The translations under genes were made by a program, and so were the position numbers. The notes under the pieces were generated by a model. That model ran no database searches. It had not been told where the DNA came from and saw only the letters and a list, made by a program, of their open reading frames with translations. From assembly GCA_958296105.1 (NCBI GenBank), contig OY282441.1, forward strand, positions 2,191,800 to 2,255,799: a stretch of 64,000 nt of DNA. The letters are read 5' to 3'. The stretch is from an uncultured Dehalococcoidia bacterium. Its GTDB lineage: Bacteria; Chloroflexota; Dehalococcoidia; Lucifugimonadales; UBA1123. Shown one piece after another: positions 1 through 64,000 of the stretch; the stretch's first letter is position 1, and every line of letters starts with the position of its first letter.

Positions 1-1
1 C

Positions 2-1339
2 AAGCGCCCCGGCGTCGATCCCACATCGCTCGGACTCGCCAGCGTGACGGACTCCATAGAGAAGGTGGACGAGAGGACGCTGAGGCTGGTCTTCCAGAAT
101 CCACGCCCGGACACGCCGTTCCTGATGTCCGAGAACTCGCAGGGTGAGGACGGCCAGATATTCAACGCCGACTACTGGAAGGAGATCACCGGCTACAACG
201 CCGCCGGCGGCGACATCTCCCAGACGGACGACCAAGCCTATCAGAACGCGCCTTCCAGCTGCGGCTCGATGAAGTTCGTCTCGCAGGTGCCGGGCCAGAA
301 GTTCGTGCTGGAGCGATTCGACGACTACTTCTACCAGCCCGCCAACGGCTACCCCGAAGACCGCAGACCGAAGTTCCGCCAGTACGTCACGGAGGTCGTC
401 CCCGAATCCGCAACGCGCATCGCCGCGCTTCAGGCGGGACAGGCGGACATGATCGAAGCCAACGTGTTCATGCTCGAAGACATCGAGGGCGCGGGCGGGC
501 AGGTCGTCTATCAGCCCGAAGCCGCGTACTCGTGGATCGTGTACGTGGACTGCTGGGACCCCGAGCTCTGGTGCTACGACAAGAGGGTGCGCCAAGCGCT
601 CGAATACGCCATCGACAAAGAGGCGATCATAGACAGCCTGTACAACCGCGAAATGGCGGAGCCAAGGGGCTGGCAGCATGTCACGCCAAGCACCATCGGG
701 TACAGAGAAGGCGTGGCAGACCCTCGCCCCTACGATCTCGAGATGGCTAAGCAGCTTCTGGAAGAGGCGGGGCACCCCAACGGCGAGGGCATACCGCCGT
801 TCGAGATATGGACGTGGGAAGCCGGAGACCTCCCGCTTCAGCCGCAGCTGGCTGAGGTGTTCGGCCAAACGTGGCGCTCCGATCTGGGGCTGGACGTGAC
901 CGTGAGAGCCGGAGACGCCACCTCCGTTCGCCAGCAGTGGAACGAGCGCAAGCTGCCCGGCAACGTGCTGGTTCGCACCAACGAGACGCGCTGGAACGGC
1001 CTGAGCATAACGCGCGGCATGTACACCTACGCCGCAGGACAGAAGCCGTGGCGCATCTGCGACCCCGAATGGGTCTCGGACGCGCACCCGGCTGGCGATC
1101 CGGTCTGCCAGCGACTGAATGACCTCGTCACCGATAAGCTGGTGAACGAAGTCACGGTGGACGCTTGGGAGCGCAACTTCCCAGAGGTGTACAGCCAGCT
1201 TCGAGAGGAGAACCACGCATTCACCCCGTTCTTCGTCAACCTGCCTTGGGGCATGGGTCCGAAGATCGAGCCGGGCAGCTGGAAGCCGTGGCCTGTGGTC
1301 ACGTACAACACCGCCATGTGGACAATCGAATTCAAGTAG
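2..1339 (+). CDS. ABC transporter solute-binding protein, family 5 (C-terminal part)
   Basis: Extracytoplasmic binding protein of a peptide/nickel/opine-type importer, which would deliver its ligand to the two permeases encoded downstream. The reading frame is open from the first bases of the window, so the N-terminus, signal peptide and true start lie upstream; a GTG at 44 is only the first start-like codon inside. The visible 446 residues show the usual family-5 C-terminal features: a segment on residue loss and TRIAALQAGQAD near the middle, a VRQALEYAIDKE-like helix, then a long aromatic-rich C-terminal lobe. Family assignment is firm because it heads a complete permease/permease/ATPase/ATPase set; the substrate cannot be read from sequence. 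Confidence 0.88.
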   Translation, partial: KRPGVDPTSLGLASVTDSIEKVDERTLRLVFQNPRPDTPFLMSENSQGEDGQIFNADYWKEITGYNAAGGDISQTDDQAYQNAPSSCGSMKFVSQVPGQKFVLERFDDYFYQPANGYPEDRRPKFRQYVTEVVPESATRIAALQAGQADMIEANVFMLEDIEGAGGQVVYQPEAAYSWIVYVDCWDPELWCYDKRVRQALEYAIDKEAIIDSLYNREMAEPRGWQHVTPSTIGYREGVADPRPYDLEMAKQLLEEAGHPNGEGIPPFEIWTWEAGDLPLQPQLAEVFGQTWRSDLGLDVTVRAGDATSVRQQWNERKLPGNVLVRTNETRWNGLSITRGMYTYAAGQKPWRICDPEWVSDAHPAGDPVCQRLNDLVTDKLVNEVTVDAWERNFPEVYSQLREENHAFTPFFVNLPWGMGPKIEPGSWKPWPVVTYNTAMWTIEFK

Positions 1340-1591
1340 TCAGCCAGTGGCTGGCGGCGGCGCGGCGGGTTGCCGCTGATTGGTCGCGGGGGCGATTCGT
1401 GAATCGACCGCCCCCGCGTGGGATGCGCCCCCGCCGTGGCAGGCGTCGGACCTTCTGGCAGGCAAGCCTGCGCGGGAGCGCGGGTTTCGCCCCACACTTG
1501 GCATCGTCACGACATCCCATCGAGCGCGCCCCCATTCGAGCCTATCGAGTCGCAGAGCATCTCTGAGTAGCCAACAGACGCGGGCAGTTCC

Positions 1592-2521
1592 ATGACACGT
1601 TACATTCTGAGGAAAGTAGCCGAGGCGATAGTCACGCTTTTGGGCTTGAGCCTCGTGGTGTTCTCCGCCGTCCATATGACGGGCGATCCGGCGCGGCTGC
1701 TCCTGCCTGTGCGAATCGACGCCTCCGAAGAGGTGTACGAGCAGCTGAAGGAGGAGCTTGGGCTGAACCGCCCCTTCATGGTGCAGTACTACACCTTCAT
1801 GCGCGATCTGCTGACGAAGGGAGACTTCGGAAGATCCGTCCGCAGCCAGAAGGAGGCGCGCCATCTGTTGGTGGAGCGCATCCCCGCCACGCTCCAGCTC
1901 GCGGCGGCGGGGCTGTTCCTGTCGTTCATCATCGGGGTGCCTGCGGGCATACTGTCCGCTGTGAAGCGCGACTCGATAGCGGACAAGATCGGCAAGGCCG
2001 TCGCCATATTCGGCTTGGCAGCGCCGCAGTTCTGGGTGGCGATCATGGTCGTCATCCTGTTTGGCGCGTATCTGCAATGGCTCCCCGTGTACGGCGCGGG
2101 GGGCATCCGCAACCTCATCTTGCCCGCCATCGTACTCGCGCTCGGCCCGCTCGCCGCCATGATGCGGCTGGGGCGGTCCAGTATGCTGGACATCTTGGAC
2201 AGCGAGTTCGTCAAGTTCGCCAGAGTCAAGGGGATGCGCGAGAGCATCGTCATCTGGAAGCACGCCGCCCGAAACGCGGTGATCCCGCTCATGACGTTCG
2301 GAGGGCTGACGCTCGCCGGGCTTCTGAACGGCTCCATCGTGGTCGAGCAGGTGTTCGCGTGGCCCGGGCTTGGACGCATGATGATAGAGGGCGTCACCCA
2401 GAGGGATATGCCGCTCGTGCAGGCTACGGTGCTGGTGTCTGGCTTCTTCTACGTGTTCACCGCGCTGGTGGTGGACATACTCTACGGCTTCGCCGATCCG
2501 AGAATAAGAGACGCGAATTAA
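1592..2521 (+). CDS. ABC transporter permease, DppB/OppB type
   Basis: Inner-membrane permease of the peptide/nickel importer family (309 residues, normal length). The N-terminus begins MTRYILRKV followed directly by a first membrane helix, the typical DppB start, and the C-terminal half has the EAA-loop region and further helices ending in the family-typical LYGFADPRIR. It follows the binding protein after a 252-bp gap in which I see no gene. It pairs with the next permease to form the channel. The ATG at 1592 has only a weak ribosome site, but it is the start that fits the family N-terminus. Confidence 0.93.
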   Translation: MTRYILRKVAEAIVTLLGLSLVVFSAVHMTGDPARLLLPVRIDASEEVYEQLKEELGLNRPFMVQYYTFMRDLLTKGDFGRSVRSQKEARHLLVERIPATLQLAAAGLFLSFIIGVPAGILSAVKRDSIADKIGKAVAIFGLAAPQFWVAIMVVILFGAYLQWLPVYGAGGIRNLILPAIVLALGPLAAMMRLGRSSMLDILDSEFVKFARVKGMRESIVIWKHAARNAVIPLMTFGGLTLAGLLNGSIVVEQVFAWPGLGRMMIEGVTQRDMPLVQATVLVSGFFYVFTALVVDILYGFADPRIRDAN

Positions 2522-2677
2522 GACTTTCACACTCACCGCCCCCCTCCCCATCGCGGGAGCGGCGGCAAATTGTCAAGATCAGGATTCTAGGAATTCAGTG
2601 GATGGGCGGCGGAGTGGTTCACCAACCGCCCCGCCAAGCGCCATCCTGCCGGAACATCGCTCCAGACAGGGTTCGAG

Positions 2678-3556
2678 ATGACGACGCTTACAGGCGAGAG
2701 CGGACAGGCGAATAGACTTTCGGCGTTCATGGAGTCGGCGAGGGAGCTTCGGGTTCCATGGACACCGGCCATCGTGATCGTGGTCTTGGTATTCTTGGCG
2801 ATCTTCGCCCCTGTTCTCGCGCCCAATGATCCGAGAGAGACGGACCTGCTCAACGCCAGAACGCCGCCCTTTCAGACCTTGTCCAGCCCATTGGGGACGG
2901 ACTTCGTGGGAAGGGACGTACTCAGCAGGCTGATATACGGCGCGCGCACGTCCGCTTTCATCAGCATGTTCGCGCTCGCCGCCGGCGTCGTCGTGGGAAC
3001 GGTGCTGGGCCTGACCTCAGGCTACGCGGGCAGGTGGGTCGACACCATCATCATGCGGATAGCGGACGCCACGATGGGCTTCCCCTCGATTCTGCTGGCT
3101 ATGATCATAGTGGCGATACTCGGGCAGGGCTTGATGCCCATCATCGTAGCGGTGGCGGTATCCACTTGGCCGCGCATCGCTCGGATGATCCGCGGAGAGG
3201 TGCTGTCCGTCAAAGACCAGGACTTCGTGACCCTCGCCAAGATCGCAGGGGTGTCGCCCGCCGTGATCGTGTGGCGGCACGTGTTCCCGAACGTGCTGAA
3301 CACGCTCATGGTCATAACCAGCCTGTCGGTCGCGGGCGTCATCCTCACCGAGGCGTCGCTCAGCTTCTTGGGGCTTGGCCTCCCGCCGGGCGATCCGGCG
3401 TGGGGAATCATGGTCGCCGAGGGCCGCGTGAGCCTGCTCAAGACGTGGTGGATATCCCTGTTCCCCGGCGTGATCATCACCGTGGTAGTCATGGCGTTCA
3501 ACTTCTTTGGAGACTGGCTGCGCGACTCGCTCGATCCCAAGCTGCGGCGGGTGTAG
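2678..3556 (+). CDS. ABC transporter permease, DppC/OppC type
   Basis: Second permease subunit (292 residues). It has the DppC hallmarks: a short cytoplasmic N-terminus, one helix (about residues 27-48), a periplasmic stretch containing the PLGTDFVGRDVLSRLIYG motif, then five helices with the EAA-like loop, and an ending in DSLDPKLRRV. It lies 156 bp after the DppB-like gene and 23 bp before the first ATPase gene, consistent with one operon. The 2522-2677 gap holds a short GC-rich inverted repeat (about 2533-2562) but no gene. Confidence 0.93.
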   Translation: MTTLTGESGQANRLSAFMESARELRVPWTPAIVIVVLVFLAIFAPVLAPNDPRETDLLNARTPPFQTLSSPLGTDFVGRDVLSRLIYGARTSAFISMFALAAGVVVGTVLGLTSGYAGRWVDTIIMRIADATMGFPSILLAMIIVAILGQGLMPIIVAVAVSTWPRIARMIRGEVLSVKDQDFVTLAKIAGVSPAVIVWRHVFPNVLNTLMVITSLSVAGVILTEASLSFLGLGLPPGDPAWGIMVAEGRVSLLKTWWISLFPGVIITVVVMAFNFFGDWLRDSLDPKLRRV

Positions 3557-3579
3557 CGAGAGGATAACGAGGAATCGAA

Positions 3580-4560
3580 TTGAACCACGACGTTCTTCTG
3601 GAAGTCGAAGACCTGCGCACCCACTTCTTCACCCGAACGGGCGTTGTGAAGGCGGTGGATGGCGTCTCGTTCACACTGGACAGGGGCGAGACTCTGGGCA
3701 TAGTGGGCGAATCGGGGTCTGGCAAGAGCATGACCGCCCTGTCGCTGATGCGCCTGGTGCCCGAACCGGGCGGCAGAATAGTCAGCGGACGCATCATGTT
3801 CGACGGCGAAGACCTGCTGCTCAAAGACTCCAGCGAGATGTCCGTCATCAGGGGGCGCGAGATCTGCATGATCCTCCAGGACCCCATGACCTCGCTCAAC
3901 CCGGTTCTGTCCATCGGAAACCAGCTCATGGAGACGTATCGCTCGGACGAGCGTCACTCCTCCAGAGACCTTTGGGAGCGTGGAGTCGATCTGCTGAGAA
4001 AGGTGCGGATTCCCGCGCCCGAAATCAGGATGCGCGCCTTCCCGCACCAGATGAGCGGCGGGATGCGCCAGCGCGTGGTGGGCGCGATAGCCATTTCGCG
4101 TATGCCCAGCCTGATAATCGCCGACGAGCCGACCACATCGCTGGACGCCACGATACAGCTTCAGTACCTGCGCCTGCTGAAGGACATACAGAAGGAGACT
4201 GGCGCGGCGATCATATTCATCACCCACGACTTCGGAATAGTCGCCAGAATGTGCGACCGCGTGGCAGTGATGTACGCGGGCAGGATAGTCGAGAACGCGG
4301 ACGTGTCGGAGCTGTTCTACAATCCACAGCACCCCTACACTGAGGCGCTGCTGGGATCGGTCCCCGATTTGGAGCAGGACGTGGAGTGGCTGACTTCGAT
4401 AGCCGGACAGCCGCCCAATCTGGACGACATGCCCCCCGGATGCAGCTTCGAGCCGCGCTGCCCGTATGCGTTCGGAAGATGCGTCGAGGAGTACCCGCGC
4501 GAGTTCCTTGTCGCGCAGCGACACCGCGCCAGCTGCTGGAGGCTCGATGACACAGGTTGA
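3580..4560 (+). CDS. ABC transporter ATP-binding protein, DppD/OppD type
   Basis: First of two cytoplasmic ATPases of the peptide-type importer (326 residues). Walker A GESGSGKS lies at residues 43-50; the ABC signature (MSGGMRQRV) and Walker B (SLIIADEPTTSLD) follow, with the switch histidine in FITHDFG. The C-terminus carries the oligopeptide/dipeptide extension, including a CSFEPRCPYAF segment with spaced cysteines. The start is TTG at 3580, supported by a purine-rich site (GAGGA) just upstream and by the family N-terminus. Confidence 0.93.
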   Translation: MNHDVLLEVEDLRTHFFTRTGVVKAVDGVSFTLDRGETLGIVGESGSGKSMTALSLMRLVPEPGGRIVSGRIMFDGEDLLLKDSSEMSVIRGREICMILQDPMTSLNPVLSIGNQLMETYRSDERHSSRDLWERGVDLLRKVRIPAPEIRMRAFPHQMSGGMRQRVVGAIAISRMPSLIIADEPTTSLDATIQLQYLRLLKDIQKETGAAIIFITHDFGIVARMCDRVAVMYAGRIVENADVSELFYNPQHPYTEALLGSVPDLEQDVEWLTSIAGQPPNLDDMPPGCSFEPRCPYAFGRCVEEYPREFLVAQRHRASCWRLDDTG

Positions 4561-5563
4561 GAGACACGAAGAATCGGCTGCCGCCGAGCCGCTGATCGTC
4601 GCCGAGAACGTCAAGAAGCACTTCAGCGTTACGCGCGGGCTGGTGTTCCGACAGACCGTCGGGCAGGTGCGCGCGGTCGATGGAGTCTCGTTCAGCGTCC
4701 CGCAGGGGCAGACGTACAGCCTCGTGGGAGAGTCGGGATGCGGCAAGACCACCACCGCGAAGGTCGTTCTGCTTGTCGAGTCGCTCACGTCCGGCACGCT
4801 GCGCTTCGAGGGGCGCGACGTCAGCGCGTTCACGCCCGACCAGCTGACGGAGTATCGCGCTTCGGTGCAGGCAGTCTTTCAAGACCCTTGGAGCTCTCTC
4901 AACCCGCGCCTCAAAGTGGAGTCGATAATAGCCGAGCCGCTGACGGCGCACCGCCGCCTGACGAAGGCGGAGTTGAGAGAACAGGTGCTGTCGCTGCTGG
5001 AGGAGGTCGGTCTCCACCCCAGCCACGCCTACCGATACCCGCACGAGTTCAGCGGCGGCCAGAGACAGCGGATAGCCATAGCGCGGGCGCTGGCGCTGCG
5101 TCCCAAGCTCATCGTCTTGGATGAGCCGGTCTCGGCGCTGGACGTGTCCATCAGGGCGCAGATTATGAACCTGCTCAAGCAGCTTCAGATAGAATACAAC
5201 CTGAGCTACCTGCTCATCGCGCACCAGCTGGCAACGGTGCGCTACATGAGCCACAAGATCGGGGTGATGTACTTAGGCAAGATCGTCGAAGAGGCGGACT
5301 CCCATGACCTGTTCGACAACCCGCGCCACCCGTACACGCGGGCGCTCATCTCCGCTTCGCTGTCGTCCCGCCCCGGCGTCGAGCGCGAGGAGATCGTGCT
5401 GACAGGAGAGGTTCCCTCCCCGATAGACCCACCGAGCGGGTGCGCGTTCCACCCGCGCTGTCCATCCGTCTTCGAACCCTGCGCAGACGAGACGCCGGTC
5501 ATAGAGTCGATCGCCGAAGGTCACATAGTCTCGTGCCACCTGTACCAGCAGGGCGGCAGATAG
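4547..5563 (+). CDS. ABC transporter ATP-binding protein, DppF/OppF type
   Basis: Second ATPase of the importer (338 residues from this start). Walker A is GESGCGKT, the signature is FSGGQRQRI and Walker B is LIVLDEPVSALD; the C-terminal extension again has a CAFHPRCPSVF-type segment. An in-frame frame extends back to 4466, but ATG 4547 is preferred because GGAGG sits at 4538-4542 and the protein then starts at the normal place. That makes a 14-bp overlap with the DppD-like gene, so translation of the two ATPases is probably coupled. Last gene of the operon; 268 bp without a recognised feature follow. Confidence 0.93.
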   Translation: MTQVERHEESAAAEPLIVAENVKKHFSVTRGLVFRQTVGQVRAVDGVSFSVPQGQTYSLVGESGCGKTTTAKVVLLVESLTSGTLRFEGRDVSAFTPDQLTEYRASVQAVFQDPWSSLNPRLKVESIIAEPLTAHRRLTKAELREQVLSLLEEVGLHPSHAYRYPHEFSGGQRQRIAIARALALRPKLIVLDEPVSALDVSIRAQIMNLLKQLQIEYNLSYLLIAHQLATVRYMSHKIGVMYLGKIVEEADSHDLFDNPRHPYTRALISASLSSRPGVEREEIVLTGEVPSPIDPPSGCAFHPRCPSVFEPCADETPVIESIAEGHIVSCHLYQQGGR

Positions 5564-5831
5564 CCCGCTTTCTCGCCCGCGCCTGTCAGAATGGGCGTGG
5601 TCCAGCCATCGAGCAGAGCGGCATCGCCCCGAAGACGATGGACGAATGCGCCTTCACCCATCGCTCACGGTTCCTTGTCGAGTGTGTCATGTCCAATCCG
5701 CGCTCGCTTTCAGCGTTGCCGTCACGGATATAGACCCTCGCCTTGCGCCGGAACGCGACTGTGGGATGGCGATGATGCCTGACTGGGACGGGTGAGCTTG
5801 CTCCAAGAGAAAGAAGACGCGGAAAAATTGC

Positions 5832-7454
5832 TTACTGCCCACCTCGCACCTTCCTGAGCCGCAGGGCTGTCAGACAGCAAGCCAGCGCGATCAGCGCCCC
5901 GGCCAGTCCGCCGCCGAGCGCTGCCCATACGGGGCTGATCTCCAAGCCGTAGGGTCTTGGAGACTCGGCGCGCGTCTCGGCAGTCTCCGGCGGAATCTGA
6001 AGCGTCTCTAGGAATTCGATCAGCGCGGCTCGATCCTGCTGGGGCAGGGCGGCGAACGAGTCGCGGCTTGGCTGAGCCTCTCCGCCGTGCGCGAGGATGG
6101 CTTCGGATATGAGAGTCGCGCGCCCGTTGTGCAGGAAAGGCGGCTCGCTGGCGAATCCCCACAGCTTGCGCGTCAGCCACTCGTCGGTTGGCACGCCCTC
6201 CTCCTCCAGCGCCTCGTTGTCGAGTACGTCTCCCATCCTGTGCCGCTTGAAGTCGGTGAACACGGGAACCATGATCGCGCCGTCCGCCCCCCTTCTCAGC
6301 CCGCCGTCGTTCAGGCTCGTCAGATCGACGGTGTAGGGGTCGTCCACCTCGAACGCTTGCAGCTTGCCCGCTGGGTTGAACGGGTTAGGCTCGCTGAACA
6401 GCGGCGAGTTCAGGGGCAGCTCCGGGACGTGGCAAGTCGCGCATCCGAGCGATGAGAACAGCGCCTGTCCTCTCTGCGCGGCTTCACGGTTGGCATCGCG
6501 CTGCGGGCGAGCCGCAGCTGGCGCGGGCAGTGTGGCTTGAAACAGCACGAGCGCGGTCACGTCCCCGCGTGAAAGCTCGTCCGCGATGCCGTCTCCGTCT
6601 CGGTCGACCGTATCCCCGAAGCGCTCGGACGCCTGCATCCCGAAGTGCTGGTTCATGGCTTTGACCGCGAACTCCCTGAGCGAGATTATGGTGCCTTTCT
6701 GCATGAACGGACGGATCACGAGATCGGCCTCGATGCCCTCGACCTCGTCGCTGTTCAGCGTGCCGTCGGGGTGAGCCGTGAGCCGCCCGAAGTCTATTCC
6801 CTTCGTGGTCAGCTCGGCTGTCACCGGTGCGCCGCTCTGCCGCGCTTCCCTTCTCGCGCCGTCTCTGATGGCGTGGAGATCCGCAGTCATCTCTCGCGCC
6901 AGAAGCTCGACGTATCCGGATCCGAACAGGCTGACGGAAGTCCTCTCGTTGCCGACTGTCCTGAGAGTGTGGCGTTCGAGACCGTCGCCCTCCCCGCCGT
7001 CGAAGTTCACGAATTCGAGACGGTCTGCCAGCACGAACACGTTTGTGGCGTTGTCGCCCCCGCCGCCGAGACGCGGGATCGTGTGGCAGCTGGAGCATGA
7101 GTTGGCATCAGGCCCCGAGATGCGGTTGAAGTTGTCTGGAAACGTTCGCGGCGCGCGGAAGTTGTTGGGGCTGACATCCGTGGTTTCCGGGCGTCCGGCG
7201 CCGTCCAGCGTGTTGAAAGACGCCGTGAAGAGGCGTTCGCCCCGCGCCAGTATCTGATCGAGCGTGAGAGCGTCGCCGTCTATCTCAGCCTGACTGGTGT
7301 GGATGCCCAGCGCGCCAGCTTCGCCGATGACGTTTCCGGGCGCTGTGCCGTCGCTCGTATCCGCGCAAGCGGCAAAGCCGAGAGCGGCGACGGCGAGCGC
7401 AACGGCGGCGAATGTCCGAGTAATCCCCAGTATCTTGGCAGAGTTCGCCCACAA
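5832..7454 (-). CDS. Di-heme c-type cytochrome oxidoreductase (DUF1111-like), membrane-anchored
   Basis: Exported electron-transfer protein of the di-heme oxidoreductase / cytochrome c peroxidase-like group (540 residues). Two haem c sites are visible: CSSCH at residues 120-124 and CATCH near 337-341. The N-terminus has a hydrophobic signal region ending in GFAAC around residue 30, which could be a lipoprotein site although the lipobox is poor. A second hydrophobic helix at about residues 508-530 followed by basic residues suggests C-terminal membrane anchoring. The start appears to be TTG at 7454. Its redox partner is unknown; nothing nearby suggests one. Confidence 0.85.
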   Translation of the reverse strand: MWANSAKILGITRTFAAVALAVAALGFAACADTSDGTAPGNVIGEAGALGIHTSQAEIDGDALTLDQILARGERLFTASFNTLDGAGRPETTDVSPNNFRAPRTFPDNFNRISGPDANSCSSCHTIPRLGGGGDNATNVFVLADRLEFVNFDGGEGDGLERHTLRTVGNERTSVSLFGSGYVELLAREMTADLHAIRDGARREARQSGAPVTAELTTKGIDFGRLTAHPDGTLNSDEVEGIEADLVIRPFMQKGTIISLREFAVKAMNQHFGMQASERFGDTVDRDGDGIADELSRGDVTALVLFQATLPAPAAARPQRDANREAAQRGQALFSSLGCATCHVPELPLNSPLFSEPNPFNPAGKLQAFEVDDPYTVDLTSLNDGGLRRGADGAIMVPVFTDFKRHRMGDVLDNEALEEEGVPTDEWLTRKLWGFASEPPFLHNGRATLISEAILAHGGEAQPSRDSFAALPQQDRAALIEFLETLQIPPETAETRAESPRPYGLEISPVWAALGGGLAGALIALACCLTALRLRKVRGGQ

Positions 7455-7516
7455 TTCCCGTTACGCTCCCGCCCAGTCCGTTCGGACAGAATCTGTCAGA
7501 TGAGCGCCGCTCGCGC

Positions 7517-7768
7517 TCATAGTTTGCCAGTCCTCGCCAGCCAGCCGAAGTGCAGCGCCAGCGCCACGGAAAGCCCCAGCAGAACGCCGATGGGAACGAA
7601 CAGGATGCTAAGCCCCAAAGCCCACATCAAGACCACCGGGTCGAACGCCCCGCTGTCGCTCCCTCGCTCGGTCAGGTAGTTCAGCCGATTCTGATACACG
7701 AAGACGATAGTAGCCAAGCCGCCTATGAACGCGCACAGAAAATACAGCCTTCTAATTGTGAATTTCAT
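7517..7768 (-). CDS. Small membrane protein, function unknown
   Basis: An 83-residue protein starting MKFTIRRLYF with two predicted membrane helices (about residues 8-26 and 45-72) separated by a short polar loop; the C-terminus is basic. The frame runs further upstream to 8116, but that extension reads as arginine-rich out-of-frame translation of the MFS remnant, so the ATG at 7768 is chosen. I do not recognise the family. It overlaps the end of the decayed transporter by 17 bp, and could be a small gene exposed by that decay. Confidence 0.5.
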   Translation of the reverse strand: MKFTIRRLYFLCAFIGGLATIVFVYQNRLNYLTERGSDSGAFDPVVLMWALGLSILFVPIGVLLGLSVALALHFGWLARTGKL

Positions 7769-8064
7769 CTTCTGTCCACAGCCCCTGCGGTTCGCGCCTG
7801 CCGCGCGCGGGCAGCGCCGGTTTTCTCGATACTCCGTACAGGACGCCCGCCGTCGCAAGCGCGGCGGCGAACGGCGGGCGCGTATGAACCCGTCTCGTCG
7901 AAGACCCATCCCGCGAACCACGGCGCGGCGAACGTGCCAATCGTATCGAACGCCCTTATGATACCAGTAATCGCGCCGTAGCTGCGCCTTCGGGTTGAAG
8001 AACACGGCTGCGCCATGATCCCGCCTGAGATGAGCGCCAGCAGAGTCGCGCCCAGCAGAACGAT
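7752..8064 (-). pseudogene. MFS transporter, C-terminal remnant, frameshifted
   Basis: Reading the minus strand from 8064 gives a membrane-helix-like stretch (IVLLGATLLALISGG), then GAITGIIRAFDTIGTFAAPW and the loop FAGWVFDETGSYAPA, which closely resembles helices 10-11 of major facilitator transporters. The frame then breaks near 7865, and the next part of a helix (FAAALATAGVLYGVSRKP) continues in another frame to a stop at 7752. No frame covers the region intact and there is no N-terminal part, so it is a broken gene or a sequencing frameshift in a fragment. Confidence 0.6.
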
Positions 8065-8131
8065 ACACCGCTCCTAGTCTCGTTCGCATGTTTGGAGACG
8101 CCGGCATCGGGGTCATGCCCTTTGGACGCGG

Positions 8132-10519
8132 CTAACCCAGCTTCTCCAGCGGGGCGAACGAGAGCAGCAGGCGCTTTACTCCGCCGCCGCCCTTGAACGC
8201 GACTGTCACCTGGAAGTCGCCGCCCATCGGCTCGCAGCTCATGACGATCCCCTCGCCGAACGTCTTGTGGCGCACCTTGTCGCCGGTCGAGAACGCGGGG
8301 CGCGCGGAACGCGCGGCATTGCGCGCCGTTGACCTTCTGGGAGTTGGGACGGCCGACCTCCCTGGCCTCCTCGTCGGCGCAGGCTGACGCGGCGCGGCGG
8401 GCTTCGCGCGCCGACCGAACTGGAACCCCTGCTCCCTTCTGGCGCCGTCTCCTCGCGCGGGGGCGCGCTCGGAGCGGGACGAAGGGCGCGGCGACGAGCG
8501 CCGTTCGGAGGATGTCCCCGCTCCCCCGCTCTGCTCTGCCGTCCGCGATTCTCTGCCCGCGACGAGCTCTTGGGGAATCTCCAGCAGGAAGCGCGAGGGC
8601 AGGTTTGGGCCCGTACCGCCCCTGAATCCGCGCCTGAAAGCCCTCATCAAGTAGAGGCGCTCCTTCGCCCTCGTCATGCCCACGTAGCAAAGCCTGCGCT
8701 CCTCTTCGAGGCTCAGCGGATCGTCCATCGAGCGCGAGTGTGGGAGCAGTCCATCTTCCATACCCACCATGAACACGACTGGGTATTCGAGTCCCTTGGC
8801 CTGATGCAGCGTGATTAGCGTGAGCGAATCGGGCTTCTCATCGAGGTTGTCCACGTCGCTGACTAGGCTGACACTTTCGAGAAACGCGCTCAGCGCCTCG
8901 GCGGGTTCCAGGTCCAGATAGTCCCTTGCCGCGTTCCTGAACTCGTTGATGTTGTCCAGCCTGTCTTCGGCTTGCTGCTCGTCGCGCTCGGTCAGGAACT
9001 TCCTGTACCCCGACCTGTCCAGCGCCTTGTCTATCAGCTCGATCAGGCTGCATGATTCGGATTCGGAGCGAAGGCCAAGGATCAGCTCCCTGAAGTCGCC
9101 CAGCGCGCGCGCCGCGCGGGCGGTGAACGCTCCCGAGACGAGCGGGCCGCCGAGATCGGTCTGCGGCGATATTATCTGAATCGCCTCGAACATAGAGACG
9201 CCGCGCTCCCGGGCGAGACGGGTAAGCTCGTCCATCGTGCGCCGACCGATTCCGCGAGTGGGCAGGTTGATTACGCGAACGAGGCTCACGTCGTCGTTGG
9301 GGTTGGCTATCAGCCGAATATACGCCGCTAGGTCTTTCACCTCCTGCCGCTGGTAGAACTTCGTGCCGCCTATCAGCTGATATGGGATGCCGTAGCGCAG
9401 GCAAGCCTCTTCCAAGGCGCGAGACTGCGCGTTCACCCTGTACATGACGGCTATGTCGCCGAGTCCGTACCGGGCGGGCGACCCCCGCGTCGAGCGCGTC
9501 AGCGAGCTTATCTCGCGCAGTACCAGCTGCGCCTCCTCCTCCTCGTCGTACCCTTCGGACATGGAGATGGGCGCGCCCTTGCCGTTGGTGGTGTACAGAT
9601 CCTTTTCCACGCGCTGGGTGTTTGCCGAGATCAGTCTGGATGAGGCGTCGAGAATAGTCTGGGTGGAGCGGTAGTTCTGATCGAGCGCAACCGTCTTTGC
9701 ATCCGGGAAGTCGCTCTGAAAGCTGAGGATGTTCCTTATGTCGGCGTTGCGCCACGAGTAGATGGACTGGTCGGGATCTCCGACCACGCACAGGTTGCGG
9801 TGCTTCTGCGCTATCAGACGCGCTATCGCGTACTGCGCCACGTTCGTATCCTGAAACTCGTCTATCATAAAGTGGACGTAGCGATCCTGATACTTTTGGG
9901 CTACGGCGTCTTGCTCGCTCAGAAGAAGGTACGTCTTGAGCAAGAGGTCGTCGAAGTCCACCGCGTTAGACTGCGCCATCAGCGACTCGTAGCGCGCGTA
10001 CACTCTCCCAGCGACCTCGTCGAAGTAGCTGGCAGTTCGCAGCCCGAACCCGTCTGCGGTGAGCAGCTGGCTCTTGGCTCCGGAGATGGCGGACTGAAGC
10101 GCGCGCGGCGCGAATCGCTTGGGGTCTACGTCTGTCTCGCGCATACTGCGCTTGATCATCTCCAGCTGGTCGGGGTCGTCGTAGATGGCGAAGCTGCGGT
10201 CGAGCCCAATCGCCTCGCCGTCGCTGCGCAGCGTTCGCGCGCAGAAGGCGTGGAACGTCCCCAGCGTCAGCCTCTCGGCGCCGTATGAGACGACCGATTC
10301 GACTCTGGCTTTCATCTCGCGCGCCGCCTTGTTGGTAAAGGTGACTGCGCCGATTCGCCCCGCGGAGACGCCGACCACGCGCATCAGGTAGGCGATGCGG
10401 TAGGTGATCAGCCGAGTCTTGCCGCTGCCGGGTCCGGCCACTATCAGCAGCGGCCCGTCGATAGTCTCGGCTGCCTCGCGCTGCCTGTCGTTGAGCTGTG
10501 AGAGCATATCTGTATTCAT
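8132..10519 (-). CDS. pcrA: ATP-dependent DNA helicase, UvrD/PcrA family
   Basis: Superfamily 1A 3'-5' DNA helicase (795 residues) acting in repair and replication restart. The start MNTDMLSQLNDRQREA gives the Q motif; Walker A AGPGSGKT is at residues 28-35. IDEFQDTN (motif II), DQNYRSTQ (motif IV) and LITLHQAKGLEYPVVF (motif V) are all present. The C-terminus has a long basic, proline/arginine-rich linker and then a small domain with DKVRHKTFGEGIV, the PcrA-type C-terminal domain that contacts RNA polymerase in other bacteria. The ATG at 10519 overlaps the speE stop as ATGA, so it is translationally coupled to spermidine synthase. Confidence 0.95.
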   Translation of the reverse strand: MNTDMLSQLNDRQREAAETIDGPLLIVAGPGSGKTRLITYRIAYLMRVVGVSAGRIGAVTFTNKAAREMKARVESVVSYGAERLTLGTFHAFCARTLRSDGEAIGLDRSFAIYDDPDQLEMIKRSMRETDVDPKRFAPRALQSAISGAKSQLLTADGFGLRTASYFDEVAGRVYARYESLMAQSNAVDFDDLLLKTYLLLSEQDAVAQKYQDRYVHFMIDEFQDTNVAQYAIARLIAQKHRNLCVVGDPDQSIYSWRNADIRNILSFQSDFPDAKTVALDQNYRSTQTILDASSRLISANTQRVEKDLYTTNGKGAPISMSEGYDEEEEAQLVLREISSLTRSTRGSPARYGLGDIAVMYRVNAQSRALEEACLRYGIPYQLIGGTKFYQRQEVKDLAAYIRLIANPNDDVSLVRVINLPTRGIGRRTMDELTRLARERGVSMFEAIQIISPQTDLGGPLVSGAFTARAARALGDFRELILGLRSESESCSLIELIDKALDRSGYRKFLTERDEQQAEDRLDNINEFRNAARDYLDLEPAEALSAFLESVSLVSDVDNLDEKPDSLTLITLHQAKGLEYPVVFMVGMEDGLLPHSRSMDDPLSLEEERRLCYVGMTRAKERLYLMRAFRRGFRGGTGPNLPSRFLLEIPQELVAGRESRTAEQSGGAGTSSERRSSPRPSSRSERAPARGDGARREQGFQFGRRAKPAAPRQPAPTRRPGRSAVPTPRRSTARNAARSARPAFSTGDKVRHKTFGEGIVMSCEPMGGDFQVTVAFKGGGGVKRLLLSFAPLEKLG

Positions 10520-11436
10520 ACTACGAACAGCGGGTTGGCGCGCGTGATGACGCGCCGCTCGGCTGCCACCGACTCGCGCAGATACTTGGGAACGGATACC
10601 ATGCCCCTGAGCGTGATTCCGTCGAAGTAGCGAAGCGCGCCGCGCACACGCGCCGCAGCTGCCGCGTCCACTTCCTCGACCGACATGGATGACGGGTCTG
10701 GCCCCAGAGAGCCGATCACGAAGCCCCAGGTGGATCCGAAGCTGGGAACGAACGTCTCCGTTAGGGTGACGGTGGGAAACACGCTGGCGACGGTGTTCGC
10801 CACTGCGGAGAAGCACTGCTCATAGAACGAAGGCCCCGTCGGTCCGGACTGAGCGACCATGAGACCGCCATCGTTCAGACGGTCTCTCAAGAGTGTGTAG
10901 AACTCGCGGGTGAACAGCAGATACGCCGGCCCCGCCTCCATAGGATCCGGCACGTCGATTACGGCGATGTCGAAACGCTCGTCGGTCTCTTCTAGGTAGG
11001 ATAGCGCGTCCGCGTGCAGAAGCCGCACGCGCGCGTCCTCGAACGAACCGCGGTGGTGGCTGGGCAGATGCTCGCGGCACAAGTCCACGACCTGCTTGTC
11101 GATATCGACCATAACCACCCTCTCTACACTTCTGTGTTTCAGCGCCTCTCTTATGGTCGCGCCCTCGCCGCCGCCCGCCACGAATACGGAGACGGGCCCC
11201 GGATGCGCGATCATAGCGGGGTGGACAAGCCCTTCGTGGTAGGCGAACTCGTCCACCTCGGTCGATTGCGTCTTGCCGTCCAAGACTAGGCTGCGGCCAA
11301 AGGCTGCCCCAGTCTGCACCACCACGTCCTGAAACTCGGTGCGCCCCGAGTGGTGGACGCGCTCGATGCGCTCCGCCTGATACAGGTCGGGAGTGATCAG
11401 CTCGAAGTGCCATTCGCCGGGCGGCAGTCCATTCAT
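10516..11436 (-). CDS. speE: Spermidine synthase (polyamine aminopropyltransferase)
   Basis: Transfers the aminopropyl group of decarboxylated S-adenosylmethionine to putrescine. 306 residues, typical length. The N-terminal beta domain (GRSLVLDGKTQSTEVDEFAY region) is followed by the Rossmann methyltransferase-like fold with the GGGEGAT loop at residues 88-94, an acidic DIDKQV strand end and the IDVPDP motif, which in most family members reads D-x-x-DP. It is preceded 4 bp away by speD, which makes its co-substrate, and its stop overlaps the helicase start. Confidence 0.95.
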   Translation of the reverse strand: MNGLPPGEWHFELITPDLYQAERIERVHHSGRTEFQDVVVQTGAAFGRSLVLDGKTQSTEVDEFAYHEGLVHPAMIAHPGPVSVFVAGGGEGATIREALKHRSVERVVMVDIDKQVVDLCREHLPSHHRGSFEDARVRLLHADALSYLEETDERFDIAVIDVPDPMEAGPAYLLFTREFYTLLRDRLNDGGLMVAQSGPTGPSFYEQCFSAVANTVASVFPTVTLTETFVPSFGSTWGFVIGSLGPDPSSMSVEEVDAAAAARVRGALRYFDGITLRGMVSVPKYLRESVAAERRVITRANPLFVV

Positions 11437-11440
11437 CGGC

Positions 11441-11812
11441 TCAGGTGGCGGACGTGGCCAGTGATGCCACGAACCCGCGCTTGATCTCGGTAATGGAAGG
11501 CTGACCGCTCTGGAGCCTTTGGATAATCAGGTCTGCCGCCCGGTGGGGCTCGAACGTGTCGCTGCACGAGAATATATCGGCGGCGGCATAGGCGAACTCC
11601 GGCCAGGTGTGTATTCCGATGTGCGACTCGGCTATGGCAACGATGCCAGTGACGCCAATGGGGTCGAACTTGTGGAATGTGTGGCCGACTATGGTCGCGC
11701 CCGCCTCGTTCGCGGCGGCGATCACCACGTCTCGCACGTAGTCGAGATCGTTCAGCAGCTCAGAGCTGCACTCTTTTAGCTCGATCAGCAGATGCGTGCC
11801 TAGAGCATCCAA
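11441..11812 (-). CDS. speD: S-adenosylmethionine decarboxylase proenzyme
   Basis: Makes decarboxylated AdoMet for the adjacent spermidine synthase. The conserved self-cleavage region AESHIGIHTWPE is present; in the family the serine after the glutamate becomes the pyruvoyl group. The cysteine and histidine catalytic positions of the prokaryotic class also appear downstream (FSCSD). A longer frame starts at ATG 11872, but TTG 11812 has GGAGAG six bases upstream and gives 123 residues beginning (L)DALGTHLLIELK, matching the usual class 1B N-terminus, so it is preferred. First gene of speD-speE-pcrA. Confidence 0.9.
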   Translation of the reverse strand: MDALGTHLLIELKECSSELLNDLDYVRDVVIAAANEAGATIVGHTFHKFDPIGVTGIVAIAESHIGIHTWPEFAYAAADIFSCSDTFEPHRAADLIIQRLQSGQPSITEIKRGFVASLATSAT

Positions 11813-11945
11813 TCGCCACTCTCCACGAGAACAGTCAGGAGTAGACGGGGTCGTCAGGCCCAAATTATACATCAACCAAAAGTTTCAGCACTAGAGGGCT
11901 GGCGGATTGGCGATGCTCCATCAGTTGGTCATCAGAACACAAATC

Positions 11946-11980
11946 CCCTCTCCCTCGACGGGAGAGGGTTAGGGAGAGGG
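11946..11980. repeat. Dispersed-type inverted repeat CCCTCTCCC/GGGAGAGGG
   Basis: CCCTCTCCC at 11946-11954 pairs with GGGAGAGGG at 11960-11968 and again with a second GGGAGAGGG at 11972-11980, giving two alternative hairpins. Sequences of this look occur as dispersed intergenic repeats in many environmental bacteria. No second good copy is seen in this window. Confidence 0.6.
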
Positions 11981-12058
11981 TGACGCCCACCCGCAGAAAG
12001 GAAAATTGGCGCTCGTACTAAATGACTATTCGATAATAGTCCGAAATGTTGGTGAAAC

Positions 12059-12088
12059 TTGACCTTAACTTACGATGCGAGATATAGG
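12059..12088 (+). promoter_or_regulatory. Sigma-70-like promoter for the VTT gene
   Basis: TTGACC (12059-12064) and TATAGG (12083-12088) are separated by 18 bp, in an AT-rich stretch 63 bp upstream of the ATG at 12151. It is the only good match in this divergent spacer. Confidence 0.5.
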
Positions 12089-12150
12089 GTGACAGTTTAG
12101 CTTTAGTTGGCGGGGCAGCAATTTCGAACTAGGACAAAAGGTGCATTACA

Positions 12151-12840
12151 ATGAATACGACGTTCGAAAATGCTGGGCCTCAGGGCCTGATTCAAGAGGA
12201 GCCGGGCGCATATTCGGTTCCGCCTCCAGCGCGCGAGACCGTCATATGGTCCGCGGAGGATACGAGCGCGCGCGCGGACGCCGCCGGCTCCGCCAAGAGC
12301 CTGACTCGCGCGATAGCGCTTCAGCTCACTGCCATCGGAGTGGGCGCGGTCGGGCTGGCGTTCGTTTTCGTCAGGTTCAGCTCCATCTTGGAGTCTCTGG
12401 GCAACTGGGGTTACGTGGGCGTCGCCGCCGCGGAGTTCGGAAACAGCGCCATGCTGTTCCTCCCGACCCCCGCTCCGGCTTACACGTTCACCATGGGCGC
12501 CATTCTCAACCCCCTGATAGTGGGCGTGGTGGGCGGCGTGTTCGCCACACTTGGAGAGCTGGTCGGCTACTTCCTGGGCTGTCGAGGCAGCTCGATATTG
12601 GCGGATCGCCCCATCGTCATACGACTCAAGAGGTGGATGGACAGATGGGGAACTCTGGTGCTTTTCGGATTCGCCGCTCTTCCCGTTCCATTCGACATAG
12701 CCGGCGTGTGGGCAGGAACCGCACGCTACCCGCTGGTAAAGTTCGTGCCTGTGGTGCTGCTTGGAAAGACCATCAAGATCACCATGATCTCGCTGGCGGG
12801 GTATTTCGGACTGGAAGCCCTGATGAATCTCGTGGGCTGA
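12151..12840 (+). CDS. VTT/DedA-like (SNARE-associated Golgi) membrane protein
   Basis: Polytopic inner-membrane protein of 229 residues. About 48 polar N-terminal residues are followed by a first helix (about 52-75), then a re-entrant-type segment with FLPTPAPAYTFTMGAILNP, glycine-rich helices with GGVFATLGELVGYFLGC, and a C-terminal pair with LPVPFDIAGVWAGTARYP. This layout matches the VTT domain family, whose bacterial DedA members are linked to lipid-carrier flipping and membrane homeostasis; this member's role is unknown. AAGGTG eight bases before the ATG supports the start. It begins a rightward run ending with accDA. Confidence 0.85.
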   Translation: MNTTFENAGPQGLIQEEPGAYSVPPPARETVIWSAEDTSARADAAGSAKSLTRAIALQLTAIGVGAVGLAFVFVRFSSILESLGNWGYVGVAAAEFGNSAMLFLPTPAPAYTFTMGAILNPLIVGVVGGVFATLGELVGYFLGCRGSSILADRPIVIRLKRWMDRWGTLVLFGFAALPVPFDIAGVWAGTARYPLVKFVPVVLLGKTIKITMISLAGYFGLEALMNLVG

Positions 12841-12858
12841 CGGGAGACAGGATCAAAA

Positions 12859-13470
12859 GTGTCAGACTACACCACTCTAGTCAACCAGATCTCCGCCTGC
12901 ACAAAGTGCGGCCTCTCGAAAGGGCGCACCAAGTCCGTTCCGGGGGACGGCTCCACCAGCGCGGACGTCATGTTCATAGGCGAAGGTCCCGGATTCTACG
13001 AAGATCAGCAGGGCATCCCGTTCGTCGGACGGGCGGGCAATCTGCTCAACGAAATGCTGGCATCCATTGGGCTGCGCCGCGAGGACGTGTACATAACCAA
13101 CATGGTGAAGTGCCGTCCTCCGAACAATCGAGACCCCTTCCCCGTCGAGATCAGCTCGTGCGCGCCGTACATGGACGCGCAGATCGAGATGATCCAGCCA
13201 AAAGTGATCGTCGCGCTGGGACGTTACTCGTTCTCTAAGTTCTTCCCCGGCGAGACGATCGGCAAGGCTAGGGGCAGACCGCGAGAGTGGCGGGGCTTGG
13301 TGGTCTATCCCATGTACCACCCCGCCGCCGCGCTTCGCAGCGGGAAGCTGCACGACAGTCTCCGACAAGATTTTTCCAAGCTGCCGGACCTGATCCGAGA
13401 GGTCTCCCACAGGCGCGAGACCGGCGCCCAGCCCAAGCGCGAGACGGTCCGGCAGATGAGCATGTTCTAG
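12859..13470 (+). CDS. Uracil-DNA glycosylase, family 4 (Fe-S type)
   Basis: Removes uracil from DNA to start base-excision repair. 203 residues. The four cysteines expected to hold the Fe-S cluster are at C14, C17, C85 and C101. The active-site motif reads GEGPGFYEDQQGIPFVGRAG (about 41-60), and the second motif near the C-terminus is MYHPAAALR. The GTG start at 12859 follows a GGGAGACAGGA stretch. The extra C-terminal tail (about 25 residues, basic) is unremarkable. It sits 18 bp after the VTT gene and 9 bp before RNase J, so these are probably co-transcribed. Confidence 0.93.
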   Translation: MSDYTTLVNQISACTKCGLSKGRTKSVPGDGSTSADVMFIGEGPGFYEDQQGIPFVGRAGNLLNEMLASIGLRREDVYITNMVKCRPPNNRDPFPVEISSCAPYMDAQIEMIQPKVIVALGRYSFSKFFPGETIGKARGRPREWRGLVVYPMYHPAAALRSGKLHDSLRQDFSKLPDLIREVSHRRETGAQPKRETVRQMSMF

Positions 13471-13479
13471 CAGAGGCAT

Positions 13480-15141
13480 ATGGCTAACCACCCACTTCGC
13501 ATCATCCCACTAGGCGGACTCGGCGAGATCGGCCGCAACATGATGGTCCTCGAATACGGCGACGACAGCGTGATCATCGACGCGGGAATCCTGTTTCCCG
13601 ATGAAGACATGCCCGGCATCGACTTCGTAATCCCGGACTTCACCTACCTGCGGGAGAACCGCGACAAGATCAGAGCCGCTCTGATAACGCACGGACACGA
13701 GGACCACATCGGCGCTCTCCCGTATCTCCTGTCCGAGATGGATATTCCGGTGTACTCTTCGAGACTCACCAACGGGCTGATCTCGGTGAAGCTGCGCGAC
13801 CACAGGCTGACGGACAGGGCGCGGCTCAACGCGGTGGAGCCTCACACGCCGTTCTCAGTGGGCGACTCCTTAGACGTCGAGTTCTTCCGCGTGTGCCATT
13901 CCATCCCAGACGCCATGGGCATCGCGGTAACCACCCCGCTAGGCGTGGTGATTCACACCGGAGACTTCAAGATAGACCACACACCCGCAGACGGCAAACC
14001 CACCGACTTCGCCACCCTCAGCCGGATAGCGGGCGACGGCGCGCTGCTGCTGTGTTCGGATTCGACCTACGCCGAGATCGAGGGCTACACCGAGTCCGAG
14101 CGGGTCGTTGGCGAGGCTCTGGATCGGGTCATACGCGACGCGTCGGGCCGCGTGATGGTCGCCACGTTCGCCTCCCTCATATCGAGAATCCAGCAGGTGA
14201 TCAACGCCGCGGTCAAGTACGAGCGCAAGGTTACGGTCGTGGGCCGCAGCATGATCAACAACGTCAGGATGGCGCTCGACATGGGCTATCTCGATGCCCC
14301 GCCCGATACGGTTATCCCGATGCACCGGGCGAGACGGCTGCCGCTCGAAGATGTGGTGGTGGTGGCGACCGGCAGCCAGGGAGAGCCGACTTCCGCCCTC
14401 GTGCGCATAGCCAACGGCAATCATCGAGATATCGAGATCGTCCCCGGCGATACGGTGGTCATATCCGCGTCTCCCATACCCGGCAACGAGAAGGTCGTAG
14501 CCAAGACCATAGACAACCTGCTGAGACAGGGCGCATCCGTGCTGTACAGTCGGGTGTCCTTGGTCCACGTTCACGGCCACGCCGCGCGCGAAGAGCTGAA
14601 GATGATGATGAGCATTGTCAGACCGCGCTACTTCGTGCCTGTCCACGGAGAGCATCGCCACCTCGTCCAGCACGCCGCGATCGCCTCCGACATGGGGATT
14701 CCCAGATCGCGCATATTCGTTCTCGAAGATGGAGACGTGCTGGAGCTTGACGAGGAGCGAGGGCATATAGTCGATCATGCTCCAGCCGAATACGTATTCA
14801 TAGACGGCAGACACCTTTGGAACATGGACAGCGCAGTTCTGCCGGAGCGTATGCGCTTGGCGCGGAACGGAGTCGTCACTGTCACTGTCACGCTCAGCTC
14901 CCGAACAGGTCTGTCGCTGGCGCGCCCCAGAATAGAATCTTCCGGATTCATGGACTTGGAAGATTCCGATACTCTTCTCGAAAAAACGTCAAAACGGGTT
15001 GCCGCCGCGCTAGAAGATCTGGACTCCGAGAAGCTAGATTTAAGTCAGGTGAAGTCTCGGCTGACCAGAGTCGCCGCGGATTTCATCTATGGCGAGACGC
15101 GCAGGAGACCCGCGGTTCTAACGGTCATCGAACAGATCTGA
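13480..15141 (+). CDS. rnj: Ribonuclease J
   Basis: Metallo-beta-lactamase/beta-CASP ribonuclease with 5'-3' exo- and endonuclease activity in RNA turnover and rRNA maturation (553 residues, normal length). The zinc site HGHEDHIG is at about residues 71-78, with later histidine and aspartate ligands (VCHSIPDAMG, HTGDFKIDH). The beta-CASP part has the ATGSQGEP motif and the HVHGHAAREELKMMM motif; the C-terminal domain is present. Standard member, in a housekeeping context. Confidence 0.96.
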   Translation: MANHPLRIIPLGGLGEIGRNMMVLEYGDDSVIIDAGILFPDEDMPGIDFVIPDFTYLRENRDKIRAALITHGHEDHIGALPYLLSEMDIPVYSSRLTNGLISVKLRDHRLTDRARLNAVEPHTPFSVGDSLDVEFFRVCHSIPDAMGIAVTTPLGVVIHTGDFKIDHTPADGKPTDFATLSRIAGDGALLLCSDSTYAEIEGYTESERVVGEALDRVIRDASGRVMVATFASLISRIQQVINAAVKYERKVTVVGRSMINNVRMALDMGYLDAPPDTVIPMHRARRLPLEDVVVVATGSQGEPTSALVRIANGNHRDIEIVPGDTVVISASPIPGNEKVVAKTIDNLLRQGASVLYSRVSLVHVHGHAAREELKMMMSIVRPRYFVPVHGEHRHLVQHAAIASDMGIPRSRIFVLEDGDVLELDEERGHIVDHAPAEYVFIDGRHLWNMDSAVLPERMRLARNGVVTVTVTLSSRTGLSLARPRIESSGFMDLEDSDTLLEKTSKRVAAALEDLDSEKLDLSQVKSRLTRVAADFIYGETRRRPAVLTVIEQI

Positions 15142-15278
15142 CCACGCCGCCAAGCGGAATCTGCGCACGGCGCGCCCTTTCGGGCGTCAGCTTGCGATGT
15201 GTCGCGCGATACTTCTGCGTCCCGTCTCGTCTTCTATGTCGTTGATTCGAGACATTCCAAACCAGAGGTCATTGACAC

Positions 15279-17912
15279 ATGCAGAAATCGAACAGCACCT
15301 CCTCCGAAAGCACGAGTCGCTTGGACCGCAAAGCCGTTGTTTGGCTGGCAGTCATACTTTTCGTGGTCGTAATTCCGCTCGGCTTGTACATGACGCGCGA
15401 GCCGCTGCTGAATGGGATGACGACGACCCGCAGCGGAATCCTCAGCGCAGTGGGACTGGGCGCGATACCAGTAGCCGCCCTCATCGGCGCGCTGCTGATC
15501 GCGCTCATCGTCAACCCCGGCTGGCTGAGGAGATACAACGTCTGGCTCTCCGCCGCCATGCTGACGCTGGCGCTGGCTGGCGCTCTCTCCTTCTTCCGTC
15601 CGCTGGATGGCCCTCTGGGGTGGTTCTCGATCTACGGGCGCACGACTCTGGGCGGCGCGCTCGGAGAAGCCGTGATCGGAAGCCAGAATGTCATGGGCGC
15701 GCTGCGCCTGTTCGCAATCTTCCTCATAGCCGTGGCGGTCGCGCTGCCCGTGCTTACCGGCAACCTCGGCCGGCTGCTGGGACAGGGGCTGATATTCGTC
15801 TACCTCAGCCTGTTCATGGCGATAAGGTCGCTGACGTCTAGACGTCCGCCGCCCGATGTGGATGACTTCGACTTCCCCGAAGCAGTCCCCAATCGCGCAT
15901 CGGAGCAGGGCTGGATGGACGATCTCGGACCCCGCGAAGATGGCTCCCCCTACAGGAGTTTCGCGCTGTCGCCTGTCGCCTCGTCCCCTGTCGCTTCGTC
16001 CATAGAGACAGCCGAAGAGCAGACAGCCGCCGCGAGCGAGCATGAAGCCCATCCCGACGAAGAGAAGGACAGCGGCTACCCTGCCGAGTCCGCCGTCGCG
16101 TCACTGGAAGACGATGAGGACGACGAGGATGACATCTATCCTCCATTCGAGCAGAATCAGAAACCCGTGATCGTGAGGCTGCCGGACGGCGTGGACGAGC
16201 GCCACTTCCACCCAGACCCCGGCCCCTATTGGCAGCCGAAGCTGGACCCGCAGCCTGAAGAGCCTGCCCCCCAAGCCGAGCCAGAGCCAGAGCCGGCGTT
16301 CGTCTCGTCATCGCCTGCCCCGATACCCATGCGCGCAGCTCCGCCGCCTGCCCCCTCTCCCACTGCGGCGGCGGCATTCTCAGCCCCGCGATCGAACGGT
16401 ACTGCGCTGATGTGGCAGAGGCCGAGCATAGACCTGATGAAACAGGGCCAAGACAACCAGATATCCGATACGGAGCTTCATACGACGGGCGAGACGATAA
16501 CCCAGACGCTCGGCGAGTACGGCGTAGAGGTGCAGGTCGGCCACGTGCGCCCCGGCCCTACGGTTACCATGTACGGCCTCGTGCCGGGCTACGTTCGGCG
16601 CAACAAGCTGGTCAGGCAGGTAGACGATGACGGCAACCCCATTCGCGACGAGTCAGGAAAGCAGATCACCAAGCGAGTCGAGCAAAAGACCCGAGTGAAG
16701 GTGGACAGCATTCTAGCGCGCGAGAAAGACCTCGCCCTTGCGCTGAAGACGCCGTCCCTGCGCATCGAAACGCCGGCGATGGGCAGGTCGCTCGTCGGCA
16801 TCGAAGTGCCGAACCCCAACCCGAGTCTGGTTACGCTGCGCAGCGTTATGGAGAGCGGAGATTTCCAGAAGCAGCGCGCGCGCGCCCATCTGCCCGTCGC
16901 ATTGGGACGCGGAAGCGGCGGAGAGTCGATCTCGTTCGACCTCGCCAAGATGCCCCACCTTCTGGTGGCTGGGGCAACCGGCAGCGGCAAGAGCGTATGC
17001 CTCAACGCCATCGTCTCCTGCCTGATAACCGAAAAGACGCCGGCCGAGCTGCGCCTGCTGCTGATAGACCCCAAGCGCGTAGAGCTGACGCCGTACAACG
17101 GCATACCGCATCTGATGGCTCCGGTGATCGTGGAAACGGATACCGTGGTCGGCTACCTCAAGGGGCTGATACGCGAGATGTTCGAGCGCTACCGGCGCAT
17201 GGAAGAGGTGGGCGTGCGCAACATCGAGGCGTACAACAACAAGATGCCGGACAAGATGCCCTTCCTGTGCGTCGTGGTGGACGAGCTGGCAGACCTCATG
17301 ATGACCGCCGCCTTCGACGTCGAGCAGTCACTCTGCCGCCTAGCCCAGCTGGGCAGAGCGACCGGGATACACCTGATCATCGCCACACAGCGCCCCTCCG
17401 TGGACGTGGTGACCGGGCTGATCAAGGCCAACTTCCCCAGCCGCATCAGCTTCGGCGTCACCTCGCAGGTCGATTCGCGCACGATTCTCGACACGTCGGG
17501 CGCGGACAAGCTGCTGGGGCGCGGCGACATGCTCTATCTGCCGCTGGACGCATCCAAGCCGGCGCGCGTGCAGAACGTGTTCATCGGAGACGACGAGATC
17601 GAAGATCTGGTCGCCTTCTGGAAGAACACCCCATGGGCGCCGCTTCACCAGATAGACCTGCTGGGCGGCGAGGAGATCGAAGACGCGCAGGATGCGGCGC
17701 AGGAAGCGCAAGACCCAGACCGCGACGACATGATGGACAAGGCGATCGAGCTTGCCCTCAACCATCGCAAGCTGTCCACTTCTCTGCTCCAGCGCCGCCT
17801 GCGGATAGGCTACCCTCGCGCGGCGCGTCTGATGGATCAGCTGGAGGAAGAGGGGGTCGTGGGTCCGGGTGAAGGTTCGAAGTCCAGAGATGTTATAATC
17901 AATCAGAACTAG
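15279..17912 (+). CDS. ftsK: DNA translocase FtsK/SpoIIIE
   Basis: Septum-located DNA pump that clears chromosome termini during division (877 residues). The N-terminus has four membrane helices (about residues 20-40, 60-80, 88-106, 140-175), followed by a long acidic and proline-rich linker (about 190-380), then the motor. Walker A GATGSGKS lies near residue 564 and Walker B (FLCVVVDELADLMM) near 665. The C-terminal winged-helix gamma domain (STSLLQRRLRIGYPRAARLMDQLEEEG) would read polar DNA signals. The 15142-15278 spacer upstream holds a small hairpin (cgccc/gggcg) without a T run, so no terminator is called. Confidence 0.96.
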   Translation: MQKSNSTSSESTSRLDRKAVVWLAVILFVVVIPLGLYMTREPLLNGMTTTRSGILSAVGLGAIPVAALIGALLIALIVNPGWLRRYNVWLSAAMLTLALAGALSFFRPLDGPLGWFSIYGRTTLGGALGEAVIGSQNVMGALRLFAIFLIAVAVALPVLTGNLGRLLGQGLIFVYLSLFMAIRSLTSRRPPPDVDDFDFPEAVPNRASEQGWMDDLGPREDGSPYRSFALSPVASSPVASSIETAEEQTAAASEHEAHPDEEKDSGYPAESAVASLEDDEDDEDDIYPPFEQNQKPVIVRLPDGVDERHFHPDPGPYWQPKLDPQPEEPAPQAEPEPEPAFVSSSPAPIPMRAAPPPAPSPTAAAAFSAPRSNGTALMWQRPSIDLMKQGQDNQISDTELHTTGETITQTLGEYGVEVQVGHVRPGPTVTMYGLVPGYVRRNKLVRQVDDDGNPIRDESGKQITKRVEQKTRVKVDSILAREKDLALALKTPSLRIETPAMGRSLVGIEVPNPNPSLVTLRSVMESGDFQKQRARAHLPVALGRGSGGESISFDLAKMPHLLVAGATGSGKSVCLNAIVSCLITEKTPAELRLLLIDPKRVELTPYNGIPHLMAPVIVETDTVVGYLKGLIREMFERYRRMEEVGVRNIEAYNNKMPDKMPFLCVVVDELADLMMTAAFDVEQSLCRLAQLGRATGIHLIIATQRPSVDVVTGLIKANFPSRISFGVTSQVDSRTILDTSGADKLLGRGDMLYLPLDASKPARVQNVFIGDDEIEDLVAFWKNTPWAPLHQIDLLGGEEIEDAQDAAQEAQDPDRDDMMDKAIELALNHRKLSTSLLQRRLRIGYPRAARLMDQLEEEGVVGPGEGSKSRDVIINQN

Positions 17913-17922
17913 GTTTCTGATT
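17894..17922 (+). promoter_or_regulatory. TATAAT box and perfect 8-bp palindrome upstream of accDA
   Basis: TATAAT (17894-17899) is followed at once by AATCAGAA (17901-17908), a 6-bp spacer and TTCTGATT (17915-17922). The palindrome overlaps the ftsK stop codon and ends 17 bp before the GTG of accDA. Position over the start of transcription would suit an operator; alternatively it is a small RNA hairpin. No convincing -35 box is visible. Confidence 0.45.
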
Positions 17923-17939
17923 ATTCGAGGTGGTAACTC

Positions 17940-19796
<1,857 letters not shown>

Positions 19797-19855
19797 CCAC
19801 GCCCCGCCAGCCGCGCGCAACCCAGCGCCGCCGCGCGCGGCTGCCAGCAGGATGC

Positions 19856-21055
19856 CTACCCTAGCCCGCGCTCCCTGATCGCCTTGCTGTGGTCCCAGGG
19901 GGCGATCCACTCCTCTTCGATCTCCATTCCCCAGCCGGGCGCGTCCGTGGGGGTGACGTAGCCATGCTTGGGAACCGCCAGCCCCGGGATTGGCCAGACC
20001 TCTTCCAGCGGAATGCCCGGATCGCTGCCCATCCAGAACTCCGCCATTGGCGATTCGGGCATCGAGATGGCGAAGTGCTGACCCCAGGGCGATGCCACAG
20101 CCGCATGAGGAATCGTCACGATTCCCGCCGCCTCGCCGATGGTGTATATCTTCAGCGCCTCCGAGAACCCACCGCACCACTTCATATCAGGCTGAAGCAC
20201 GTCCACCGCTCGATGCTCCACGAGCTGCCTGAACGTCCAGCGTCCATGATGATCCTCCCCAGTGGCAAGCGGCACCCAGTTGATCGCCTTTCTAAGCTCG
20301 ATATGACCTTCGAGATCTGTGGGGATCAGCGGCTCCTCCAGCCAGCGCAGCCCGTATGGACGCAGACGCTCCGCCAAGCGTATGGCGAACTCCACGTTGA
20401 AGCTCATCACCGGGTTGTACATGAGCTCGGCGCTTGCTCCCACCTCATCGCGCGCCTTCGCTATGTGTTCCTCCACCAAGTCGATCCCCGCTATACCCTC
20501 GTCGTAGTGCGCCGGGTTCGACACCTTGAAGCACAGGAACCCCAGCTCTTTCGACCAGTCCAGATCGTCTGACGTGCAGTAGACCAGCGCCTTGTCTCGG
20601 CACGGGCCGCCTATCAGCGAATAGACCGGCTGCCCCAGCAGCTTGCCCTTCAGATCCCACAGCGCCAGATCTATGCCAGACTGCGCCACAGTCGCCAGAC
20701 CGCCGGCGCCGAAGCGCTGCGTAGAGCGCCACATCAGATCGTTCAGGTACTCCAGCGCCATGCAGTCTCGGCCTTCCAGAAGCGGCCCGAAGTGATAGTC
20801 TATCAACGCCGCCGTCGGCTCCCCGAAGCTGCACTGCCCGAGCCCCCACGTTCCATCCTCCGCCACCGCCTGAACCCACACCTCGGCGGAGGTGTTCGCG
20901 CCGGGCATCTGCCCGTGCAGGCGCGGAAACTCCGGATACTTGTTGATGGGCAGCGCGCGCCGCGCGTGGGTGTTCCAGTTCGGACGCCGAGACTTCGATT
21001 TCGGAGGCGTCCTTGGTATGTTCAGCTCGACCGCCCTGATCTGTTTGATTCGCAT
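19856..21055 (-). CDS. Enolase-superfamily dehydratase, L-rhamnonate dehydratase-like
   Basis: 399 residues, mandelate racemase/muconate lactonising fold. The stretch TGEDHHGRWTFRQL followed by VDVLQPDMKWCGGF matches the corresponding region I recall of bacterial rhamnonate dehydratase (GEHHG...DIMQPDVGWCGG), and the N-terminal PINKYPEF, GIDLALWDLKGKLLGQPVY and IPHAAVASPWGQH segments also fit. Members dehydrate sugar acids by Mg-assisted proton abstraction. It is the last gene of a minus-strand set with the biotinyl carrier and CoA-transferases, ending 59 bp from the convergent accDA. The exact sugar acid is inferred, not shown. Confidence 0.8.
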   Translation of the reverse strand: MRIKQIRAVELNIPRTPPKSKSRRPNWNTHARRALPINKYPEFPRLHGQMPGANTSAEVWVQAVAEDGTWGLGQCSFGEPTAALIDYHFGPLLEGRDCMALEYLNDLMWRSTQRFGAGGLATVAQSGIDLALWDLKGKLLGQPVYSLIGGPCRDKALVYCTSDDLDWSKELGFLCFKVSNPAHYDEGIAGIDLVEEHIAKARDEVGASAELMYNPVMSFNVEFAIRLAERLRPYGLRWLEEPLIPTDLEGHIELRKAINWVPLATGEDHHGRWTFRQLVEHRAVDVLQPDMKWCGGFSEALKIYTIGEAAGIVTIPHAAVASPWGQHFAISMPESPMAEFWMGSDPGIPLEEVWPIPGLAVPKHGYVTPTDAPGWGMEIEEEWIAPWDHSKAIRERGLG

Positions 21056-21091
21056 GAATGCCCTCCTGAACGCGGTATGCTCGCTGCCGAG

Positions 21092-21316
21092 TCAGCCCGC
21101 GCACACTTCCACCAGTCTGTCGCCCTCCGAGACCGACTGATCTTCCTCCACGTGAACGGCGGACACCGCCCCGTCGTGGTCGCAGACGACCTCGTTCTCC
21201 ATCTTCATAGACTCGATCACCACCACGAGGTCGCCCGCGCTCACCGAGTCTCCCTTGGACACCAGCACTTCTATGACCCTGCCGGTCATGGGGGAGTGAA
21301 TGATTACATCTGCCAA
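21092..21316 (-). CDS. Free-standing biotinyl (BCCP-type) carrier domain
   Basis: 74 residues consisting of nothing but a biotinyl/lipoyl-fold domain. The biotinylation motif ESMKMENEV is at about residues 35-43, the lysine being the expected attachment site; the N-terminal half reads [18 protein letters not shown], the usual hammerhead. The methionine flanks indicate biotin rather than lipoate. TTG start at 21316, only 12 bp after the fused CoA-transferase stop and 36 bp before the dehydratase, so co-transcribed with catabolic genes rather than with acc genes. Which carboxylase or decarboxylase it serves is unknown. Confidence 0.88.
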
Positions 21317-21328
21317 TGCGCCATCACC

Positions 21329-23767
21329 TCAGCCTTCTTGAAATGTTCCAACTATCTCTTTCGTCTCCATCTGCTCGATCCGCGAAGCGTGGAGCGCGAG
21401 CAGCCGCCCCAGTATCTCACGGCTGTTCTCTCCCAGCCTTGCGGAGGGCATCCATCTGGATTTCTGAAGCCCCTCGTGCCGAATGGCTTGTCCCGGGTAC
21501 TTCTTCATGCCCACGTCTGCCTCCTCCAGCTCCACGAAGAAGCCGCGCTCGTTCAGGTGCGGATCGTCCAGAAGCTGCCAGTTCTTGGATACCCTTCCCG
21601 CCGCTATTCCGACTGCCTGAAGCGCGGAGGCGATATCGCCCGCGTCTCTGCGCCGCGTCCAAGCCGAGACAGCCGAGTCCACCGCCTGCGTGTCGCGCCT
21701 TCGGTTGGACTCCACTTCCAGCGCGGGATCGGGCGAGATGCCGTCCTCTGCGAGCAGCTTGGACAGCCTAATCCACTCGGCATCGGACACTGCGCAGATC
21801 GCCACCCACTCGTCTTCCCCCATTGCGGGGTAGACTCCGTAGGGCGAGTGCATCGGGTGGCTGTTGCCCGCGCGAGGCGGCTGCCGCCCGGTGCGCGAGT
21901 GCGCCGCTACGTACTCGCCTATCTGGCACACGGGCCCCTCGTTCAGCGCGAGGTCTATGAGCTGCCCCTCGCCCTCGCGCCGTCTGTGGTGGAGAGCCGC
22001 AGTGATCGCAGCCACCGAGTTCAGCGCAGCCACCAGATCCGGGAAGGCGAGCGACGACGTTCGGGGCGGCCCTCCCTCGTAGCCCATCATGCTCGGAATG
22101 CCGGTCATCGCTTCCACCGATGGGCCGAAGGCGGGATAGTCCCTATATTCGCCCGTCATTCCAAAGCCAGACATCGAACACATGATGATGTCCGGACGGA
22201 CGGCGCGCAGGTCTTCGTATGTCAGGCGGAAGTTGCGCATGACGCGCGGCCTGAAGTTCTCGATCACCACGTCCGACACCGCCGCGAGCTGTAGAAACAG
22301 GTTGCGCCCTTCGTCCAGATCCAGGCGCAGGGCAAGGCTGGATTTGTTGCGATTGAGCTTGTTGTTCGTCCCCCCGGCGCGGTCCAGCGGCACGCGCGGA
22401 TCGCTGATCTTGATGACTTCCGCTCCGAAGTCGCCCAGAATGCGCGTAGCCAGCGGCCCTGCCCATACTCTGGTGAGATCGAGTACGCGAACGTCGCCGA
22501 GTATGGCGCGGGAGGGCGGATCTGCGCTGGCGCGGACTCCAGCGGCGCGCGCCTCACGGCTCGGCGTGTCCGCAGACTTCAGAACGTCTTTCGTATGCTC
22601 CCCAAGACTGGGCGCGCCCCCGAACTTCGGCGGCGTCGCGCTCATGTGGAACGGCGCGGTGGGATACGTCAGCGTTCCCGCGTCCGCGTGGTCTATCCGA
22701 GCGAACAGCCTTCGGTGTCTCAGCTGCCCGTCTTCCAGCAGCTCGGACAGCTCCAGCAGCGGCGACGCCGGCTCCGACCACGTTCCCGCCGCCAGCTCGA
22801 ACACCTCCCGCCGCGTCTTGTCCTTCATCCAGTCGATCAGAATGGCGTCTATGTCGTCCGCGTGTTCGCGCCGCTCCGCGAACGTGGCGAAGCGCGGGTC
22901 TTCCAGCAGCTCCGCCCTACCCACCATCGGAAAGAGCATGTCCCACTGGCCCTCCGTGGACACCGCGAACGACACGTACCCATCCCTGCACGGCAAGACC
23001 GTTATCGGGTAGCGCCCATACGCGCCCTTGTTCTCCCATCTCGCGCCGTGCCTGCTGCGAACCAAGCCGTTGTAGGTGTGCATGACGGTTGTGAACTGGT
23101 GAAGCGTCGCCAGCGATTCGATCTCGGAGACCTCCACCCTTCGCGCCCGCCCTGCGCCATCGCGCTCCCACAGCGCCATCATCACGCCCGCGAATCCGTG
23201 AAGCCCTGCCAGATACTCCGACTGACGGCCCGGAATCATCAGCGGCTCGCGGTCTTCGTCTCCCGAAAGATACAGAAAGCCGCCGAGCGCGAGGCTCACC
23301 AGAGGGGTCGTCTTCCACGTTCGATAAGGCCCGCTGCTTCCGAACGGCGTTATCGACAGGTCGATCAGTCCGCCGCCGAGCGAATCCACGCCGAGCGCGG
23401 CGCGAGCGTCGGCGTCCCAGTCCTCTATGAGAACGTCCGCGGACGTGGCGAGCCGTCTCAGAGTGTCGCCGCCCCCTTCCGAGCGCCAGTCCAAGAGGGC
23501 GCTGCGCTTGCCCATGTTGAGATACAGGAACAGCGCGCTCGCTTCCGACTGCGGAACGTCCGGGAGGCGAGGCTCTGCGCCGCGCGTCCAGTCTCCGGAC
23601 GGCGGGAGTTCGACCTTTACGACATCCGCTCCGAAAGCGGCGAGCAGACGTCCGCAGAAGGGCCCAGCCACGCCGGACGCCGCCTCGACTACGGTGAGGC
23701 CGTCGAGTGGCGGCGATGACGCGCCCCGACCCTCACTCCGCACGCCGCGCCCCTCGAACCACTCCAT
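21329..23767 (-). CDS. Double-domain CaiB/BaiF (family III) CoA-transferase
   Basis: 812 residues, twice the usual 400, because two family III CoA-transferase domains are joined. The first (about 20-390) starts LDGLTVVEAASGVAGPFCGRLLAAFGADVVKVE-like, and the second (about 425-810) starts DVRVLDLTRVWAGPLATRILGDFGAEVIKI-like. Domain 2 keeps the usual catalytic-region features (RNKSSLALRLDLDEGR, VIENFRPRVMRNF). Domain 1 has LIEDWDADARAALG at the place where the nucleophilic Asp context is normally found further on. These enzymes move CoA between carboxylic acids. Its start overlaps the upstream CoA-transferase gene by 35 bp. Acceptor and donor are not predictable. Confidence 0.9.
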   Translation of the reverse strand: MEWFEGRGVRSEGRGASSPPLDGLTVVEAASGVAGPFCGRLLAAFGADVVKVELPPSGDWTRGAEPRLPDVPQSEASALFLYLNMGKRSALLDWRSEGGGDTLRRLATSADVLIEDWDADARAALGVDSLGGGLIDLSITPFGSSGPYRTWKTTPLVSLALGGFLYLSGDEDREPLMIPGRQSEYLAGLHGFAGVMMALWERDGAGRARRVEVSEIESLATLHQFTTVMHTYNGLVRSRHGARWENKGAYGRYPITVLPCRDGYVSFAVSTEGQWDMLFPMVGRAELLEDPRFATFAERREHADDIDAILIDWMKDKTRREVFELAAGTWSEPASPLLELSELLEDGQLRHRRLFARIDHADAGTLTYPTAPFHMSATPPKFGGAPSLGEHTKDVLKSADTPSREARAAGVRASADPPSRAILGDVRVLDLTRVWAGPLATRILGDFGAEVIKISDPRVPLDRAGGTNNKLNRNKSSLALRLDLDEGRNLFLQLAAVSDVVIENFRPRVMRNFRLTYEDLRAVRPDIIMCSMSGFGMTGEYRDYPAFGPSVEAMTGIPSMMGYEGGPPRTSSLAFPDLVAALNSVAAITAALHHRRREGEGQLIDLALNEGPVCQIGEYVAAHSRTGRQPPRAGNSHPMHSPYGVYPAMGEDEWVAICAVSDAEWIRLSKLLAEDGISPDPALEVESNRRRDTQAVDSAVSAWTRRRDAGDIASALQAVGIAAGRVSKNWQLLDDPHLNERGFFVELEEADVGMKKYPGQAIRHEGLQKSRWMPSARLGENSREILGRLLALHASRIEQMETKEIVGTFQEG

Positions 23768-24941
23768 CGGCGATCAGCCTGCTCGTCTCCTCGTCAGAGA
23801 TGCCGAGCGCGCCGCTCAGCACCTCTTCGGTATGCTCCCCGAGCATGGGAGGGTGGCTCTGCGGCGCGGCTGGCGTGCGGCTGAGGTGCTGAAGCGCGCT
23901 GCCCAGAAGCCTCACGCTGCCCAAGGCTGGATGATCGACCTCCCATACCGATCTCCGCGCCTTTGCCTGCGCGTCTTCGAGAGCGTCCTCGATGGTGTTG
24001 ATCGAAGTCACGGTGATACCCGCCGCCTGAAGCGCGCTCATCCAGTGGTCTCGGCTGTTCGCCCCGATCTTCTCGTTGAGCATGGATGCCAGCGCCTCGC
24101 GGTTCTGCACCCGCGCCGCGTTGTCCCTGAATCTGTCGTCGTCTGGCAGATCGGGCAGACCGACCACGTCGCACAGACGCCTGAACTGGTCGTCGTTGTT
24201 CGCCGCCAGCATGAAGAAGCCGTCCGACGCCTCGAAATCCTGATACGGGACGACCTGCGGGTGCGCGTTGCCGATTCGCCCCGGCGATACTCCCGTGGCC
24301 AGATAGCTGTGCGCGAGGTTGGCCATGGACGCGATCCCAACGTCGAACAGCGACACGTCCACGCGCTGCCCCTTGCCGCTGAGCGCGCGCTCGTGGAGCG
24401 CCGCCAGAATGCCGATGGTGGCAGTCAGTCCGGTCAGAATATCCACCCATGCGACTCCGACTTTGGTAGGCCGACCCTCCGCCTCCCCCGTAACGCTCAT
24501 GATGCCCGTCATGGCTTGGAGCGCGGCATCGTATCCCGGCTCCTCCGCGCGCGGGCCTGTCTGTCCGAAGCCGGTCACGGAGGCGTAGACGATGCCCGGG
24601 TTGATCTCCGAGATCGCTTCGTAGTCCAGTCCGTAGCGCTTCAGGTTGCCCACCCGAAAGTTCTCGACGAGGACGTCCGCCTTCTGCGCCAGCCTGCGGA
24701 TGATGTCCTGCCCTCGCGCGTCCCGAAGGTTGACGATCAGGCTCTTCTTGCCCCGATTGGCGGAGAGGTAGTACGCGCTCTCGCTGCCCACGAACGGCGG
24801 CCCCCAGCCTCTGGTGTCGTCGCCCCAGGGCGATTCGACCTTCCAGACAGTCGCGCCCATGTCCGCCAGTATCTGCGTACCGAACGGCCCCGCCAGAATT
24901 CTTGACATGTCGAGTACGGTAATGTCGCTAAGCGCGCCCAT
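23733..24941 (-). CDS. CaiB/BaiF (family III) CoA-transferase
   Basis: 402 residues, standard single-domain member of the formyl-CoA/oxalate, carnitine and succinyl-CoA transferase family. N-terminal Rossmann part: ITVLDMSRILAGPFGTQILADMGATVWKVESPWGDDTR. The GYDAALQAMTGIMSVTGE segment carries the aspartate that is the usual nucleophile context, and the C-terminus ends with the LGEHTEEVL motif common to the family. First gene of a minus-strand operon that continues through the double-domain transferase, biotinyl carrier and dehydratase. Confidence 0.92.
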   Translation of the reverse strand: MGALSDITVLDMSRILAGPFGTQILADMGATVWKVESPWGDDTRGWGPPFVGSESAYYLSANRGKKSLIVNLRDARGQDIIRRLAQKADVLVENFRVGNLKRYGLDYEAISEINPGIVYASVTGFGQTGPRAEEPGYDAALQAMTGIMSVTGEAEGRPTKVGVAWVDILTGLTATIGILAALHERALSGKGQRVDVSLFDVGIASMANLAHSYLATGVSPGRIGNAHPQVVPYQDFEASDGFFMLAANNDDQFRRLCDVVGLPDLPDDDRFRDNAARVQNREALASMLNEKIGANSRDHWMSALQAAGITVTSINTIEDALEDAQAKARRSVWEVDHPALGSVRLLGSALQHLSRTPAAPQSHPPMLGEHTEEVLSGALGISDEETSRLIADGVVRGARRAE

Positions 24942-25332
24942 GAGATCACCCTCATTGAAAATTCAGAGGCAATGTTAAAGGTTCGAGGACTGTTTTGTCA
25001 CACAGTGCGCGGCATGAGAAAGACCGCCCTGATATAATCTCGGCAAAAACAGCGATACGAGCTTCCGGGCTGGACGTTTCTTTAGTGAGAGTCGCCGACA
25101 TCTTTTAGAATGGCGAAGACAGCCGAACAGAACGGCCTGCTGTTATACTTGGCGCTGATGCTGGTCGAAGCAGACCTCCCACGGTGACCGCAATGACGAC
25201 AGCTACACAGAACAAACTCATAACCGCCTTGGACGGCGGCCGCGTCTTGCCCGGCTTCAGCTGCGCAGTGAGCGAGATATTCGATCTGTAAGCACGGAGG
25301 CGGGTCCCCGCCGAACACTCAGGAGCGCTCGC
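24942..25332. other. 391-bp divergent spacer with degraded coding traces
   Basis: Between a CoA-transferase and the epoxide hydrolase. A TATAAT box occurs at 25033-25038 and TATACT at 25142-25147 without clear -35 partners. At 25193-25291 an ATG frame of 32 codons ends LPGFSCAVSEIFDL, which resembles the last residues of Uma2-family nucleases; it looks like the tail of a lost gene. Nothing else is recognised. Confidence 0.45.
25193..25291 (+). pseudogene. Possible 3' remnant of an Uma2-family nuclease gene
   Basis: A short open frame, ALDGGRVLPGFSCAVSEIF near its end, resembles the LPG-F-x-(x)-ELF ending typical of Uma2/DUF820 proteins. No upstream nuclease core is found in any frame, so at most a stub remains. 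Very tentative. Confidence 0.25.
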
Positions 25333-26478
25333 ATGAACATTCATCCATACACGATAGATATATCGGACGACATCTTGGACGACCTTAAAGACAGGCTTCG
25401 GCGCACTCGCTGGCCTGACGAGATCGAGGATGCGGGGTGGGACTACGGCTCCAGTCTCGGCTACGTCAGGGAGCTGTGCGAGTATTGGGCCGACGGGTTC
25501 GACTGGCGCGCCCAGGAGTCTGCCATGAACGAGCTGCCCCACTACCGCGCAGACGTAGACGGGCTGGGCATCCACTTCATACACGCTAGGGGCGCAGGCC
25601 CCAATCCGATTCCGCTGGTCATCACGCACGGCTGGCCCAGCACCTTCGCCGAGATGCTCGATATCATACCTCTGCTGTCCGATCCCGCCTCGCACGGCGG
25701 CGACGCGGCGGACTCGTTCGACGTCATCGCGCCGTCCATGCCCGGCTACGGATTCTCTGACAGGCCGGCTCGGCGCGGGATGAGTCCGGCGCGCATCGCC
25801 GATATGTGGCACAAGCTGATGACCGATGGGCTTGGTTACGGCAGCTTCGTCGCTCAGGGCGGAGACTGGGGAGCGCAGATCACGACCACGCTCGGACTGA
25901 GCTATCCCGATACGGTCAGCGGCATACACCTGACCATGGCGAGCGGCGGGTCTCCCATTCCGTCGGAGGACGAGCTTTCCGAAGCCGAGAAGGAGTTCCT
26001 CGCACACCGCGAGTGGTGGCAGCAGGCAGAGGGCGCATACGGCCACCAGCACCGCACCAAGCCGCAAACGCTCTCCTACGGCTTGAACGACTCTCCGGCC
26101 GGGCTTGCCGCGTGGATCGTGGAGAAGTGGCGCACGTGGAGCGACTGCGGGGGAGACGTGGAATCGCGCTTCTCCAAAGACGAGATTCTGACCCATCTGA
26201 CGGTGTACTGGGCGACCCAGACCATAAGCTCCTCGGTGAGGCTCTACTACGAAAGCGGAAAAGCGCCGTCACAGCTGAGCGCGGACAACCCCGTGACCGT
26301 TCCGACCAGCTTCGCCAAGTTCCCGGTGGAGATCAGCTACCCGCCTCGTGAGTGGCTGGAGAGGTTCTACAACTTGGCGCGCTATACCGAGATGCCGAGC
26401 GGCGGCCACTTCGCCGCCGCCGAGGAGCCGCAGCTTCTGGCGGAAGACATTCGCGCTTCGTTCAGAGGGCTGAGGTAG
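25333..26478 (+). CDS. Epoxide hydrolase (EHN domain plus alpha/beta hydrolase)
   Basis: Adds water to epoxides, giving diols; the microsomal-type/Stsp family layout. 381 residues. The N-terminal epoxide-hydrolase domain (RLRRTRWPDE, about 20-100) precedes the core with oxyanion motif HGWP at 99-102. The nucleophile Asp is in GGDWGA (D178), and the catalytic His is in PSGGHFAAAEEP near residue 355. Cap tyrosines are plausible but not assigned. It stands alone between divergent or convergent neighbours and may act on substrates feeding the nearby CoA-transferase pathways. Confidence 0.93.
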   Translation: MNIHPYTIDISDDILDDLKDRLRRTRWPDEIEDAGWDYGSSLGYVRELCEYWADGFDWRAQESAMNELPHYRADVDGLGIHFIHARGAGPNPIPLVITHGWPSTFAEMLDIIPLLSDPASHGGDAADSFDVIAPSMPGYGFSDRPARRGMSPARIADMWHKLMTDGLGYGSFVAQGGDWGAQITTTLGLSYPDTVSGIHLTMASGGSPIPSEDELSEAEKEFLAHREWWQQAEGAYGHQHRTKPQTLSYGLNDSPAGLAAWIVEKWRTWSDCGGDVESRFSKDEILTHLTVYWATQTISSSVRLYYESGKAPSQLSADNPVTVPTSFAKFPVEISYPPREWLERFYNLARYTEMPSGGHFAAAEEPQLLAEDIRASFRGLR

Positions 26479-26536
26479 GAGAGCGCAGAGTCAGCGCGCA
26501 TCGACTTGGGGCGAATGCGATGCCCGGGTCGACCCG
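26479..26536. other. Short spacer after the epoxide hydrolase
   Basis: Together with 26753-26887 this makes a low-information region around the small gene 26537-26752. No terminator hairpin with a T run is seen. Part of it (26770-26887) is AT-richer than the surroundings and may hold the promoter of the small gene. Confidence 0.4.
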
Positions 26537-26752
26537 TCACACCGCGACCGCCTCGCGCGGCGCGGTGTCCTCTGCGGGGCGTTCGGCGCGCCATCCAACC
26601 GACCCGATTAGGCAGTCCCCGAGGGCGACGTCTACGTTCGTCATGCGCTTGTAGTACCGCACCCCTGCGAAAGGCATGTACCACCCCATCAGCGGCGTTG
26701 GCGCCGCGTCCGGCTTCCGATTTCTAATGACTTCGGCGGGAATGGTCGCCAT
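26537..26752 (-). CDS. Small hypothetical protein
   Basis: 71 residues starting MATIPAEVIRNRKPDA. The ATG at 26752 has a clean GGAGG six bases upstream, which argues it is translated, although the frame itself extends 15 codons further. The middle contains PTPLMGWYMPFAGVRYYKR and a following DVALGDCLIGSVGW, which look structured rather than random; the tail is rich in Ala, Glu and Pro. No membrane helix or metal site is evident. I do not recognise the family. Convergent with the epoxide hydrolase. Confidence 0.55.
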   Translation of the reverse strand: MATIPAEVIRNRKPDAAPTPLMGWYMPFAGVRYYKRMTNVDVALGDCLIGSVGWRAERPAEDTAPREAVAV

Positions 26753-26887
26753 GATCGGCCTCCATTTTTCACTGATGTATTCAGTGTAGGCGATCATGGT
26801 GGATTGTCAATTTAGTTCTGAAATGCACAAGCGAATCGGCATCTAGTCGCCATACAGTCGTGTGAATGCAGTCACGATGATGGCGCT

Positions 26888-28156
26888 TCACACGATTGCC
26901 AGAGATATCAGCTCCGCGATCTCATCGGCGCTCATGCCCAGCTCGCCCGCGTACACCTCCTCGTTGTGTTCACCGAGCAGCGGGGCGCGGCGATGGATAG
27001 CCCAGCGCGCCTTCGGCAGGTCGTAAGGCGCGCCCGCGTAGATGAAGCTCCTCCCCAGATCGGGATGCTCCACCTCTACGGGGAAACCCCGCGCCTGAAA
27101 GTGCGGATCTTCGAGAACATCCTCCGGAGCGTTGATGATTCCCCACTGAAAGCCCAAGCTCTGCGCGCGCTTGAACAGCTCGTCCGCGTCCATCTTGGCG
27201 GCAAGCTCGCGCATCACGCTCGCCACCTTGCGCTGATGCTCCCGCGCTTCCGCGTCTCCGCGCCGCATCGCCTCGCGCGTGGGACGGTTCAGGTATTCGC
27301 CCAGGTCTTCTATCAGCCCCTCCTCTTCCAGCCACGCCAGCAGGTGAACCCACTGCTCCTCCGTCCGCGCGCCGATGCCCATGTTCACGTAACGCCCGTC
27401 CCTGCACAGCGCCTGCCCGTCGGCGGAGGGCGCGACCGATGCGTGGCGTCCCGTCTGACGCTGCACCGTGTCCCCTGCCACCAGCCAGTTGATCGTCGCC
27501 CCCTCTGTGGTCACGTTCAGCGCGGCGTGCATGTTGGCGTCTATGCGCTGCCCCGCGCCGGTGAATTGGCGGTGAATGAGCGCCGTCATTATCCCCATGA
27601 CCGCGAAATGGCACACGACTTGGAAAGACTGATTTCCGCCCCCGCGCACGGGCGGCAGCGAGTGATCGTCGTAGCCGCAGCTCCACACCGGACCGCCAAA
27701 CGCCAGCGCGGTCAAGTCCGTACTCGCATAGTCGCTGTACGGCCCCGACTGCCCGAACGGGCTTATGGACGCCATGACGAGTCCGGGAGACGTCTGAGCC
27801 AGCTTCTCGTATCCCAGCCCCAGCGCGTCCAGCTTTCCGGGCGCGGCGCTGTCCACGACCACGTCGGCCGCAGTCACGAGCTCGATGAAGACGTCTCGCC
27901 CACGCTCGCGCTCGATGTCCAGCGTGACGCCGCGCTTGCTCGTGTTGTAGTGCCAGAAGAACAGGCTTCGGTCGATGCCCGGCTGGTTCTCGTAGAACGG
28001 CTCGTAGGCGCGTGTCCGATCTCCACCGGGCGGCTCGACCTTGATCACGTCCGCGCCCATATCGCCGAGCAGCTTGCCGCACCACGCGCCCAGCTCGCCC
28101 CCGATCTCCAGTACGCGCACGCCTTCCAGAACGCTCTGCTCCCCGCATCCATGCAC
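26888..28156 (-). CDS. CaiB/BaiF (family III) CoA-transferase
   Basis: 422 residues. Opens with GVRVLEIGGELGAWCGKLLGDMGADVIKVEPPGGDRTR and has GVTLDIERERGRDVF and a C-terminal LLGEHNEEVYAGELG, all standard for the family. The GTG start at 28156 lies one base after the stop of the upstream transferase gene, so the two are translated from one message and may form a heteromeric enzyme, as adjacent family III subunits do in some succinyl-CoA:aromatic acid transferases. Substrate unknown. Confidence 0.92.
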   Translation of the reverse strand: MHGCGEQSVLEGVRVLEIGGELGAWCGKLLGDMGADVIKVEPPGGDRTRAYEPFYENQPGIDRSLFFWHYNTSKRGVTLDIERERGRDVFIELVTAADVVVDSAAPGKLDALGLGYEKLAQTSPGLVMASISPFGQSGPYSDYASTDLTALAFGGPVWSCGYDDHSLPPVRGGGNQSFQVVCHFAVMGIMTALIHRQFTGAGQRIDANMHAALNVTTEGATINWLVAGDTVQRQTGRHASVAPSADGQALCRDGRYVNMGIGARTEEQWVHLLAWLEEEGLIEDLGEYLNRPTREAMRRGDAEAREHQRKVASVMRELAAKMDADELFKRAQSLGFQWGIINAPEDVLEDPHFQARGFPVEVEHPDLGRSFIYAGAPYDLPKARWAIHRRAPLLGEHNEEVYAGELGMSADEIAELISLAIV

Positions 28157-28157
28157 T

Positions 28158-29426
28158 TCAGATCACCCCCTCTTCGACAAGCGAGCGGATGGTTTCCGAG
28201 TCCATGCCCATGACGCCCCCGAACACCTCGTCATTGTGCTGTCCCAGCGTGGGAGCGCCCCTTTCGATCCGCGCCGGAGTCTCCGACAGCTCGATCGGCA
28301 TACCATCCACCCTGACCCTGCCCATCTTGGAGTGTTCCACAGTCGGAAAGAGATTCCACGCCCTCGTATTGGGATCGTCTTCGATACGGTCTTCGGGTCG
28401 CTGGACCGCTCCCGCCGGGACGCCCTCGGCTTGGAGCGCGTACATGGCGTCCATGCGCGCTCGCGTCTCCGTCCACGCCTCTATTCGGGCGTCGATCTCG
28501 TCGTGACGCTCCATCCGCCCTTCGAGCGCGGCTAGGCTTGCATCCGCGGCCAGATCGTCGAACCCCATGACCTTGCACAGCTTTGCCCAATCCTCGCCGT
28601 CGCGCGCCGCGATTGCAACCCAGTTGTCCACGCCCGCGCAGCGATAGATTCCGTGCGGCGCCATTCTGGGGTGTACGCTGCGGTTGCTGTTCGGACTGCC
28701 CGGCCGCCTGGCGGGAACGCCGTTGACCGTGTAATCGAGAATCGCGGGGCCGTTGAGCGCGGCTGCCCCGTCCGTGCAGGACATATCCACCCATTGGCCT
28801 ACGCCTGCGCGGTGACGGTGATAGAGAGCCATCAGTATCGCAATCGCCATCAGGTATCCGCCCGTGTGGTTCATGTACGAATATCCCCACCCGGCCGGGG
28901 GCATGTTCGGAAGCCCCGACTGGAACGTCAGCCCGGACACTGCCTGCACGATGGGACCCCAAGTCTTGAACTCGGAGTACGGCCCCACGTGTCCGAATCC
29001 GCAGTTGGAGACGTAGATTATGTCCGGCTTTATCTTCGTCATCTCCTCGTATGAGAACCCCCAGCGTTCCAGCACGCCTTTGGAGAAGTTCTCGGTGACG
29101 GCGTCGCTTACCGAGATCAGGTCTGCCAGTATAGCCTTCGCCTCCGGCTTGCGCATGTCCAGAGTTACGCCGAGCTTCTCCACGTTGTGGTTGTTGAAAG
29201 TGCCGCCGAGGTCGATGCCTCGCCGCTCGTCCATCCACGGCCCGTTGCCGCGAAAGATGTCCCATTGGCCCTGCCTGAGCCTGTCTTCTATGCGTATCAC
29301 CTGCGCGCCGAACGCCGCCAGAATGCGAGTGGCGCCCGCGCCCGCCAGCTGCCCCGTGAAGTCGCATATGCGTATCTTGGAAAGCGCCGCGCATGGCGGT
29401 TGTCGAGTAGAGATAGCTGCTGCCAC
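28158..29426 (-). CDS. CaiB/BaiF (family III) CoA-transferase
   Basis: 422 residues, exactly the length of its downstream partner. Family signatures: RICDFTGQLAGAGATRILAAFGAQVIRIED near the N-terminus, LGVTLDMRKPEAKAILADLI, and TLGQHNDEVFGGVMG near the end. GTG start at 29426 with AGGAGAA upstream. It starts 21 bp after the stop of the DUF3226 TOPRIM gene, so read-through from the ADP-ribosylglycohydrolase operon is possible, though the functions are not obviously linked. Confidence 0.92.
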   Translation of the reverse strand: MAAAISTRQPPCAALSKIRICDFTGQLAGAGATRILAAFGAQVIRIEDRLRQGQWDIFRGNGPWMDERRGIDLGGTFNNHNVEKLGVTLDMRKPEAKAILADLISVSDAVTENFSKGVLERWGFSYEEMTKIKPDIIYVSNCGFGHVGPYSEFKTWGPIVQAVSGLTFQSGLPNMPPAGWGYSYMNHTGGYLMAIAILMALYHRHRAGVGQWVDMSCTDGAAALNGPAILDYTVNGVPARRPGSPNSNRSVHPRMAPHGIYRCAGVDNWVAIAARDGEDWAKLCKVMGFDDLAADASLAALEGRMERHDEIDARIEAWTETRARMDAMYALQAEGVPAGAVQRPEDRIEDDPNTRAWNLFPTVEHSKMGRVRVDGMPIELSETPARIERGAPTLGQHNDEVFGGVMGMDSETIRSLVEEGVI

Positions 29427-29447
29427 GCTCGATTTCTCCTGCCTAAT

Positions 29448-30059
29448 TTAGAGCGATTGCAAAAACAGTCGCACGCCGCCGAAAGCGGGATGTTCCAGGT
29501 TCCAGTAGCCGCGCTGCGCTGCGACCCCGACGGATACGTGAGGGTCCGGCCGAGTGGCGATGTAAGCGTGGGCGCGAGACTTTTCGGGACGATGCGGCTC
29601 GGCTCCGGCATGATCCCGAACGCAATCGAAAAAATCGTCTATGCAGCCATCGAGCGGCGCATCCTCGAACGTTCGGCACAGAAGCGTTTCCAGCATCCCG
29701 TCGGATTGGTTGTCCGGCAGTATGAAGACACTGACGGAAGGAACGCCATCCGTTTTGTGTCCGGGACGTTCGGGAACGGGCAGATTGGCGTTGCGCAAAG
29801 AGCCTTGAACGCTCCGAAACGCGCCGTCTGCGGAAGTCTCGGCGTCCCGAACGATGCCGACGCTTTCCACGATCTGATCGAACTCATCCGAGTCGGCGAG
29901 ATTCGATAGAAAGTATCGGAGTTCATCAATGCCCCCGAAGTTCTGAATCTGTACGCCATCCAAGTCGATGTTCCTGAGCATCGCGCCGAAGAAATTGCGC
30001 TGGTCGTTTCCTTCCACGAGCAGTTGTATCGCGTATCTGATCACGTTCGGACTGGGCAA
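29448..30059 (-). CDS. DUF3226-type TOPRIM-fold protein, candidate nuclease partner of the AAA ATPase
   Basis: 203 residues. TOPRIM-like elements are visible: LLVEGNDQ at 13-20 (motif 1 glutamate), an acidic RDAE at 71-74 where the D-x-D/E motif is expected, and the family-typical LPDNQSDGMLE at 114-124. The tail contains KSRAHAYIATRP and AAQRGYWNLEHPAF, which also match DUF3226 proteins as I recall them. The TTG start directly abuts the TAA of the ATPase gene, with GGAG nine bases upstream, so the two are tightly coupled. OLD-family and PARIS-type systems pair an ABC/AAA ATPase with a TOPRIM nuclease; a nuclease role here is inferred. Confidence 0.8.
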   Translation of the reverse strand: MPSPNVIRYAIQLLVEGNDQRNFFGAMLRNIDLDGVQIQNFGGIDELRYFLSNLADSDEFDQIVESVGIVRDAETSADGAFRSVQGSLRNANLPVPERPGHKTDGVPSVSVFILPDNQSDGMLETLLCRTFEDAPLDGCIDDFFDCVRDHAGAEPHRPEKSRAHAYIATRPDPHVSVGVAAQRGYWNLEHPAFGGVRLFLQSL

Positions 30060-31091
30060 TTAGCGAATCTCCATGTAGCGACGAGTCGCAAGCTCCACTT
30101 GGCGCGGCTCGTAACTGACCGCGCCCTTTGCTTTGCTGAGTCGAAAGTAGCGAAAGCCCTCCGGAGTGAGCGCCTTGACCGCCGCCTGAATACACTCGAA
30201 ACTGTGCGTGGTGGCGAATACCTGCGTGTCGAACCGTTCCGCCGCCTGTTCGATTGCTTCCCAAATTTTGACTTGCGCCGAGTAGTGGAGACCGTTCTCG
30301 ATCTCGTCCACGAGGATTGCGCCCCCGGGCGTCGCCGCTATGCCCAAAGCCAGCTTGGCGAGGCGAGTCATCCCCTCGCCCATCGCGTGGAGCGGGATCA
30401 TCTCCGATAAGCCGATGTCGCCCCATATCATTGGCGCTCCCATCGCTATGCTGTCTTCTACGCTTTGCAGCCTGGGCTCCATGATCCGCAGCGTTTGCAG
30501 CAGCGCGCTGTCCGCCTTGCGGGTTCTGAACTTTGCGAGAAGGGCGGCGTACTCATGATCATTTCCGGAACGCGCCAAGATGATTCTGGCGTCGAACGGG
30601 ATGCGGGTTTCGGGTCCCTCCATGCTGATTCCCTGCGGAGTCAAGCGGATATGGCTGAGAAGCTCCGGGATCGAGCCGTCGGAGTACGTGAACGCCAGAG
30701 AGCGCCCATCGGGAACGTCGGACGCGGCCGCTTCTCGCGCTCTGTTCAATGGAAGCAGAGTAGTGGCGGAGCGCTCGGTCGCTATGGTTAGCTTGATTGG
30801 TTCGGAATCGGTTTGGCGAGCTTCGATCTCGATGGCGCGGCTCATATCCAGTCCGAAGAACATGTGCTTCCACGCGATTTCGGACGAAAACCCGCTCGCG
30901 CCGTCGCCTCTAATCACGTTGGCGTTGATTGCGAACTGCGGATTGCCGCCGCCGGCCAGCAGGAAGATCGCTTCCAGCAGGGCGGTCTTGCCTGAGTTGT
31001 TTCCCCCCGCTATCAGGTTGATGCGATGCAGTCCGTCTATCTCCATGTCCTCGAAGACGCGGTAGTTGCGGATCCTCAAACTCTTCAGCAT
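30060..31091 (-). CDS. AAA/ABC-class ATPase (AAA_15/21, OLD- or RecF-like)
   Basis: 343 residues. N-terminal LRIRNYRVFEDMEIDGLHRINLIAGGNNSGKT places Walker A at 29-36, in the style of SMC/RecF/OLD ATPases. Walker B is GAILVDEIENGLHYS (about 255-270), and the switch histidine is in VFATTHSFECI (about 287-297). Between them lies an insertion of about 180 residues without clear coiled coil. Gap of 9 bp after the ADP-ribosylglycohydrolase gene and none before the TOPRIM gene. Likely an ATP-driven sensor or clamp for the TOPRIM partner; molecular target unknown. Confidence 0.9.
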   Translation of the reverse strand: MLKSLRIRNYRVFEDMEIDGLHRINLIAGGNNSGKTALLEAIFLLAGGGNPQFAINANVIRGDGASGFSSEIAWKHMFFGLDMSRAIEIEARQTDSEPIKLTIATERSATTLLPLNRAREAAASDVPDGRSLAFTYSDGSIPELLSHIRLTPQGISMEGPETRIPFDARIILARSGNDHEYAALLAKFRTRKADSALLQTLRIMEPRLQSVEDSIAMGAPMIWGDIGLSEMIPLHAMGEGMTRLAKLALGIAATPGGAILVDEIENGLHYSAQVKIWEAIEQAAERFDTQVFATTHSFECIQAAVKALTPEGFRYFRLSKAKGAVSYEPRQVELATRRYMEIR

Positions 31092-31100
31092 TGCAAGCCC

Positions 31101-32153
31101 CTATGCGCCCCTGTGCGACTGCGTAGGTTCGCTCATCGAAGCCAGCGCGTCCGCCAGCGCCTCGATGCGCGGACGCTCGGGGATGCAGCTCAGCCAGCTC
31201 GCCGGTATGGCGCCTGCGCCGTAGCGCGCGCCCAGAACCGCGCCCGCTACGGCGGCGTTCGTGTCCGTGTCTCCGCCGCCAGCCACTAGATCCACCAGCG
31301 CTTCGTCCAAGCTCAGCGGAGTCGCCGCCGCCCATAGACCTGCCTGCGCAGCCAGTAGCGTATGGCCGATGAGATGCTGGTCTTGCCGCAGCCACGAGGC
31401 ATCGCGCGGCGGGCTTTCGCCGGCGGCTATGGCATCGAACACCTCCGAGGGGATGCCGTCGGCGTGAGCTTTCGCCCTCAAGTCCGGCGCGCCATCCGCG
31501 CGCGCTGCGGCGAGTATGGCGGTCGAGTCGGCTTCCTCCCCGCTCAGCAGCAGCGCGATTACTGCGTTGATGACGATGCACGACCACTGACAGATGGGCG
31601 CGTAGTGAGTTACGGCGCATGTAGCGGCGGAGTCGCCAATCAGCCGTTCCGGGCTGCGTCGGCGGGCAGCGCCTACGGGAGCGCAGCGCATCACCCCCCC
31701 ATTGGGCGCGATGCGTCTGTGTTCGTAGACAATGCGAGCGGGTTCAGGGTATGGCATTCCCTCTTCTATCAGGCTGATGACGCTGTAGGTGGTGGAGCCG
31801 CAGCCACGCCCGTTTTCACGCAGCCACGCCACCAGACGATTGGAGAAATCGGAGACATAGTCGCCGCCGCGCGCGAGCGCCTCGCCCAGCTCGACCGCCT
31901 GCGCCAGATCGTCGTCCATGGGGCTGCGCGCCTCGCGCGGGTCGGGATCGGACAGACCGTTGGGATACCAGTATGCGATGTCGTGGTGCGATGCGCCTTC
32001 CACTGGCAGCCCCAGCAGGTTGCCCACAGCCAAACCGAGCATTGCGCCGCGAGCGCGGTCGAGCAGAGTCTCGGCGGAGACCGACGCTTCGGCGGATTCG
32101 GACAGCAGCGCGGCAGTATGGGGAGCGTGGGAGACGATGTTGGGATCGGACAT
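31101..32153 (-). CDS. ADP-ribosylglycohydrolase family protein
   Basis: 350 residues from the ATG at 32153, which has AGGGAG upstream (a longer frame to 32534 is not supported). Expected to cleave ADP-ribose from proteins, nucleic acids or small molecules with two Mg ions. Motifs: GAMLGLAVGNLLGLPVEG (37-53), the acidic DDD at 80-82, NGGVMRCAPVG, and GGDTDT at 293-298, all the metal-binding signatures of the ARH/DraG family. It leads a three-gene set with the AAA ATPase and TOPRIM protein. Confidence 0.92.
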   Translation of the reverse strand: MSDPNIVSHAPHTAALLSESAEASVSAETLLDRARGAMLGLAVGNLLGLPVEGASHHDIAYWYPNGLSDPDPREARSPMDDDLAQAVELGEALARGGDYVSDFSNRLVAWLRENGRGCGSTTYSVISLIEEGMPYPEPARIVYEHRRIAPNGGVMRCAPVGAARRRSPERLIGDSAATCAVTHYAPICQWSCIVINAVIALLLSGEEADSTAILAAARADGAPDLRAKAHADGIPSEVFDAIAAGESPPRDASWLRQDQHLIGHTLLAAQAGLWAAATPLSLDEALVDLVAGGGDTDTNAAVAGAVLGARYGAGAIPASWLSCIPERPRIEALADALASMSEPTQSHRGA

Positions 32154-32263
32154 GATACGATCTCCCTTCGAGATATGCGCCGAGCGCAAAGACAGCGGCA
32201 GGCAGTCGCTCGACCGCCTGCCGCAAATGGTTATCGGGCTCGATATCGTGAGCCCGAAGCGGG

Positions 32264-33292
32264 CTAGGTGACTTCCAGCGTCGGGTTGCGCAGCGGAGCC
32301 GCGAACTGGGTGCGGTCCAGCACCACCACGTCTTTCTGGTATATCTGGACGCGGTAGGACTCGTAGTCCGGGATGAACAGCCTGAAATCGCTGTCTATCC
32401 TCACCGAGCGCGGCCTTCTCAGGTACTTCTCCTGCTCGATGCGCCCCATCTCGCGCAGCCTGTTGGACATCGCGTTTGTCAGCATGTAGTTTCGCGCCAC
32501 CCTCGACAGCGAGGCGTCCCCGCGGAAGCTCCACAGGTAGTGACCCTCGGAGTTGAACATCTGCACGCGGTTGTTGCCCCAGTCCGATACGTAGATGTCG
32601 CCATGCGCGTCCACCGCCACGCCGGTGGGCCTGTCGAACTCCGCCTCCCCGTCGCCGAGCTTGCCCACCGCAATCTTCAGCTCGCCCTCCGGAGAGAACG
32701 CCTGAAAGCGGTTGTTGCCCCAGTCTGCCACGTAGATGTCGCCTAGCTCGTCCACGTGAACGCCCCAGGGCAGGTCGAGCTGCCCCGGCTCGCTTCCATG
32801 CGAGCCGAAGCCGCCGAGATATTCGCCGTCCACCGTGTATCTCTGGATGCGATGGTTCTTGGAATCCACCACGACCAGATTGCCGTCCGGGTCGAAGGAG
32901 ATGCCCGTTGGCCCGTCGAACTCGCCGTCCGAGTCGCCCCGCGCGCCGAACTTGGATACGAACTGCCCGTCCGGGTCGAAGCGCGTGATTCGGTGGGTCG
33001 CCTCGTCGCTGATGTAGATGTGACCTTCGCCGTCCGTGATCAGCTGCACCGGCCAGACCATCTGGCCGTCCCCCGCGCCGTAGCTGCCGAACCCCTTGAG
33101 ATCGTCAGTGAAGAGATCGGCGTCCTCGATGGGCCAGATCCTGACCGAGGCCGCGCCTTCGGAGCGCATCAGGATGAGGGCGTTGCCGTCATCCGTCCAG
33201 CCTACGTCCGTAGGGTAGCCGATCACTCGCCGCATTCCGAGGGTCCTCAGGTATGGGTACCCCGCCCTCAAAAGTCCGTGTGGTCTGCTCAT
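32264..33292 (-). CDS. NHL-repeat beta-propeller protein
   Basis: 342 residues from ATG 33292. At least five NHL units are seen, each with the pattern D-x-x-G-x-I/L-Y-V-x-D followed by N-x-R-I/V-Q: for example YISDEATHRITRFDPDG, VVDSKNHRIQRY, YVADWGNNRFQAF and YVSDWGNNRVQMF. No signal peptide is apparent. Such propellers are binding or lyase/scaffold modules; no catalytic residues identify a reaction. It lies 14 bp after the DUF1501 gene on the same strand, so it may belong to that operon. Confidence 0.88.
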   Translation of the reverse strand: MSRPHGLLRAGYPYLRTLGMRRVIGYPTDVGWTDDGNALILMRSEGAASVRIWPIEDADLFTDDLKGFGSYGAGDGQMVWPVQLITDGEGHIYISDEATHRITRFDPDGQFVSKFGARGDSDGEFDGPTGISFDPDGNLVVVDSKNHRIQRYTVDGEYLGGFGSHGSEPGQLDLPWGVHVDELGDIYVADWGNNRFQAFSPEGELKIAVGKLGDGEAEFDRPTGVAVDAHGDIYVSDWGNNRVQMFNSEGHYLWSFRGDASLSRVARNYMLTNAMSNRLREMGRIEQEKYLRRPRSVRIDSDFRLFIPDYESYRVQIYQKDVVVLDRTQFAAPLRNPTLEVT

Positions 33293-33306
33293 ACTGCTGA
33301 CTCCTG

Positions 33307-34443
33307 CTAGTTTGCGAACGGGGATATCTGCTCGTACTCGCCCTTGACGATGGGCTTGGCGTCCACGTCCAGCCACTGCTCCAGCAGGCTTCCGTAGATG
33401 CCCCTGAAGTCGATCGTGTGCTGGAGGTCCTCGCCGTGTTCCCAGTCAGACGGGTCGAGGGACGGGTACTCGCTGTACAGCCCGCCGCGAACGTTCTTGC
33501 CGAAGATGTAGGCTCCGCCGCCCGATCCGTGGTCGGTGCCGCTGCCGTTGTCGCGCATACGCCGCCCGAACTCCGTGAACACGAACACCGCCACGTCGTC
33601 CGCCTTGCCGTGTTCTTCGAGGTCGTCCATGAAGTCCGAAATCGCGCCCGACACGTCGTTCATCAGCTTGGGATGAGTCGGCATCTCGTTGGCGTGCGTG
33701 TCGTAGCCGCCGTGCGAGGTGTAGAAGATTCGCGTGCCGAGATCGGCGAAGTGGACTCGCGCGATGTCGCGCATGTTCTTGGCTATCTGGTTGTCTGCGT
33801 ACTCCACGTCCGATTCGTACCGCTCCGCCACGTCCGCGAGCATGTCCGCGCCCTTCAGCACGTCCAGCCCCGTCTGGCCGATGTAGTCCGCCACCGGCCC
33901 TGTGCCTATGGCTTGGCCGTAGATGCCCTTGAACGCCTCCAGCGCCTTTTCGCGCAGACGCTCCTGCTCCAGACGAGTCATCACGCCGTAGTTTTCGAGG
34001 TCGCCGACAGAGGTCACGGGAACGCCGTTGACTGCCATCGCCCTGGGCAGGCCCATGCCGATGTTTACGCCGGTCAGCACGTTCTCCGCGTTCGGGTCCA
34101 GCTCCCTGATCGCCTGACCGAGCCAGCCCTCGTTGCCCACGCGGTCAGGCTCGGCGGTGTGCCATATGTCCATCCCGCGGAAGTGCGACCTGTTGGAGTT
34201 CGGATAGCCGATACCCTGGATAATCGCCATCTTCCCCTCGTCGTACAGTCGCTTGAACGGCGCGGCGTTGGGGTTCATCGCCAGAGTGTCGCTGATTGGC
34301 AGCACCTCGTCCTGCTTCATCACCACCTTGTTTCGGGCGTCGTAGTAGTGTCCATTGGTGTACGGAACGATGGTGTTCATAAAGTCGTTGCCGCCGGTGA
34401 GCTGCACGACCACGAGTGTCTTGTCTGCGCTCTTTGTTGCCAT
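33307..34443 (-). CDS. DUF1501 family protein (sulfatase-like fold)
   Basis: 378 residues from ATG 34443, which has GAGGAGA immediately upstream. Family marks: LVVVQLTGGNDFMNTIVPY at the N-terminus, RSHFRGMDIWHT, the TSHGGYDTHANE segment and VFVFTEFGRRMRDNGSGTDHGSGGGAYIFG near the end, with metal-ligand-like Asp and His residues. The usual twin-arginine signal of many homologues is missing, so export is doubtful. DUF1501 genes nearly always follow a DUF1800 gene, as here (44-bp gap). Biochemical role unknown. Confidence 0.9.
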   Translation of the reverse strand: MATKSADKTLVVVQLTGGNDFMNTIVPYTNGHYYDARNKVVMKQDEVLPISDTLAMNPNAAPFKRLYDEGKMAIIQGIGYPNSNRSHFRGMDIWHTAEPDRVGNEGWLGQAIRELDPNAENVLTGVNIGMGLPRAMAVNGVPVTSVGDLENYGVMTRLEQERLREKALEAFKGIYGQAIGTGPVADYIGQTGLDVLKGADMLADVAERYESDVEYADNQIAKNMRDIARVHFADLGTRIFYTSHGGYDTHANEMPTHPKLMNDVSGAISDFMDDLEEHGKADDVAVFVFTEFGRRMRDNGSGTDHGSGGGAYIFGKNVRGGLYSEYPSLDPSDWEHGEDLQHTIDFRGIYGSLLEQWLDVDAKPIVKGEYEQISPFAN

Positions 34444-34487
34444 TTCTCTCCTCGTGTACCGAAGCGGCGCTGCGAACCCCGCCCCGG

Positions 34488-35894
34488 CTATTCGAACTGG
34501 TAATCGACCGTTGACGCGGTCATCTGAAGCAGGTTGTGGACGCCCACCGGAGCGCCCTCTTCGCCGCCGCCCATGCCGCGAAGCTCGCTGGCGTATCTCA
34601 CCAGCGAATCGTAAGTGTTCTCGCTGACCGTTATGCCGCCCAGCAGGTCGAGACAGCGGTCTACCAGCTGCGCGGGGTCGCCATCGAGGCTTCCCGCTCG
34701 CTCCACCATCTCCCTGACGCCGGGCTTGGAGAGGTCTTCGAACTGGCTCTCCACGAATCCGATTCGCTCGCTCAGCGTCCCCGAGTCTATCCACTCGTGG
34801 CCCGTGTGCCACCCTTCGACTGTCGGAGGGTTCATCAGCCGCTGACCCATGATCGCCAGCGGCCCCTCCACCAGCGAGCCGTTGAGCGTCGTAATTGCGA
34901 ACTGGTGGATCCCCGGAGTTGGGCTGCTGAACTCGCCCGTTTGTCGGATCACTCCCACCACCAGCTCTGTCGGACTCTTGACCTTCTTGAGGTCCCGCGC
35001 CTGCTTGAAGAAGTCGGAGTTGAACAGCGTCCTCAGCACCGGGCGCATCTGCCCGCCCGACTCCAGGAACACATCCGACAGCTCTCGGATAGCGTCTTCG
35101 TTCCTGGGCGGCTCGGTGTTCCACGATGGCACCTGCACCTCGTCCTCCACGAAGAAGTTGTACAGGTGGCGCGATATGAAGCGCGCGGTGGCGGGCTGGC
35201 GAACGATGATGTCTATGATGTCGCCGCCGTCGAAGTTGCCGGTATGGCCGAGGAAGGTCTTTTCGCCGTGGTCGTGGTCGTCCTCGATGAACTCGAACTC
35301 CGCCGGGTAGTGGCCGTTCGGGTAGAGCGACAGCGGCTGGCGGAACGTCCAGCCCGTGAACGCGCGAGACGCCGCCTTGATGTCGTCCTCGGTGTAGTTG
35401 CCCACGCCCATAGAGAACAGCTCCAGAAGCTCCCTGCCGTAGTTCTCGTTGATCTCGTCCTTGTGGTTCTCGTTGTTGTCCAGCCAGAAGATCATGGCGG
35501 GGTCGCGCGACAGCTCCAGCAGTATAGCGCGCATGTCGGTCATGCCAACACGTCGGAACATGTCTATCTGAGTGTACAGCGAGTGGCCATGCTCGCTCTT
35601 GCCCCAAGCTACGGGGAAGATGTGGTGCAGGAAGAGCGACATCTTCTCCTCCAGCGGCCTCGGCGTGTTGGCCATACGGTACAGCCACTTGCCCACGTGA
35701 ACCGCCACCGGCTCGCCGCCGTAGTAGCGCTCGATGTAAGAGGTGTCCAGCGCCTCGAAACGATCCGGGTCGACCAGATCGTCCACGATCTCCTCGTAGG
35801 TCTTTTCCATCGTCAGCTTGTCCAGCTCCGACGGCGTTGCGCCGAAGCCCGCTCGTCTCATCAGGTGCGCTACAAGCGCGCGATCCGACTTCAT
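34488..35894 (-). CDS. DUF1800 family protein, copy 1
   Basis: 468 residues, starting MKSDRALVAHLMRRAGFGATP, the characteristic DUF1800 opening. Other conserved parts are EEKMSLFLHHIFPV, NENYGRELLELFSMG, AFTGWTFR, ARFISRHLYNFFV, and a C-terminal PPTVEGWHTGHEWID. No signal peptide. Function is unknown for the family; the constant pairing with DUF1501 suggests a shared complex. Its neighbour at 36038-37435 is a close paralogue, and a TATAAT-like box (minus strand, 35975-35980) sits upstream. Confidence 0.92.
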   Translation of the reverse strand: MKSDRALVAHLMRRAGFGATPSELDKLTMEKTYEEIVDDLVDPDRFEALDTSYIERYYGGEPVAVHVGKWLYRMANTPRPLEEKMSLFLHHIFPVAWGKSEHGHSLYTQIDMFRRVGMTDMRAILLELSRDPAMIFWLDNNENHKDEINENYGRELLELFSMGVGNYTEDDIKAASRAFTGWTFRQPLSLYPNGHYPAEFEFIEDDHDHGEKTFLGHTGNFDGGDIIDIIVRQPATARFISRHLYNFFVEDEVQVPSWNTEPPRNEDAIRELSDVFLESGGQMRPVLRTLFNSDFFKQARDLKKVKSPTELVVGVIRQTGEFSSPTPGIHQFAITTLNGSLVEGPLAIMGQRLMNPPTVEGWHTGHEWIDSGTLSERIGFVESQFEDLSKPGVREMVERAGSLDGDPAQLVDRCLDLLGGITVSENTYDSLVRYASELRGMGGGEEGAPVGVHNLLQMTASTVDYQFE

Positions 35895-35974
35895 ATCATC
35901 ATCCTTCCGATTGGGGTTTTGACTTGGGAGTCACACATAATCCGCGACTTCATCCCAAGCCTCCGGCAACTTGT

Positions 35975-35980
35975 ATTATA
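35975..35980 (-). promoter_or_regulatory. -10-like box upstream of DUF1800 copy 1
   Basis: On the minus strand GGTTATAATA is found 81 bp before the ATG. The same 10 bases occur upstream of the paralogue (37516-37521 core), so the promoter was probably duplicated with the gene. No -35 match is evident. Confidence 0.4.
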
Positions 35981-36037
35981 ACCGCAATCACGCCGTCGCG
36001 CGCCACTGCCCGAACCCTGCCGTCGAGTATGACCCGA

Positions 36038-37435
36038 TTATTCGAACTGGTAGTCCACGGTGGACGCGGTCATCTGGAGCAGATTGTGAACCCCCGCCGA
36101 TTCGCCGGACTTCATGCTGGCCAGCCCTCTGGCGTATTCGACCAGCGAATCGTAGGTGTGGCGGCTCACCCTGACGCCGCCAAGCAGATCGAGGCAGCGG
36201 CTTACCAGATGCGCGGGATCGTCGTGGAGGCTTCCCACTCGCTCCACCATCTCCCTCACGCCGGGCTTGGAGACGTCCTCGAACTGGCTCTCCACGAACC
36301 TGATGCGCTCGCTGAGGGTGCCGGAGTCTATCCACTCGCGGCCCGTGTGCCAGCCCTCCACCGTCGGAGGGTTCAGCAGCTTCTGTCCCATCACCGCCAT
36401 CGTACTCTCGACCTCGGAGTCGTCCAGCGTGGTCAGCGCGAACTGGTAGATCCCCGGAGTCGGGCTGTTGAACTCCCCCGTCTGGCGCACCACGCCCACG
36501 ACCAGCTCGGTCGGGCTTTTGACCTTCTTGAAGTCGGCCGCCTGCTTGAAGAAGTCGGAGTTGAACATCTCCCGCAGAACCGGCCGCATCTGGCCGCCGG
36601 TCTCCGTGAACACGCTGGCCATCTTCTCGATAGCCGCCGCGTTCCTGGGCGGCTCGGTGTTCCACGATGGCACCTGCGCCTCGTCCTCCACGAAGAAGTT
36701 GTACAGATGGCGCGAGATGAACCTCGCGGTGGCGGGCTGCCGCGCGATGATGTCTATGATGTCGCCGCCGTCGAACGTCCCCGTTTCGCCGAGGAATATC
36801 TTCTCCCCGTAGTCGTGGTCGTCCGCTAGGAACTCGAACTCCGTCGGGTAGTTTCCGCTGGGGTACAGCGAAAGCGGCTGACGGAACGTCCAGCCCGTGA
36901 ACGCGCGCGACGCCGCCTTGATGTCGTCTTCCGTGTAGTTGCCCACGCCCAGCGAGAACAGCTCCAGAAGCTCCCTGCCGTAGTTCTCGTTGATCTCGTC
37001 CTTGTGGTTCTCGTTGTTGTCCAGCCAGAAGATCATTGCCGGATCGTGGGACAGCTCCAGCAGGATGGTTCGTATGTCCGTCAGCCCGATCCTGCGAAAC
37101 ATGTCGATCTCGTTGTAGATCGAAGGGTTATGCTCGCCCTTCCCCCATGCCACCGGGAAGACGTGGTGCAGGAAGAGCGACATCTTCTCCTCCAGCGGGC
37201 GCTGGGTGTTGGCCATACGGTACAGCCACTTGCCCACGTGAACCGCCACCTGCTCGCCGCCGTAGTACCTGTCGATGAACGACTGATCCAGCGCGGGGAA
37301 GCGCTCGGGGGTCACCAAGTCTTCGACTATCTCCTCGTAGGTCTTTTCCATCGTCAGCTTGTCCAGCTCCGACGGCGTCGCGCCGAAGCCCGCTCGTCTC
37401 ATCAGGTGCGCGACAAGCGCGCGCTCAGATTTCAT
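36038..37435 (-). CDS. DUF1800 family protein, copy 2
   Basis: 465 residues, aligned along its whole length with the copy at 34488-35894, with long identical runs (for example from residue 5 to 35 and around NENYGRELLELFS) and few gaps. Differences are concentrated in short variable segments such as residues 40-60 and the C-terminal SGESAGVHNL area, which lacks the GGGEEGAP insert of copy 1. No second DUF1501 gene accompanies it, so it either shares the DUF1501 product or has diverged. Confidence 0.92.
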   Translation of the reverse strand: MKSERALVAHLMRRAGFGATPSELDKLTMEKTYEEIVEDLVTPERFPALDQSFIDRYYGGEQVAVHVGKWLYRMANTQRPLEEKMSLFLHHVFPVAWGKGEHNPSIYNEIDMFRRIGLTDIRTILLELSHDPAMIFWLDNNENHKDEINENYGRELLELFSLGVGNYTEDDIKAASRAFTGWTFRQPLSLYPSGNYPTEFEFLADDHDYGEKIFLGETGTFDGGDIIDIIARQPATARFISRHLYNFFVEDEAQVPSWNTEPPRNAAAIEKMASVFTETGGQMRPVLREMFNSDFFKQAADFKKVKSPTELVVGVVRQTGEFNSPTPGIYQFALTTLDDSEVESTMAVMGQKLLNPPTVEGWHTGREWIDSGTLSERIRFVESQFEDVSKPGVREMVERVGSLHDDPAHLVSRCLDLLGGVRVSRHTYDSLVEYARGLASMKSGESAGVHNLLQMTASTVDYQFE

Positions 37436-37515
37436 CTGTCAAACCTCCAGCCACTCGGATTCCAGCTGCCACGAGATTCATAACCACGAATCGAAAGAAA
37501 TTTGACGCTGTACAT

Positions 37516-37521
37516 ATTATA
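37516..37521 (-). promoter_or_regulatory. -10-like box upstream of DUF1800 copy 2
   Basis: Minus-strand GGTTATAATA, 81 bp before the ATG at 37435, the same sequence and distance as for copy 1. The surrounding 37480-37560 stretch is clearly AT-richer than coding DNA. Confidence 0.4.
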
Positions 37522-37685
37522 ACCCCAAACAGGGGAATTTGCGCGATCGTAAATTTCCATTTTGGGCGATCCGAAAACCCTGCGACTGCCCCTCCAGCCA
37601 CTTCACGGATTCCTGCCTCGCACTTGGGAGCGTGCGCGTTTCGCCCGCAGCCATCGGCTAGTGGCAGATAATAGCCCGTCAGCCG

Positions 37686-38774
37686 CTACTCGTCTAGGAA
37701 TCTTACACACACGGGCATTGGAATCTCTGCCGCGTGGCATGTCGAGCCGAGCCGCCCCGAATCCGGGTCTATCGAGAACGTCACTATGCTGTCGCTGTCC
37801 TGATTGGCTGCGAGAAGAAAGCGTCCTGACGGGTCTATGGCGAAGTTGCGCGGCGTCTGGCCGCGCGTGGACTCGTGGCCCATCGCCGCCAGCCGCCCCG
37901 TGTTCGCTTCGACCTCGAAGACGGCTATACTGTCGTGGCCTCGATTGGAGCCGTACAAGAACCGTCCCGATGGGTGGATATGAATGTCGGCAGTGGTGTT
38001 CGACCCTGAAAAGTCCGAAGGCAGCGTCGATACGGTCTGTATCTCGGCAAGCGCGCCCGTGTCCACATCGCAGCCGAAAGCCGTGATCGTACTGGCAAGC
38101 TCGTTTATGACGTAGGCGCGCGACCCGGACGGGTCGAACGTGAAGTGGCGCGGTCCGAACCCTGCGTCGACCCGGACGTGGGCAGGGTCGTTGGCGAGCA
38201 GCATGCCCCTTTCCGCATCCAGCCTGTAGATGATCACCCTGTCCTGCCCCAGATCTGGGACATACGCGAACCTGTCGCGCGCATCTAGGTTGATCGAGTG
38301 CGCGTGAGCCTGTTCCTGTCGATCTGGGTTGACGCTCGAACCAGTGTGCTGGATGAAGTCCGACGCCGGCTCCAGGCTGCCGTCCTCCGCTATCGGAAGC
38401 GCGCACACACTCCCGCCCTGATAGTTGGCTGCCAGCAGGAAGCTGCCAGTCGAGTCCACGCTAACGTGGCACGGCCCCTGCCCCCCGGACCCTCGGCGGT
38501 TGATGAAGTCCAGACGAGCGGACTCGGCATCTATGGCGTAAGCGTACAGCGCGCCCTGAGCGCGTCCCTCGAACTCTCCAATCTCGGATGCCGCGTACAG
38601 AAAGCGCCGATTGGGATGCAGCGCGAGAAACGACGGATTCTCCGCCTCGGACGCCGCCGAAGCAGGCTCCAGCGCCCCGCTGTCCGCGTCGAATCTGTGG
38701 ACGTATACGCCCCGAGACCCAGTCCGTGTGTACGTGCCGATGAACACCAGTGGGCCGCTGCTGGCATGAGTCAT
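37686..38774 (-). CDS. Lactonase-type beta-propeller (6-phosphogluconolactonase YbhE family)
   Basis: 362 residues from ATG 38774. Seven-bladed-propeller signatures: FIGTYTRTGSRGVYVHRFD, NPSFLALHPNRRFLYAASE, GPCHVSVDSTGSFLLAANY, FGPRHFTFDPSGSRAYVINE, DIHIHPSGRFLYGSNRG, and RNFAIDPSGRFLLAANQD. These match the PF10282-type lactonases that open 6-phosphogluconolactone or muconolactone-like rings. No pentose-phosphate genes are adjacent (rpiB is 15 kb away), so the substrate is open. Divergent from the acyl-CoA ligase. Confidence 0.88.
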   Translation of the reverse strand: MTHASSGPLVFIGTYTRTGSRGVYVHRFDADSGALEPASAASEAENPSFLALHPNRRFLYAASEIGEFEGRAQGALYAYAIDAESARLDFINRRGSGGQGPCHVSVDSTGSFLLAANYQGGSVCALPIAEDGSLEPASDFIQHTGSSVNPDRQEQAHAHSINLDARDRFAYVPDLGQDRVIIYRLDAERGMLLANDPAHVRVDAGFGPRHFTFDPSGSRAYVINELASTITAFGCDVDTGALAEIQTVSTLPSDFSGSNTTADIHIHPSGRFLYGSNRGHDSIAVFEVEANTGRLAAMGHESTRGQTPRNFAIDPSGRFLLAANQDSDSIVTFSIDPDSGRLGSTCHAAEIPMPVCVRFLDE

Positions 38775-38887
38775 TCGATGTCTCCGATCTCTTCGTGTGT
38801 ACTGGGGCGAGTGCGGACGCGCGCCGTCTTCACGACGAACCATCCGCCCCCGCATCCGAAACAGGCTGCGCCTGCGCGCCTGCGCGA

Positions 38888-38916
38888 TTGACTGCCTATC
38901 CGCCCGTTGGTAAACT
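38888..38916 (+). promoter_or_regulatory. Sigma-70 promoter for the acyl-CoA ligase
   Basis: TTGACT (38888-38893) and TAAACT (38911-38916) with exactly 17 bp between them, 32 bp before the GTG start at 38948. The best promoter match in the window. Confidence 0.65.
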
Positions 38917-38947
38917 CAAGCCCAATCAGACTATGGAGGTTCGAGCC

Positions 38948-40552
38948 GTGCCTAACAGCGTCTCATTCCAGGATCTCACGCCCCTATCGTTCTTGGACCG
39001 TAGCGCCTCTGTCTATCCCAACAAGCCGGCGGTCATATACAACGATGCCACCTACACCTACGCGGAGTTCGACGAGCGCGTCACCCGCTTGGCATCCGCG
39101 CTCAGGCAGGCGGGAGTAGGAAAGGGCGACCGCGTGGCGTTCATGCTTCCGAACATCCCGCCGATGCTCGAAGGACACTACGGCCCGATGCGGCTCGGCG
39201 CGATCCTCGTTGCCATCAACATCCGCCTCTCCGCCAGAGAGATAGCCTACATCCTGAACCACTCGGGCGCAAAGGCTTTGGTCTTCGACTCCGAGTTCGC
39301 CGACACCGTTCGCGGCATGGATGGCCAGATTCCCGGCGTGGAGACCTTCGTGCAGGTGGCAGACGCCGTTCCCATGGCGGAGGACGTCCCCAGCGTCGAG
39401 TACGAGGAGTTCTTGGCGTCCGCCCCAGACGGAGACCCGCGAGAGGCGCTCGATTCCGAGCTGGACGCCGTCTCCATCAACTACACGTCCGGAACTACGG
39501 GAATGCCCAAGGGCGTTCAGTACCACGCGCGCGGAGCCTACCTCAACGCGCTTGGCGAGATACTCGAATCCGACGTCACCTGGCGCAGCGCGTACCTTTG
39601 GACGCTGCCGATGTTCCACTGCAACGGCTGGTGCCACACCTGGGGCGTAACCGCCGTTGGCGCGACCCACGTATGCCTGCGCCGCGTGGAGGCGGGCGAG
39701 ATATACCGCCTGATACGCGAGCGCGGCGTGACGAACATGTGCGCCGCGCCGACCGTGCTGACGATGCTCTACTCCGCGCCTGAAGCGGCGGAGCAGAGCC
39801 TTTCCGGCCTGACGATAATGACCGCCGGCGCGCCGCCCGCCCCGCAGGTCATACGCACCATAGAAGAGATGGGCGCGTTCATCCACCACGCCTACGGCCT
39901 CACCGAGACCTACGGCCCGCATACCATATGCGCCATCCAGCCGGAATGGTCGCAGCTTCCCCAAGACGAGCGGGCGCGGCTCAAGTCACGGCAAGGCGTG
40001 CCGTTCGTAATCGCGGAGCCGGGTCTGCGCGTAGTCAACTCCAAAATGGAGGACGTGCCGAAGGACGGCGAGACGATGGGCGAGGTGGTCATGCGCGGCA
40101 ACAACGTCATGTCCGGCTACTTCGAAGACCCGGACGCGACCGCTGCGGCTTTCGAAGGCGGCTGGTTCCACTCCGGCGACCTTGCCGTATGGCACTCGGA
40201 CGGCTACATCGAGCTTCAGGACCGCGCCAAGGACATCATCATCTCCGGCGGAGAGAACATATCCAGCCAGCAGGTCGAGAAGGTCATCATGGAGCATCCC
40301 GGAGTGCTGGAGGTGTGCGTAGTTGGCGTCCCCGATGACCGCTGGGGCGAGGTGCCGAAGGCGTTCGTGGTGCCGAGGACTGGCGCCGAAGTCGGCGAGG
40401 ACGAGGTGATCCAGTTCACACGCGAGCGGATCGCCCGCTTCAAGGCGCCCAAGTACGTCGAGTTCGGCGATCTCCCCAAGACCGCCACCGGCAAGATACA
40501 GAAGTACATCCTGCGCGAAAAGGAGTGGGAGGGGCGCGAAACCCGAATTTAG
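38948..40552 (+). CDS. Acyl-CoA ligase (AMP-forming), fatty-acid/DmdB-like
   Basis: Activates a carboxylic acid to its CoA thioester via an acyl-adenylate. 534 residues from GTG 38948, chosen because GGAGG lies eight bases upstream; the frame is open further back. Adenylate motif INYTSGTTGMPKG, then YHARGAYLNALGEIL, the YGLTETYGPH motif, the GWFHSGDLAVWHSDGYI hinge region, and a C-terminal TATGKIQKYILRE with the catalytic lysine. The sequence resembles medium-chain and methylmercaptopropionate-type ligases, but the substrate is not certain. Its own promoter is visible at 38888-38916. Confidence 0.93.
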   Translation: MPNSVSFQDLTPLSFLDRSASVYPNKPAVIYNDATYTYAEFDERVTRLASALRQAGVGKGDRVAFMLPNIPPMLEGHYGPMRLGAILVAINIRLSAREIAYILNHSGAKALVFDSEFADTVRGMDGQIPGVETFVQVADAVPMAEDVPSVEYEEFLASAPDGDPREALDSELDAVSINYTSGTTGMPKGVQYHARGAYLNALGEILESDVTWRSAYLWTLPMFHCNGWCHTWGVTAVGATHVCLRRVEAGEIYRLIRERGVTNMCAAPTVLTMLYSAPEAAEQSLSGLTIMTAGAPPAPQVIRTIEEMGAFIHHAYGLTETYGPHTICAIQPEWSQLPQDERARLKSRQGVPFVIAEPGLRVVNSKMEDVPKDGETMGEVVMRGNNVMSGYFEDPDATAAAFEGGWFHSGDLAVWHSDGYIELQDRAKDIIISGGENISSQQVEKVIMEHPGVLEVCVVGVPDDRWGEVPKAFVVPRTGAEVGEDEVIQFTRERIARFKAPKYVEFGDLPKTATGKIQKYILREKEWEGRETRI

Positions 40553-40580
40553 GGATCGACAGTGTAGGGAGACGACCCAC

Positions 40581-40784
40581 ATGCCACAGTGCGCAGTATG
40601 CGCCAGAGACGTATCCGAAGACATAGACCAGCCGGTTGGCGTGACGGTCGCCGGAAGCCCCGAGCTGGACCCGTCCAGAGGCACCAAGCGATACTGGGAG
40701 GGCGTCTGGCGCTACTTCTGCGGCCTCGTCTGCCGCAGCAAGTTCGACTCCACCCCATACGAGTACATGGAAACCGCCCCGTAG
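40581..40784 (+). CDS. Small YHS/TRASH-like zinc-binding protein
   Basis: 67 residues. Cysteines C4 and C7 (CAVC) and C47 and C51 (CGLVC) form a likely metal site, and RYFCGLVCRSKFDSTPYEYM resembles the YHS domain ending (FCS-x-x-C-x-x-x-F-x-x-x-P-x-x-Y). YHS domains bind metals and often sit next to redox or metal-handling enzymes. It starts 28 bp after the acyl-CoA ligase and is probably co-transcribed with it. The function in this context is not known. Confidence 0.75.
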   Translation: MPQCAVCARDVSEDIDQPVGVTVAGSPELDPSRGTKRYWEGVWRYFCGLVCRSKFDSTPYEYMETAP

Positions 40785-40835
40785 AACCCGGTCGCCAAGC
40801 TCCTGCGCAGGCTCGTTCCCCATAGCGGGTTGACA

Positions 40836-40864
40836 GGGGGGCCAATCTGGAAACCCCCGTTTCT
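40836..40864 (+). terminator. Possible terminator hairpin
   Basis: GGGGG (40836-40840) and CCCCC (40854-40858) flank a 13-base loop and are followed by GTTTCT. Position, 52 bp after the YHS-like gene and before amtB, suits a terminator, but the T tract is short. Confidence 0.35.
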
Positions 40865-41002
40865 GGCGAGCTGCGGCGGCAGCCTGTGGATGTTGCAAGA
40901 ATGTAAACTCCGCTCGCCGCCTGCCCTCCGTAACCTAGACGCTCGAGGGCGGCGGGGGTAAACTCCGCGAAGCCATCTGTAATTTTGCGGAGACTGCCCC
41001 CA

Positions 41003-42217
41003 ATGAATACAAGCGATACAGCTTGGGTCCTCCTCTCGTCCGCCCTCGTGCTTCTGATGACGCCCGGCTTGGCCCTGTTCTACGGCGGACTCGCCCGCAG
41101 CAAGAACGCCGCCGCGACCATCATGCACAGCCTAACGAGCATGGGCATCGTGGGCGTGGTGTGGGTACTGTGGGGATACAGCTTGGCGTTCGGCCCAGAC
41201 ATCGGAAAGTTCATTGGAGACCTCTCCTACATCGGGCTGAACGGCGTGAGCGCCACCGAGCCGGGCCCATACGCGGACAGCATACCCCATCAGGCGTTTA
41301 TGATTTTTCAAGGCATGTTCGCGATAATTACGCCGGCGCTCGTGACCGGCGCGTTCGCGGAGCGAATGAAGTTCAGCGCCTATGTCATCTTCGTCGTGCT
41401 GTGGGTGACCATCGTGTACGCGCCGGTGGCGCACTGGGTGTGGGGAGGCGGATGGCTCGCAAATCTGGGCGCGCTCGACTTCGCTGGCGGCAACGTGGTT
41501 CACATCAACTCCGGCGTCGCGGCGCTGGCGGCGGCCCTTGTGTTCGGAAGGCGGCTCGGCTTCGGATCCCAGCCGATGGAGCCGCACAACGTGCCAATGG
41601 TGGCGCTGGGGGCTGGCCTCCTGTGGTTCGGCTGGTTCGGCTTCAACGCCGGCTCCGCGCTGACCGCAGACGGCAGCGCGGTCAACGCTTTCGTGGTCAC
41701 GAACACGGCCGCCGCCGCGGGAGTGATCGGGTGGACGGCGACTTCTTGGATTCTCGATAGAAAGCCTTCGATCATCGGCGCCGCATCGGGAGCCGTGGCG
41801 GGACTCATCGCCATCACTCCCGCCGCCGGATTCGTGGGACCGATGCCGTCCATAGCCATCGGACTCGTGTCCGGAGTCCTCTGCTATCTGGCGGCAGGTC
41901 TGCTCGTCAGGCTGAACCTCGATGACGCGCTCTCCGTGTGGGGAGTTCACGGAATAGGCGGCACCTGGGGAGCGCTCGCCACCGGCATCTTCGTTGGAAT
42001 CGGTTTCGGCGGCATTGCGGCCTTCACCGACGCCACGCGCATCGAGCAGATCTTGAGACAGCTGATCGCGATTGCGGCGACTTGGGCATGGGCATTCGCG
42101 CTGACCGCGCTCATCTTCTGGATTCTCAAGGCGGCCATCGGCTTGAGAGTCTCCGACAACGCCGAAGTCATCGGCTTGGACATCGCGGAGCATGGCGAAA
42201 CAGCTTACAGGTGGTAA
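41003..42217 (+). CDS. amtB: Ammonium transporter
   Basis: Inner-membrane ammonium channel of the Amt/Rh family, 404 residues with about 11 membrane helices. Family signatures include FYGGLARSKNAAATIMHS near the N-terminus, the FAGGNVVHINSGVAALAAAL helix, AHWVWGGGWL and GVHGIGGTWGALATGIF. The two pore histidines of the family are expected in the VHINSG and VHGIGG motifs, and both are present. There is no cleaved signal; the ATG at 41003 gives a periplasmic N-terminus. glnK follows 59 bp downstream, the classic amtB-glnK pair, with a hairpin (42243-42259) in the gap. Confidence 0.96.
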   Translation: MNTSDTAWVLLSSALVLLMTPGLALFYGGLARSKNAAATIMHSLTSMGIVGVVWVLWGYSLAFGPDIGKFIGDLSYIGLNGVSATEPGPYADSIPHQAFMIFQGMFAIITPALVTGAFAERMKFSAYVIFVVLWVTIVYAPVAHWVWGGGWLANLGALDFAGGNVVHINSGVAALAAALVFGRRLGFGSQPMEPHNVPMVALGAGLLWFGWFGFNAGSALTADGSAVNAFVVTNTAAAAGVIGWTATSWILDRKPSIIGAASGAVAGLIAITPAAGFVGPMPSIAIGLVSGVLCYLAAGLLVRLNLDDALSVWGVHGIGGTWGALATGIFVGIGFGGIAAFTDATRIEQILRQLIAIAATWAWAFALTALIFWILKAAIGLRVSDNAEVIGLDIAEHGETAYRW

Positions 42218-42276
42218 GCTGTCGAGAGGAAAGCAACATAACTGAGGGCAGAGACCCTCATTAGGAGGGGTCTAGC

Positions 42277-42618
42277 ATGAAGAAAGTCGAGGCGATCATC
42301 CGCCCCGAACGGGTCAACGAGGTCAAGGACGCTCTGGTCGCCGCCGGATTCTCCGGTCTGACGACATCCCAGGTCACGGGGCGCGGCGCTCAGCGCGGCG
42401 TGGTTCATACCGGGCGCAGCGGACAGTCGATCACCATTGACATGCTGCCGAAGGTCAAGCTGGAGATCGTAGTCGCCGACGCCGATCTGGAGCGCGCCGC
42501 GGACGTCATAATCTCCGCCTCGCGCACCGGCGAGATCGGAGACGGCAAGATATTCGTCCTGCCCGTTGAGCAAGTGATCAGGGTACGCACCGGCGAGATC
42601 GGAGACGCGGCGATCTGA
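42277..42618 (+). CDS. glnK: P-II nitrogen regulatory protein
   Basis: Small trimeric signal protein that senses 2-oxoglutarate and ATP/ADP and plugs AmtB when nitrogen is ample (113 residues). N-terminal MKKVEAIIRPERVNEVKDAL, the mid MLPKVKLEIVV and C-terminal TGEIGDGKIFVLPVEQVIRVRTGE motifs match the family. The T-loop reads GVVHTGRSGQSITID; residue 51 is serine rather than the tyrosine uridylylated in many proteobacteria, so that modification cannot occur. The ATG has AGGAGGGG just upstream. Linked to amtB. Confidence 0.95.
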   Translation: MKKVEAIIRPERVNEVKDALVAAGFSGLTTSQVTGRGAQRGVVHTGRSGQSITIDMLPKVKLEIVVADADLERAADVIISASRTGEIGDGKIFVLPVEQVIRVRTGEIGDAAI

Positions 42619-42637
42619 ACGCCGCGCCATCGCCAGA

Positions 42638-43054
42638 TCACTCCAGCCCGTCGTATCCCGCGACCCGCTGCGGCGTGATGCGGAGCAGCGTGAACTCGAC
42701 CTTGCGAAGTACGTCGTCTGCGTAGGGCGCGGCATCCTCCGGACCGAGGTAGTGCGCAGCCACCGCTCGCACGAAGCCCTCTACCCCATCCTCGCACAGC
42801 CTCGCCTCGCCGTTGAGCAGCAGCCACGGCTGAGGCGACTCGTCCGCCGCCACGCACAGCGCCACCGCTGGGTTGCCCCGAACGTTCCGCGCCTTGACGG
42901 TGGCGCGCGCGACTGCGATCACCACCTCGCCGCCCTCCACCATGTGCCATACGGGGGTGACGTGCGGCGTCCCGTCAGCCCTCAGCGTGGTAACGAACGA
43001 GATTATCGGCTTGCGGAGAAGCTCCCAAGTGTCATTCGAGCTTAGTCTTCCCAA
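42638..43054 (-). CDS. PPOX-class flavin/F420-dependent oxidoreductase-like protein
   Basis: 138 residues with a split-barrel flavin-binding look: the stretch ISFVTTLRADGTPHVTPVWHMVEGGEVVIAV, then RATVKARNVRGNPAVALCV, matching the PNPOx-like / F420-dependent family used by actinobacteria and Chloroflexota. Substrate and cofactor cannot be told from this. It lies 19 bp after the convergent glnK stop and 42 bp after the CoA-transferase on its own strand. Confidence 0.82.
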   Translation of the reverse strand: MGRLSSNDTWELLRKPIISFVTTLRADGTPHVTPVWHMVEGGEVVIAVARATVKARNVRGNPAVALCVAADESPQPWLLLNGEARLCEDGVEGFVRAVAAHYLGPEDAAPYADDVLRKVEFTLLRITPQRVAGYDGLE

Positions 43055-43096
43055 GGTATTCGCCTCCCTGTCGGTGATTGCCCCTGCTGGTGATCA

Positions 43097-44341
43097 CTAG
43101 AGAATCGCGCCCGCTTCCTGCATACGGCCAATGTCGCCCCAGTCATAACCCAGCTCGTCTATCAGGATCGACTCGGTATCCTGGCCCAGCTCCGGCGCCT
43201 CTTTCCAGACGCCGGCAGGCGTCTCGCTGAAGGTGACTGGGAAGCTGCACATCTTGACGTCGCCGATGACGGGGTGGGCGAACTCGGTTATGTAGTCGTT
43301 GGCGATCACCTGCGGGTCGTGTTCCAACTCCTCTATAGTCTGGACTTTGGCGAAGATCAGGTCTTCGTACTGGTTGAATATCTCCATCCACTCGTCAACG
43401 TTCTTCGTCTTGAATCGCTCGGAGATGATGGCGGTGAGCGCGGGCGACCCGGCGGACATCCCTCTTATGCTCCCGACCATGGGGTCGTTTATGAGGTCTT
43501 CCAATCCGAGCGCGGTTGCGAAGTCGGCCCAGTAGCGCTGGAACTGCGCGCTCATGAACTGTATCCAGCGCCCGTCCTTGCACTCGTAGGCGTTGACCAG
43601 AGGGTTCATCGGGTTGCTGCGGTCTGTCTGTCGATAGTAGAACCCGGAGAGAAGCTGCATACTGACCGCGAGGCCCTGAAGCCACATCGTGCTGCTCAGG
43701 TGAGAAGCGTCTACGCGCTGTCCAAGCCCGGTCACGTCTCTGGCGTGCAGCGCAGAGACCACGCCCAGGCACAGGATGATGCCTCCCATCTGGTCGGAGA
43801 CCGCCCCGGCGACGTATGACGGCTCGGAGCGTCCTGGTCCTGCGGCAGCCATCATTAGTCCCGACCGAGCCTGTCCGCATCCATCCAGCGAGGGCTTGGC
43901 TGAGTCCGGACCGACCGGCCCGTACCCTGTGCCGGATCCGTAGATCAGCCTCGGATTGATCTTGCTCAGCGTCTCGTAGTCCATCCCAAGCCGTTCGGGA
44001 ATGCCTTTGCGATAGTTCTCGATGAAGATATCCGCCCCTTCGACCAGCTTATGGACGATCTCGCGTCCCTCCTCGGTCTTGAGGTTAACGGCGATGCCGC
44101 GCTTGTTCCTGTTGCATGTCTCGAAGTAGGCGTTGCGGTCGCCAGCGAGCGCGATGGGACGCGAGCTCATCCTGGCAACGGCGCGCCCGATGTCGCCGTC
44201 TAGCGCCTCGATCTTGATTACGTCCGCGCCCATGTCGCCGAGCATCGAAGCCGCCAGCGGCCCGAACTGGTACATCGTCCAGTCCAGAACTCTGAGACCC
44301 TTCATAGGCCCGTCGACCCCGTTCGTCTTGGCAGTAGTCAT
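43097..44341 (-). CDS. CaiB/BaiF (family III) CoA-transferase
   Basis: 414 residues from ATG 44341; the upstream extension to 44512 is cysteine- and arginine-rich out-of-frame sequence. LRVLDWTMYQFGPLAASMLGDMGADVIKIEALDGDIGR is the usual N-terminal fold, followed by RNKRGIAVNLKTEEGREIVHKLVEGADIFIEN and RLGMDYETLSKINPRLIYGSGTGYG. Its C-terminus ends GYDWGDIGRMQEAGAI, the family's last helix. Fifth CoA-transferase gene of the window, separated from the others by 14 kb, and preceded by the Uma2 pair. Confidence 0.92.
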   Translation of the reverse strand: MTTAKTNGVDGPMKGLRVLDWTMYQFGPLAASMLGDMGADVIKIEALDGDIGRAVARMSSRPIALAGDRNAYFETCNRNKRGIAVNLKTEEGREIVHKLVEGADIFIENYRKGIPERLGMDYETLSKINPRLIYGSGTGYGPVGPDSAKPSLDGCGQARSGLMMAAAGPGRSEPSYVAGAVSDQMGGIILCLGVVSALHARDVTGLGQRVDASHLSSTMWLQGLAVSMQLLSGFYYRQTDRSNPMNPLVNAYECKDGRWIQFMSAQFQRYWADFATALGLEDLINDPMVGSIRGMSAGSPALTAIISERFKTKNVDEWMEIFNQYEDLIFAKVQTIEELEHDPQVIANDYITEFAHPVIGDVKMCSFPVTFSETPAGVWKEAPELGQDTESILIDELGYDWGDIGRMQEAGAIL

Positions 44342-44348
44342 GTTCTCT

Positions 44349-45167
44349 CTACTCCTCTCCCCGCGCTGCGCGCAGCTGCGCGCGCAGACGCTCGATCTCC
44401 GCATCCCTGTCTCGCAGCGAGGCGGTAGTTTCTTGCAGCGCGGTGTCTTTCTCTCGCAGCGATGCGGTAGTCTCTCGCAGCACTGCGACAGTCTCGCGCT
44501 GTGCTGTTGCAATCTCGCGCTGCGAGGCGGCAGTCTCGGCGTGGCTGAGAAGCCACTGACCGGAGAGCGGGTCGTACAGGCGCAGCTGGGAGTCGGGCAT
44601 TACGCAGATGTCCAGGCCCAGCGCCACGCTGCGGCCGCGCAGTATTCCCTGTTCGTCCGTGTACACGTGTATCGGCGTGTACACTCCGTTCTCCAGCCTG
44701 TCGCCGACCAGTGGGGGCGAGAAGAACTTGCCGCATTCGGGGTCGAAGCGCCAGTACTCCTCGACCTCTATCTCCTCGTAGATGTCGCGCTTCTCGGTGG
44801 CGTTACGCTCCCACGTGGATTCAGTGGCCACCTCCATTACGAAACGCGGCACGACTCCGCCCTCGTTCCATATCAGCCACGAGTAGCGCGGATGCTTGCC
44901 GCTCGCGCCGAACGCCGCGAACACGTCCGGCGCCACCCTGCGGCTGTTGTCTCCTCTGTAGTAGTAGACGAACATGTCGCCCGCCACGTACACGTCTGAG
45001 CGGTCGATGAACCACACCCTCAGAGTCGATACGGTATCGGTTATAGCGGAATACTGAAAGTCGTTTTCTGCCAATGGTTCACCGTCCGATGAGGGATACA
45101 CCACGCCGTCGACTATCTCGGCAGGCGAGGGGCGGTAGACGTCTATCTCGGCTGGACTTGTCGCCAT
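44349..45167 (-). CDS. Uma2-family nuclease with C-terminal coiled coil, copy 1
   Basis: 272 residues. The PD-(D/E)XK-like Uma2 core (about residues 30-190) has RRVAPDVFAAFG, FVMEVATEST and the following KRDIYEEIEVEEYW segment, as in the DUF820 family expanded in cyanobacteria and Chloroflexota. The last ~60 residues are a charged heptad-type coiled coil with the unit RETTASLREKDTALQ. Function of the family is unsettled, though a restriction-endonuclease fold is established. It is one of two tandem copies; the gene at 45272-46216 is longer by three 14-residue units. Confidence 0.85.
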   Translation of the reverse strand: MATSPAEIDVYRPSPAEIVDGVVYPSSDGEPLAENDFQYSAITDTVSTLRVWFIDRSDVYVAGDMFVYYYRGDNSRRVAPDVFAAFGASGKHPRYSWLIWNEGGVVPRFVMEVATESTWERNATEKRDIYEEIEVEEYWRFDPECGKFFSPPLVGDRLENGVYTPIHVYTDEQGILRGRSVALGLDICVMPDSQLRLYDPLSGQWLLSHAETAASQREIATAQRETVAVLRETTASLREKDTALQETTASLRDRDAEIERLRAQLRAARGEE

Positions 45168-45271
45168 AGTCGTTTCTCCTCCATATCGAATATGCCAGCG
45201 TATCGGTCACACCGGCGGTCGCAGATCGCGCCACTCCGTCGCCCGCTCGTATGCGTGGCCCTGCTTTTTCT
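45168..45271. pseudogene. Spacer containing a copied 3' end of the amidase gene
   Basis: Bases 45211-45260 match 46261-46310 at 49 of 50 positions; the latter is the true end of the amidase gene (residues GHAYEQATEWRDLRPPV region). From 45262 on the sequence instead matches the 3' flank of Uma2 copy 1 (44346-44370, tctctac-cctctccccgcgc). It is thus the junction of a tandem duplication, left with a useless amidase fragment. Confidence 0.8.
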
Positions 45272-46216
45272 CTACCCCTCTCCCCGCGCTGCGCGCAGCA
45301 GACGCTCGATTTCCGCATTCCTCTCTCGCAGACGCTCGATTTCCGCATCCCTATCTTGCAGCGTGGCGACAGTCTCTTGCAGCGCGGCATCCCTATCTCT
45401 CAGCGTGGCGGCAGTCTCTTGCAGCGATGCGGTAGTTTCTTGCAGCGCGACGTCTTTCTCTTGCAGCGATGCGGTAGTTTCTTGCAGCGCGGTGTCTTTC
45501 TCTCGCAGCGATGCGGTAGTCTCTCGCAGCACTGCGACAGTCTCGCGCTGCGCTGTTGCAATCTCTCGCTGCGAGGCGACAGCCTCTGCGGGGCTGAGAA
45601 GCCACTGGCCGGAGAGTGGATCGTACAGGCGCAGTTGGGAGTCGAGCATTACGCAGATGTCCAGGCCCAGCGCCACGCTGTGGCCGCGCAGTATTCCCTG
45701 TTCGTCCGTGTACACGTGTATCGGCGTGTACAATCCGTTCTCCAGCCTGTCGCCGACCAGCGGGGGCGAGAAGAACTTGCCGCCCTCGGGGTCGAAGCGC
45801 CAGTACTCTTCGACCTCCATCTCCTCGTAGATGTCGCGCTTCTCGGTGGCGTCGCGCTTCCACGAGGATTCAGCGGCCACCTCCATTACGAAACGCGGCA
45901 CGACTCCGCCCTCGTTCCATATCAGCCACGAGTAGCGCGGATGTTTGCCGCTCGCGCCGAACGCCGCGAACACGTCCGGCGCCACTCTGCGGCTGTTGTC
46001 TCCTCGGTAGTAGTAGACGAACATGTCGCCCGCCACGTACACGTCGGAGCGGTCGATGAACCACGCCCTCAGAGTCGATACGGTATCGGTTATAGCGGAA
46101 TACTGAAGGTCGTTTTCTGCCAATGGTTCACCGTCCGATGAGGGATACACCACGCCGTCGACTATCTCGGCAGGCGATGGGCGGTAGGCGTCTATCTCGG
46201 CTGGACTTGTCGCCAT
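45272..46216 (-). CDS. Uma2-family nuclease with longer C-terminal coiled coil, copy 2
   Basis: 314 residues. The core is nearly identical to copy 1 (for instance MATSPAEID at the start, GDMFVYYYRGDNSRRVAPD, FSPPLVGDRLENG), with about a dozen substitutions. The coiled coil is longer by exactly 42 residues, i.e. three extra double-heptads of the type LQETTASLQEKDVA. Its position directly after the amidase gene suggests this is the parental copy. The nucleotide repeat behind the tail is at about 45300-45560. Confidence 0.85.
   Translation of the reverse strand: MATSPAEIDAYRPSPAEIVDGVVYPSSDGEPLAENDLQYSAITDTVSTLRAWFIDRSDVYVAGDMFVYYYRGDNSRRVAPDVFAAFGASGKHPRYSWLIWNEGGVVPRFVMEVAAESSWKRDATEKRDIYEEMEVEEYWRFDPEGGKFFSPPLVGDRLENGLYTPIHVYTDEQGILRGHSVALGLDICVMLDSQLRLYDPLSGQWLLSPAEAVASQREIATAQRETVAVLRETTASLREKDTALQETTASLQEKDVALQETTASLQETAATLRDRDAALQETVATLQDRDAEIERLRERNAEIERLLRAARGEG
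45300..45560 (-). repeat. 42-bp module repeat encoding double heptads
   Basis: Within Uma2 copy 2 the pattern tcttgcagcga/gcg... recurs about every 21 or 42 bp, encoding units such as LQETTASLQEKDxA. Copy 1 carries three fewer 14-codon units (equivalent region about 44380-44520). Variable-number coding repeats of this kind change coiled-coil length. Confidence 0.7.
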
Positions 46217-46256
46217 AGTCGTTTCTCCTCCACGTCGAATATGCCCAGCGCATCGG

Positions 46257-47660
46257 TCACACCGGCGGTCGCAGATCGCGCCACTCCGTCGCCTGCTCGT
46301 ATGCGTGGCCCACCCTCACCAGCAGCCGCTCCGACAGGCGCTTGCCCACGAACTGCAAGCTCAGCGGCATACCGTCTCCGCTGAGTCCGCACGGGACGGA
46401 CAGGGTTGGGTATCCGTTGAAGTCGTATGGGACGGTGTAGCGCTGGAACGAAGTCCCGCGCCTCCGATCCATCTCACCATACAGCATCTCCGGCGTGACC
46501 GGATACGCCGGGCCTATGGTGGACGGACACGCCATGACGTCGATGTCGCCGAACGCCTCGCGCACCAGACCGCTGCACTCGGCGCGCATGTTGTTCGCCT
46601 CGGCGTAGTCCGCGCCCGACTTCTGCGCGCCGAGGTCGAGCCAGCCTCTAAACCAGGGTCCGTAGTCGTCTCGCCTCTCGGGGTAGCTCTCGCGGTGCGC
46701 CGCCACCGCCTCGGCTGAGCATAGAACGGGCCACGCGGCTAGGTACTTGTCCACGTTCGGCATCTGAATGTCTACGATCTCCGCGCCGAGCGAGCGCAAG
46801 ACTTCCACCCCGTCCAGCACCGCCTTCGCCAGATCGGGGTCGACTCCATCGGTAACGTGATGCTCGTCCACCCCTATCCTGACGCCCGATATGCCCCCGT
46901 CCATGCCGTCCAGATAGTCCGGCACGGGATCGGAGAGCGACGTTGGATCGCGCGGATCGTATCCGGCAAGGGCTTGGAGCATGATGGCGGCGTCCGCCGA
47001 GCTGCGTGTCATTGGGCCAACGTGGTCGAGCGACTCGGCGAGTGCGATAACACCGTAGCGGCTGACGCGCCCCCAAGTTGGCTTCAGCCCGACTATGCCG
47101 CACGCGGCGGCGGGAAATCGAATCGAGCCGCCGGTGTCGCTGCCGAGAGAGCCGTAGCACAGCCCGGCGGCGGTCGCCGCGCCCGACCCGCTCGAAGACG
47201 AGCCAGCCCAGCGCTCGCTGTTCCACGGATTGAGAGGTATCTGGAACTCGGGGTTGTAGCCGCCCATCGCGCCCTCGGTCAGGTTGAGCTTGCCGAGCAG
47301 AACCGCGCCTGCGGCCTCGAGTCTGGCAACGACGGTCGAGTCGAACTCGGGAACGTGGCTCGCATAGACCTTCGAGCCGCCCATGGTGCGAACGCCTTTG
47401 GTGAAGCACAGGTCCTTGACCGCGATGGGGACGCCGTGCAGCGGGCCTCTGTAGTTCCCGTCCGCGATCTCGCGCTCGGCGGCGCTCGCGCTTGCCATAG
47501 CGTGGTCGCCCATCACGGTGGCGTAACTCTTGAGATGGCCGTCGAGCGCGGAGATACGGTCGAGCATCGCTGTCGCAGCCTCTACGGGCGACAGCTCGCG
47601 CGACTCTATCAGCCTTGCCGTCTCGGTGATCGTCTTGTAGTGAAGCGGCGCCTCGGACAT
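46257..47660 (-). CDS. Amidase (amidase signature family)
   Basis: Hydrolyses amides through a Ser-cisSer-Lys triad. 467 residues, normal for the family. Lys82 lies in GVPIAVKDL, the cis-Ser at about 155 in WAGSSSSGSGAA, and the nucleophile Ser179 in GSDTGGSIRFPA. It resembles GatA but no gatB or gatC is nearby, and the substrate may be any amide. The start is ATG 47660. Its 3' end was copied to 45211-45260 in the duplication described for the Uma2 genes. Upstream on the same strand is an SDR gene. Confidence 0.92.
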   Translation of the reverse strand: MSEAPLHYKTITETARLIESRELSPVEAATAMLDRISALDGHLKSYATVMGDHAMASASAAEREIADGNYRGPLHGVPIAVKDLCFTKGVRTMGGSKVYASHVPEFDSTVVARLEAAGAVLLGKLNLTEGAMGGYNPEFQIPLNPWNSERWAGSSSSGSGAATAAGLCYGSLGSDTGGSIRFPAAACGIVGLKPTWGRVSRYGVIALAESLDHVGPMTRSSADAAIMLQALAGYDPRDPTSLSDPVPDYLDGMDGGISGVRIGVDEHHVTDGVDPDLAKAVLDGVEVLRSLGAEIVDIQMPNVDKYLAAWPVLCSAEAVAAHRESYPERRDDYGPWFRGWLDLGAQKSGADYAEANNMRAECSGLVREAFGDIDVMACPSTIGPAYPVTPEMLYGEMDRRRGTSFQRYTVPYDFNGYPTLSVPCGLSGDGMPLSLQFVGKRLSERLLVRVGHAYEQATEWRDLRPPV

Positions 47661-47720
47661 CGGGCAAACCTCCTGCGATGTATCTTGCTCGCGGCTGCTG
47701 CGTGCTGTATCTCGCTCGTT

Positions 47721-48473
47721 CTACTGCGCTGTTACGCCGCCGTCTATCACCATCTCGCTGCCGGTCATAAAAGACGCCTCATCCGATGCGAGGAACAGGA
47801 CGCCGTATGCTATCTCGTCCGCGTCTGCGTATCTGCCCAGCGGCGTTCGCTGCTCGGTCAGCTGTCGCCTTTCGGGATCCGCCCATCCGCGCTCTGTCAT
47901 CGCCGTCATAACGGGGCCGGGGTGGACGGAGTTGCACCTTATGCCCTCTTTGGCGTACTGAATGGCGGTGGACTTGGTGAGGATTCGCACCGCGCCTTTG
48001 GATGCGTTGTATCCCGGGTGTATCGTCTCCTGTCCGACCATGCCGGATATGGACGAGATGTTGATGATGGATCCGCCGCCGGCCTTCCTCATTTCGGGAA
48101 TGACCGCGCGCGTGCCGAGGAATACACCCTTCGCGTTGACGTCCATCACCCTGTCCCACTCCTCGACGGTGGCGTCGTCTCCGGCGCTCCAGATGGCGAT
48201 GCCCGCGTTGTTGACCAGAATATCCACCTTGCCGAAGCGCGAAACGGCGGTCTCGACCGCGCTGTTCCAAGAGTCTTCGTCAGTCACGTCCAGCGTGACG
48301 TACAGCGCCTCTCCGCCCGCCTCCGCTATCTCGGCCTCTACCTTCTTGCCGTCCTCATCGAGTATGTCTCCAAAGACGACCTTAGCGCCCTCTCGCGCGA
48401 ACATCTTCGCCTCTGCCGCGCCCTGCCCTCGCGCGCCTCCGCTTATGATTGCGACTTTGCCTTCCAACCTCAT
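47721..48473 (-). CDS. Short-chain dehydrogenase/reductase (SDR)
   Basis: 250 residues, classical SDR. Cofactor motif GGARGQG at 12-18 (slightly unusual for TGxxxGxG), the structural NNAG in DILVNNAGIAIW, catalytic Ser in INISSISG, and the active-site YNASK. The C-terminal MTGSEMVIDGGVTAQ is the usual end. NAD(P)-dependent oxidation of an alcohol is expected; the acidic residue after the second strand (GDILDED) favours NAD. Adjacent to the amidase, 60-bp gap. Confidence 0.9.
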   Translation of the reverse strand: MRLEGKVAIISGGARGQGAAEAKMFAREGAKVVFGDILDEDGKKVEAEIAEAGGEALYVTLDVTDEDSWNSAVETAVSRFGKVDILVNNAGIAIWSAGDDATVEEWDRVMDVNAKGVFLGTRAVIPEMRKAGGGSIINISSISGMVGQETIHPGYNASKGAVRILTKSTAIQYAKEGIRCNSVHPGPVMTAMTERGWADPERRQLTEQRTPLGRYADADEIAYGVLFLASDEASFMTGSEMVIDGGVTAQ

Positions 48474-48564
48474 GGCGTCTCCTTCCGTGAGAGCTTGTCT
48501 TCGAACTCAGTTCTGACCGCACCCCATGTTCTGCGTATCCCGGTCGTCCATGCCGCGCCGCGCT

Positions 48565-49623
48565 TCAGCCCGCGGCCATGGGGTACACGTGACGGCTTCT
48601 CGAAAGCTCCAGCGGCAGCTTGGAGCGTGTCCAAGACTCGCCGCCGTCTCCGCTGGCGTAGAAGTGTCCGTAGCCGGTGACGCAGTAGACGTTGGACGGA
48701 GCGGCGCGGTCTATGGCGATCTGGAACATTCGGCTTGGGGGTGTGTCTCCGATGTCGAGCCGCTCCCAGCTCTCGCCGGTGTCTCGGCTTCTGAACAGCG
48801 CGCCTGCCTCCTGCGTGCCGGCGGGCGCTCCGCCGCCGCCCGCGCCCGCTGCAAGATACAGAGTCTTGGGGTCGTCAGGCGCTACGATCAGCCCTCGACA
48901 GTAGGAGCCGCCCGGAAACATCTCACCGAACCTGACATGCTCCCAGCGCCTCCCCCTGTCGCGGCTCCTGAACATCGCCACTTGCGCGATGATGAAGACC
49001 GTTCCCGGAGCCTCGCGGCTGACCTGAACGCCGTGCAGATCCACGGTGTGGTTCTCGGTGTACAGCCCGTCCGTTATCGAGTCCCAGCTGTCCCCGCCGT
49101 CTCGGCTGGCGAGCAGCCCGCCGACCTCGATGGATGCGTACACGTCCGACGGATTGGACGGGTCGGCTGCTATGCCTATTACACGCTTCGCCAGAGGCGG
49201 CATGTAGGTCGTGACCATAGGGTAGCGCACCCTGTCGGTGTTCGTCCGCGCCCAGCTTTCGCCGCCGTCTTCCGATCTGTAGATCGAACACGGCTCGTAG
49301 CCGGCGTAGATCACGTTCGGATCGTCTGGATGGAACGCCAGCGACCACACGTCCATTCCGTCCCTCGGCGACTCCAGCGCCTCCCAGTGGTCGCCTCTGT
49401 CGTCGCTTCGATAGACGCCAAGCTGTGTTCCCGCGTACACCACGGCGGGGTTGTGTGGATGCACGAGCAGCGCGCGCGCCTGCGGCTCGCTGGGCAGCCC
49501 GTTCGTGACGCTCACCCACTCGCCATCGCCCTCGGCGCGGCGTAGCAGTCCGCCTTCGGCGATGTTGTCGCCCTCTCCCGCAAGCCCGATATATACGTAA
49601 GTCCGATGCCCATTCGCCGACAT
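48565..49623 (-). CDS. Asp-box (BNR/sialidase-like) beta-propeller protein
   Basis: 352 residues with six Asp-box motifs of the form S-x-D-x-G-x-x-W: SDDRGDHW, SEDGGESW, SRDGGDSW, SRDRGRRW, SRDTGESW and SGDGGESW. They are spaced about 40-55 residues apart, as in sialidase or VPS10-type propellers. The catalytic arginine triad of true sialidases is not apparent, so this is probably a binding or scaffold propeller rather than a glycosidase. No signal peptide. It lies 31 bp after the cupin gene on the same strand. Confidence 0.85.
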   Translation of the reverse strand: MSANGHRTYVYIGLAGEGDNIAEGGLLRRAEGDGEWVSVTNGLPSEPQARALLVHPHNPAVVYAGTQLGVYRSDDRGDHWEALESPRDGMDVWSLAFHPDDPNVIYAGYEPCSIYRSEDGGESWARTNTDRVRYPMVTTYMPPLAKRVIGIAADPSNPSDVYASIEVGGLLASRDGGDSWDSITDGLYTENHTVDLHGVQVSREAPGTVFIIAQVAMFRSRDRGRRWEHVRFGEMFPGGSYCRGLIVAPDDPKTLYLAAGAGGGGAPAGTQEAGALFRSRDTGESWERLDIGDTPPSRMFQIAIDRAAPSNVYCVTGYGHFYASGDGGESWTRSKLPLELSRSRHVYPMAAG

Positions 49624-49654
49624 TCTTCACCTCCAATGTCCACTGGCCGCCCAC

Positions 49655-49990
49655 CTAATCCACCGGAATCGCCACCGAGACCCTCGGCACGTCGCTCACG
49701 GCGTGGGTGGTGTGTCCCTGCCCGGTGAGGTCGTCCGCCAGCATCACGTTCCCCGCGCCGAAGCGTCGGAGGGTTCCGTCGCCCAGCCCGATCTCCACCT
49801 CGCCGGAGAGCGTGATGATGAACTGTCTGCGCGGCGCCGGGTGCCAGTCTATGAACTTGCCCGGCTCGTCGTGCCGAAACATGACTCCTGTCGCGTCCTT
49901 GAGCTTGCCCCATGGGAACTCGCCGCTGTCCATATCGAGCTCCTCGAAGTGCGATTGTCCGTCTTCACCTGTGTAGAGTCGAGTAATCAC
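49655..49990 (-). CDS. Cupin-domain protein
   Basis: 111 residues from GTG 49990, chosen because GGGAGG is six bases upstream (the frame is open to 50182). The cupin barrel is suggested by KFIDWHPAPRRQFIITLSGEVEIGLGDGTLRRFGAGNVMLADDLTGQGHTTHA-type order: a first motif with W-H and a second with the GxHTTH-like end. Usually binds a metal and a small ligand. Function unassigned. It is divergent from the HIT gene; the 172-bp gap between them contains TATACT (50019-50024) but no clear promoter. Confidence 0.75.
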   Translation of the reverse strand: MITRLYTGEDGQSHFEELDMDSGEFPWGKLKDATGVMFRHDEPGKFIDWHPAPRRQFIITLSGEVEIGLGDGTLRRFGAGNVMLADDLTGQGHTTHAVSDVPRVSVAIPVD

Positions 49991-50162
49991 CGCCAGCCTC
50001 CCGAATTTGTGGATATGAGCATATACTACAATGGCGGGCGCATTATGTGAATCAGAGCGCGGGAGCGTTCGGGGAATCGGGTTGTACTGCCAGCCCGTCG
50101 CTGGCGCGCGAGTCACAGGATGCGCGCAAGGTACGACTGTATGCGGCGAATGGAGGCCGAGA

Positions 50163-50687
50163 GTGTCGATCGATCTGCCCAAGAGTCCGAGGGGGGCGCG
50201 GCTGGGAGACCGCCCCGCCCCGTGTGGCTACTGCTACTTCTGCGAAGTCATAGCAGGCCGCGAGGAGAAGGGGATAGTGGAGGAGACGGACGCCACGCTG
50301 ACGCTGGTGAACTGGAACCAGTTCGAGCTGGGACAGGTGTACGTGATCCCACGTCGGCACGCGGCTACGCTGTTCGACCTCACCGACGAGGAGGCCGCCG
50401 CCGTCATGCGCGCCATCCGCAGGGTGGCAGAGGCTCAGATGCGCGCCTACGACCCGGACGGGCTGAACCTGATACAGAACAACGGAGTCTCGGCTGGGCA
50501 GTCAGTGCCGCACTTCCACGTTCACGTCGTCCCCAGGCGCAAGGCGGACAGCAACTGGGGAAACGGCCCGCCGCACATCGCTGAGATCGAAGGCAAGCAG
50601 CCGCTGGAGCCTGCGCGCCCATACCGCATCACCACGCAGCGAGAGCATGAGATAGCCGCGCAGATCAGGCAGCGTATGGGCGGCTAA
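50163..50687 (+). CDS. HIT-family nucleotide hydrolase/transferase
   Basis: 174 residues from GTG 50163 (SD TGGAGG six bases upstream; frame open to 50031). The HIT motif HFHVHVVPR contains the three histidines with the nucleophile histidine in the middle; a CGYCYFC cluster near residue 22 could bind zinc, as in several HIT proteins. Members hydrolyse dinucleoside polyphosphates or AMP-derivatives. Its last bases overlap the convergent VapC gene by four. Confidence 0.92.
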   Translation: MSIDLPKSPRGARLGDRPAPCGYCYFCEVIAGREEKGIVEETDATLTLVNWNQFELGQVYVIPRRHAATLFDLTDEEAAAVMRAIRRVAEAQMRAYDPDGLNLIQNNGVSAGQSVPHFHVHVVPRRKADSNWGNGPPHIAEIEGKQPLEPARPYRITTQREHEIAAQIRQRMGG

Positions 50688-51130
50688 GACTCAGGATCCA
50701 GTGTCGCCAGATTCTCGACCCGCGCGGCTTCTAGAAGACGCCGATCAGCGCAGACGAAGACAGGCGCCTCTTGAGATGCTGCCCTGAGAGTCAGGCAAGA
50801 TGCGAGCTGGATGGCGTCGTATGCCCTCAGAAAGTGCTGTCCGACTAGGTTGCAAGCTAAATAGATGACAGAATCGCTGATTGTTTGACGCAAGAATCTC
50901 GTTCTGATGTGAAGATCGAACCGGGTCACGATCTGGTCTGCCACGTCATCTTCGAAGTCGCCGGCTGATTGCCGCCTGCGAATGGCCGAGTGAAACTCGA
51001 CTTGCGCGATGCCGCACACCGCTAGCTGATGGGCCTCTGGCGCAGATGCCAACTGCAGCATACGCTCACTGCCTCGCTCCCACACGTAGAGCTTGACCAG
51101 CGCGCTCGTATCCAAGTAGAGAAGCGCCAA
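50684..51130 (-). CDS. VapC-like PIN-domain ribonuclease (toxin candidate)
   Basis: 148 residues. The PIN core acidic residues are seen: D8 in YLDTSALVKL, a middle E in VEFHSAIRR, and the D-A-I-Q-L-A pattern (RAYDAIQLAS), with CADRRLLEAA near the end. TTG start directly after the partner's TGA, with GGAGAG upstream. VapC toxins cut tRNA or other RNA and are held in check by a cognate antitoxin. The gene just upstream is a candidate, but it is not a known type. Confidence 0.82.
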   Translation of the reverse strand: MALLYLDTSALVKLYVWERGSERMLQLASAPEAHQLAVCGIAQVEFHSAIRRRQSAGDFEDDVADQIVTRFDLHIRTRFLRQTISDSVIYLACNLVGQHFLRAYDAIQLASCLTLRAASQEAPVFVCADRRLLEAARVENLATLDPES

Positions 51131-51490
51131 TCAGCGTCTCTCCTGAATCACAGTCTGCGATAATGCCTGCCCTCGAATCTCGACCGGTGAGAAAGTGTCC
51201 AGACCAGAGTCGGTATCTTCGAGCGAGTCGATCACCTCGCTATGTCCTCGGTTCAGATGGATAGCCGTTACCGGAGGGGTTGCCGGAACAGGAGCGGGAG
51301 CTACGAATCTGAGCCTAATCTCTCCCATCGCTGGCTGCCAGCTGTCACGTGGCGCATCGCTGCGCTTCTTGCGATCCATCTCGATGATATCGACCTTGAC
51401 GTCATACCCGATAGTTTGAGGCAGATGTGTCCGAATAGATGTCCCTATTGTGCGCTCTAACTCTAGTTTGGCGTCGCGTATGGTGATCAT
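51131..51490 (-). CDS. Candidate antitoxin partner of the PIN protein
   Basis: 119 residues, ending immediately before the VapC-like gene. Begins MITIRDAKLELERTIGTS, continues with basic and acidic stretches, and has a mid-part of proline/valine (APAPVPATPP) followed by an acidic linker. I do not recognise a DNA-binding ribbon-helix-helix, AbrB or Phd fold, so calling it an antitoxin rests on gene order and size only. It could also be a conserved neighbour of other function. Confidence 0.55.
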   Translation of the reverse strand: MITIRDAKLELERTIGTSIRTHLPQTIGYDVKVDIIEMDRKKRSDAPRDSWQPAMGEIRLRFVAPAPVPATPPVTAIHLNRGHSEVIDSLEDTDSGLDTFSPVEIRGQALSQTVIQERR

Positions 51491-51532
51491 TCACTCATCT
51501 TCCATATCGGTCATGGCGCAGGTGGCCGCTGG

Positions 51533-51603
51533 CTGCCCGACCAGGATTCGAACCTGGGTTAGAGGATCCAAAGTCCCCTGTGCTGCCACTACACCACCGG
51601 GCA
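51533..51603 (-). tRNA. tRNA-Gln (TTG)
   Basis: 71 nt read on the minus strand. It folds as a cloverleaf: acceptor TGCCCGG with TCGGGCA, D arm GTG/CAC, anticodon stem GGGGA/TCCTC with loop CTTTGGA (anticodon TTG), and T arm CCAGG/CCTGG around TTCGAAT. CCA follows in the template at 51530-51532, so the tail appears genome-encoded. Lies between the PIN pair and a DUF5808-like gene. Confidence 0.92.
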
Positions 51604-51661
51604 GGGGTCTTTCGGAGGCGGACACGAACGCGATGAAGAAGCGTCCGAGACTGCCGCGCGG

Positions 51662-51943
51662 CTATCCTTGAGCTTGCTCCTCATCCTTCGTCGGCTCTAT
51701 GAGGCCCATGTCCACGCCCGCTTGGTAGAAGTTTATCGACCACCCCACGCCGAACACGGGCGGCGTAATGACGCGCGGATCGTCCGGGTTCCAGAGGCGG
51801 CTGATCGCCTTTTCGATGGTCGGCGGCCGGAAGTCGAAGGGGATGCGGTAGTAGAGTCCGTGGCTCTTCTTCTCTCGGTATGCGTGAACCGCAGTCGCCG
51901 TGAACACGGCTACCGCGGCAACTCTGACAATAGTCCGAATCAT
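51662..51943 (-). CDS. Small membrane-anchored DUF5808-like protein
   Basis: 93 residues from the ATG at 51943, preferred over the one at 51964 because GGAAGAG lies eight bases upstream. One N-terminal helix (about 5-21) precedes a soluble part with RLWNPDDPRVITPPVFGVGWSINFYQ, the pattern of DUF5808-type proteins (NPDDPR...G-x-G-W-x-x-N). No known function. It is transcribed away from the peptidase gene. Confidence 0.68.
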   Translation of the reverse strand: MIRTIVRVAAVAVFTATAVHAYREKKSHGLYYRIPFDFRPPTIEKAISRLWNPDDPRVITPPVFGVGWSINFYQAGVDMGLIEPTKDEEQAQG

Positions 51944-52076
51944 ATAGAATGCTCTTCCAGTCATGCCGGCGTCTCACAGCCGGCGGGCTTAGTCCAATAA
52001 CTATAGCGCAGACGCAAATGAATTTCGAATCCGTTAGGTGTATCCTGTTCACCACACGAGTTTCGGAGGTGCGAAC

Positions 52077-52757
52077 GTGCGAGGTCGATTGGCGCTGGTG
52101 GGCGGAGACGAGTTCAGGCGCGGCTGCGAGGAGATGGATCGCGCGATAATCGACGCCACAGGCAAAGCCTGCCCCGTCGTGTTCATCGTCCCCACTGCGG
52201 CGGCCTTCGAGAATCCGGCGCGGGCTGCCGAGAACGGGGTTCGGCACTTCGCCGCGCTCGGCGCGGACGCCAGCCCGCTCATGGCGCTGGACGGCGCGCA
52301 GGCGAACGACGCGCATCTGGCAGCCGAGGTCGCTCATGCGGACATCCTCTATCTCACCGGGGGCAATCCCGCCCACCTTCTGGAGACCCTCCGCCAATCG
52401 GCGCTGCTCGACGGCATGATCGCCAAGCTGGACGCAGGCGGGATACTCGCCGGCTCCAGCGCGGGCGCGATGGTGATGGGAAGCTGGATGCGCTTTCGAC
52501 AGTGGCGGCGAGCGCTCGGAATCGCAGACGGAACCGCCATCCTGCCGCACCACGAGCGCGCCGACCCCGACGCCGTTCTCAGCGATCTGTCCGCATCCGC
52601 TCCGGCCGACCTCGATGCCGCGCTCGGAATCGACGGACGCTCCGGCGTCCTGAGCGGGGCGGATGGCTGGACTGCGCTCGGCGCGGGTCGCATCGCCATC
52701 TACGAAAACCAAAGCTGGAAGCGTATCGAATCGGGAGAGACGTTCACTCTAGGCTAA
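52077..52757 (+). CDS. Type 1 glutamine amidotransferase-like, peptidase S51/cyanophycinase-like protein
   Basis: 226 residues from GTG 52077 (GGAGGT just upstream; the frame begins at 52038). N-terminal LALVGGDEF, then the ADILYLTGGNPAHLLETLR segment and the nucleophile elbow AGSSAGAMVMG with the catalytic serine, as in cyanophycinase and dipeptidase E. Likely cleaves an Asp-containing peptide or related substrate; no cyanophycin synthetase is near. Followed 53 bp later by the TPP-domain gene. Confidence 0.85.
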   Translation: MRGRLALVGGDEFRRGCEEMDRAIIDATGKACPVVFIVPTAAAFENPARAAENGVRHFAALGADASPLMALDGAQANDAHLAAEVAHADILYLTGGNPAHLLETLRQSALLDGMIAKLDAGGILAGSSAGAMVMGSWMRFRQWRRALGIADGTAILPHHERADPDAVLSDLSASAPADLDAALGIDGRSGVLSGADGWTALGAGRIAIYENQSWKRIESGETFTLG

Positions 52758-52810
52758 ACACTGCGAGACTGCTGTAAACCGCCGCCAGCCACACGTTCGG
52801 AGAGATTCAC

Positions 52811-53311
52811 ATGACGCAAGAGAGGGTAAGCCCGTCCGCCATCATCGAGCAGTTCAAGAAGAACGGCGTGTCTCATGTCGTTTGGCTGCCCGACACAGAG
52901 ACCAACTTCATGTACAGCCAGATCATAGCGGACGATGATCTGAAGCTGGTGCCGATATGCCGAGAGGGAGAGTCCATGCCCATAGCCGCCGGCCTTTGGA
53001 TCGGCGGCAAGAGGCCTGTCGTATTGATTCAGAACACGGGCATGTTCGAGGCGGGCGACTCGATTCGCGGCATGGGAATAGACTTGGGAATTCCAATGGT
53101 GATGATGGTGGGCTATCGCGGATGGACGGGCGAGGGCGGCGAGATGACCGACTCCGCCGGGGTATATACCGAGCCGATCCTTAACGCCTGGGGCATCAGA
53201 TACTACATGGTGGAGACGGACGAGGACGTCCACCGCATCAGCGAGGCGTTCGAGGACGCCGAGGAGAACCAGACGCTCGTAGCCTGTCTGCTGGGCGCGG
53301 AGTACGGATGA
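52811..53311 (+). CDS. TPP-enzyme N-terminal domain protein, sulfopyruvate/phosphonopyruvate decarboxylase alpha-like
   Basis: 166 residues, the size of an alpha (Pyr-domain) subunit. The conserved glutamate that activates thiamine diphosphate is in REGESMPIAAGLWIGGKRPV, and VLIQNTGMFEAGDSIRGM is also like sulfopyruvate decarboxylase alpha. The ThDP-binding PP domain with GDG...NN (the beta subunit) is absent in the window, so the functional enzyme would need a partner encoded elsewhere. ATG with GGAGAGA upstream. Confidence 0.82.
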   Translation: MTQERVSPSAIIEQFKKNGVSHVVWLPDTETNFMYSQIIADDDLKLVPICREGESMPIAAGLWIGGKRPVVLIQNTGMFEAGDSIRGMGIDLGIPMVMMVGYRGWTGEGGEMTDSAGVYTEPILNAWGIRYYMVETDEDVHRISEAFEDAEENQTLVACLLGAEYG

Positions 53312-53325
53312 CCACTCGAAGGCAG

Positions 53326-53781
53326 TCAGCCGCCGAAGCGCGATTCCATGTCCAGCACCTTGTCCAGCCGCCTCTGGAAGCGCTCCTCCGGCGCGAACTC
53401 CGCCGAGAGAAACGCGCTTGCCAGCTCGCGCGCCAGCTCGCCCCCGATGATCCGAGCGCCCATGCAGAGGACGTTCATGTCGTCATGCTCCACCCCCTGA
53501 TGCGCGGAGTAGGTGTCGTGGCAGACGCTCGCCCTGACGCCCCTGACCTTGTTGGCAGCCACGGACGCGCCCACTCCGCTTCCGCAGATCATTATGCCTC
53601 TGTGGGCGTAGTTGGCGGCTACGGACTCGGCTAGAGGCTTGGCGAAATCGGGGAAGTCGTCCGCCGGGTCCAGCTCGTGCGCCCCTACGTCCACCACCTC
53701 GTGGCCAAGAGACTCGATGAACCCCTTCAGCTCGTCTTTCAAGGCGTATCCGCCATGATCCGCTCCGATGGCGACGCGCAT
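53326..53781 (-). CDS. rpiB: Ribose-5-phosphate isomerase B
   Basis: Interconverts ribose-5-phosphate and ribulose-5-phosphate. 151 residues from ATG 53781, which has GGGGAG upstream; the family's usual length. Begins MRVAIGADHGGYALK, then GIMICGSGVGASVAANK with the catalytic cysteine, and DTYSAHQGVEHDDMNVLCMGARIIG with the expected histidine. The upstream extension to 53898 is not needed. Related sugar-phosphate isomerase LacA/B is possible but RpiB is the simplest call. Confidence 0.93.
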   Translation of the reverse strand: MRVAIGADHGGYALKDELKGFIESLGHEVVDVGAHELDPADDFPDFAKPLAESVAANYAHRGIMICGSGVGASVAANKVRGVRASVCHDTYSAHQGVEHDDMNVLCMGARIIGGELARELASAFLSAEFAPEERFQRRLDKVLDMESRFGG

Positions 53782-53859
53782 AATTGCTCCCCTGTGGTAT
53801 GGTTGCCAGCAGTGTAGAAAGCGAGGCGGCGAGGCGTCAACCCGCACAGGAGAAGTCCC

Positions 53860-54939
53860 ATGAAGATAACCGGCGTCGAGGTGATAGACCTGCGCCACAG
53901 CTGGGGCCCCGCGCGCGATGGCGTCACGAGAGATTGGCCGCTCATCCTAGTACACACAGACGAAGGCGTAACTGGCATGGGCAGGGGCGGCGATCCGGCG
54001 ATTGTCAGGAACGACTTGGCGCCTCTGATCACAGGGCAAGACCCCCGCCTGACCGCCATGATCTGGCAGCGGATGTACGATCACGCATGGCGCTTCAGAG
54101 GGCCGGGAATGGCTGCCATGTCTTCGATAGGCGCGCTGGACGTGGCGCTGTGGGACATCTACGGCAAGAGCTGCGGACAGCCGGTCTGGAAGATGCTGGG
54201 CGGCTTCCGTGAGCGGGTGGACGTGTACGCCGACGGCATAGGGTACGTGGATCAGTCCCCCGATACCGTCGCCAGACTCGTCCGAAAGCACGCAGAGCAG
54301 GGCTATTCCCACGTCAAGTTCCACCTCAGCGGCTACGACGATGACGCGGCGATAGAGAAGGTTCGCCTTGCGCGCGAGGCGGCGGGCGAGGGCATCCGCC
54401 TCATGCTGGACGCTCATCGGATGTGGCATGGGAGCGCGGCAGTGGAGATGGTCCGAAAGTTAGAACCCTACGGTCTCTACTGGATAGAGGAGCCGGTGCG
54501 AGGCGACGACGAGCCGAAGTTCTACAGCATGGTGCGCGAGGCGACCAGCGCGCTGATCGCTGGGGGAGAGGGAGACGGCACGCTGGGCGGCGCTCGCAGG
54601 CTGATCACAGAGGGACGGCTTCAGATACTCCAGACCGACATCCTCATCGGCGGAGGCTTCACTGGCTTGAAGAGATTCGCGGCATTGGCTCAGGCGTATC
54701 ACGTCCCCATCGCTCCGCACGGCGCGCAGTATCCGGACATCAGCTGTCATCTGGCAGCCGCGGCGCCCAACGGCCTCATCGTGCCAGCCTGCCCGGACAT
54801 CGAGCCATATGAGATATGGTCCAAGCTATACTGCCCTCAATTCGAGATAGTCAACGGCGTAATCGAAATGTCGGATCGCCCCGGTCTGGGCTTGGACCTC
54901 GATTGGGATTTCGTCAACGCCCACCGCGTCGAAGACTGA
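53860..54939 (+). CDS. Mandelate racemase/muconate lactonizing enzyme family protein
   Basis: 359 residues, enolase superfamily, second such gene in the window. The metal ligands Asp in MLDAHRMW, Glu in YWIEEPV and Glu in AGGEGDG are visible; the general base Lys is expected in HVKFHL and the other in the usual His position APHGAQYPD. It belongs to the mandelate racemase-like group that acts on sugar acids or similar. It differs clearly from the rhamnonate-like one at 19856-21055. Divergent from rpiB. Confidence 0.85.
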   Translation: MKITGVEVIDLRHSWGPARDGVTRDWPLILVHTDEGVTGMGRGGDPAIVRNDLAPLITGQDPRLTAMIWQRMYDHAWRFRGPGMAAMSSIGALDVALWDIYGKSCGQPVWKMLGGFRERVDVYADGIGYVDQSPDTVARLVRKHAEQGYSHVKFHLSGYDDDAAIEKVRLAREAAGEGIRLMLDAHRMWHGSAAVEMVRKLEPYGLYWIEEPVRGDDEPKFYSMVREATSALIAGGEGDGTLGGARRLITEGRLQILQTDILIGGGFTGLKRFAALAQAYHVPIAPHGAQYPDISCHLAAAAPNGLIVPACPDIEPYEIWSKLYCPQFEIVNGVIEMSDRPGLGLDLDWDFVNAHRVED

Positions 54940-54999
54940 ACATCCGCCTGCGCCGATGATACAATCGACCTCGATCAGCGCCAAACGGAGGAACCCACA

Positions 55000-56988
55000 G
55001 TGCCAGTAACCAGACTCGACATAACCAGCGAGACGCCGTTCGCAGGCGGCCAGTCGTTCGGTAGCGTCGGCCCATACAGCCACCTCAAGGGCAGGGCATA
55101 CTTCTCGGTCGATCCCCTGCATCCGAGCAACCGGACGATCACGGACATCGAGATGGCCCCGCGCGACTCCGAAGGGCGGGTGCGCTTCTCCGCAGACTTC
55201 GAGATGCTCCAGCCCGCCGACCCGGAGCGCGGACGGGGCAGCATGGTATTCGACGTGGTGAACCGCGGTCGCAAGACGATACTCGGCTTCAACAGCGCGG
55301 CGCGATCCATGGACCCCGCCGCGCCGCTGGAAGCGGGCAACGGCTTTCTGATGCGCGAGGGATATACAGTAGTCTGGTGCGGCTGGCAGTGCGACGTTCC
55401 CGACGATCCCCACCTGATCGGACTGGACGCGCCCCCCACGCTGCGGGCGGACGGCAGCCCGATAACCGGCAGGATTCTGCACCAGTTCCAATGCAACGAG
55501 CCGACCAACGTCTTTCTGCTGGCAGACAGAACCCACAACCCGCATCCGCCCACCGACCCCAGCGAGCCGGGCGCGTCCCTGACGGTGCGCGACCATCCCA
55601 ACGCCCCCGCATCCGAGATTCCCAGGGAGCAGTTCCAGTTCGTGCGCGTCGAGGACGAGCAGGTCGAGCCAGACCTCAACCACATCTATCTGAGGGGCGG
55701 ATTCGAGCCGGGCAGGGTGTACCAGCTCGTCTATACCACCACAGGAAGCGACGTGGTGGGGCTGGGCATGGCGTCCGTGCGCGATATAGTCTCGTTCCTC
55801 AAGTACGAGTCCGAGCAGGACGGCAACCCCTGCGCCGGCGCAATAGATTACGCCCACGCATTCGGCGCATCGCAGAGCGGGCGCTTCCTTCGCACCTACA
55901 TCTACTACGGCCTCAACGACGACGAGCGGGGGCGCATGGCGCTGGACGGCATCATCCCCCACGTGGCGGGCGGGATGCGCGGCGAATTCAACCTCCGCTT
56001 CGGACAGCCCTCGAAGGACGTGTGCTACATCATCCCCGAGCTGTACCCGTTCGCAGACACCGAAGTTCCCGACCCTATAAGCGGCGACAGCGACTCTCTG
56101 CTGGCTCGGATGGAGCGGAGCGGGAACTTGCCGAAGATCATGTTCACCAACACCTCCGCCGAGTACTGGCGCGGAGACGCCGCCCTGATACACACGGACT
56201 TCGGCATCATGCGCGACGCCGCTCAGTCAGAGAACGTCCGCCGCTACCACTTCTCCGGCACTATGCACGGCTCCGGCGCGTTCCCGCCGCAGACCATCCG
56301 CGCCATGGACGGGCTGAAGGGGCAGCTTCCCTACAACGCCGTCGACTACTCGCCCATTCAGCGCGCGCTGCTCACGAACCTAGACAGCTGGGTCAGGGAG
56401 GGCAAGCCGCCTCCTGCCTCTCGGCATCCGAGCTTGGACGAGGGAACGGGGGTCGAGTCTTACACCTTGCGCGAGAAGTTCGAGCGCATCCCCGGCGTCG
56501 TTTTCCCGCCGGAAGTCACCCGCGCCATGCGACTGGACTACGGCGAAGAGACACATCTGGGACGCACCCTCGAGCTGCCCGCCGAGCGCGGCGAGGAGTA
56601 CCCGGCAGTGGTATCGGACGTGGACGACGACGGAAACGAGGTGGGCGGAATACGGCTTCCGTCCATCAGCGTTCCGCTGGCGACCAACACCGGCTGGAAC
56701 CTGCGACATCCCGACAACGGCAACCCCGACCTCGTAATAGGTATCACCGGCGGACTTGCCGGCTGGACACTGCCGTTCCACAAGACGAAGGCGGACAGAG
56801 AGGCGGCGGGCGATCCGAGAGCATCCATCGCAGAGCGCTGCGACTCGCGCGATGACTATGTGGAACAGGTCAGGCGCGCTGCGGAGGAGATGGTTTCCGA
56901 TGGCTTCCTCCTCGAAGAGGACGTCGAGCGAGAGACCGAAATGGCGGCAGCGAGGTACGACTACTGGACGAATGGGAACTCCAGATAG
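55000..56988 (+). CDS. Large alpha/beta-hydrolase-domain protein (Abhydrolase_10-like)
   Basis: 662 residues, soluble and without signal peptide. The nucleophile elbow GASQSGRFLRT is present near residue 290, and a catalytic His is plausible in FSGTMHGSGAF (about 420). The size, N-terminal YSHLKGRAYFSVDP and the large insert match the uncharacterised alpha/beta-hydrolase-10 family common in soil and marine bacteria. GTG start at 55000 with GGAGGAA upstream. Reaction unknown; esterase is the best guess. Confidence 0.8.
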   Translation: MPVTRLDITSETPFAGGQSFGSVGPYSHLKGRAYFSVDPLHPSNRTITDIEMAPRDSEGRVRFSADFEMLQPADPERGRGSMVFDVVNRGRKTILGFNSAARSMDPAAPLEAGNGFLMREGYTVVWCGWQCDVPDDPHLIGLDAPPTLRADGSPITGRILHQFQCNEPTNVFLLADRTHNPHPPTDPSEPGASLTVRDHPNAPASEIPREQFQFVRVEDEQVEPDLNHIYLRGGFEPGRVYQLVYTTTGSDVVGLGMASVRDIVSFLKYESEQDGNPCAGAIDYAHAFGASQSGRFLRTYIYYGLNDDERGRMALDGIIPHVAGGMRGEFNLRFGQPSKDVCYIIPELYPFADTEVPDPISGDSDSLLARMERSGNLPKIMFTNTSAEYWRGDAALIHTDFGIMRDAAQSENVRRYHFSGTMHGSGAFPPQTIRAMDGLKGQLPYNAVDYSPIQRALLTNLDSWVREGKPPPASRHPSLDEGTGVESYTLREKFERIPGVVFPPEVTRAMRLDYGEETHLGRTLELPAERGEEYPAVVSDVDDDGNEVGGIRLPSISVPLATNTGWNLRHPDNGNPDLVIGITGGLAGWTLPFHKTKADREAAGDPRASIAERCDSRDDYVEQVRRAAEEMVSDGFLLEEDVERETEMAAARYDYWTNGNSR

Positions 56989-57751
56989 CGGTCTCGATTC
57001 AGAGGTGAGCTCCACGAGCAGACAGATCGGAAAGGCCGGCCTGATTCGCATTCTGGATGAGCTGGACGCTCGGGATGGCATGTTCACTATCTGCGTCTCC
57101 GCCGAGACTCTGGCAGAACGCGAGGATCGTCACCTTCTGCCGGAGTCGGAGCCGCTGCGCTCGCTGGTCTCGAACGCCCTGTCCGACAGCAGCTCGGATA
57201 CGGGGATCGTGGTGTTCGCCACCTCGGAGCGCACAGTGGCGGTCGAGCCGCCGCTGCCGATCTCGCTGGACTTCCGCGCCGAGCGTGTGGACACCTCGCC
57301 GCTGAGAGCGCTGCTGGCGTCCGAGCCGCTCATCGGCATAGTGCTGCTGCGTCTGGAAAGGTACGCCGTTTGCGTCCTGAAGGGCGAGAGACTGCTGGCG
57401 ACCAAGACGGACTCGCGCTACATGAAGAGCCGCCACCGCGCCGGCGGACAGTCTCAGCGGCGGTTCGAGCGCAGCCGCGAGCGCCTGATCCGCGAGCTTT
57501 ACGATAAGACCTGCGAGGTCGCGCGCTCCGTGTTCGCCCCGTACCTGTCGCAGATGGACTGCGTGATGTTCGGCGGCGAGCGCGGCACACTCGACGGGTT
57601 CGCCAAGCGCTGCCGACTGGCGCGGGATCTGAAGCCCAAGACGCTGTCGCGCCGCTTGACTGTGGATCGCCCCAATCGGCGCGCGCTGGAGAGGATGCCC
57701 TATGAGGCGTGGAGGAGCCGCGTGACGATTCTGCATCACCGCGCCGTGTAG
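56972..57751 (+). CDS. VLRF1-like (Vms1/eRF1-type) peptidyl-tRNA hydrolase/release factor
   Basis: 259 residues from ATG 56972, overlapping the end of the hydrolase gene by 17 bp; a GTG at 57005 is also possible. The segment SRYMKSRHRAGGQSQRRFERSRE with GGQSQ at 158-162 is the hallmark of the acVLRF1/Vms1 group, relatives of eRF1, whose glutamine loop reaches the ribosomal peptidyl-transfer centre to cut peptidyl-tRNA on stalled ribosomes. The preceding beta-rich region and the C-terminal LTVDRPNRRALERMPYE fit. Bacterial quality-control role is inferred from the family. Confidence 0.8.
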   Translation: MGTPDSGLDSEVSSTSRQIGKAGLIRILDELDARDGMFTICVSAETLAEREDRHLLPESEPLRSLVSNALSDSSSDTGIVVFATSERTVAVEPPLPISLDFRAERVDTSPLRALLASEPLIGIVLLRLERYAVCVLKGERLLATKTDSRYMKSRHRAGGQSQRRFERSRERLIRELYDKTCEVARSVFAPYLSQMDCVMFGGERGTLDGFAKRCRLARDLKPKTLSRRLTVDRPNRRALERMPYEAWRSRVTILHHRAV

Positions 57752-57860
57752 CCGCCGTCCACCGTCAGCGCGCGCTGGGAGGATGCCCTATGAGGCGTGG
57801 AGGAGCCGCGTGACGATTCTGCATCACCGCGCCGTGTAGCCGCCGTCCACCGTCAGCGCG
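57693..57860. repeat. 88-bp tandem direct duplication across a convergent gene junction
   Basis: ggatgccctatgaggcgtgg and the ~75 bases after it at 57693-57768 recur at 57781-57860 with almost no change (the only seen difference is one base lost just upstream of copy 2). Copy 1 contains the real end of the VLRF1 gene (TAG 57749-57751) plus a ghost of the SDR end; copy 2 contains the real end of the SDR gene. Confidence 0.85.
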
Positions 57861-58594
57861 GCGCCGGTGACGTATCCGGAGTCTTCCGACGCCAGATACA
57901 ATGCGGCGAGGGCGACCTCCTCCGCCCGTCCCAGCCGTCCCATCGGATGCAGGCTTTCGAGATAAGCCAGCGTATCGGGGTCTGCGGTCAGCCCGCTCGT
58001 CATGTTGGTGGCTATGAATCCCGGACAGAGGCAGTTGACCCTGATGTTCTTTCGCGCGCTGTCCACCGCGAGCGTGCGCGTGAGCTGCACCACTCCGCCT
58101 TTCGAGGGCGGATAGGGGTTGAATCCCCCGCCGATTCCCGGTGGATAGCCCACCAGCCCCATCGTAGAGGCCAAGTTGACTACCGATCCCCCGCCAGCCT
58201 TCTCCATTTCGGGGATGGAGTGCCAAGATACCAGATAAGTTCCCTTGAGGTTGACCTCGATCACCCTGTCCCAGACATCCTCGGGCGATGCGCCTTCCCT
58301 CAGCGCGTTGCGGGACGTGACGCCCGCGCTGTTGACCAGAATATCCAGCCGTCCGAACGCGCTGACGGCGTCGCTCACCATGCGGCGCGCGTCCTCGCCG
58401 TTCGTCACGTCTCCCGCGACCGGGACCGCCGTTCCCCCCTCGTCACGGATGGAGCGGACGGTATCCGCCGCCGCCTCTGTGGACAGGTCCGAAGCCGCAA
58501 TCCGCGCCCCCTCCCGCGAGAACAGGATGGATACCGCTCGCCCGATGCCCGAACCCGCGCCCGTGATCAGCGCCGCCTTGCCTTCGAGTCGCAT
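57824..58594 (-). CDS. Short-chain dehydrogenase/reductase (SDR)
   Basis: 256 residues, classical SDR. TGAGSGIG at about 11-18, NSAG in DILVNSAGVTS (a variant of NNAG), catalytic Ser in VNLASTMG, and YPPSK for Tyr and Lys. The C-terminus ends GAALTVDGGYTAR, as usual. Similar in length and architecture to the SDR at 47721-48473 but clearly a different branch. The 3' end lies in the 88-bp tandem repeat. Substrate unknown. Confidence 0.9.
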   Translation of the reverse strand: MRLEGKAALITGAGSGIGRAVSILFSREGARIAASDLSTEAAADTVRSIRDEGGTAVPVAGDVTNGEDARRMVSDAVSAFGRLDILVNSAGVTSRNALREGASPEDVWDRVIEVNLKGTYLVSWHSIPEMEKAGGGSVVNLASTMGLVGYPPGIGGGFNPYPPSKGGVVQLTRTLAVDSARKNIRVNCLCPGFIATNMTSGLTADPDTLAYLESLHPMGRLGRAEEVALAALYLASEDSGYVTGAALTVDGGYTAR

Positions 58595-58667
58595 TCACCT
58601 CACCCCCTTCGGAAAATTTGGAGCGAACACACTGTGGAGGCTATTATAATACGATTGGAGCGAACTC

Positions 58668-59270
58668 GTGACAGACACACTCGGACGGCATGACATGGGC
58701 AGGGGGACGCTGAGCCGCGTCGTGGTAGTCGGCACTTCCGGCGCCGGAAAGACGAGCTTGGCGCGCGCCCTCGCGTCTCGAATGGACGTTCCTCACGTGG
58801 AGTTCGACGCCTATCGCCACGGCCCGAACTGGACGGAGACGCCAGACGACATACTCAGGCGGAATCTGGTGGACGCGCTGGCGGGCGATACGTGGGTAGC
58901 GGACGGCAACTACAGCGTTGCGCGCGACGTGGTCTGGCCGCGAGCAACTGCCATCGTGTGGCTGGACTACCCGTTCCCGCTGGTGTTCTGGCGGCTGTTC
59001 TGGCGCACCATCGGGCGATTCGTAAAGCGCGTCGAGCTTTGGAACGGAAACAGAGAGAAGCTGTGGTGGCACTTCTTCACCAAAGACTCGCTGTTTCTGT
59101 GGGTGTTCAAGACGCACTGGTCGCGCAGAGGCCGCTTGCTCGCCGCGTTCGAGCAGCCCGAATATCGCCACATAGCCGTGTTCCGCATCCGCTCGCCGAG
59201 CGCGGCGCGGTCGCTGCTCGGATCGCTCGACTCCCAAACGGACAGCCTGACGGACAGCCAGACAGACTGA
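58668..59270 (+). CDS. P-loop NTPase, adenylate kinase/topology-modulation (FlaR)-like
   Basis: 200 residues. Walker A GTSGAGKTS at 22-30; HVEFDAYRHGPNW and the ADGNYSVARD segment resemble the FlaR/DNA topology modulation and adenylate-kinase-like small P-loop proteins. The C-terminal half is aromatic-rich (FPLVFWRLFWRTIGRF) and the tail ends in a DSQTDSLTDSQTD repeat. TATAAT (58645-58650) lies 17 bp before the GTG start, so the message has almost no leader. Substrate unknown. Confidence 0.8.
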   Translation: MTDTLGRHDMGRGTLSRVVVVGTSGAGKTSLARALASRMDVPHVEFDAYRHGPNWTETPDDILRRNLVDALAGDTWVADGNYSVARDVVWPRATAIVWLDYPFPLVFWRLFWRTIGRFVKRVELWNGNREKLWWHFFTKDSLFLWVFKTHWSRRGRLLAAFEQPEYRHIAVFRIRSPSAARSLLGSLDSQTDSLTDSQTD

Positions 59271-59283
59271 TCGCGCGCCTCTT

Positions 59284-59607
59284 CTACACGTCCATCATCT
59301 TGTCCGGCGTCAGCAGCTCCATGAACTCTATGCGGCTGCTCTCCACGAACTCCAGCGCCTGCCTGCCGATGGTCAGCGCTTCCTGCGGAAGGTCGTTCCC
59401 GGCGCGCATGGGCGACATCAGCGCCTCCTCCGTCCACTCCAGCACCACCACGTTGGTATCGCCCGGCACGGTGCCGCCGTTGAAATAGACCTTGAACTCG
59501 CTGCGGTGGCCCGCGTCGTGGTAGGCTTGCGCCTGCTTGTGGACTAGGCTCGCCACTCTGCGCGCCTCGCCTCGCTTGGTGTTGAAGATTCTCCGAACCA
59601 GATACAT
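59284..59607 (-). CDS. Small hypothetical protein, possible alpha/beta-barrel (NIPSNAP/ABM-like)
   Basis: 107 residues from the ATG at 59607, which has GGAGG six bases upstream (the ATG two codons earlier is too close to it). N-terminal YLVRRIFNTKRGEARRVASLV and the mid VYFNGGTVPGDTNVVVLEW look like a dimeric ferredoxin-like barrel used for binding small molecules or protein pairing. No recognised catalytic residue. Convergent with the P-loop gene. Confidence 0.55.
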   Translation of the reverse strand: MYLVRRIFNTKRGEARRVASLVHKQAQAYHDAGHRSEFKVYFNGGTVPGDTNVVVLEWTEEALMSPMRAGNDLPQEALTIGRQALEFVESSRIEFMELLTPDKMMDV

Positions 59608-59739
59608 CGTCATCCTCCTCCGAGCTTATGCTTTGACGCCTTCCCGTCACTGCCATCATACCATTTACGCGCCCGTTTCAGCGCGTTTTGCGCGCGCGCA
59701 GCTCGCCACGAAATCGCCATTCCGTAGTAAACTGCCACT

Positions 59740-60540
59740 ATGGACAGCACCGCAATGAACGGATACGGCTCGGCGCGCGTCGAGATCATGGACGTATCCA
59801 AGAGCTTCGACATGGGCGACGACAGGCTGGACGTCCTGAATGACGTCAGCCTAGACGTGGCGCGCGGGGAGTTCGTCTGCCTTCTGGGTCCCAGCGGCTG
59901 CGGCAAGTCGACGCTTCTGCGGCTCATCGGCGGACTGATCGAGCCAACTTCAGGGCAGATAAGAGTCGCAGGGCGGTCGCCGACCGAAGCGCAGGCGGAG
60001 AAGGCGCTCGGCTTCGTGTTTCAAGAGCCTGCGCTTCTGCCGTGGCGCACGGTCGCAGCCAACGTTCGCCTGCCGTTCGAGGTCAACAGACGGCGCGGCG
60101 CGAGCTGCGAACGCGGAGTGGAGCGCCTTATAAATCTGGTGGGACTGGAACACTACTCGGACTACTACCCGCGCCAGCTGTCGGGCGGGATGCGCCAGCG
60201 GGCAGCCTTGGCGCGCGCGCTGGCGGTGGGCGCGCGCGTGCTGCTCATGGACGAGCCGTTTGGCTCGCTGGACGAGATAACCCGCGCCGCGATGCGCTAC
60301 GAGCTGCTGAAGATATGGGACGCCGACAGCAAGACGGTGATATTCGTCACGCACAGCATATCCGAGGCGGTGACGCTGTCGGATCGCGTCGCGGTAATGT
60401 CCAGCCGTCCGGGTAGAATCAGCGGCGTGGTGGATATCGATCTTCCGCGCCCGCGCGCCAGCGGCATGGAGCGGGAGCCGGACTTCTTGAGCTACTCTCG
60501 GACGCTTCACGATCTGCTTCTACAGGGGGGGATGGAATAG
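59740..60540 (+). CDS. ABC transporter ATP-binding protein, SsuB/TauB/ThiZ type
   Basis: 266 residues, ATPase of a nitrate/sulfonate/taurine/pyrimidine-type importer. Walker A GPSGCGKS at 50-57, signature LSGGMRQRAALARAL, Walker B VLLMDEPFGSLDE and the switch histidine in FVTHSISEAV. A TAAACT box lies eight bases before the start, so the leader is very short. Operon head; the permease follows after 29 bp. Confidence 0.93.
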   Translation: MDSTAMNGYGSARVEIMDVSKSFDMGDDRLDVLNDVSLDVARGEFVCLLGPSGCGKSTLLRLIGGLIEPTSGQIRVAGRSPTEAQAEKALGFVFQEPALLPWRTVAANVRLPFEVNRRRGASCERGVERLINLVGLEHYSDYYPRQLSGGMRQRAALARALAVGARVLLMDEPFGSLDEITRAAMRYELLKIWDADSKTVIFVTHSISEAVTLSDRVAVMSSRPGRISGVVDIDLPRPRASGMEREPDFLSYSRTLHDLLLQGGME

Positions 60541-60569
60541 ACAGGCAATCCACAGATAAGGTCTCGCCG

Positions 60570-61394
60570 GTGATACCGTCCGAGCGGAATGTCGAGGGCA
60601 GGGCGCTTCGGACAGGGCGCAGGCGCGCTCTCGCGTCCGCGCTCGCCTACTCCGCGCCCCCCGCCGCCACGCTGCTGATCGGCGGGCTGGCGTGGGAGCT
60701 GTGGACGCGGCTGAGCGCGGTTCCCGAGTACATCGTCCCCGCGCCGTCCGCGGCGCTCGGACGGCTGGCTAGCGACCCCGCCTACTTCGCCGGCGAGGGC
60801 GCGGTGACGCTCGGCGAGGCGCTGGCAGGCTTCCTGCTGGGCGCAGGCGTGGCGCTCATGGGCGCAACGCTCATGGCGCATTCGCGCTTCATCGAGCGCA
60901 GCCTGTTTCCGCTGGCTATACTGGTGAAGGTAACGCCCGTGGTGGCGGTCGCTCCCCTGTTCGTGATCTGGTTCGGATTCGGCCCCATCCCCAAAGCGCT
61001 CATCGCCGCGCTGATAACCTTCTTCCCCGTACTGGTGAACGGGGTCACGGGCTTCCGATCCGTGGACAGGGGCGCGCTGGACTTCATGCGCTCGCTGCGC
61101 GCCTCGCGGCTGGAGATATTCCTCAAGCTCAGGGTTCCTAGCGCGGCGCCGTTCGTGTTCGCCGCCTTCCGAGTCGCAGTCCCGCTGTCGGTGATTGGCG
61201 CGGTCGTTGGCGAGTGGTTCAGTGGAGACCGAGGGCTGGGAAGCATTATCATAGTTGCGCACAGCAACCTAGACATGCCCACCCTGTTCGCCGCGATACT
61301 CACGCTTTCTGCGATGGGCGTCGCGCTCACCGCCATCGTGTCGGCAGTGGAGCGAAAGGCCCTTTTCTGGCACGAATCCCACGAGGAGCTTTGA
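60570..61394 (+). CDS. ABC transporter permease, SsuC/ThiX type
   Basis: 274 residues with six predicted membrane helices. The cytoplasmic N-terminus is arginine-rich, and the EAA loop region appears as SLRASRLEIFLKLRVPSAAPF, characteristic of the BPD permease family of sulfonate/nitrate transporters. The C-terminus has the last helix and a short basic tail. GTG start at 60570. The lipoprotein gene follows at once. Confidence 0.92.
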   Translation: MIPSERNVEGRALRTGRRRALASALAYSAPPAATLLIGGLAWELWTRLSAVPEYIVPAPSAALGRLASDPAYFAGEGAVTLGEALAGFLLGAGVALMGATLMAHSRFIERSLFPLAILVKVTPVVAVAPLFVIWFGFGPIPKALIAALITFFPVLVNGVTGFRSVDRGALDFMRSLRASRLEIFLKLRVPSAAPFVFAAFRVAVPLSVIGAVVGEWFSGDRGLGSIIIVAHSNLDMPTLFAAILTLSAMGVALTAIVSAVERKALFWHESHEEL

Positions 61395-61396
61395 CT

Positions 61397-62434
61397 TTGA
61401 GAATGGCAAACGCTGCCCGCGCGTTCGGCAGACTTCGGATAGCGGGGATCGCCTGCCTGACGCTTCTGGCAGCAGTCGCGGCGGGATGCTCGGGCAGTGA
61501 TCCCGAGCTGACGAGTGTCACGTTCATGGCAGGATTCAAGCCGCAGGCGAACCTGCCGTTCGTGTCCGCCTATGTCGCTCAGGAGAGGGGCTACTTCAGC
61601 GAGCAGGGGCTGGACGTGGACATTCAGCACTCTACGGGCGAACATCTCAGCCTGCTCATGGCTGGCGACGTCCACTTCACCACGGCGGACGCCAACACGG
61701 TTCTTCAGCGCAGAGCTGACCCGGGCCTTCCGATAGTGGCAGTGGCGCTGTTCGGACAGCGCGGACAGCAGGCGTTCCTAGCGCTGGACGAATCCGGCAT
61801 CCGAACGCCGAAAGACTGGGAGGGCAGGACATTCGGCTACAAGGTCAGCATTCCGCCCGACTACCTTGCCATACTGGAAGCCGCGGGGGTGGATCGCTCG
61901 CGCATACACGAGGTGCGCGTGGGCTTCGACCCGCGCATACTCACCGAAAAGAGGGTGGACGTGCTGGCGGCGTTCAAGTCCAACGAGCCGAACGTCATCG
62001 AGAATCTGGGCTTCGACGTGACGGTGTTCGACGCCGCCGACTTCGGCGTCCCAACGCTCGGACTGGCATACATAGTTCAGCAAGACACGATAGACGCCAA
62101 CCCTGAAACCGTGCGCCGATTCCTGAAGGCAGCGATGAAGGGCATGGAGTTCGCCGCCTCCAACACGGAGGAGACGCTGGACATAGTTCTGAAGTACGCC
62201 GAGAACGAAGACCGCGAGCATATGCGCTTCATGCTGTCGGCTGAGCTGGCGGACGCCGTATCAGCGGAGACCGAGCGCAGCGGGCTGGGCTGGATGACAG
62301 CCGAGCAGTGGCAGGCGTTCCACGACTCGCTCGTGAAATACGAAGCGCTCTCTGCGCCTGTGGACGTTCGAGAAGCGTTCACGAACGAGTTCATGGAGGA
62401 GATATACGAGGATGGCAAGGTGCGCTGGCCGTGA
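61397..62434 (+). CDS. ABC transporter solute-binding lipoprotein, NMT1/THI5-like
   Basis: 345 residues. TTG at 61397 is chosen over ATG 61403 because GAGGAG stands eight bases upstream. Signal peptide with lipobox LLAAVAAGC, so it is anchored outside the membrane by lipid. The mature part has VTFMAGFKPQANLPFVSAYVAQERGYFSEQGLDVD, as in the NMT1/THI5-like pyrimidine and sulfonate binding proteins, and closing PETVRRFLKAAMKGMEF. Likely ligand: a pyrimidine, thiamine precursor or aromatic/sulfonate compound; cannot be fixed. Confidence 0.92.
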   Translation: MRMANAARAFGRLRIAGIACLTLLAAVAAGCSGSDPELTSVTFMAGFKPQANLPFVSAYVAQERGYFSEQGLDVDIQHSTGEHLSLLMAGDVHFTTADANTVLQRRADPGLPIVAVALFGQRGQQAFLALDESGIRTPKDWEGRTFGYKVSIPPDYLAILEAAGVDRSRIHEVRVGFDPRILTEKRVDVLAAFKSNEPNVIENLGFDVTVFDAADFGVPTLGLAYIVQQDTIDANPETVRRFLKAAMKGMEFAASNTEETLDIVLKYAENEDREHMRFMLSAELADAVSAETERSGLGWMTAEQWQAFHDSLVKYEALSAPVDVREAFTNEFMEEIYEDGKVRWP

Positions 62435-62487
62435 GCGCGCGTCGCCGTACATAAGCGTCCCAGACCACTTCCGCTTTTCCTCCTTGT

Positions 62488-62496
62488 TGCTATAAT
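62488..62496 (+). promoter_or_regulatory. Extended -10 promoter upstream of the coiled-coil array
   Basis: TGcTATAAT, a TG one base before a perfect -10 box, 84 bp before the first gene of the array. The -35 region is poor, as is allowed for extended -10 promoters. Confidence 0.5.
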
Positions 62497-62579
62497 TAGC
62501 TCGTACTTGGTCTTCGCGGCGTCGAGTTGCGCTTCCACTCGGTTGGCGTCGCTCGATCCCACGTGAGGAGGTATGGCAT

Positions 62580-62873
62580 ATGGAACCAGGAGAGTTGATC
62601 GCAGTAGCCGCTATCCTGATCGCGTTCTTCGCTCTCATGTGGCAGATGCACTCTCAGAACGGCAAGCTCGACGCCAAGATAGAAGCGCAGGGCGTCAAGA
62701 TCGAAGCGCAGAGCGCAGAGATGAGAGCGCAGAGCGCAGAGATGAGAGCGGAGTTCCGGAGCCTCCGTGAGAGCTTGGAATCCCGCCTCGATCTGGACTC
62801 TCGTCTGCGGGCAGTCGAGCGCGAGCAGGCTGCGTCCGGTAGGCGCGAAAGCGAGACATCGACCAAAGACTGA
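62580..62873 (+). CDS. Small membrane-anchored coiled-coil protein, array copy 1
   Basis: 97 residues. One N-terminal helix (about residues 4-22, ELIAVAAILIAFFALMWQM) is followed by a coiled-coil-like charged stretch built on KIEAQ and AEMRAQ repeats, a conserved FRSLRESLESRLDLDSRLRAVEREQA, and a short polar tail ending in SETSTKD. Orientation likely N-out/C-in or the reverse; not decidable. GAGGAGGT a few bases upstream makes this the copy with the best ribosome site. Function unknown. Confidence 0.7.
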   Translation: MEPGELIAVAAILIAFFALMWQMHSQNGKLDAKIEAQGVKIEAQSAEMRAQSAEMRAEFRSLRESLESRLDLDSRLRAVEREQAASGRRESETSTKD

Positions 62874-62954
62874 TTCCTCACTCATCTTCCAAGTGGGGCT
62901 GTGACCGTCCCGCGTGCGGTGTATGAAAAGCGGTGATAAAAGGGGTATGGCATT

Positions 62955-63230
62955 ATGGGACCATGGGAGTTGATCGTAGCAGCCACTATCCGGATCGCGT
63001 CCTTAGCTCCTATCCTGATCGTGTTCTTCGTTCTCATGTATCAGATGAGGTCTCAGAACCGCAAGCTCGACGCCAAGATAGAAGCGCAGGGCGCAGAGAT
63101 GAGAGCGGAGTTCCGGAGCCTCCGTGAGAGCTTGGAGACCCGCCTCGACCTCGACTCTCGTCTGCGGACAGTCGAGCGCGAGCAGGCTGCGTCCGGTAGG
63201 CGCGCAAGCGAGACCTCGACCGAAGACTGA
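62955..63230 (+). CDS. Small membrane-anchored coiled-coil protein, array copy 2
   Basis: 91 residues. The N-terminus differs most (MGPWELIVAATIRIASLAPI) and contains a longer hydrophobic segment of two parts; from QNRKLDAKIEAQGAEMRAEF onwards it matches copies 1, 3 and 4. It has only one AEMRA unit, the fewest of the set. Weak ribosome site (AAAAGGGG). Could be a relic copy or a specialised variant. Confidence 0.65.
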   Translation: MGPWELIVAATIRIASLAPILIVFFVLMYQMRSQNRKLDAKIEAQGAEMRAEFRSLRESLETRLDLDSRLRTVEREQAASGRRASETSTED

Positions 63231-63295
63231 TTCCACTTCCCAAGTGGGGCTGTGACCGTCCCGTGTGCGGTGTATGATAAAGAGGGGCATGGCAT

Positions 63296-63601
63296 ATGGA
63301 ACCAGGAGAGTTGATCGCAGTAGCCGCTATCCTGATCGCGTTCTTCGCTCTCATGTGGCAGATGCACTCTCAGAACGGCAAGCTCGACGCCAAGATAGAA
63401 GCGCAGGGCGCAGCGATGAGAGCGCTGAGCGTTGAGATGAGAGCGCAGGACGAGGAGATGAGAGCGGAGATGAGAGCGGAGTTCAGGAGCCTACGTGAGA
63501 GCTTGGAATCCCGCCTCGATCTTGACTCTCGTCTGCGGACAGTCGAGCGCGAGCAGGCTGCGTCCGCTCGGCGCGAAAGCGAGACATCGACCGGAGACTG
63601 A
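63296..63601 (+). CDS. Small membrane-anchored coiled-coil protein, array copy 3
   Basis: 101 residues, the longest of the four. Residues 1-40 are the same as in copy 1; it then has several degenerate repeats (AAMRALSVEMRAQDEEMRAEMRAEF), and the usual FRSLRESLESRLDLDSRLRTVEREQA. The leader bases (63260-63295, including the tgtatgata and ggcatggcat stretch) match copies 2 and 4. Confidence 0.7.
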   Translation: MEPGELIAVAAILIAFFALMWQMHSQNGKLDAKIEAQGAAMRALSVEMRAQDEEMRAEMRAEFRSLRESLESRLDLDSRLRTVEREQAASARRESETSTGD

Positions 63602-63666
63602 TTCCACTTCCCAAGTGGGGCTGCGACCGTCCCGCGTGCGGTGTATGATAAAAAGGGGCATGGCAT

Positions 63667-63951
63667 ATGGAACCAGGAGAGTTGATCGTAGTAGCCGCTA
63701 TCCTGATCGCGTTCTTCGCTCTCATGTGGCAGATGCACTCTCAGAACGGCAAGCTCGACGCCAAGATAGAAGCGCAGGGCGCTGAGATGAGAGCGCAGGG
63801 CGCTGAGATGAGAGCGGAGATGAGAGCGGAGTTCAGGAATCTCCGTGAGAGCTTGGAGTCGCGCCTCGATCTGGACTCGCGTCTGCGGACAGTCGAGCGC
63901 GAGCAGGCTGCGGCCGGTCGGCGCGAAAGCGAGACATCGACCGGAGACTGA
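63667..63951 (+). CDS. Small membrane-anchored coiled-coil protein, array copy 4
   Basis: 94 residues. N-terminal part like copies 1 and 3 (one Ala/Val change), then AQGAEMRAQGAEMRAEMRAEF, FRNLRESLESRLDLDSRL and a tail with one substitution (AAAGRRES). It ends 49 bp before the window edge, so more copies may follow. Confidence 0.7.
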   Translation: MEPGELIVVAAILIAFFALMWQMHSQNGKLDAKIEAQGAEMRAQGAEMRAEMRAEFRNLRESLESRLDLDSRLRTVEREQAAAGRRESETSTGD

Positions 63952-64000
63952 TTCCTTCTCCCATATCCCAAGTAGGGCTTATGCGAAAAACAGCCATGCC

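Follow-up and report, generated by a model that had tools for sequence, protein, structure and literature searches.

Genes at the locus

Three minus-strand genes were found in the window (the whole 64,000-nucleotide stretch of DNA analyzed here) with the coordinates and spacing given in an earlier note, as checked against the open reading frame list and the sequence. The families named there, ADP-ribosylglycohydrolase, ATPase, and DUF3226, were confirmed using Pfam. The features are as follows.

31101..32153, minus strand: gene 1, ADP-ribosylglycohydrolase, 350 aa; PF03747; DraG/ARH-like subfamily with GNLLG and MDDD motifs
30060..31091, minus strand: gene 2, ABC/AAA ATPase, 343 aa; PF13175/PF13304; AbiLi and PDC-M38A profiles; SMC/Rad50/OLD-like head
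29448..30059, minus strand: gene 3, DUF3226 protein, TOPRIM by fold model, 203 aa; TTG start; PF11536; PDC-M38B
32195..32224, minus strand: terminator-like hairpin behind the NHL-repeat gene; conserved in three congeneric genomes

Genes 1 and 2 are separated by 9 bp, and genes 2 and 3 abut, with TAA followed by TTG. The Pfam matches were all far over the cut-off, namely ADP_ribosyl_GH PF03747 for gene 1 (E=6e-53; 181 bits against a curated cut-off of 26.2), AAA_15/AAA_21 for gene 2 (E=2e-21 and 6e-21), and DUF3226 PF11536 for gene 3 (E=2e-25). Shine-Dalgarno-like sequences were found for gene 1 (AAGGGAG), gene 2 (AGGGG), and gene 3 (TGGAG). A longer alternative frame with a GTG start exists for gene 1; the ATG at 32153 was favoured because AAGGGAG precedes it and because orthologues share that start. 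A sigma-70 promoter scan, which is uninformative for this organism, found no promoter in the region. The surroundings in the window comprise CoA-transferases, an NHL-repeat protein, and an epoxide hydrolase, and the locus is outside any defence island. By reading, two further genes of the window (34488-35894 and 36038-37435) are closely similar neighbours that both start MKS(D/E)RALVAHLMRRAGFGATPSELDKL; a DUF1800-like gene has apparently been duplicated here in tandem and recently.

Insertion site

The NHL-repeat and CoA-transferase genes adjoin in three congeneric genomes (74-82% and 78-81% identical, respectively). They are 2837 bp apart in the window, compared with 118 and 123 bp in two of the congeners and ~757 bp in the third (locus L102, G001:C12), where a HepT-like gene lies inside. 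The three-gene block was absent from the site in 3/3 congeneric genomes, two sites being empty and one carrying the HepT-like gene. The L102 insert lies between a CoA-transferase gene (2959-4215) and an NHL gene (4973-5986) on the minus strand, and its HepT-like RNase gene matches PF01934 at 1.4e-23. By eye, the frame that precedes this gene resembles the MNT partner and is apparently interrupted. The hairpin behind the NHL gene is strong in 4/4 genomes (z -3.7 to -6.2), and the inserts start just downstream of it. Sites that are empty or alternatively filled behind a conserved hairpin indicate a small recurrent insertion site. Arrival of the glycohydrolase and the other two genes in one event and arrival in two events both fit the data.

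The ATPase-DUF3226 pair

Homologues of the ATPase were collected by scanning ~85,000 species and keeping loci over 100 bits (n=41). A TOPRIM/DUF3226 gene was directly adjacent or fused in 36 of these 41 loci, which come from across bacteria, and a TOPRIM gene stood next to the ATPase in 26 of 28 loci from the phylum. The fused form, a single ATPase-TOPRIM/DUF3226 protein with an OLD-like layout, was found in Thermoguttaceae (L134:4423-6228). The closest relatives of the ATPase and TOPRIM proteins, at 44-55% identity, were found in Latescibacterota, Defluviicoccus, and Acidobacteria. Among viral contigs, 31 carried the ATPase family, 13 of them with an adjacent TOPRIM gene; GenBank phages had no copies at 1e-10. 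Judged by sequence, the ATPase and DUF3226 genes are a conserved, self-contained, and widespread two-gene module.

The source genome has three ATPase-DUF3226 pairs in all, the one in the window and two more, which by reading lie by dprA/topA and by a dtd-like gene. Recent duplication of the three pairs was not supported, the other ATPases being only 26-33% identical to that of the window. Also by reading, a serine-recombinase-like gene lies ~1.3 kb from another pair of the same genome (L004:3625-4983). Within the class, the DUF3226 profile was over the cut-off in 10/294 genomes, a patchy distribution. ATPase-DUF3226 pairs are carried on enterobacterial plasmids, where RefSeq names the products "ATP-binding protein" and "DUF3226 domain-containing protein". 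An ATPase of the window family was present in ~136 Klebsiella plasmid records of small ColRNAI-type plasmids (~3.8-4.7 kb), and the one plasmid inspected, of 4.7 kb (L282, NZ_CP082125.1), has the pair as most of its cargo.

Predicted structures and active sites

The ATPase has a Walker A motif GGNNSGKT, a Walker B motif LVDEIENG, and an H-loop ATTHS, and its model is an SMC/Rad50-type head. In structural comparison, Rad50/SMC heads (Z 17-19) were as close to it as PtuA, GajA, and AriA (Z ~17.5-18); for AriA (structure 8v46), the values were Z 17.6, rmsd 4.1, and 256 aligned residues.

When solved structures were searched by sequence with the TOPRIM protein, 2p62 was the sole match and a weak one; fold comparison was needed. 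The AlphaFold model (pLDDT 95.6) matched the DUF3226-like protein PH0156/2p62 best (Z 13.6, rmsd 3.1, 187 aligned). Next came Burkholderia OLD (Z 10.3) and Xanthomonas OLD (Z 10.0), in both cases the TOPRIM region and with rmsd ~5. Matches to C-terminal TOPRIM regions of OLD proteins overall had Z 9.0-10.3 and rmsd 4.5-5.2, and T7 primase gave Z 8.6. AriB was absent among the structural matches listed for the model, which excludes nothing. The modelled structure thus supports a TOPRIM fold for DUF3226.

In alignments with relatives, three residues were invariant: the Toprim glutamate E16, D72 as the first of the DxD acids, and another glutamate, E124. The key acidic TOPRIM residues, the loss of which would count against the nuclease role proposed in the earlier note, are thus kept across homologues. 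At the second DxD acid (position 74), relatives have Asp, Glu, or Asn, and the window protein has Glu instead of Asp, as do half of the near relatives. In Bp OLD, the two metals are bound by the equivalent Toprim Glu and DxD acids together with extra acids (PMC6755086). E124 may be the counterpart of the extra metal-binding acid of Bp OLD. The DUF3226 protein is a putative nuclease effector.

Comparison with known and candidate defence systems

In searches with PADLOC profiles, the window ATPase matched AbiLi along its full length (1.7e-53), PDC-M38A (3.8e-53), and then AriA (1.3e-24). The TOPRIM protein matched PDC-M38B only (E 3e-10, judged by E-value). Among relatives, 22/22 ATPases matched both PDC-M38A and AbiLi (E <1e-20), and 17/18 TOPRIM proteins matched PDC-M38B. 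Both window genes thus match PDC-M38 (M38A ATPase plus M38B TOPRIM), and the gene content is otherwise the same save for the upstream glycohydrolase. PDC systems in PADLOC are unpublished candidates (PMC11811056).

AbiL, listed as an ATPase-Toprim defence system (PMC12409363), is near in its ATPase; as to its partner, the window TOPRIM protein had no AbiLii match at E 0.1, and 1 of 18 relatives had a weak one (3e-5). PARIS likewise has separate ATPase and TOPRIM genes, and the window ATPase matches AriA; however, the window ATPase is nearer AbiLi/M38A, and its partner is a TOPRIM protein of the DUF3226 type that gave no AriB match at E 0.1 (3/18 relatives weak). OLD and Gabija GajA share the SMC-like ATPase and a TOPRIM with two-metal acids, but there the two are on one polypeptide, whereas they are separate genes in the window, and no GajB-type helicase adjoins the window pair.

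By profile matches, the pair corresponds to the PADLOC candidate PDC-M38, near AbiL, and is of a kind already known as a candidate. The statement in the earlier note that no named system is known with this combination therefore needs amending for the ATPase and DUF3226 genes; its proposal that these two belong together in the manner of OLD and PARIS agrees with the pairing counts, the PADLOC profiles, and the folds. This gives a place to DUF3226, a domain of unknown function that none of the open-access papers searched mentions: it is the TOPRIM partner in a two-gene module that is widespread.

Proposed function of the pair

AriA senses phage proteins and then frees AriB, a TOPRIM tRNase (PMC12409363), and OLD and GajA, which act in defence, combine an ATPase with a TOPRIM nuclease (PMC10568477). 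By analogy, the most likely role of the pair is abortive antiphage defence, in which the ATPase would be the sensor or regulator and the TOPRIM protein the effector, a nuclease. In the mechanism that we infer, with its sensing, nuclease activity, defence, and co-transcription, the ATPase would sense infection and restrain or license the TOPRIM protein, as in PARIS, OLD, and Gabija; the TOPRIM protein would cut nucleic acid (DNA or tRNA), and cell arrest or death would stop phage growth. The glycohydrolase would be a separate chromosomal gene upstream of the pair, perhaps co-transcribed with it but not its functional partner.

A role in DNA repair, as a RecF/RecR- or Rad50-like module, would be consistent with an ATPase fold as near to Rad50/SMC heads as to PtuA, GajA, and AriA and with the occurrence of the TOPRIM fold in primases too. 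It is nevertheless improbable given the patchy distribution, the plasmid copies, the three divergent copies in one genome, and top profile matches that are defence candidates; a mobile module, for defence or of a toxin-antitoxin-like kind, agrees better than repair with plasmid-borne pairs and patchy distribution. The pair might instead serve mainly as a toxin-antitoxin module or for plasmid/element maintenance, defence being a by-product, a reading to which we give a minor but real chance. Many small non-mobilizable plasmids carry the pair, and the sister genome has its HepT-like gene at the same chromosomal site. This reading overlaps with abortive defence, however, and the related AriA-AriB combines a toxin-antitoxin-like character with phage-triggered defence (PMC12409363). 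Since pairs also occur on plasmids of enterobacteria that are tractable in the laboratory, this PDC-M38/AbiL-like module is straightforward to test.

Relation of the glycohydrolase to the pair

Gene 1 is of the same fold family as DraG, ARH3, and Tri1, and shares with them the conserved Asp pair, the GGDTDT motif of DraG/ARH enzymes, and the Glu in PVEG. D81, D82, D295, and D297 (the metal-binding Asp pair and the C-terminal D-x-D) are invariant. It differs from these enzymes in having GN for GD and MDDD for TDDT, with Met replacing Thr, and these subfamily marks are common to the four closest sequences. The nearest relative is 62% identical and from the same order.

The earlier note took the three genes as almost certainly one unit and offered as one idea a surveillance system in which ADP-ribosylation is the trigger, the toxin, or the antidote. 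In a three-gene defence system of this kind, the ATPase-TOPRIM pair would be modulated by the glycohydrolase as a third component. One strand, the 9-bp gap, and joint absence from three congeneric genomes speak for this. Co-occurrence of the three families in other genomes, which the note proposed to search for, was checked from both sides. No glycohydrolase was found within ~6 kb of the ATPase in the ~85,000-species scan (0/41), within 1.5-kb flanks at the ATPase loci of the phylum (0/28), with the ATPase family in viral contigs (0/31), or beside 12 further pairs from the order and class (0/12). The total is 0 of ~110 homologous ATPase loci, a number that counts loci, not independent events, in sets that partly overlap. 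The two other pairs of the source genome have no glycohydrolase either, the gene in the window being the sole ADP_ribosyl_GH gene of that genome.

From the other side, neither an ATPase nor a TOPRIM gene was nearby in any of the 23 loci of close glycohydrolase orthologues (20 fetched, plus L067, L119, and L120), 13 of which had a metH-like neighbour and 13 a pepN-like neighbour. The pair was also absent from the more distant glycohydrolase loci examined and from 38 viral contigs with distant glycohydrolases. A weak ATPase-profile match (20 bits) 6 kb from the distant glycohydrolase at L122 was taken as a generic ABC ATPase. The GC content is 67.4% for the glycohydrolase, 59.6% for the ATPase, and 57.8% for the TOPRIM gene, with the neighbours in between (62-66%).

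The joint three-gene system was rejected on gene neighbourhoods, and neither the single unit nor the third component was upheld, as the pair occurs without the glycohydrolase everywhere else and the orthologues occur without the pair. Homologues of the pair that usually lack the glycohydrolase are what the earlier note had named as making a joint system unlikely. Same-genome pairs, the loci of other genomes, orthologue neighbourhoods, and composition and descent all place the glycohydrolase outside the system. Differing compositions, the housekeeping genes that adjoin the orthologues, and the fact that no ADP-ribosyltransferase was seen among the genes of the block also count against a three-gene system, which we consider very unlikely. 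Equally slim is the chance of a species-specific recruitment in which the glycohydrolase is a co-transcribed regulator of the pair that, for example, de-ADP-ribosylates the ATPase, so that ADP-ribosylation gates defence.

The three-gene "system" amounts to genes that have come to lie side by side locally, at the insertion site, and the combination is almost certainly a coincidence of position. A false three-gene system is thereby removed, and the case illustrates that a common insertion site can give unrelated genes an operon-like look. Gene 1 most likely encodes an ordinary de-ADP-ribosylase of the chromosome and either hitchhiked or was inserted separately. With good confidence, the locus as a whole can be read as a two-gene ATPase-TOPRIM defence module beside an unrelated glycohydrolase at a recurrent insertion site. 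Against this reading, the locus is outside a defence island, PDC-M38 is itself a candidate, the second DxD acid of the window TOPRIM protein is Glu, and a single joint insertion would also be consistent with the 9-bp gap and with the joint absence from sister genomes.

Elsewhere, the glycohydrolase subfamily was found fused behind a protein-kinase-like domain in proteins of ~820-880 aa with NUDIX-type genes nearby, on the minus strand at L367:1983-4613 and L371:6031-8481 and also at L368 and L369. These fusions are possibly signalling enzymes for ADP-ribose.
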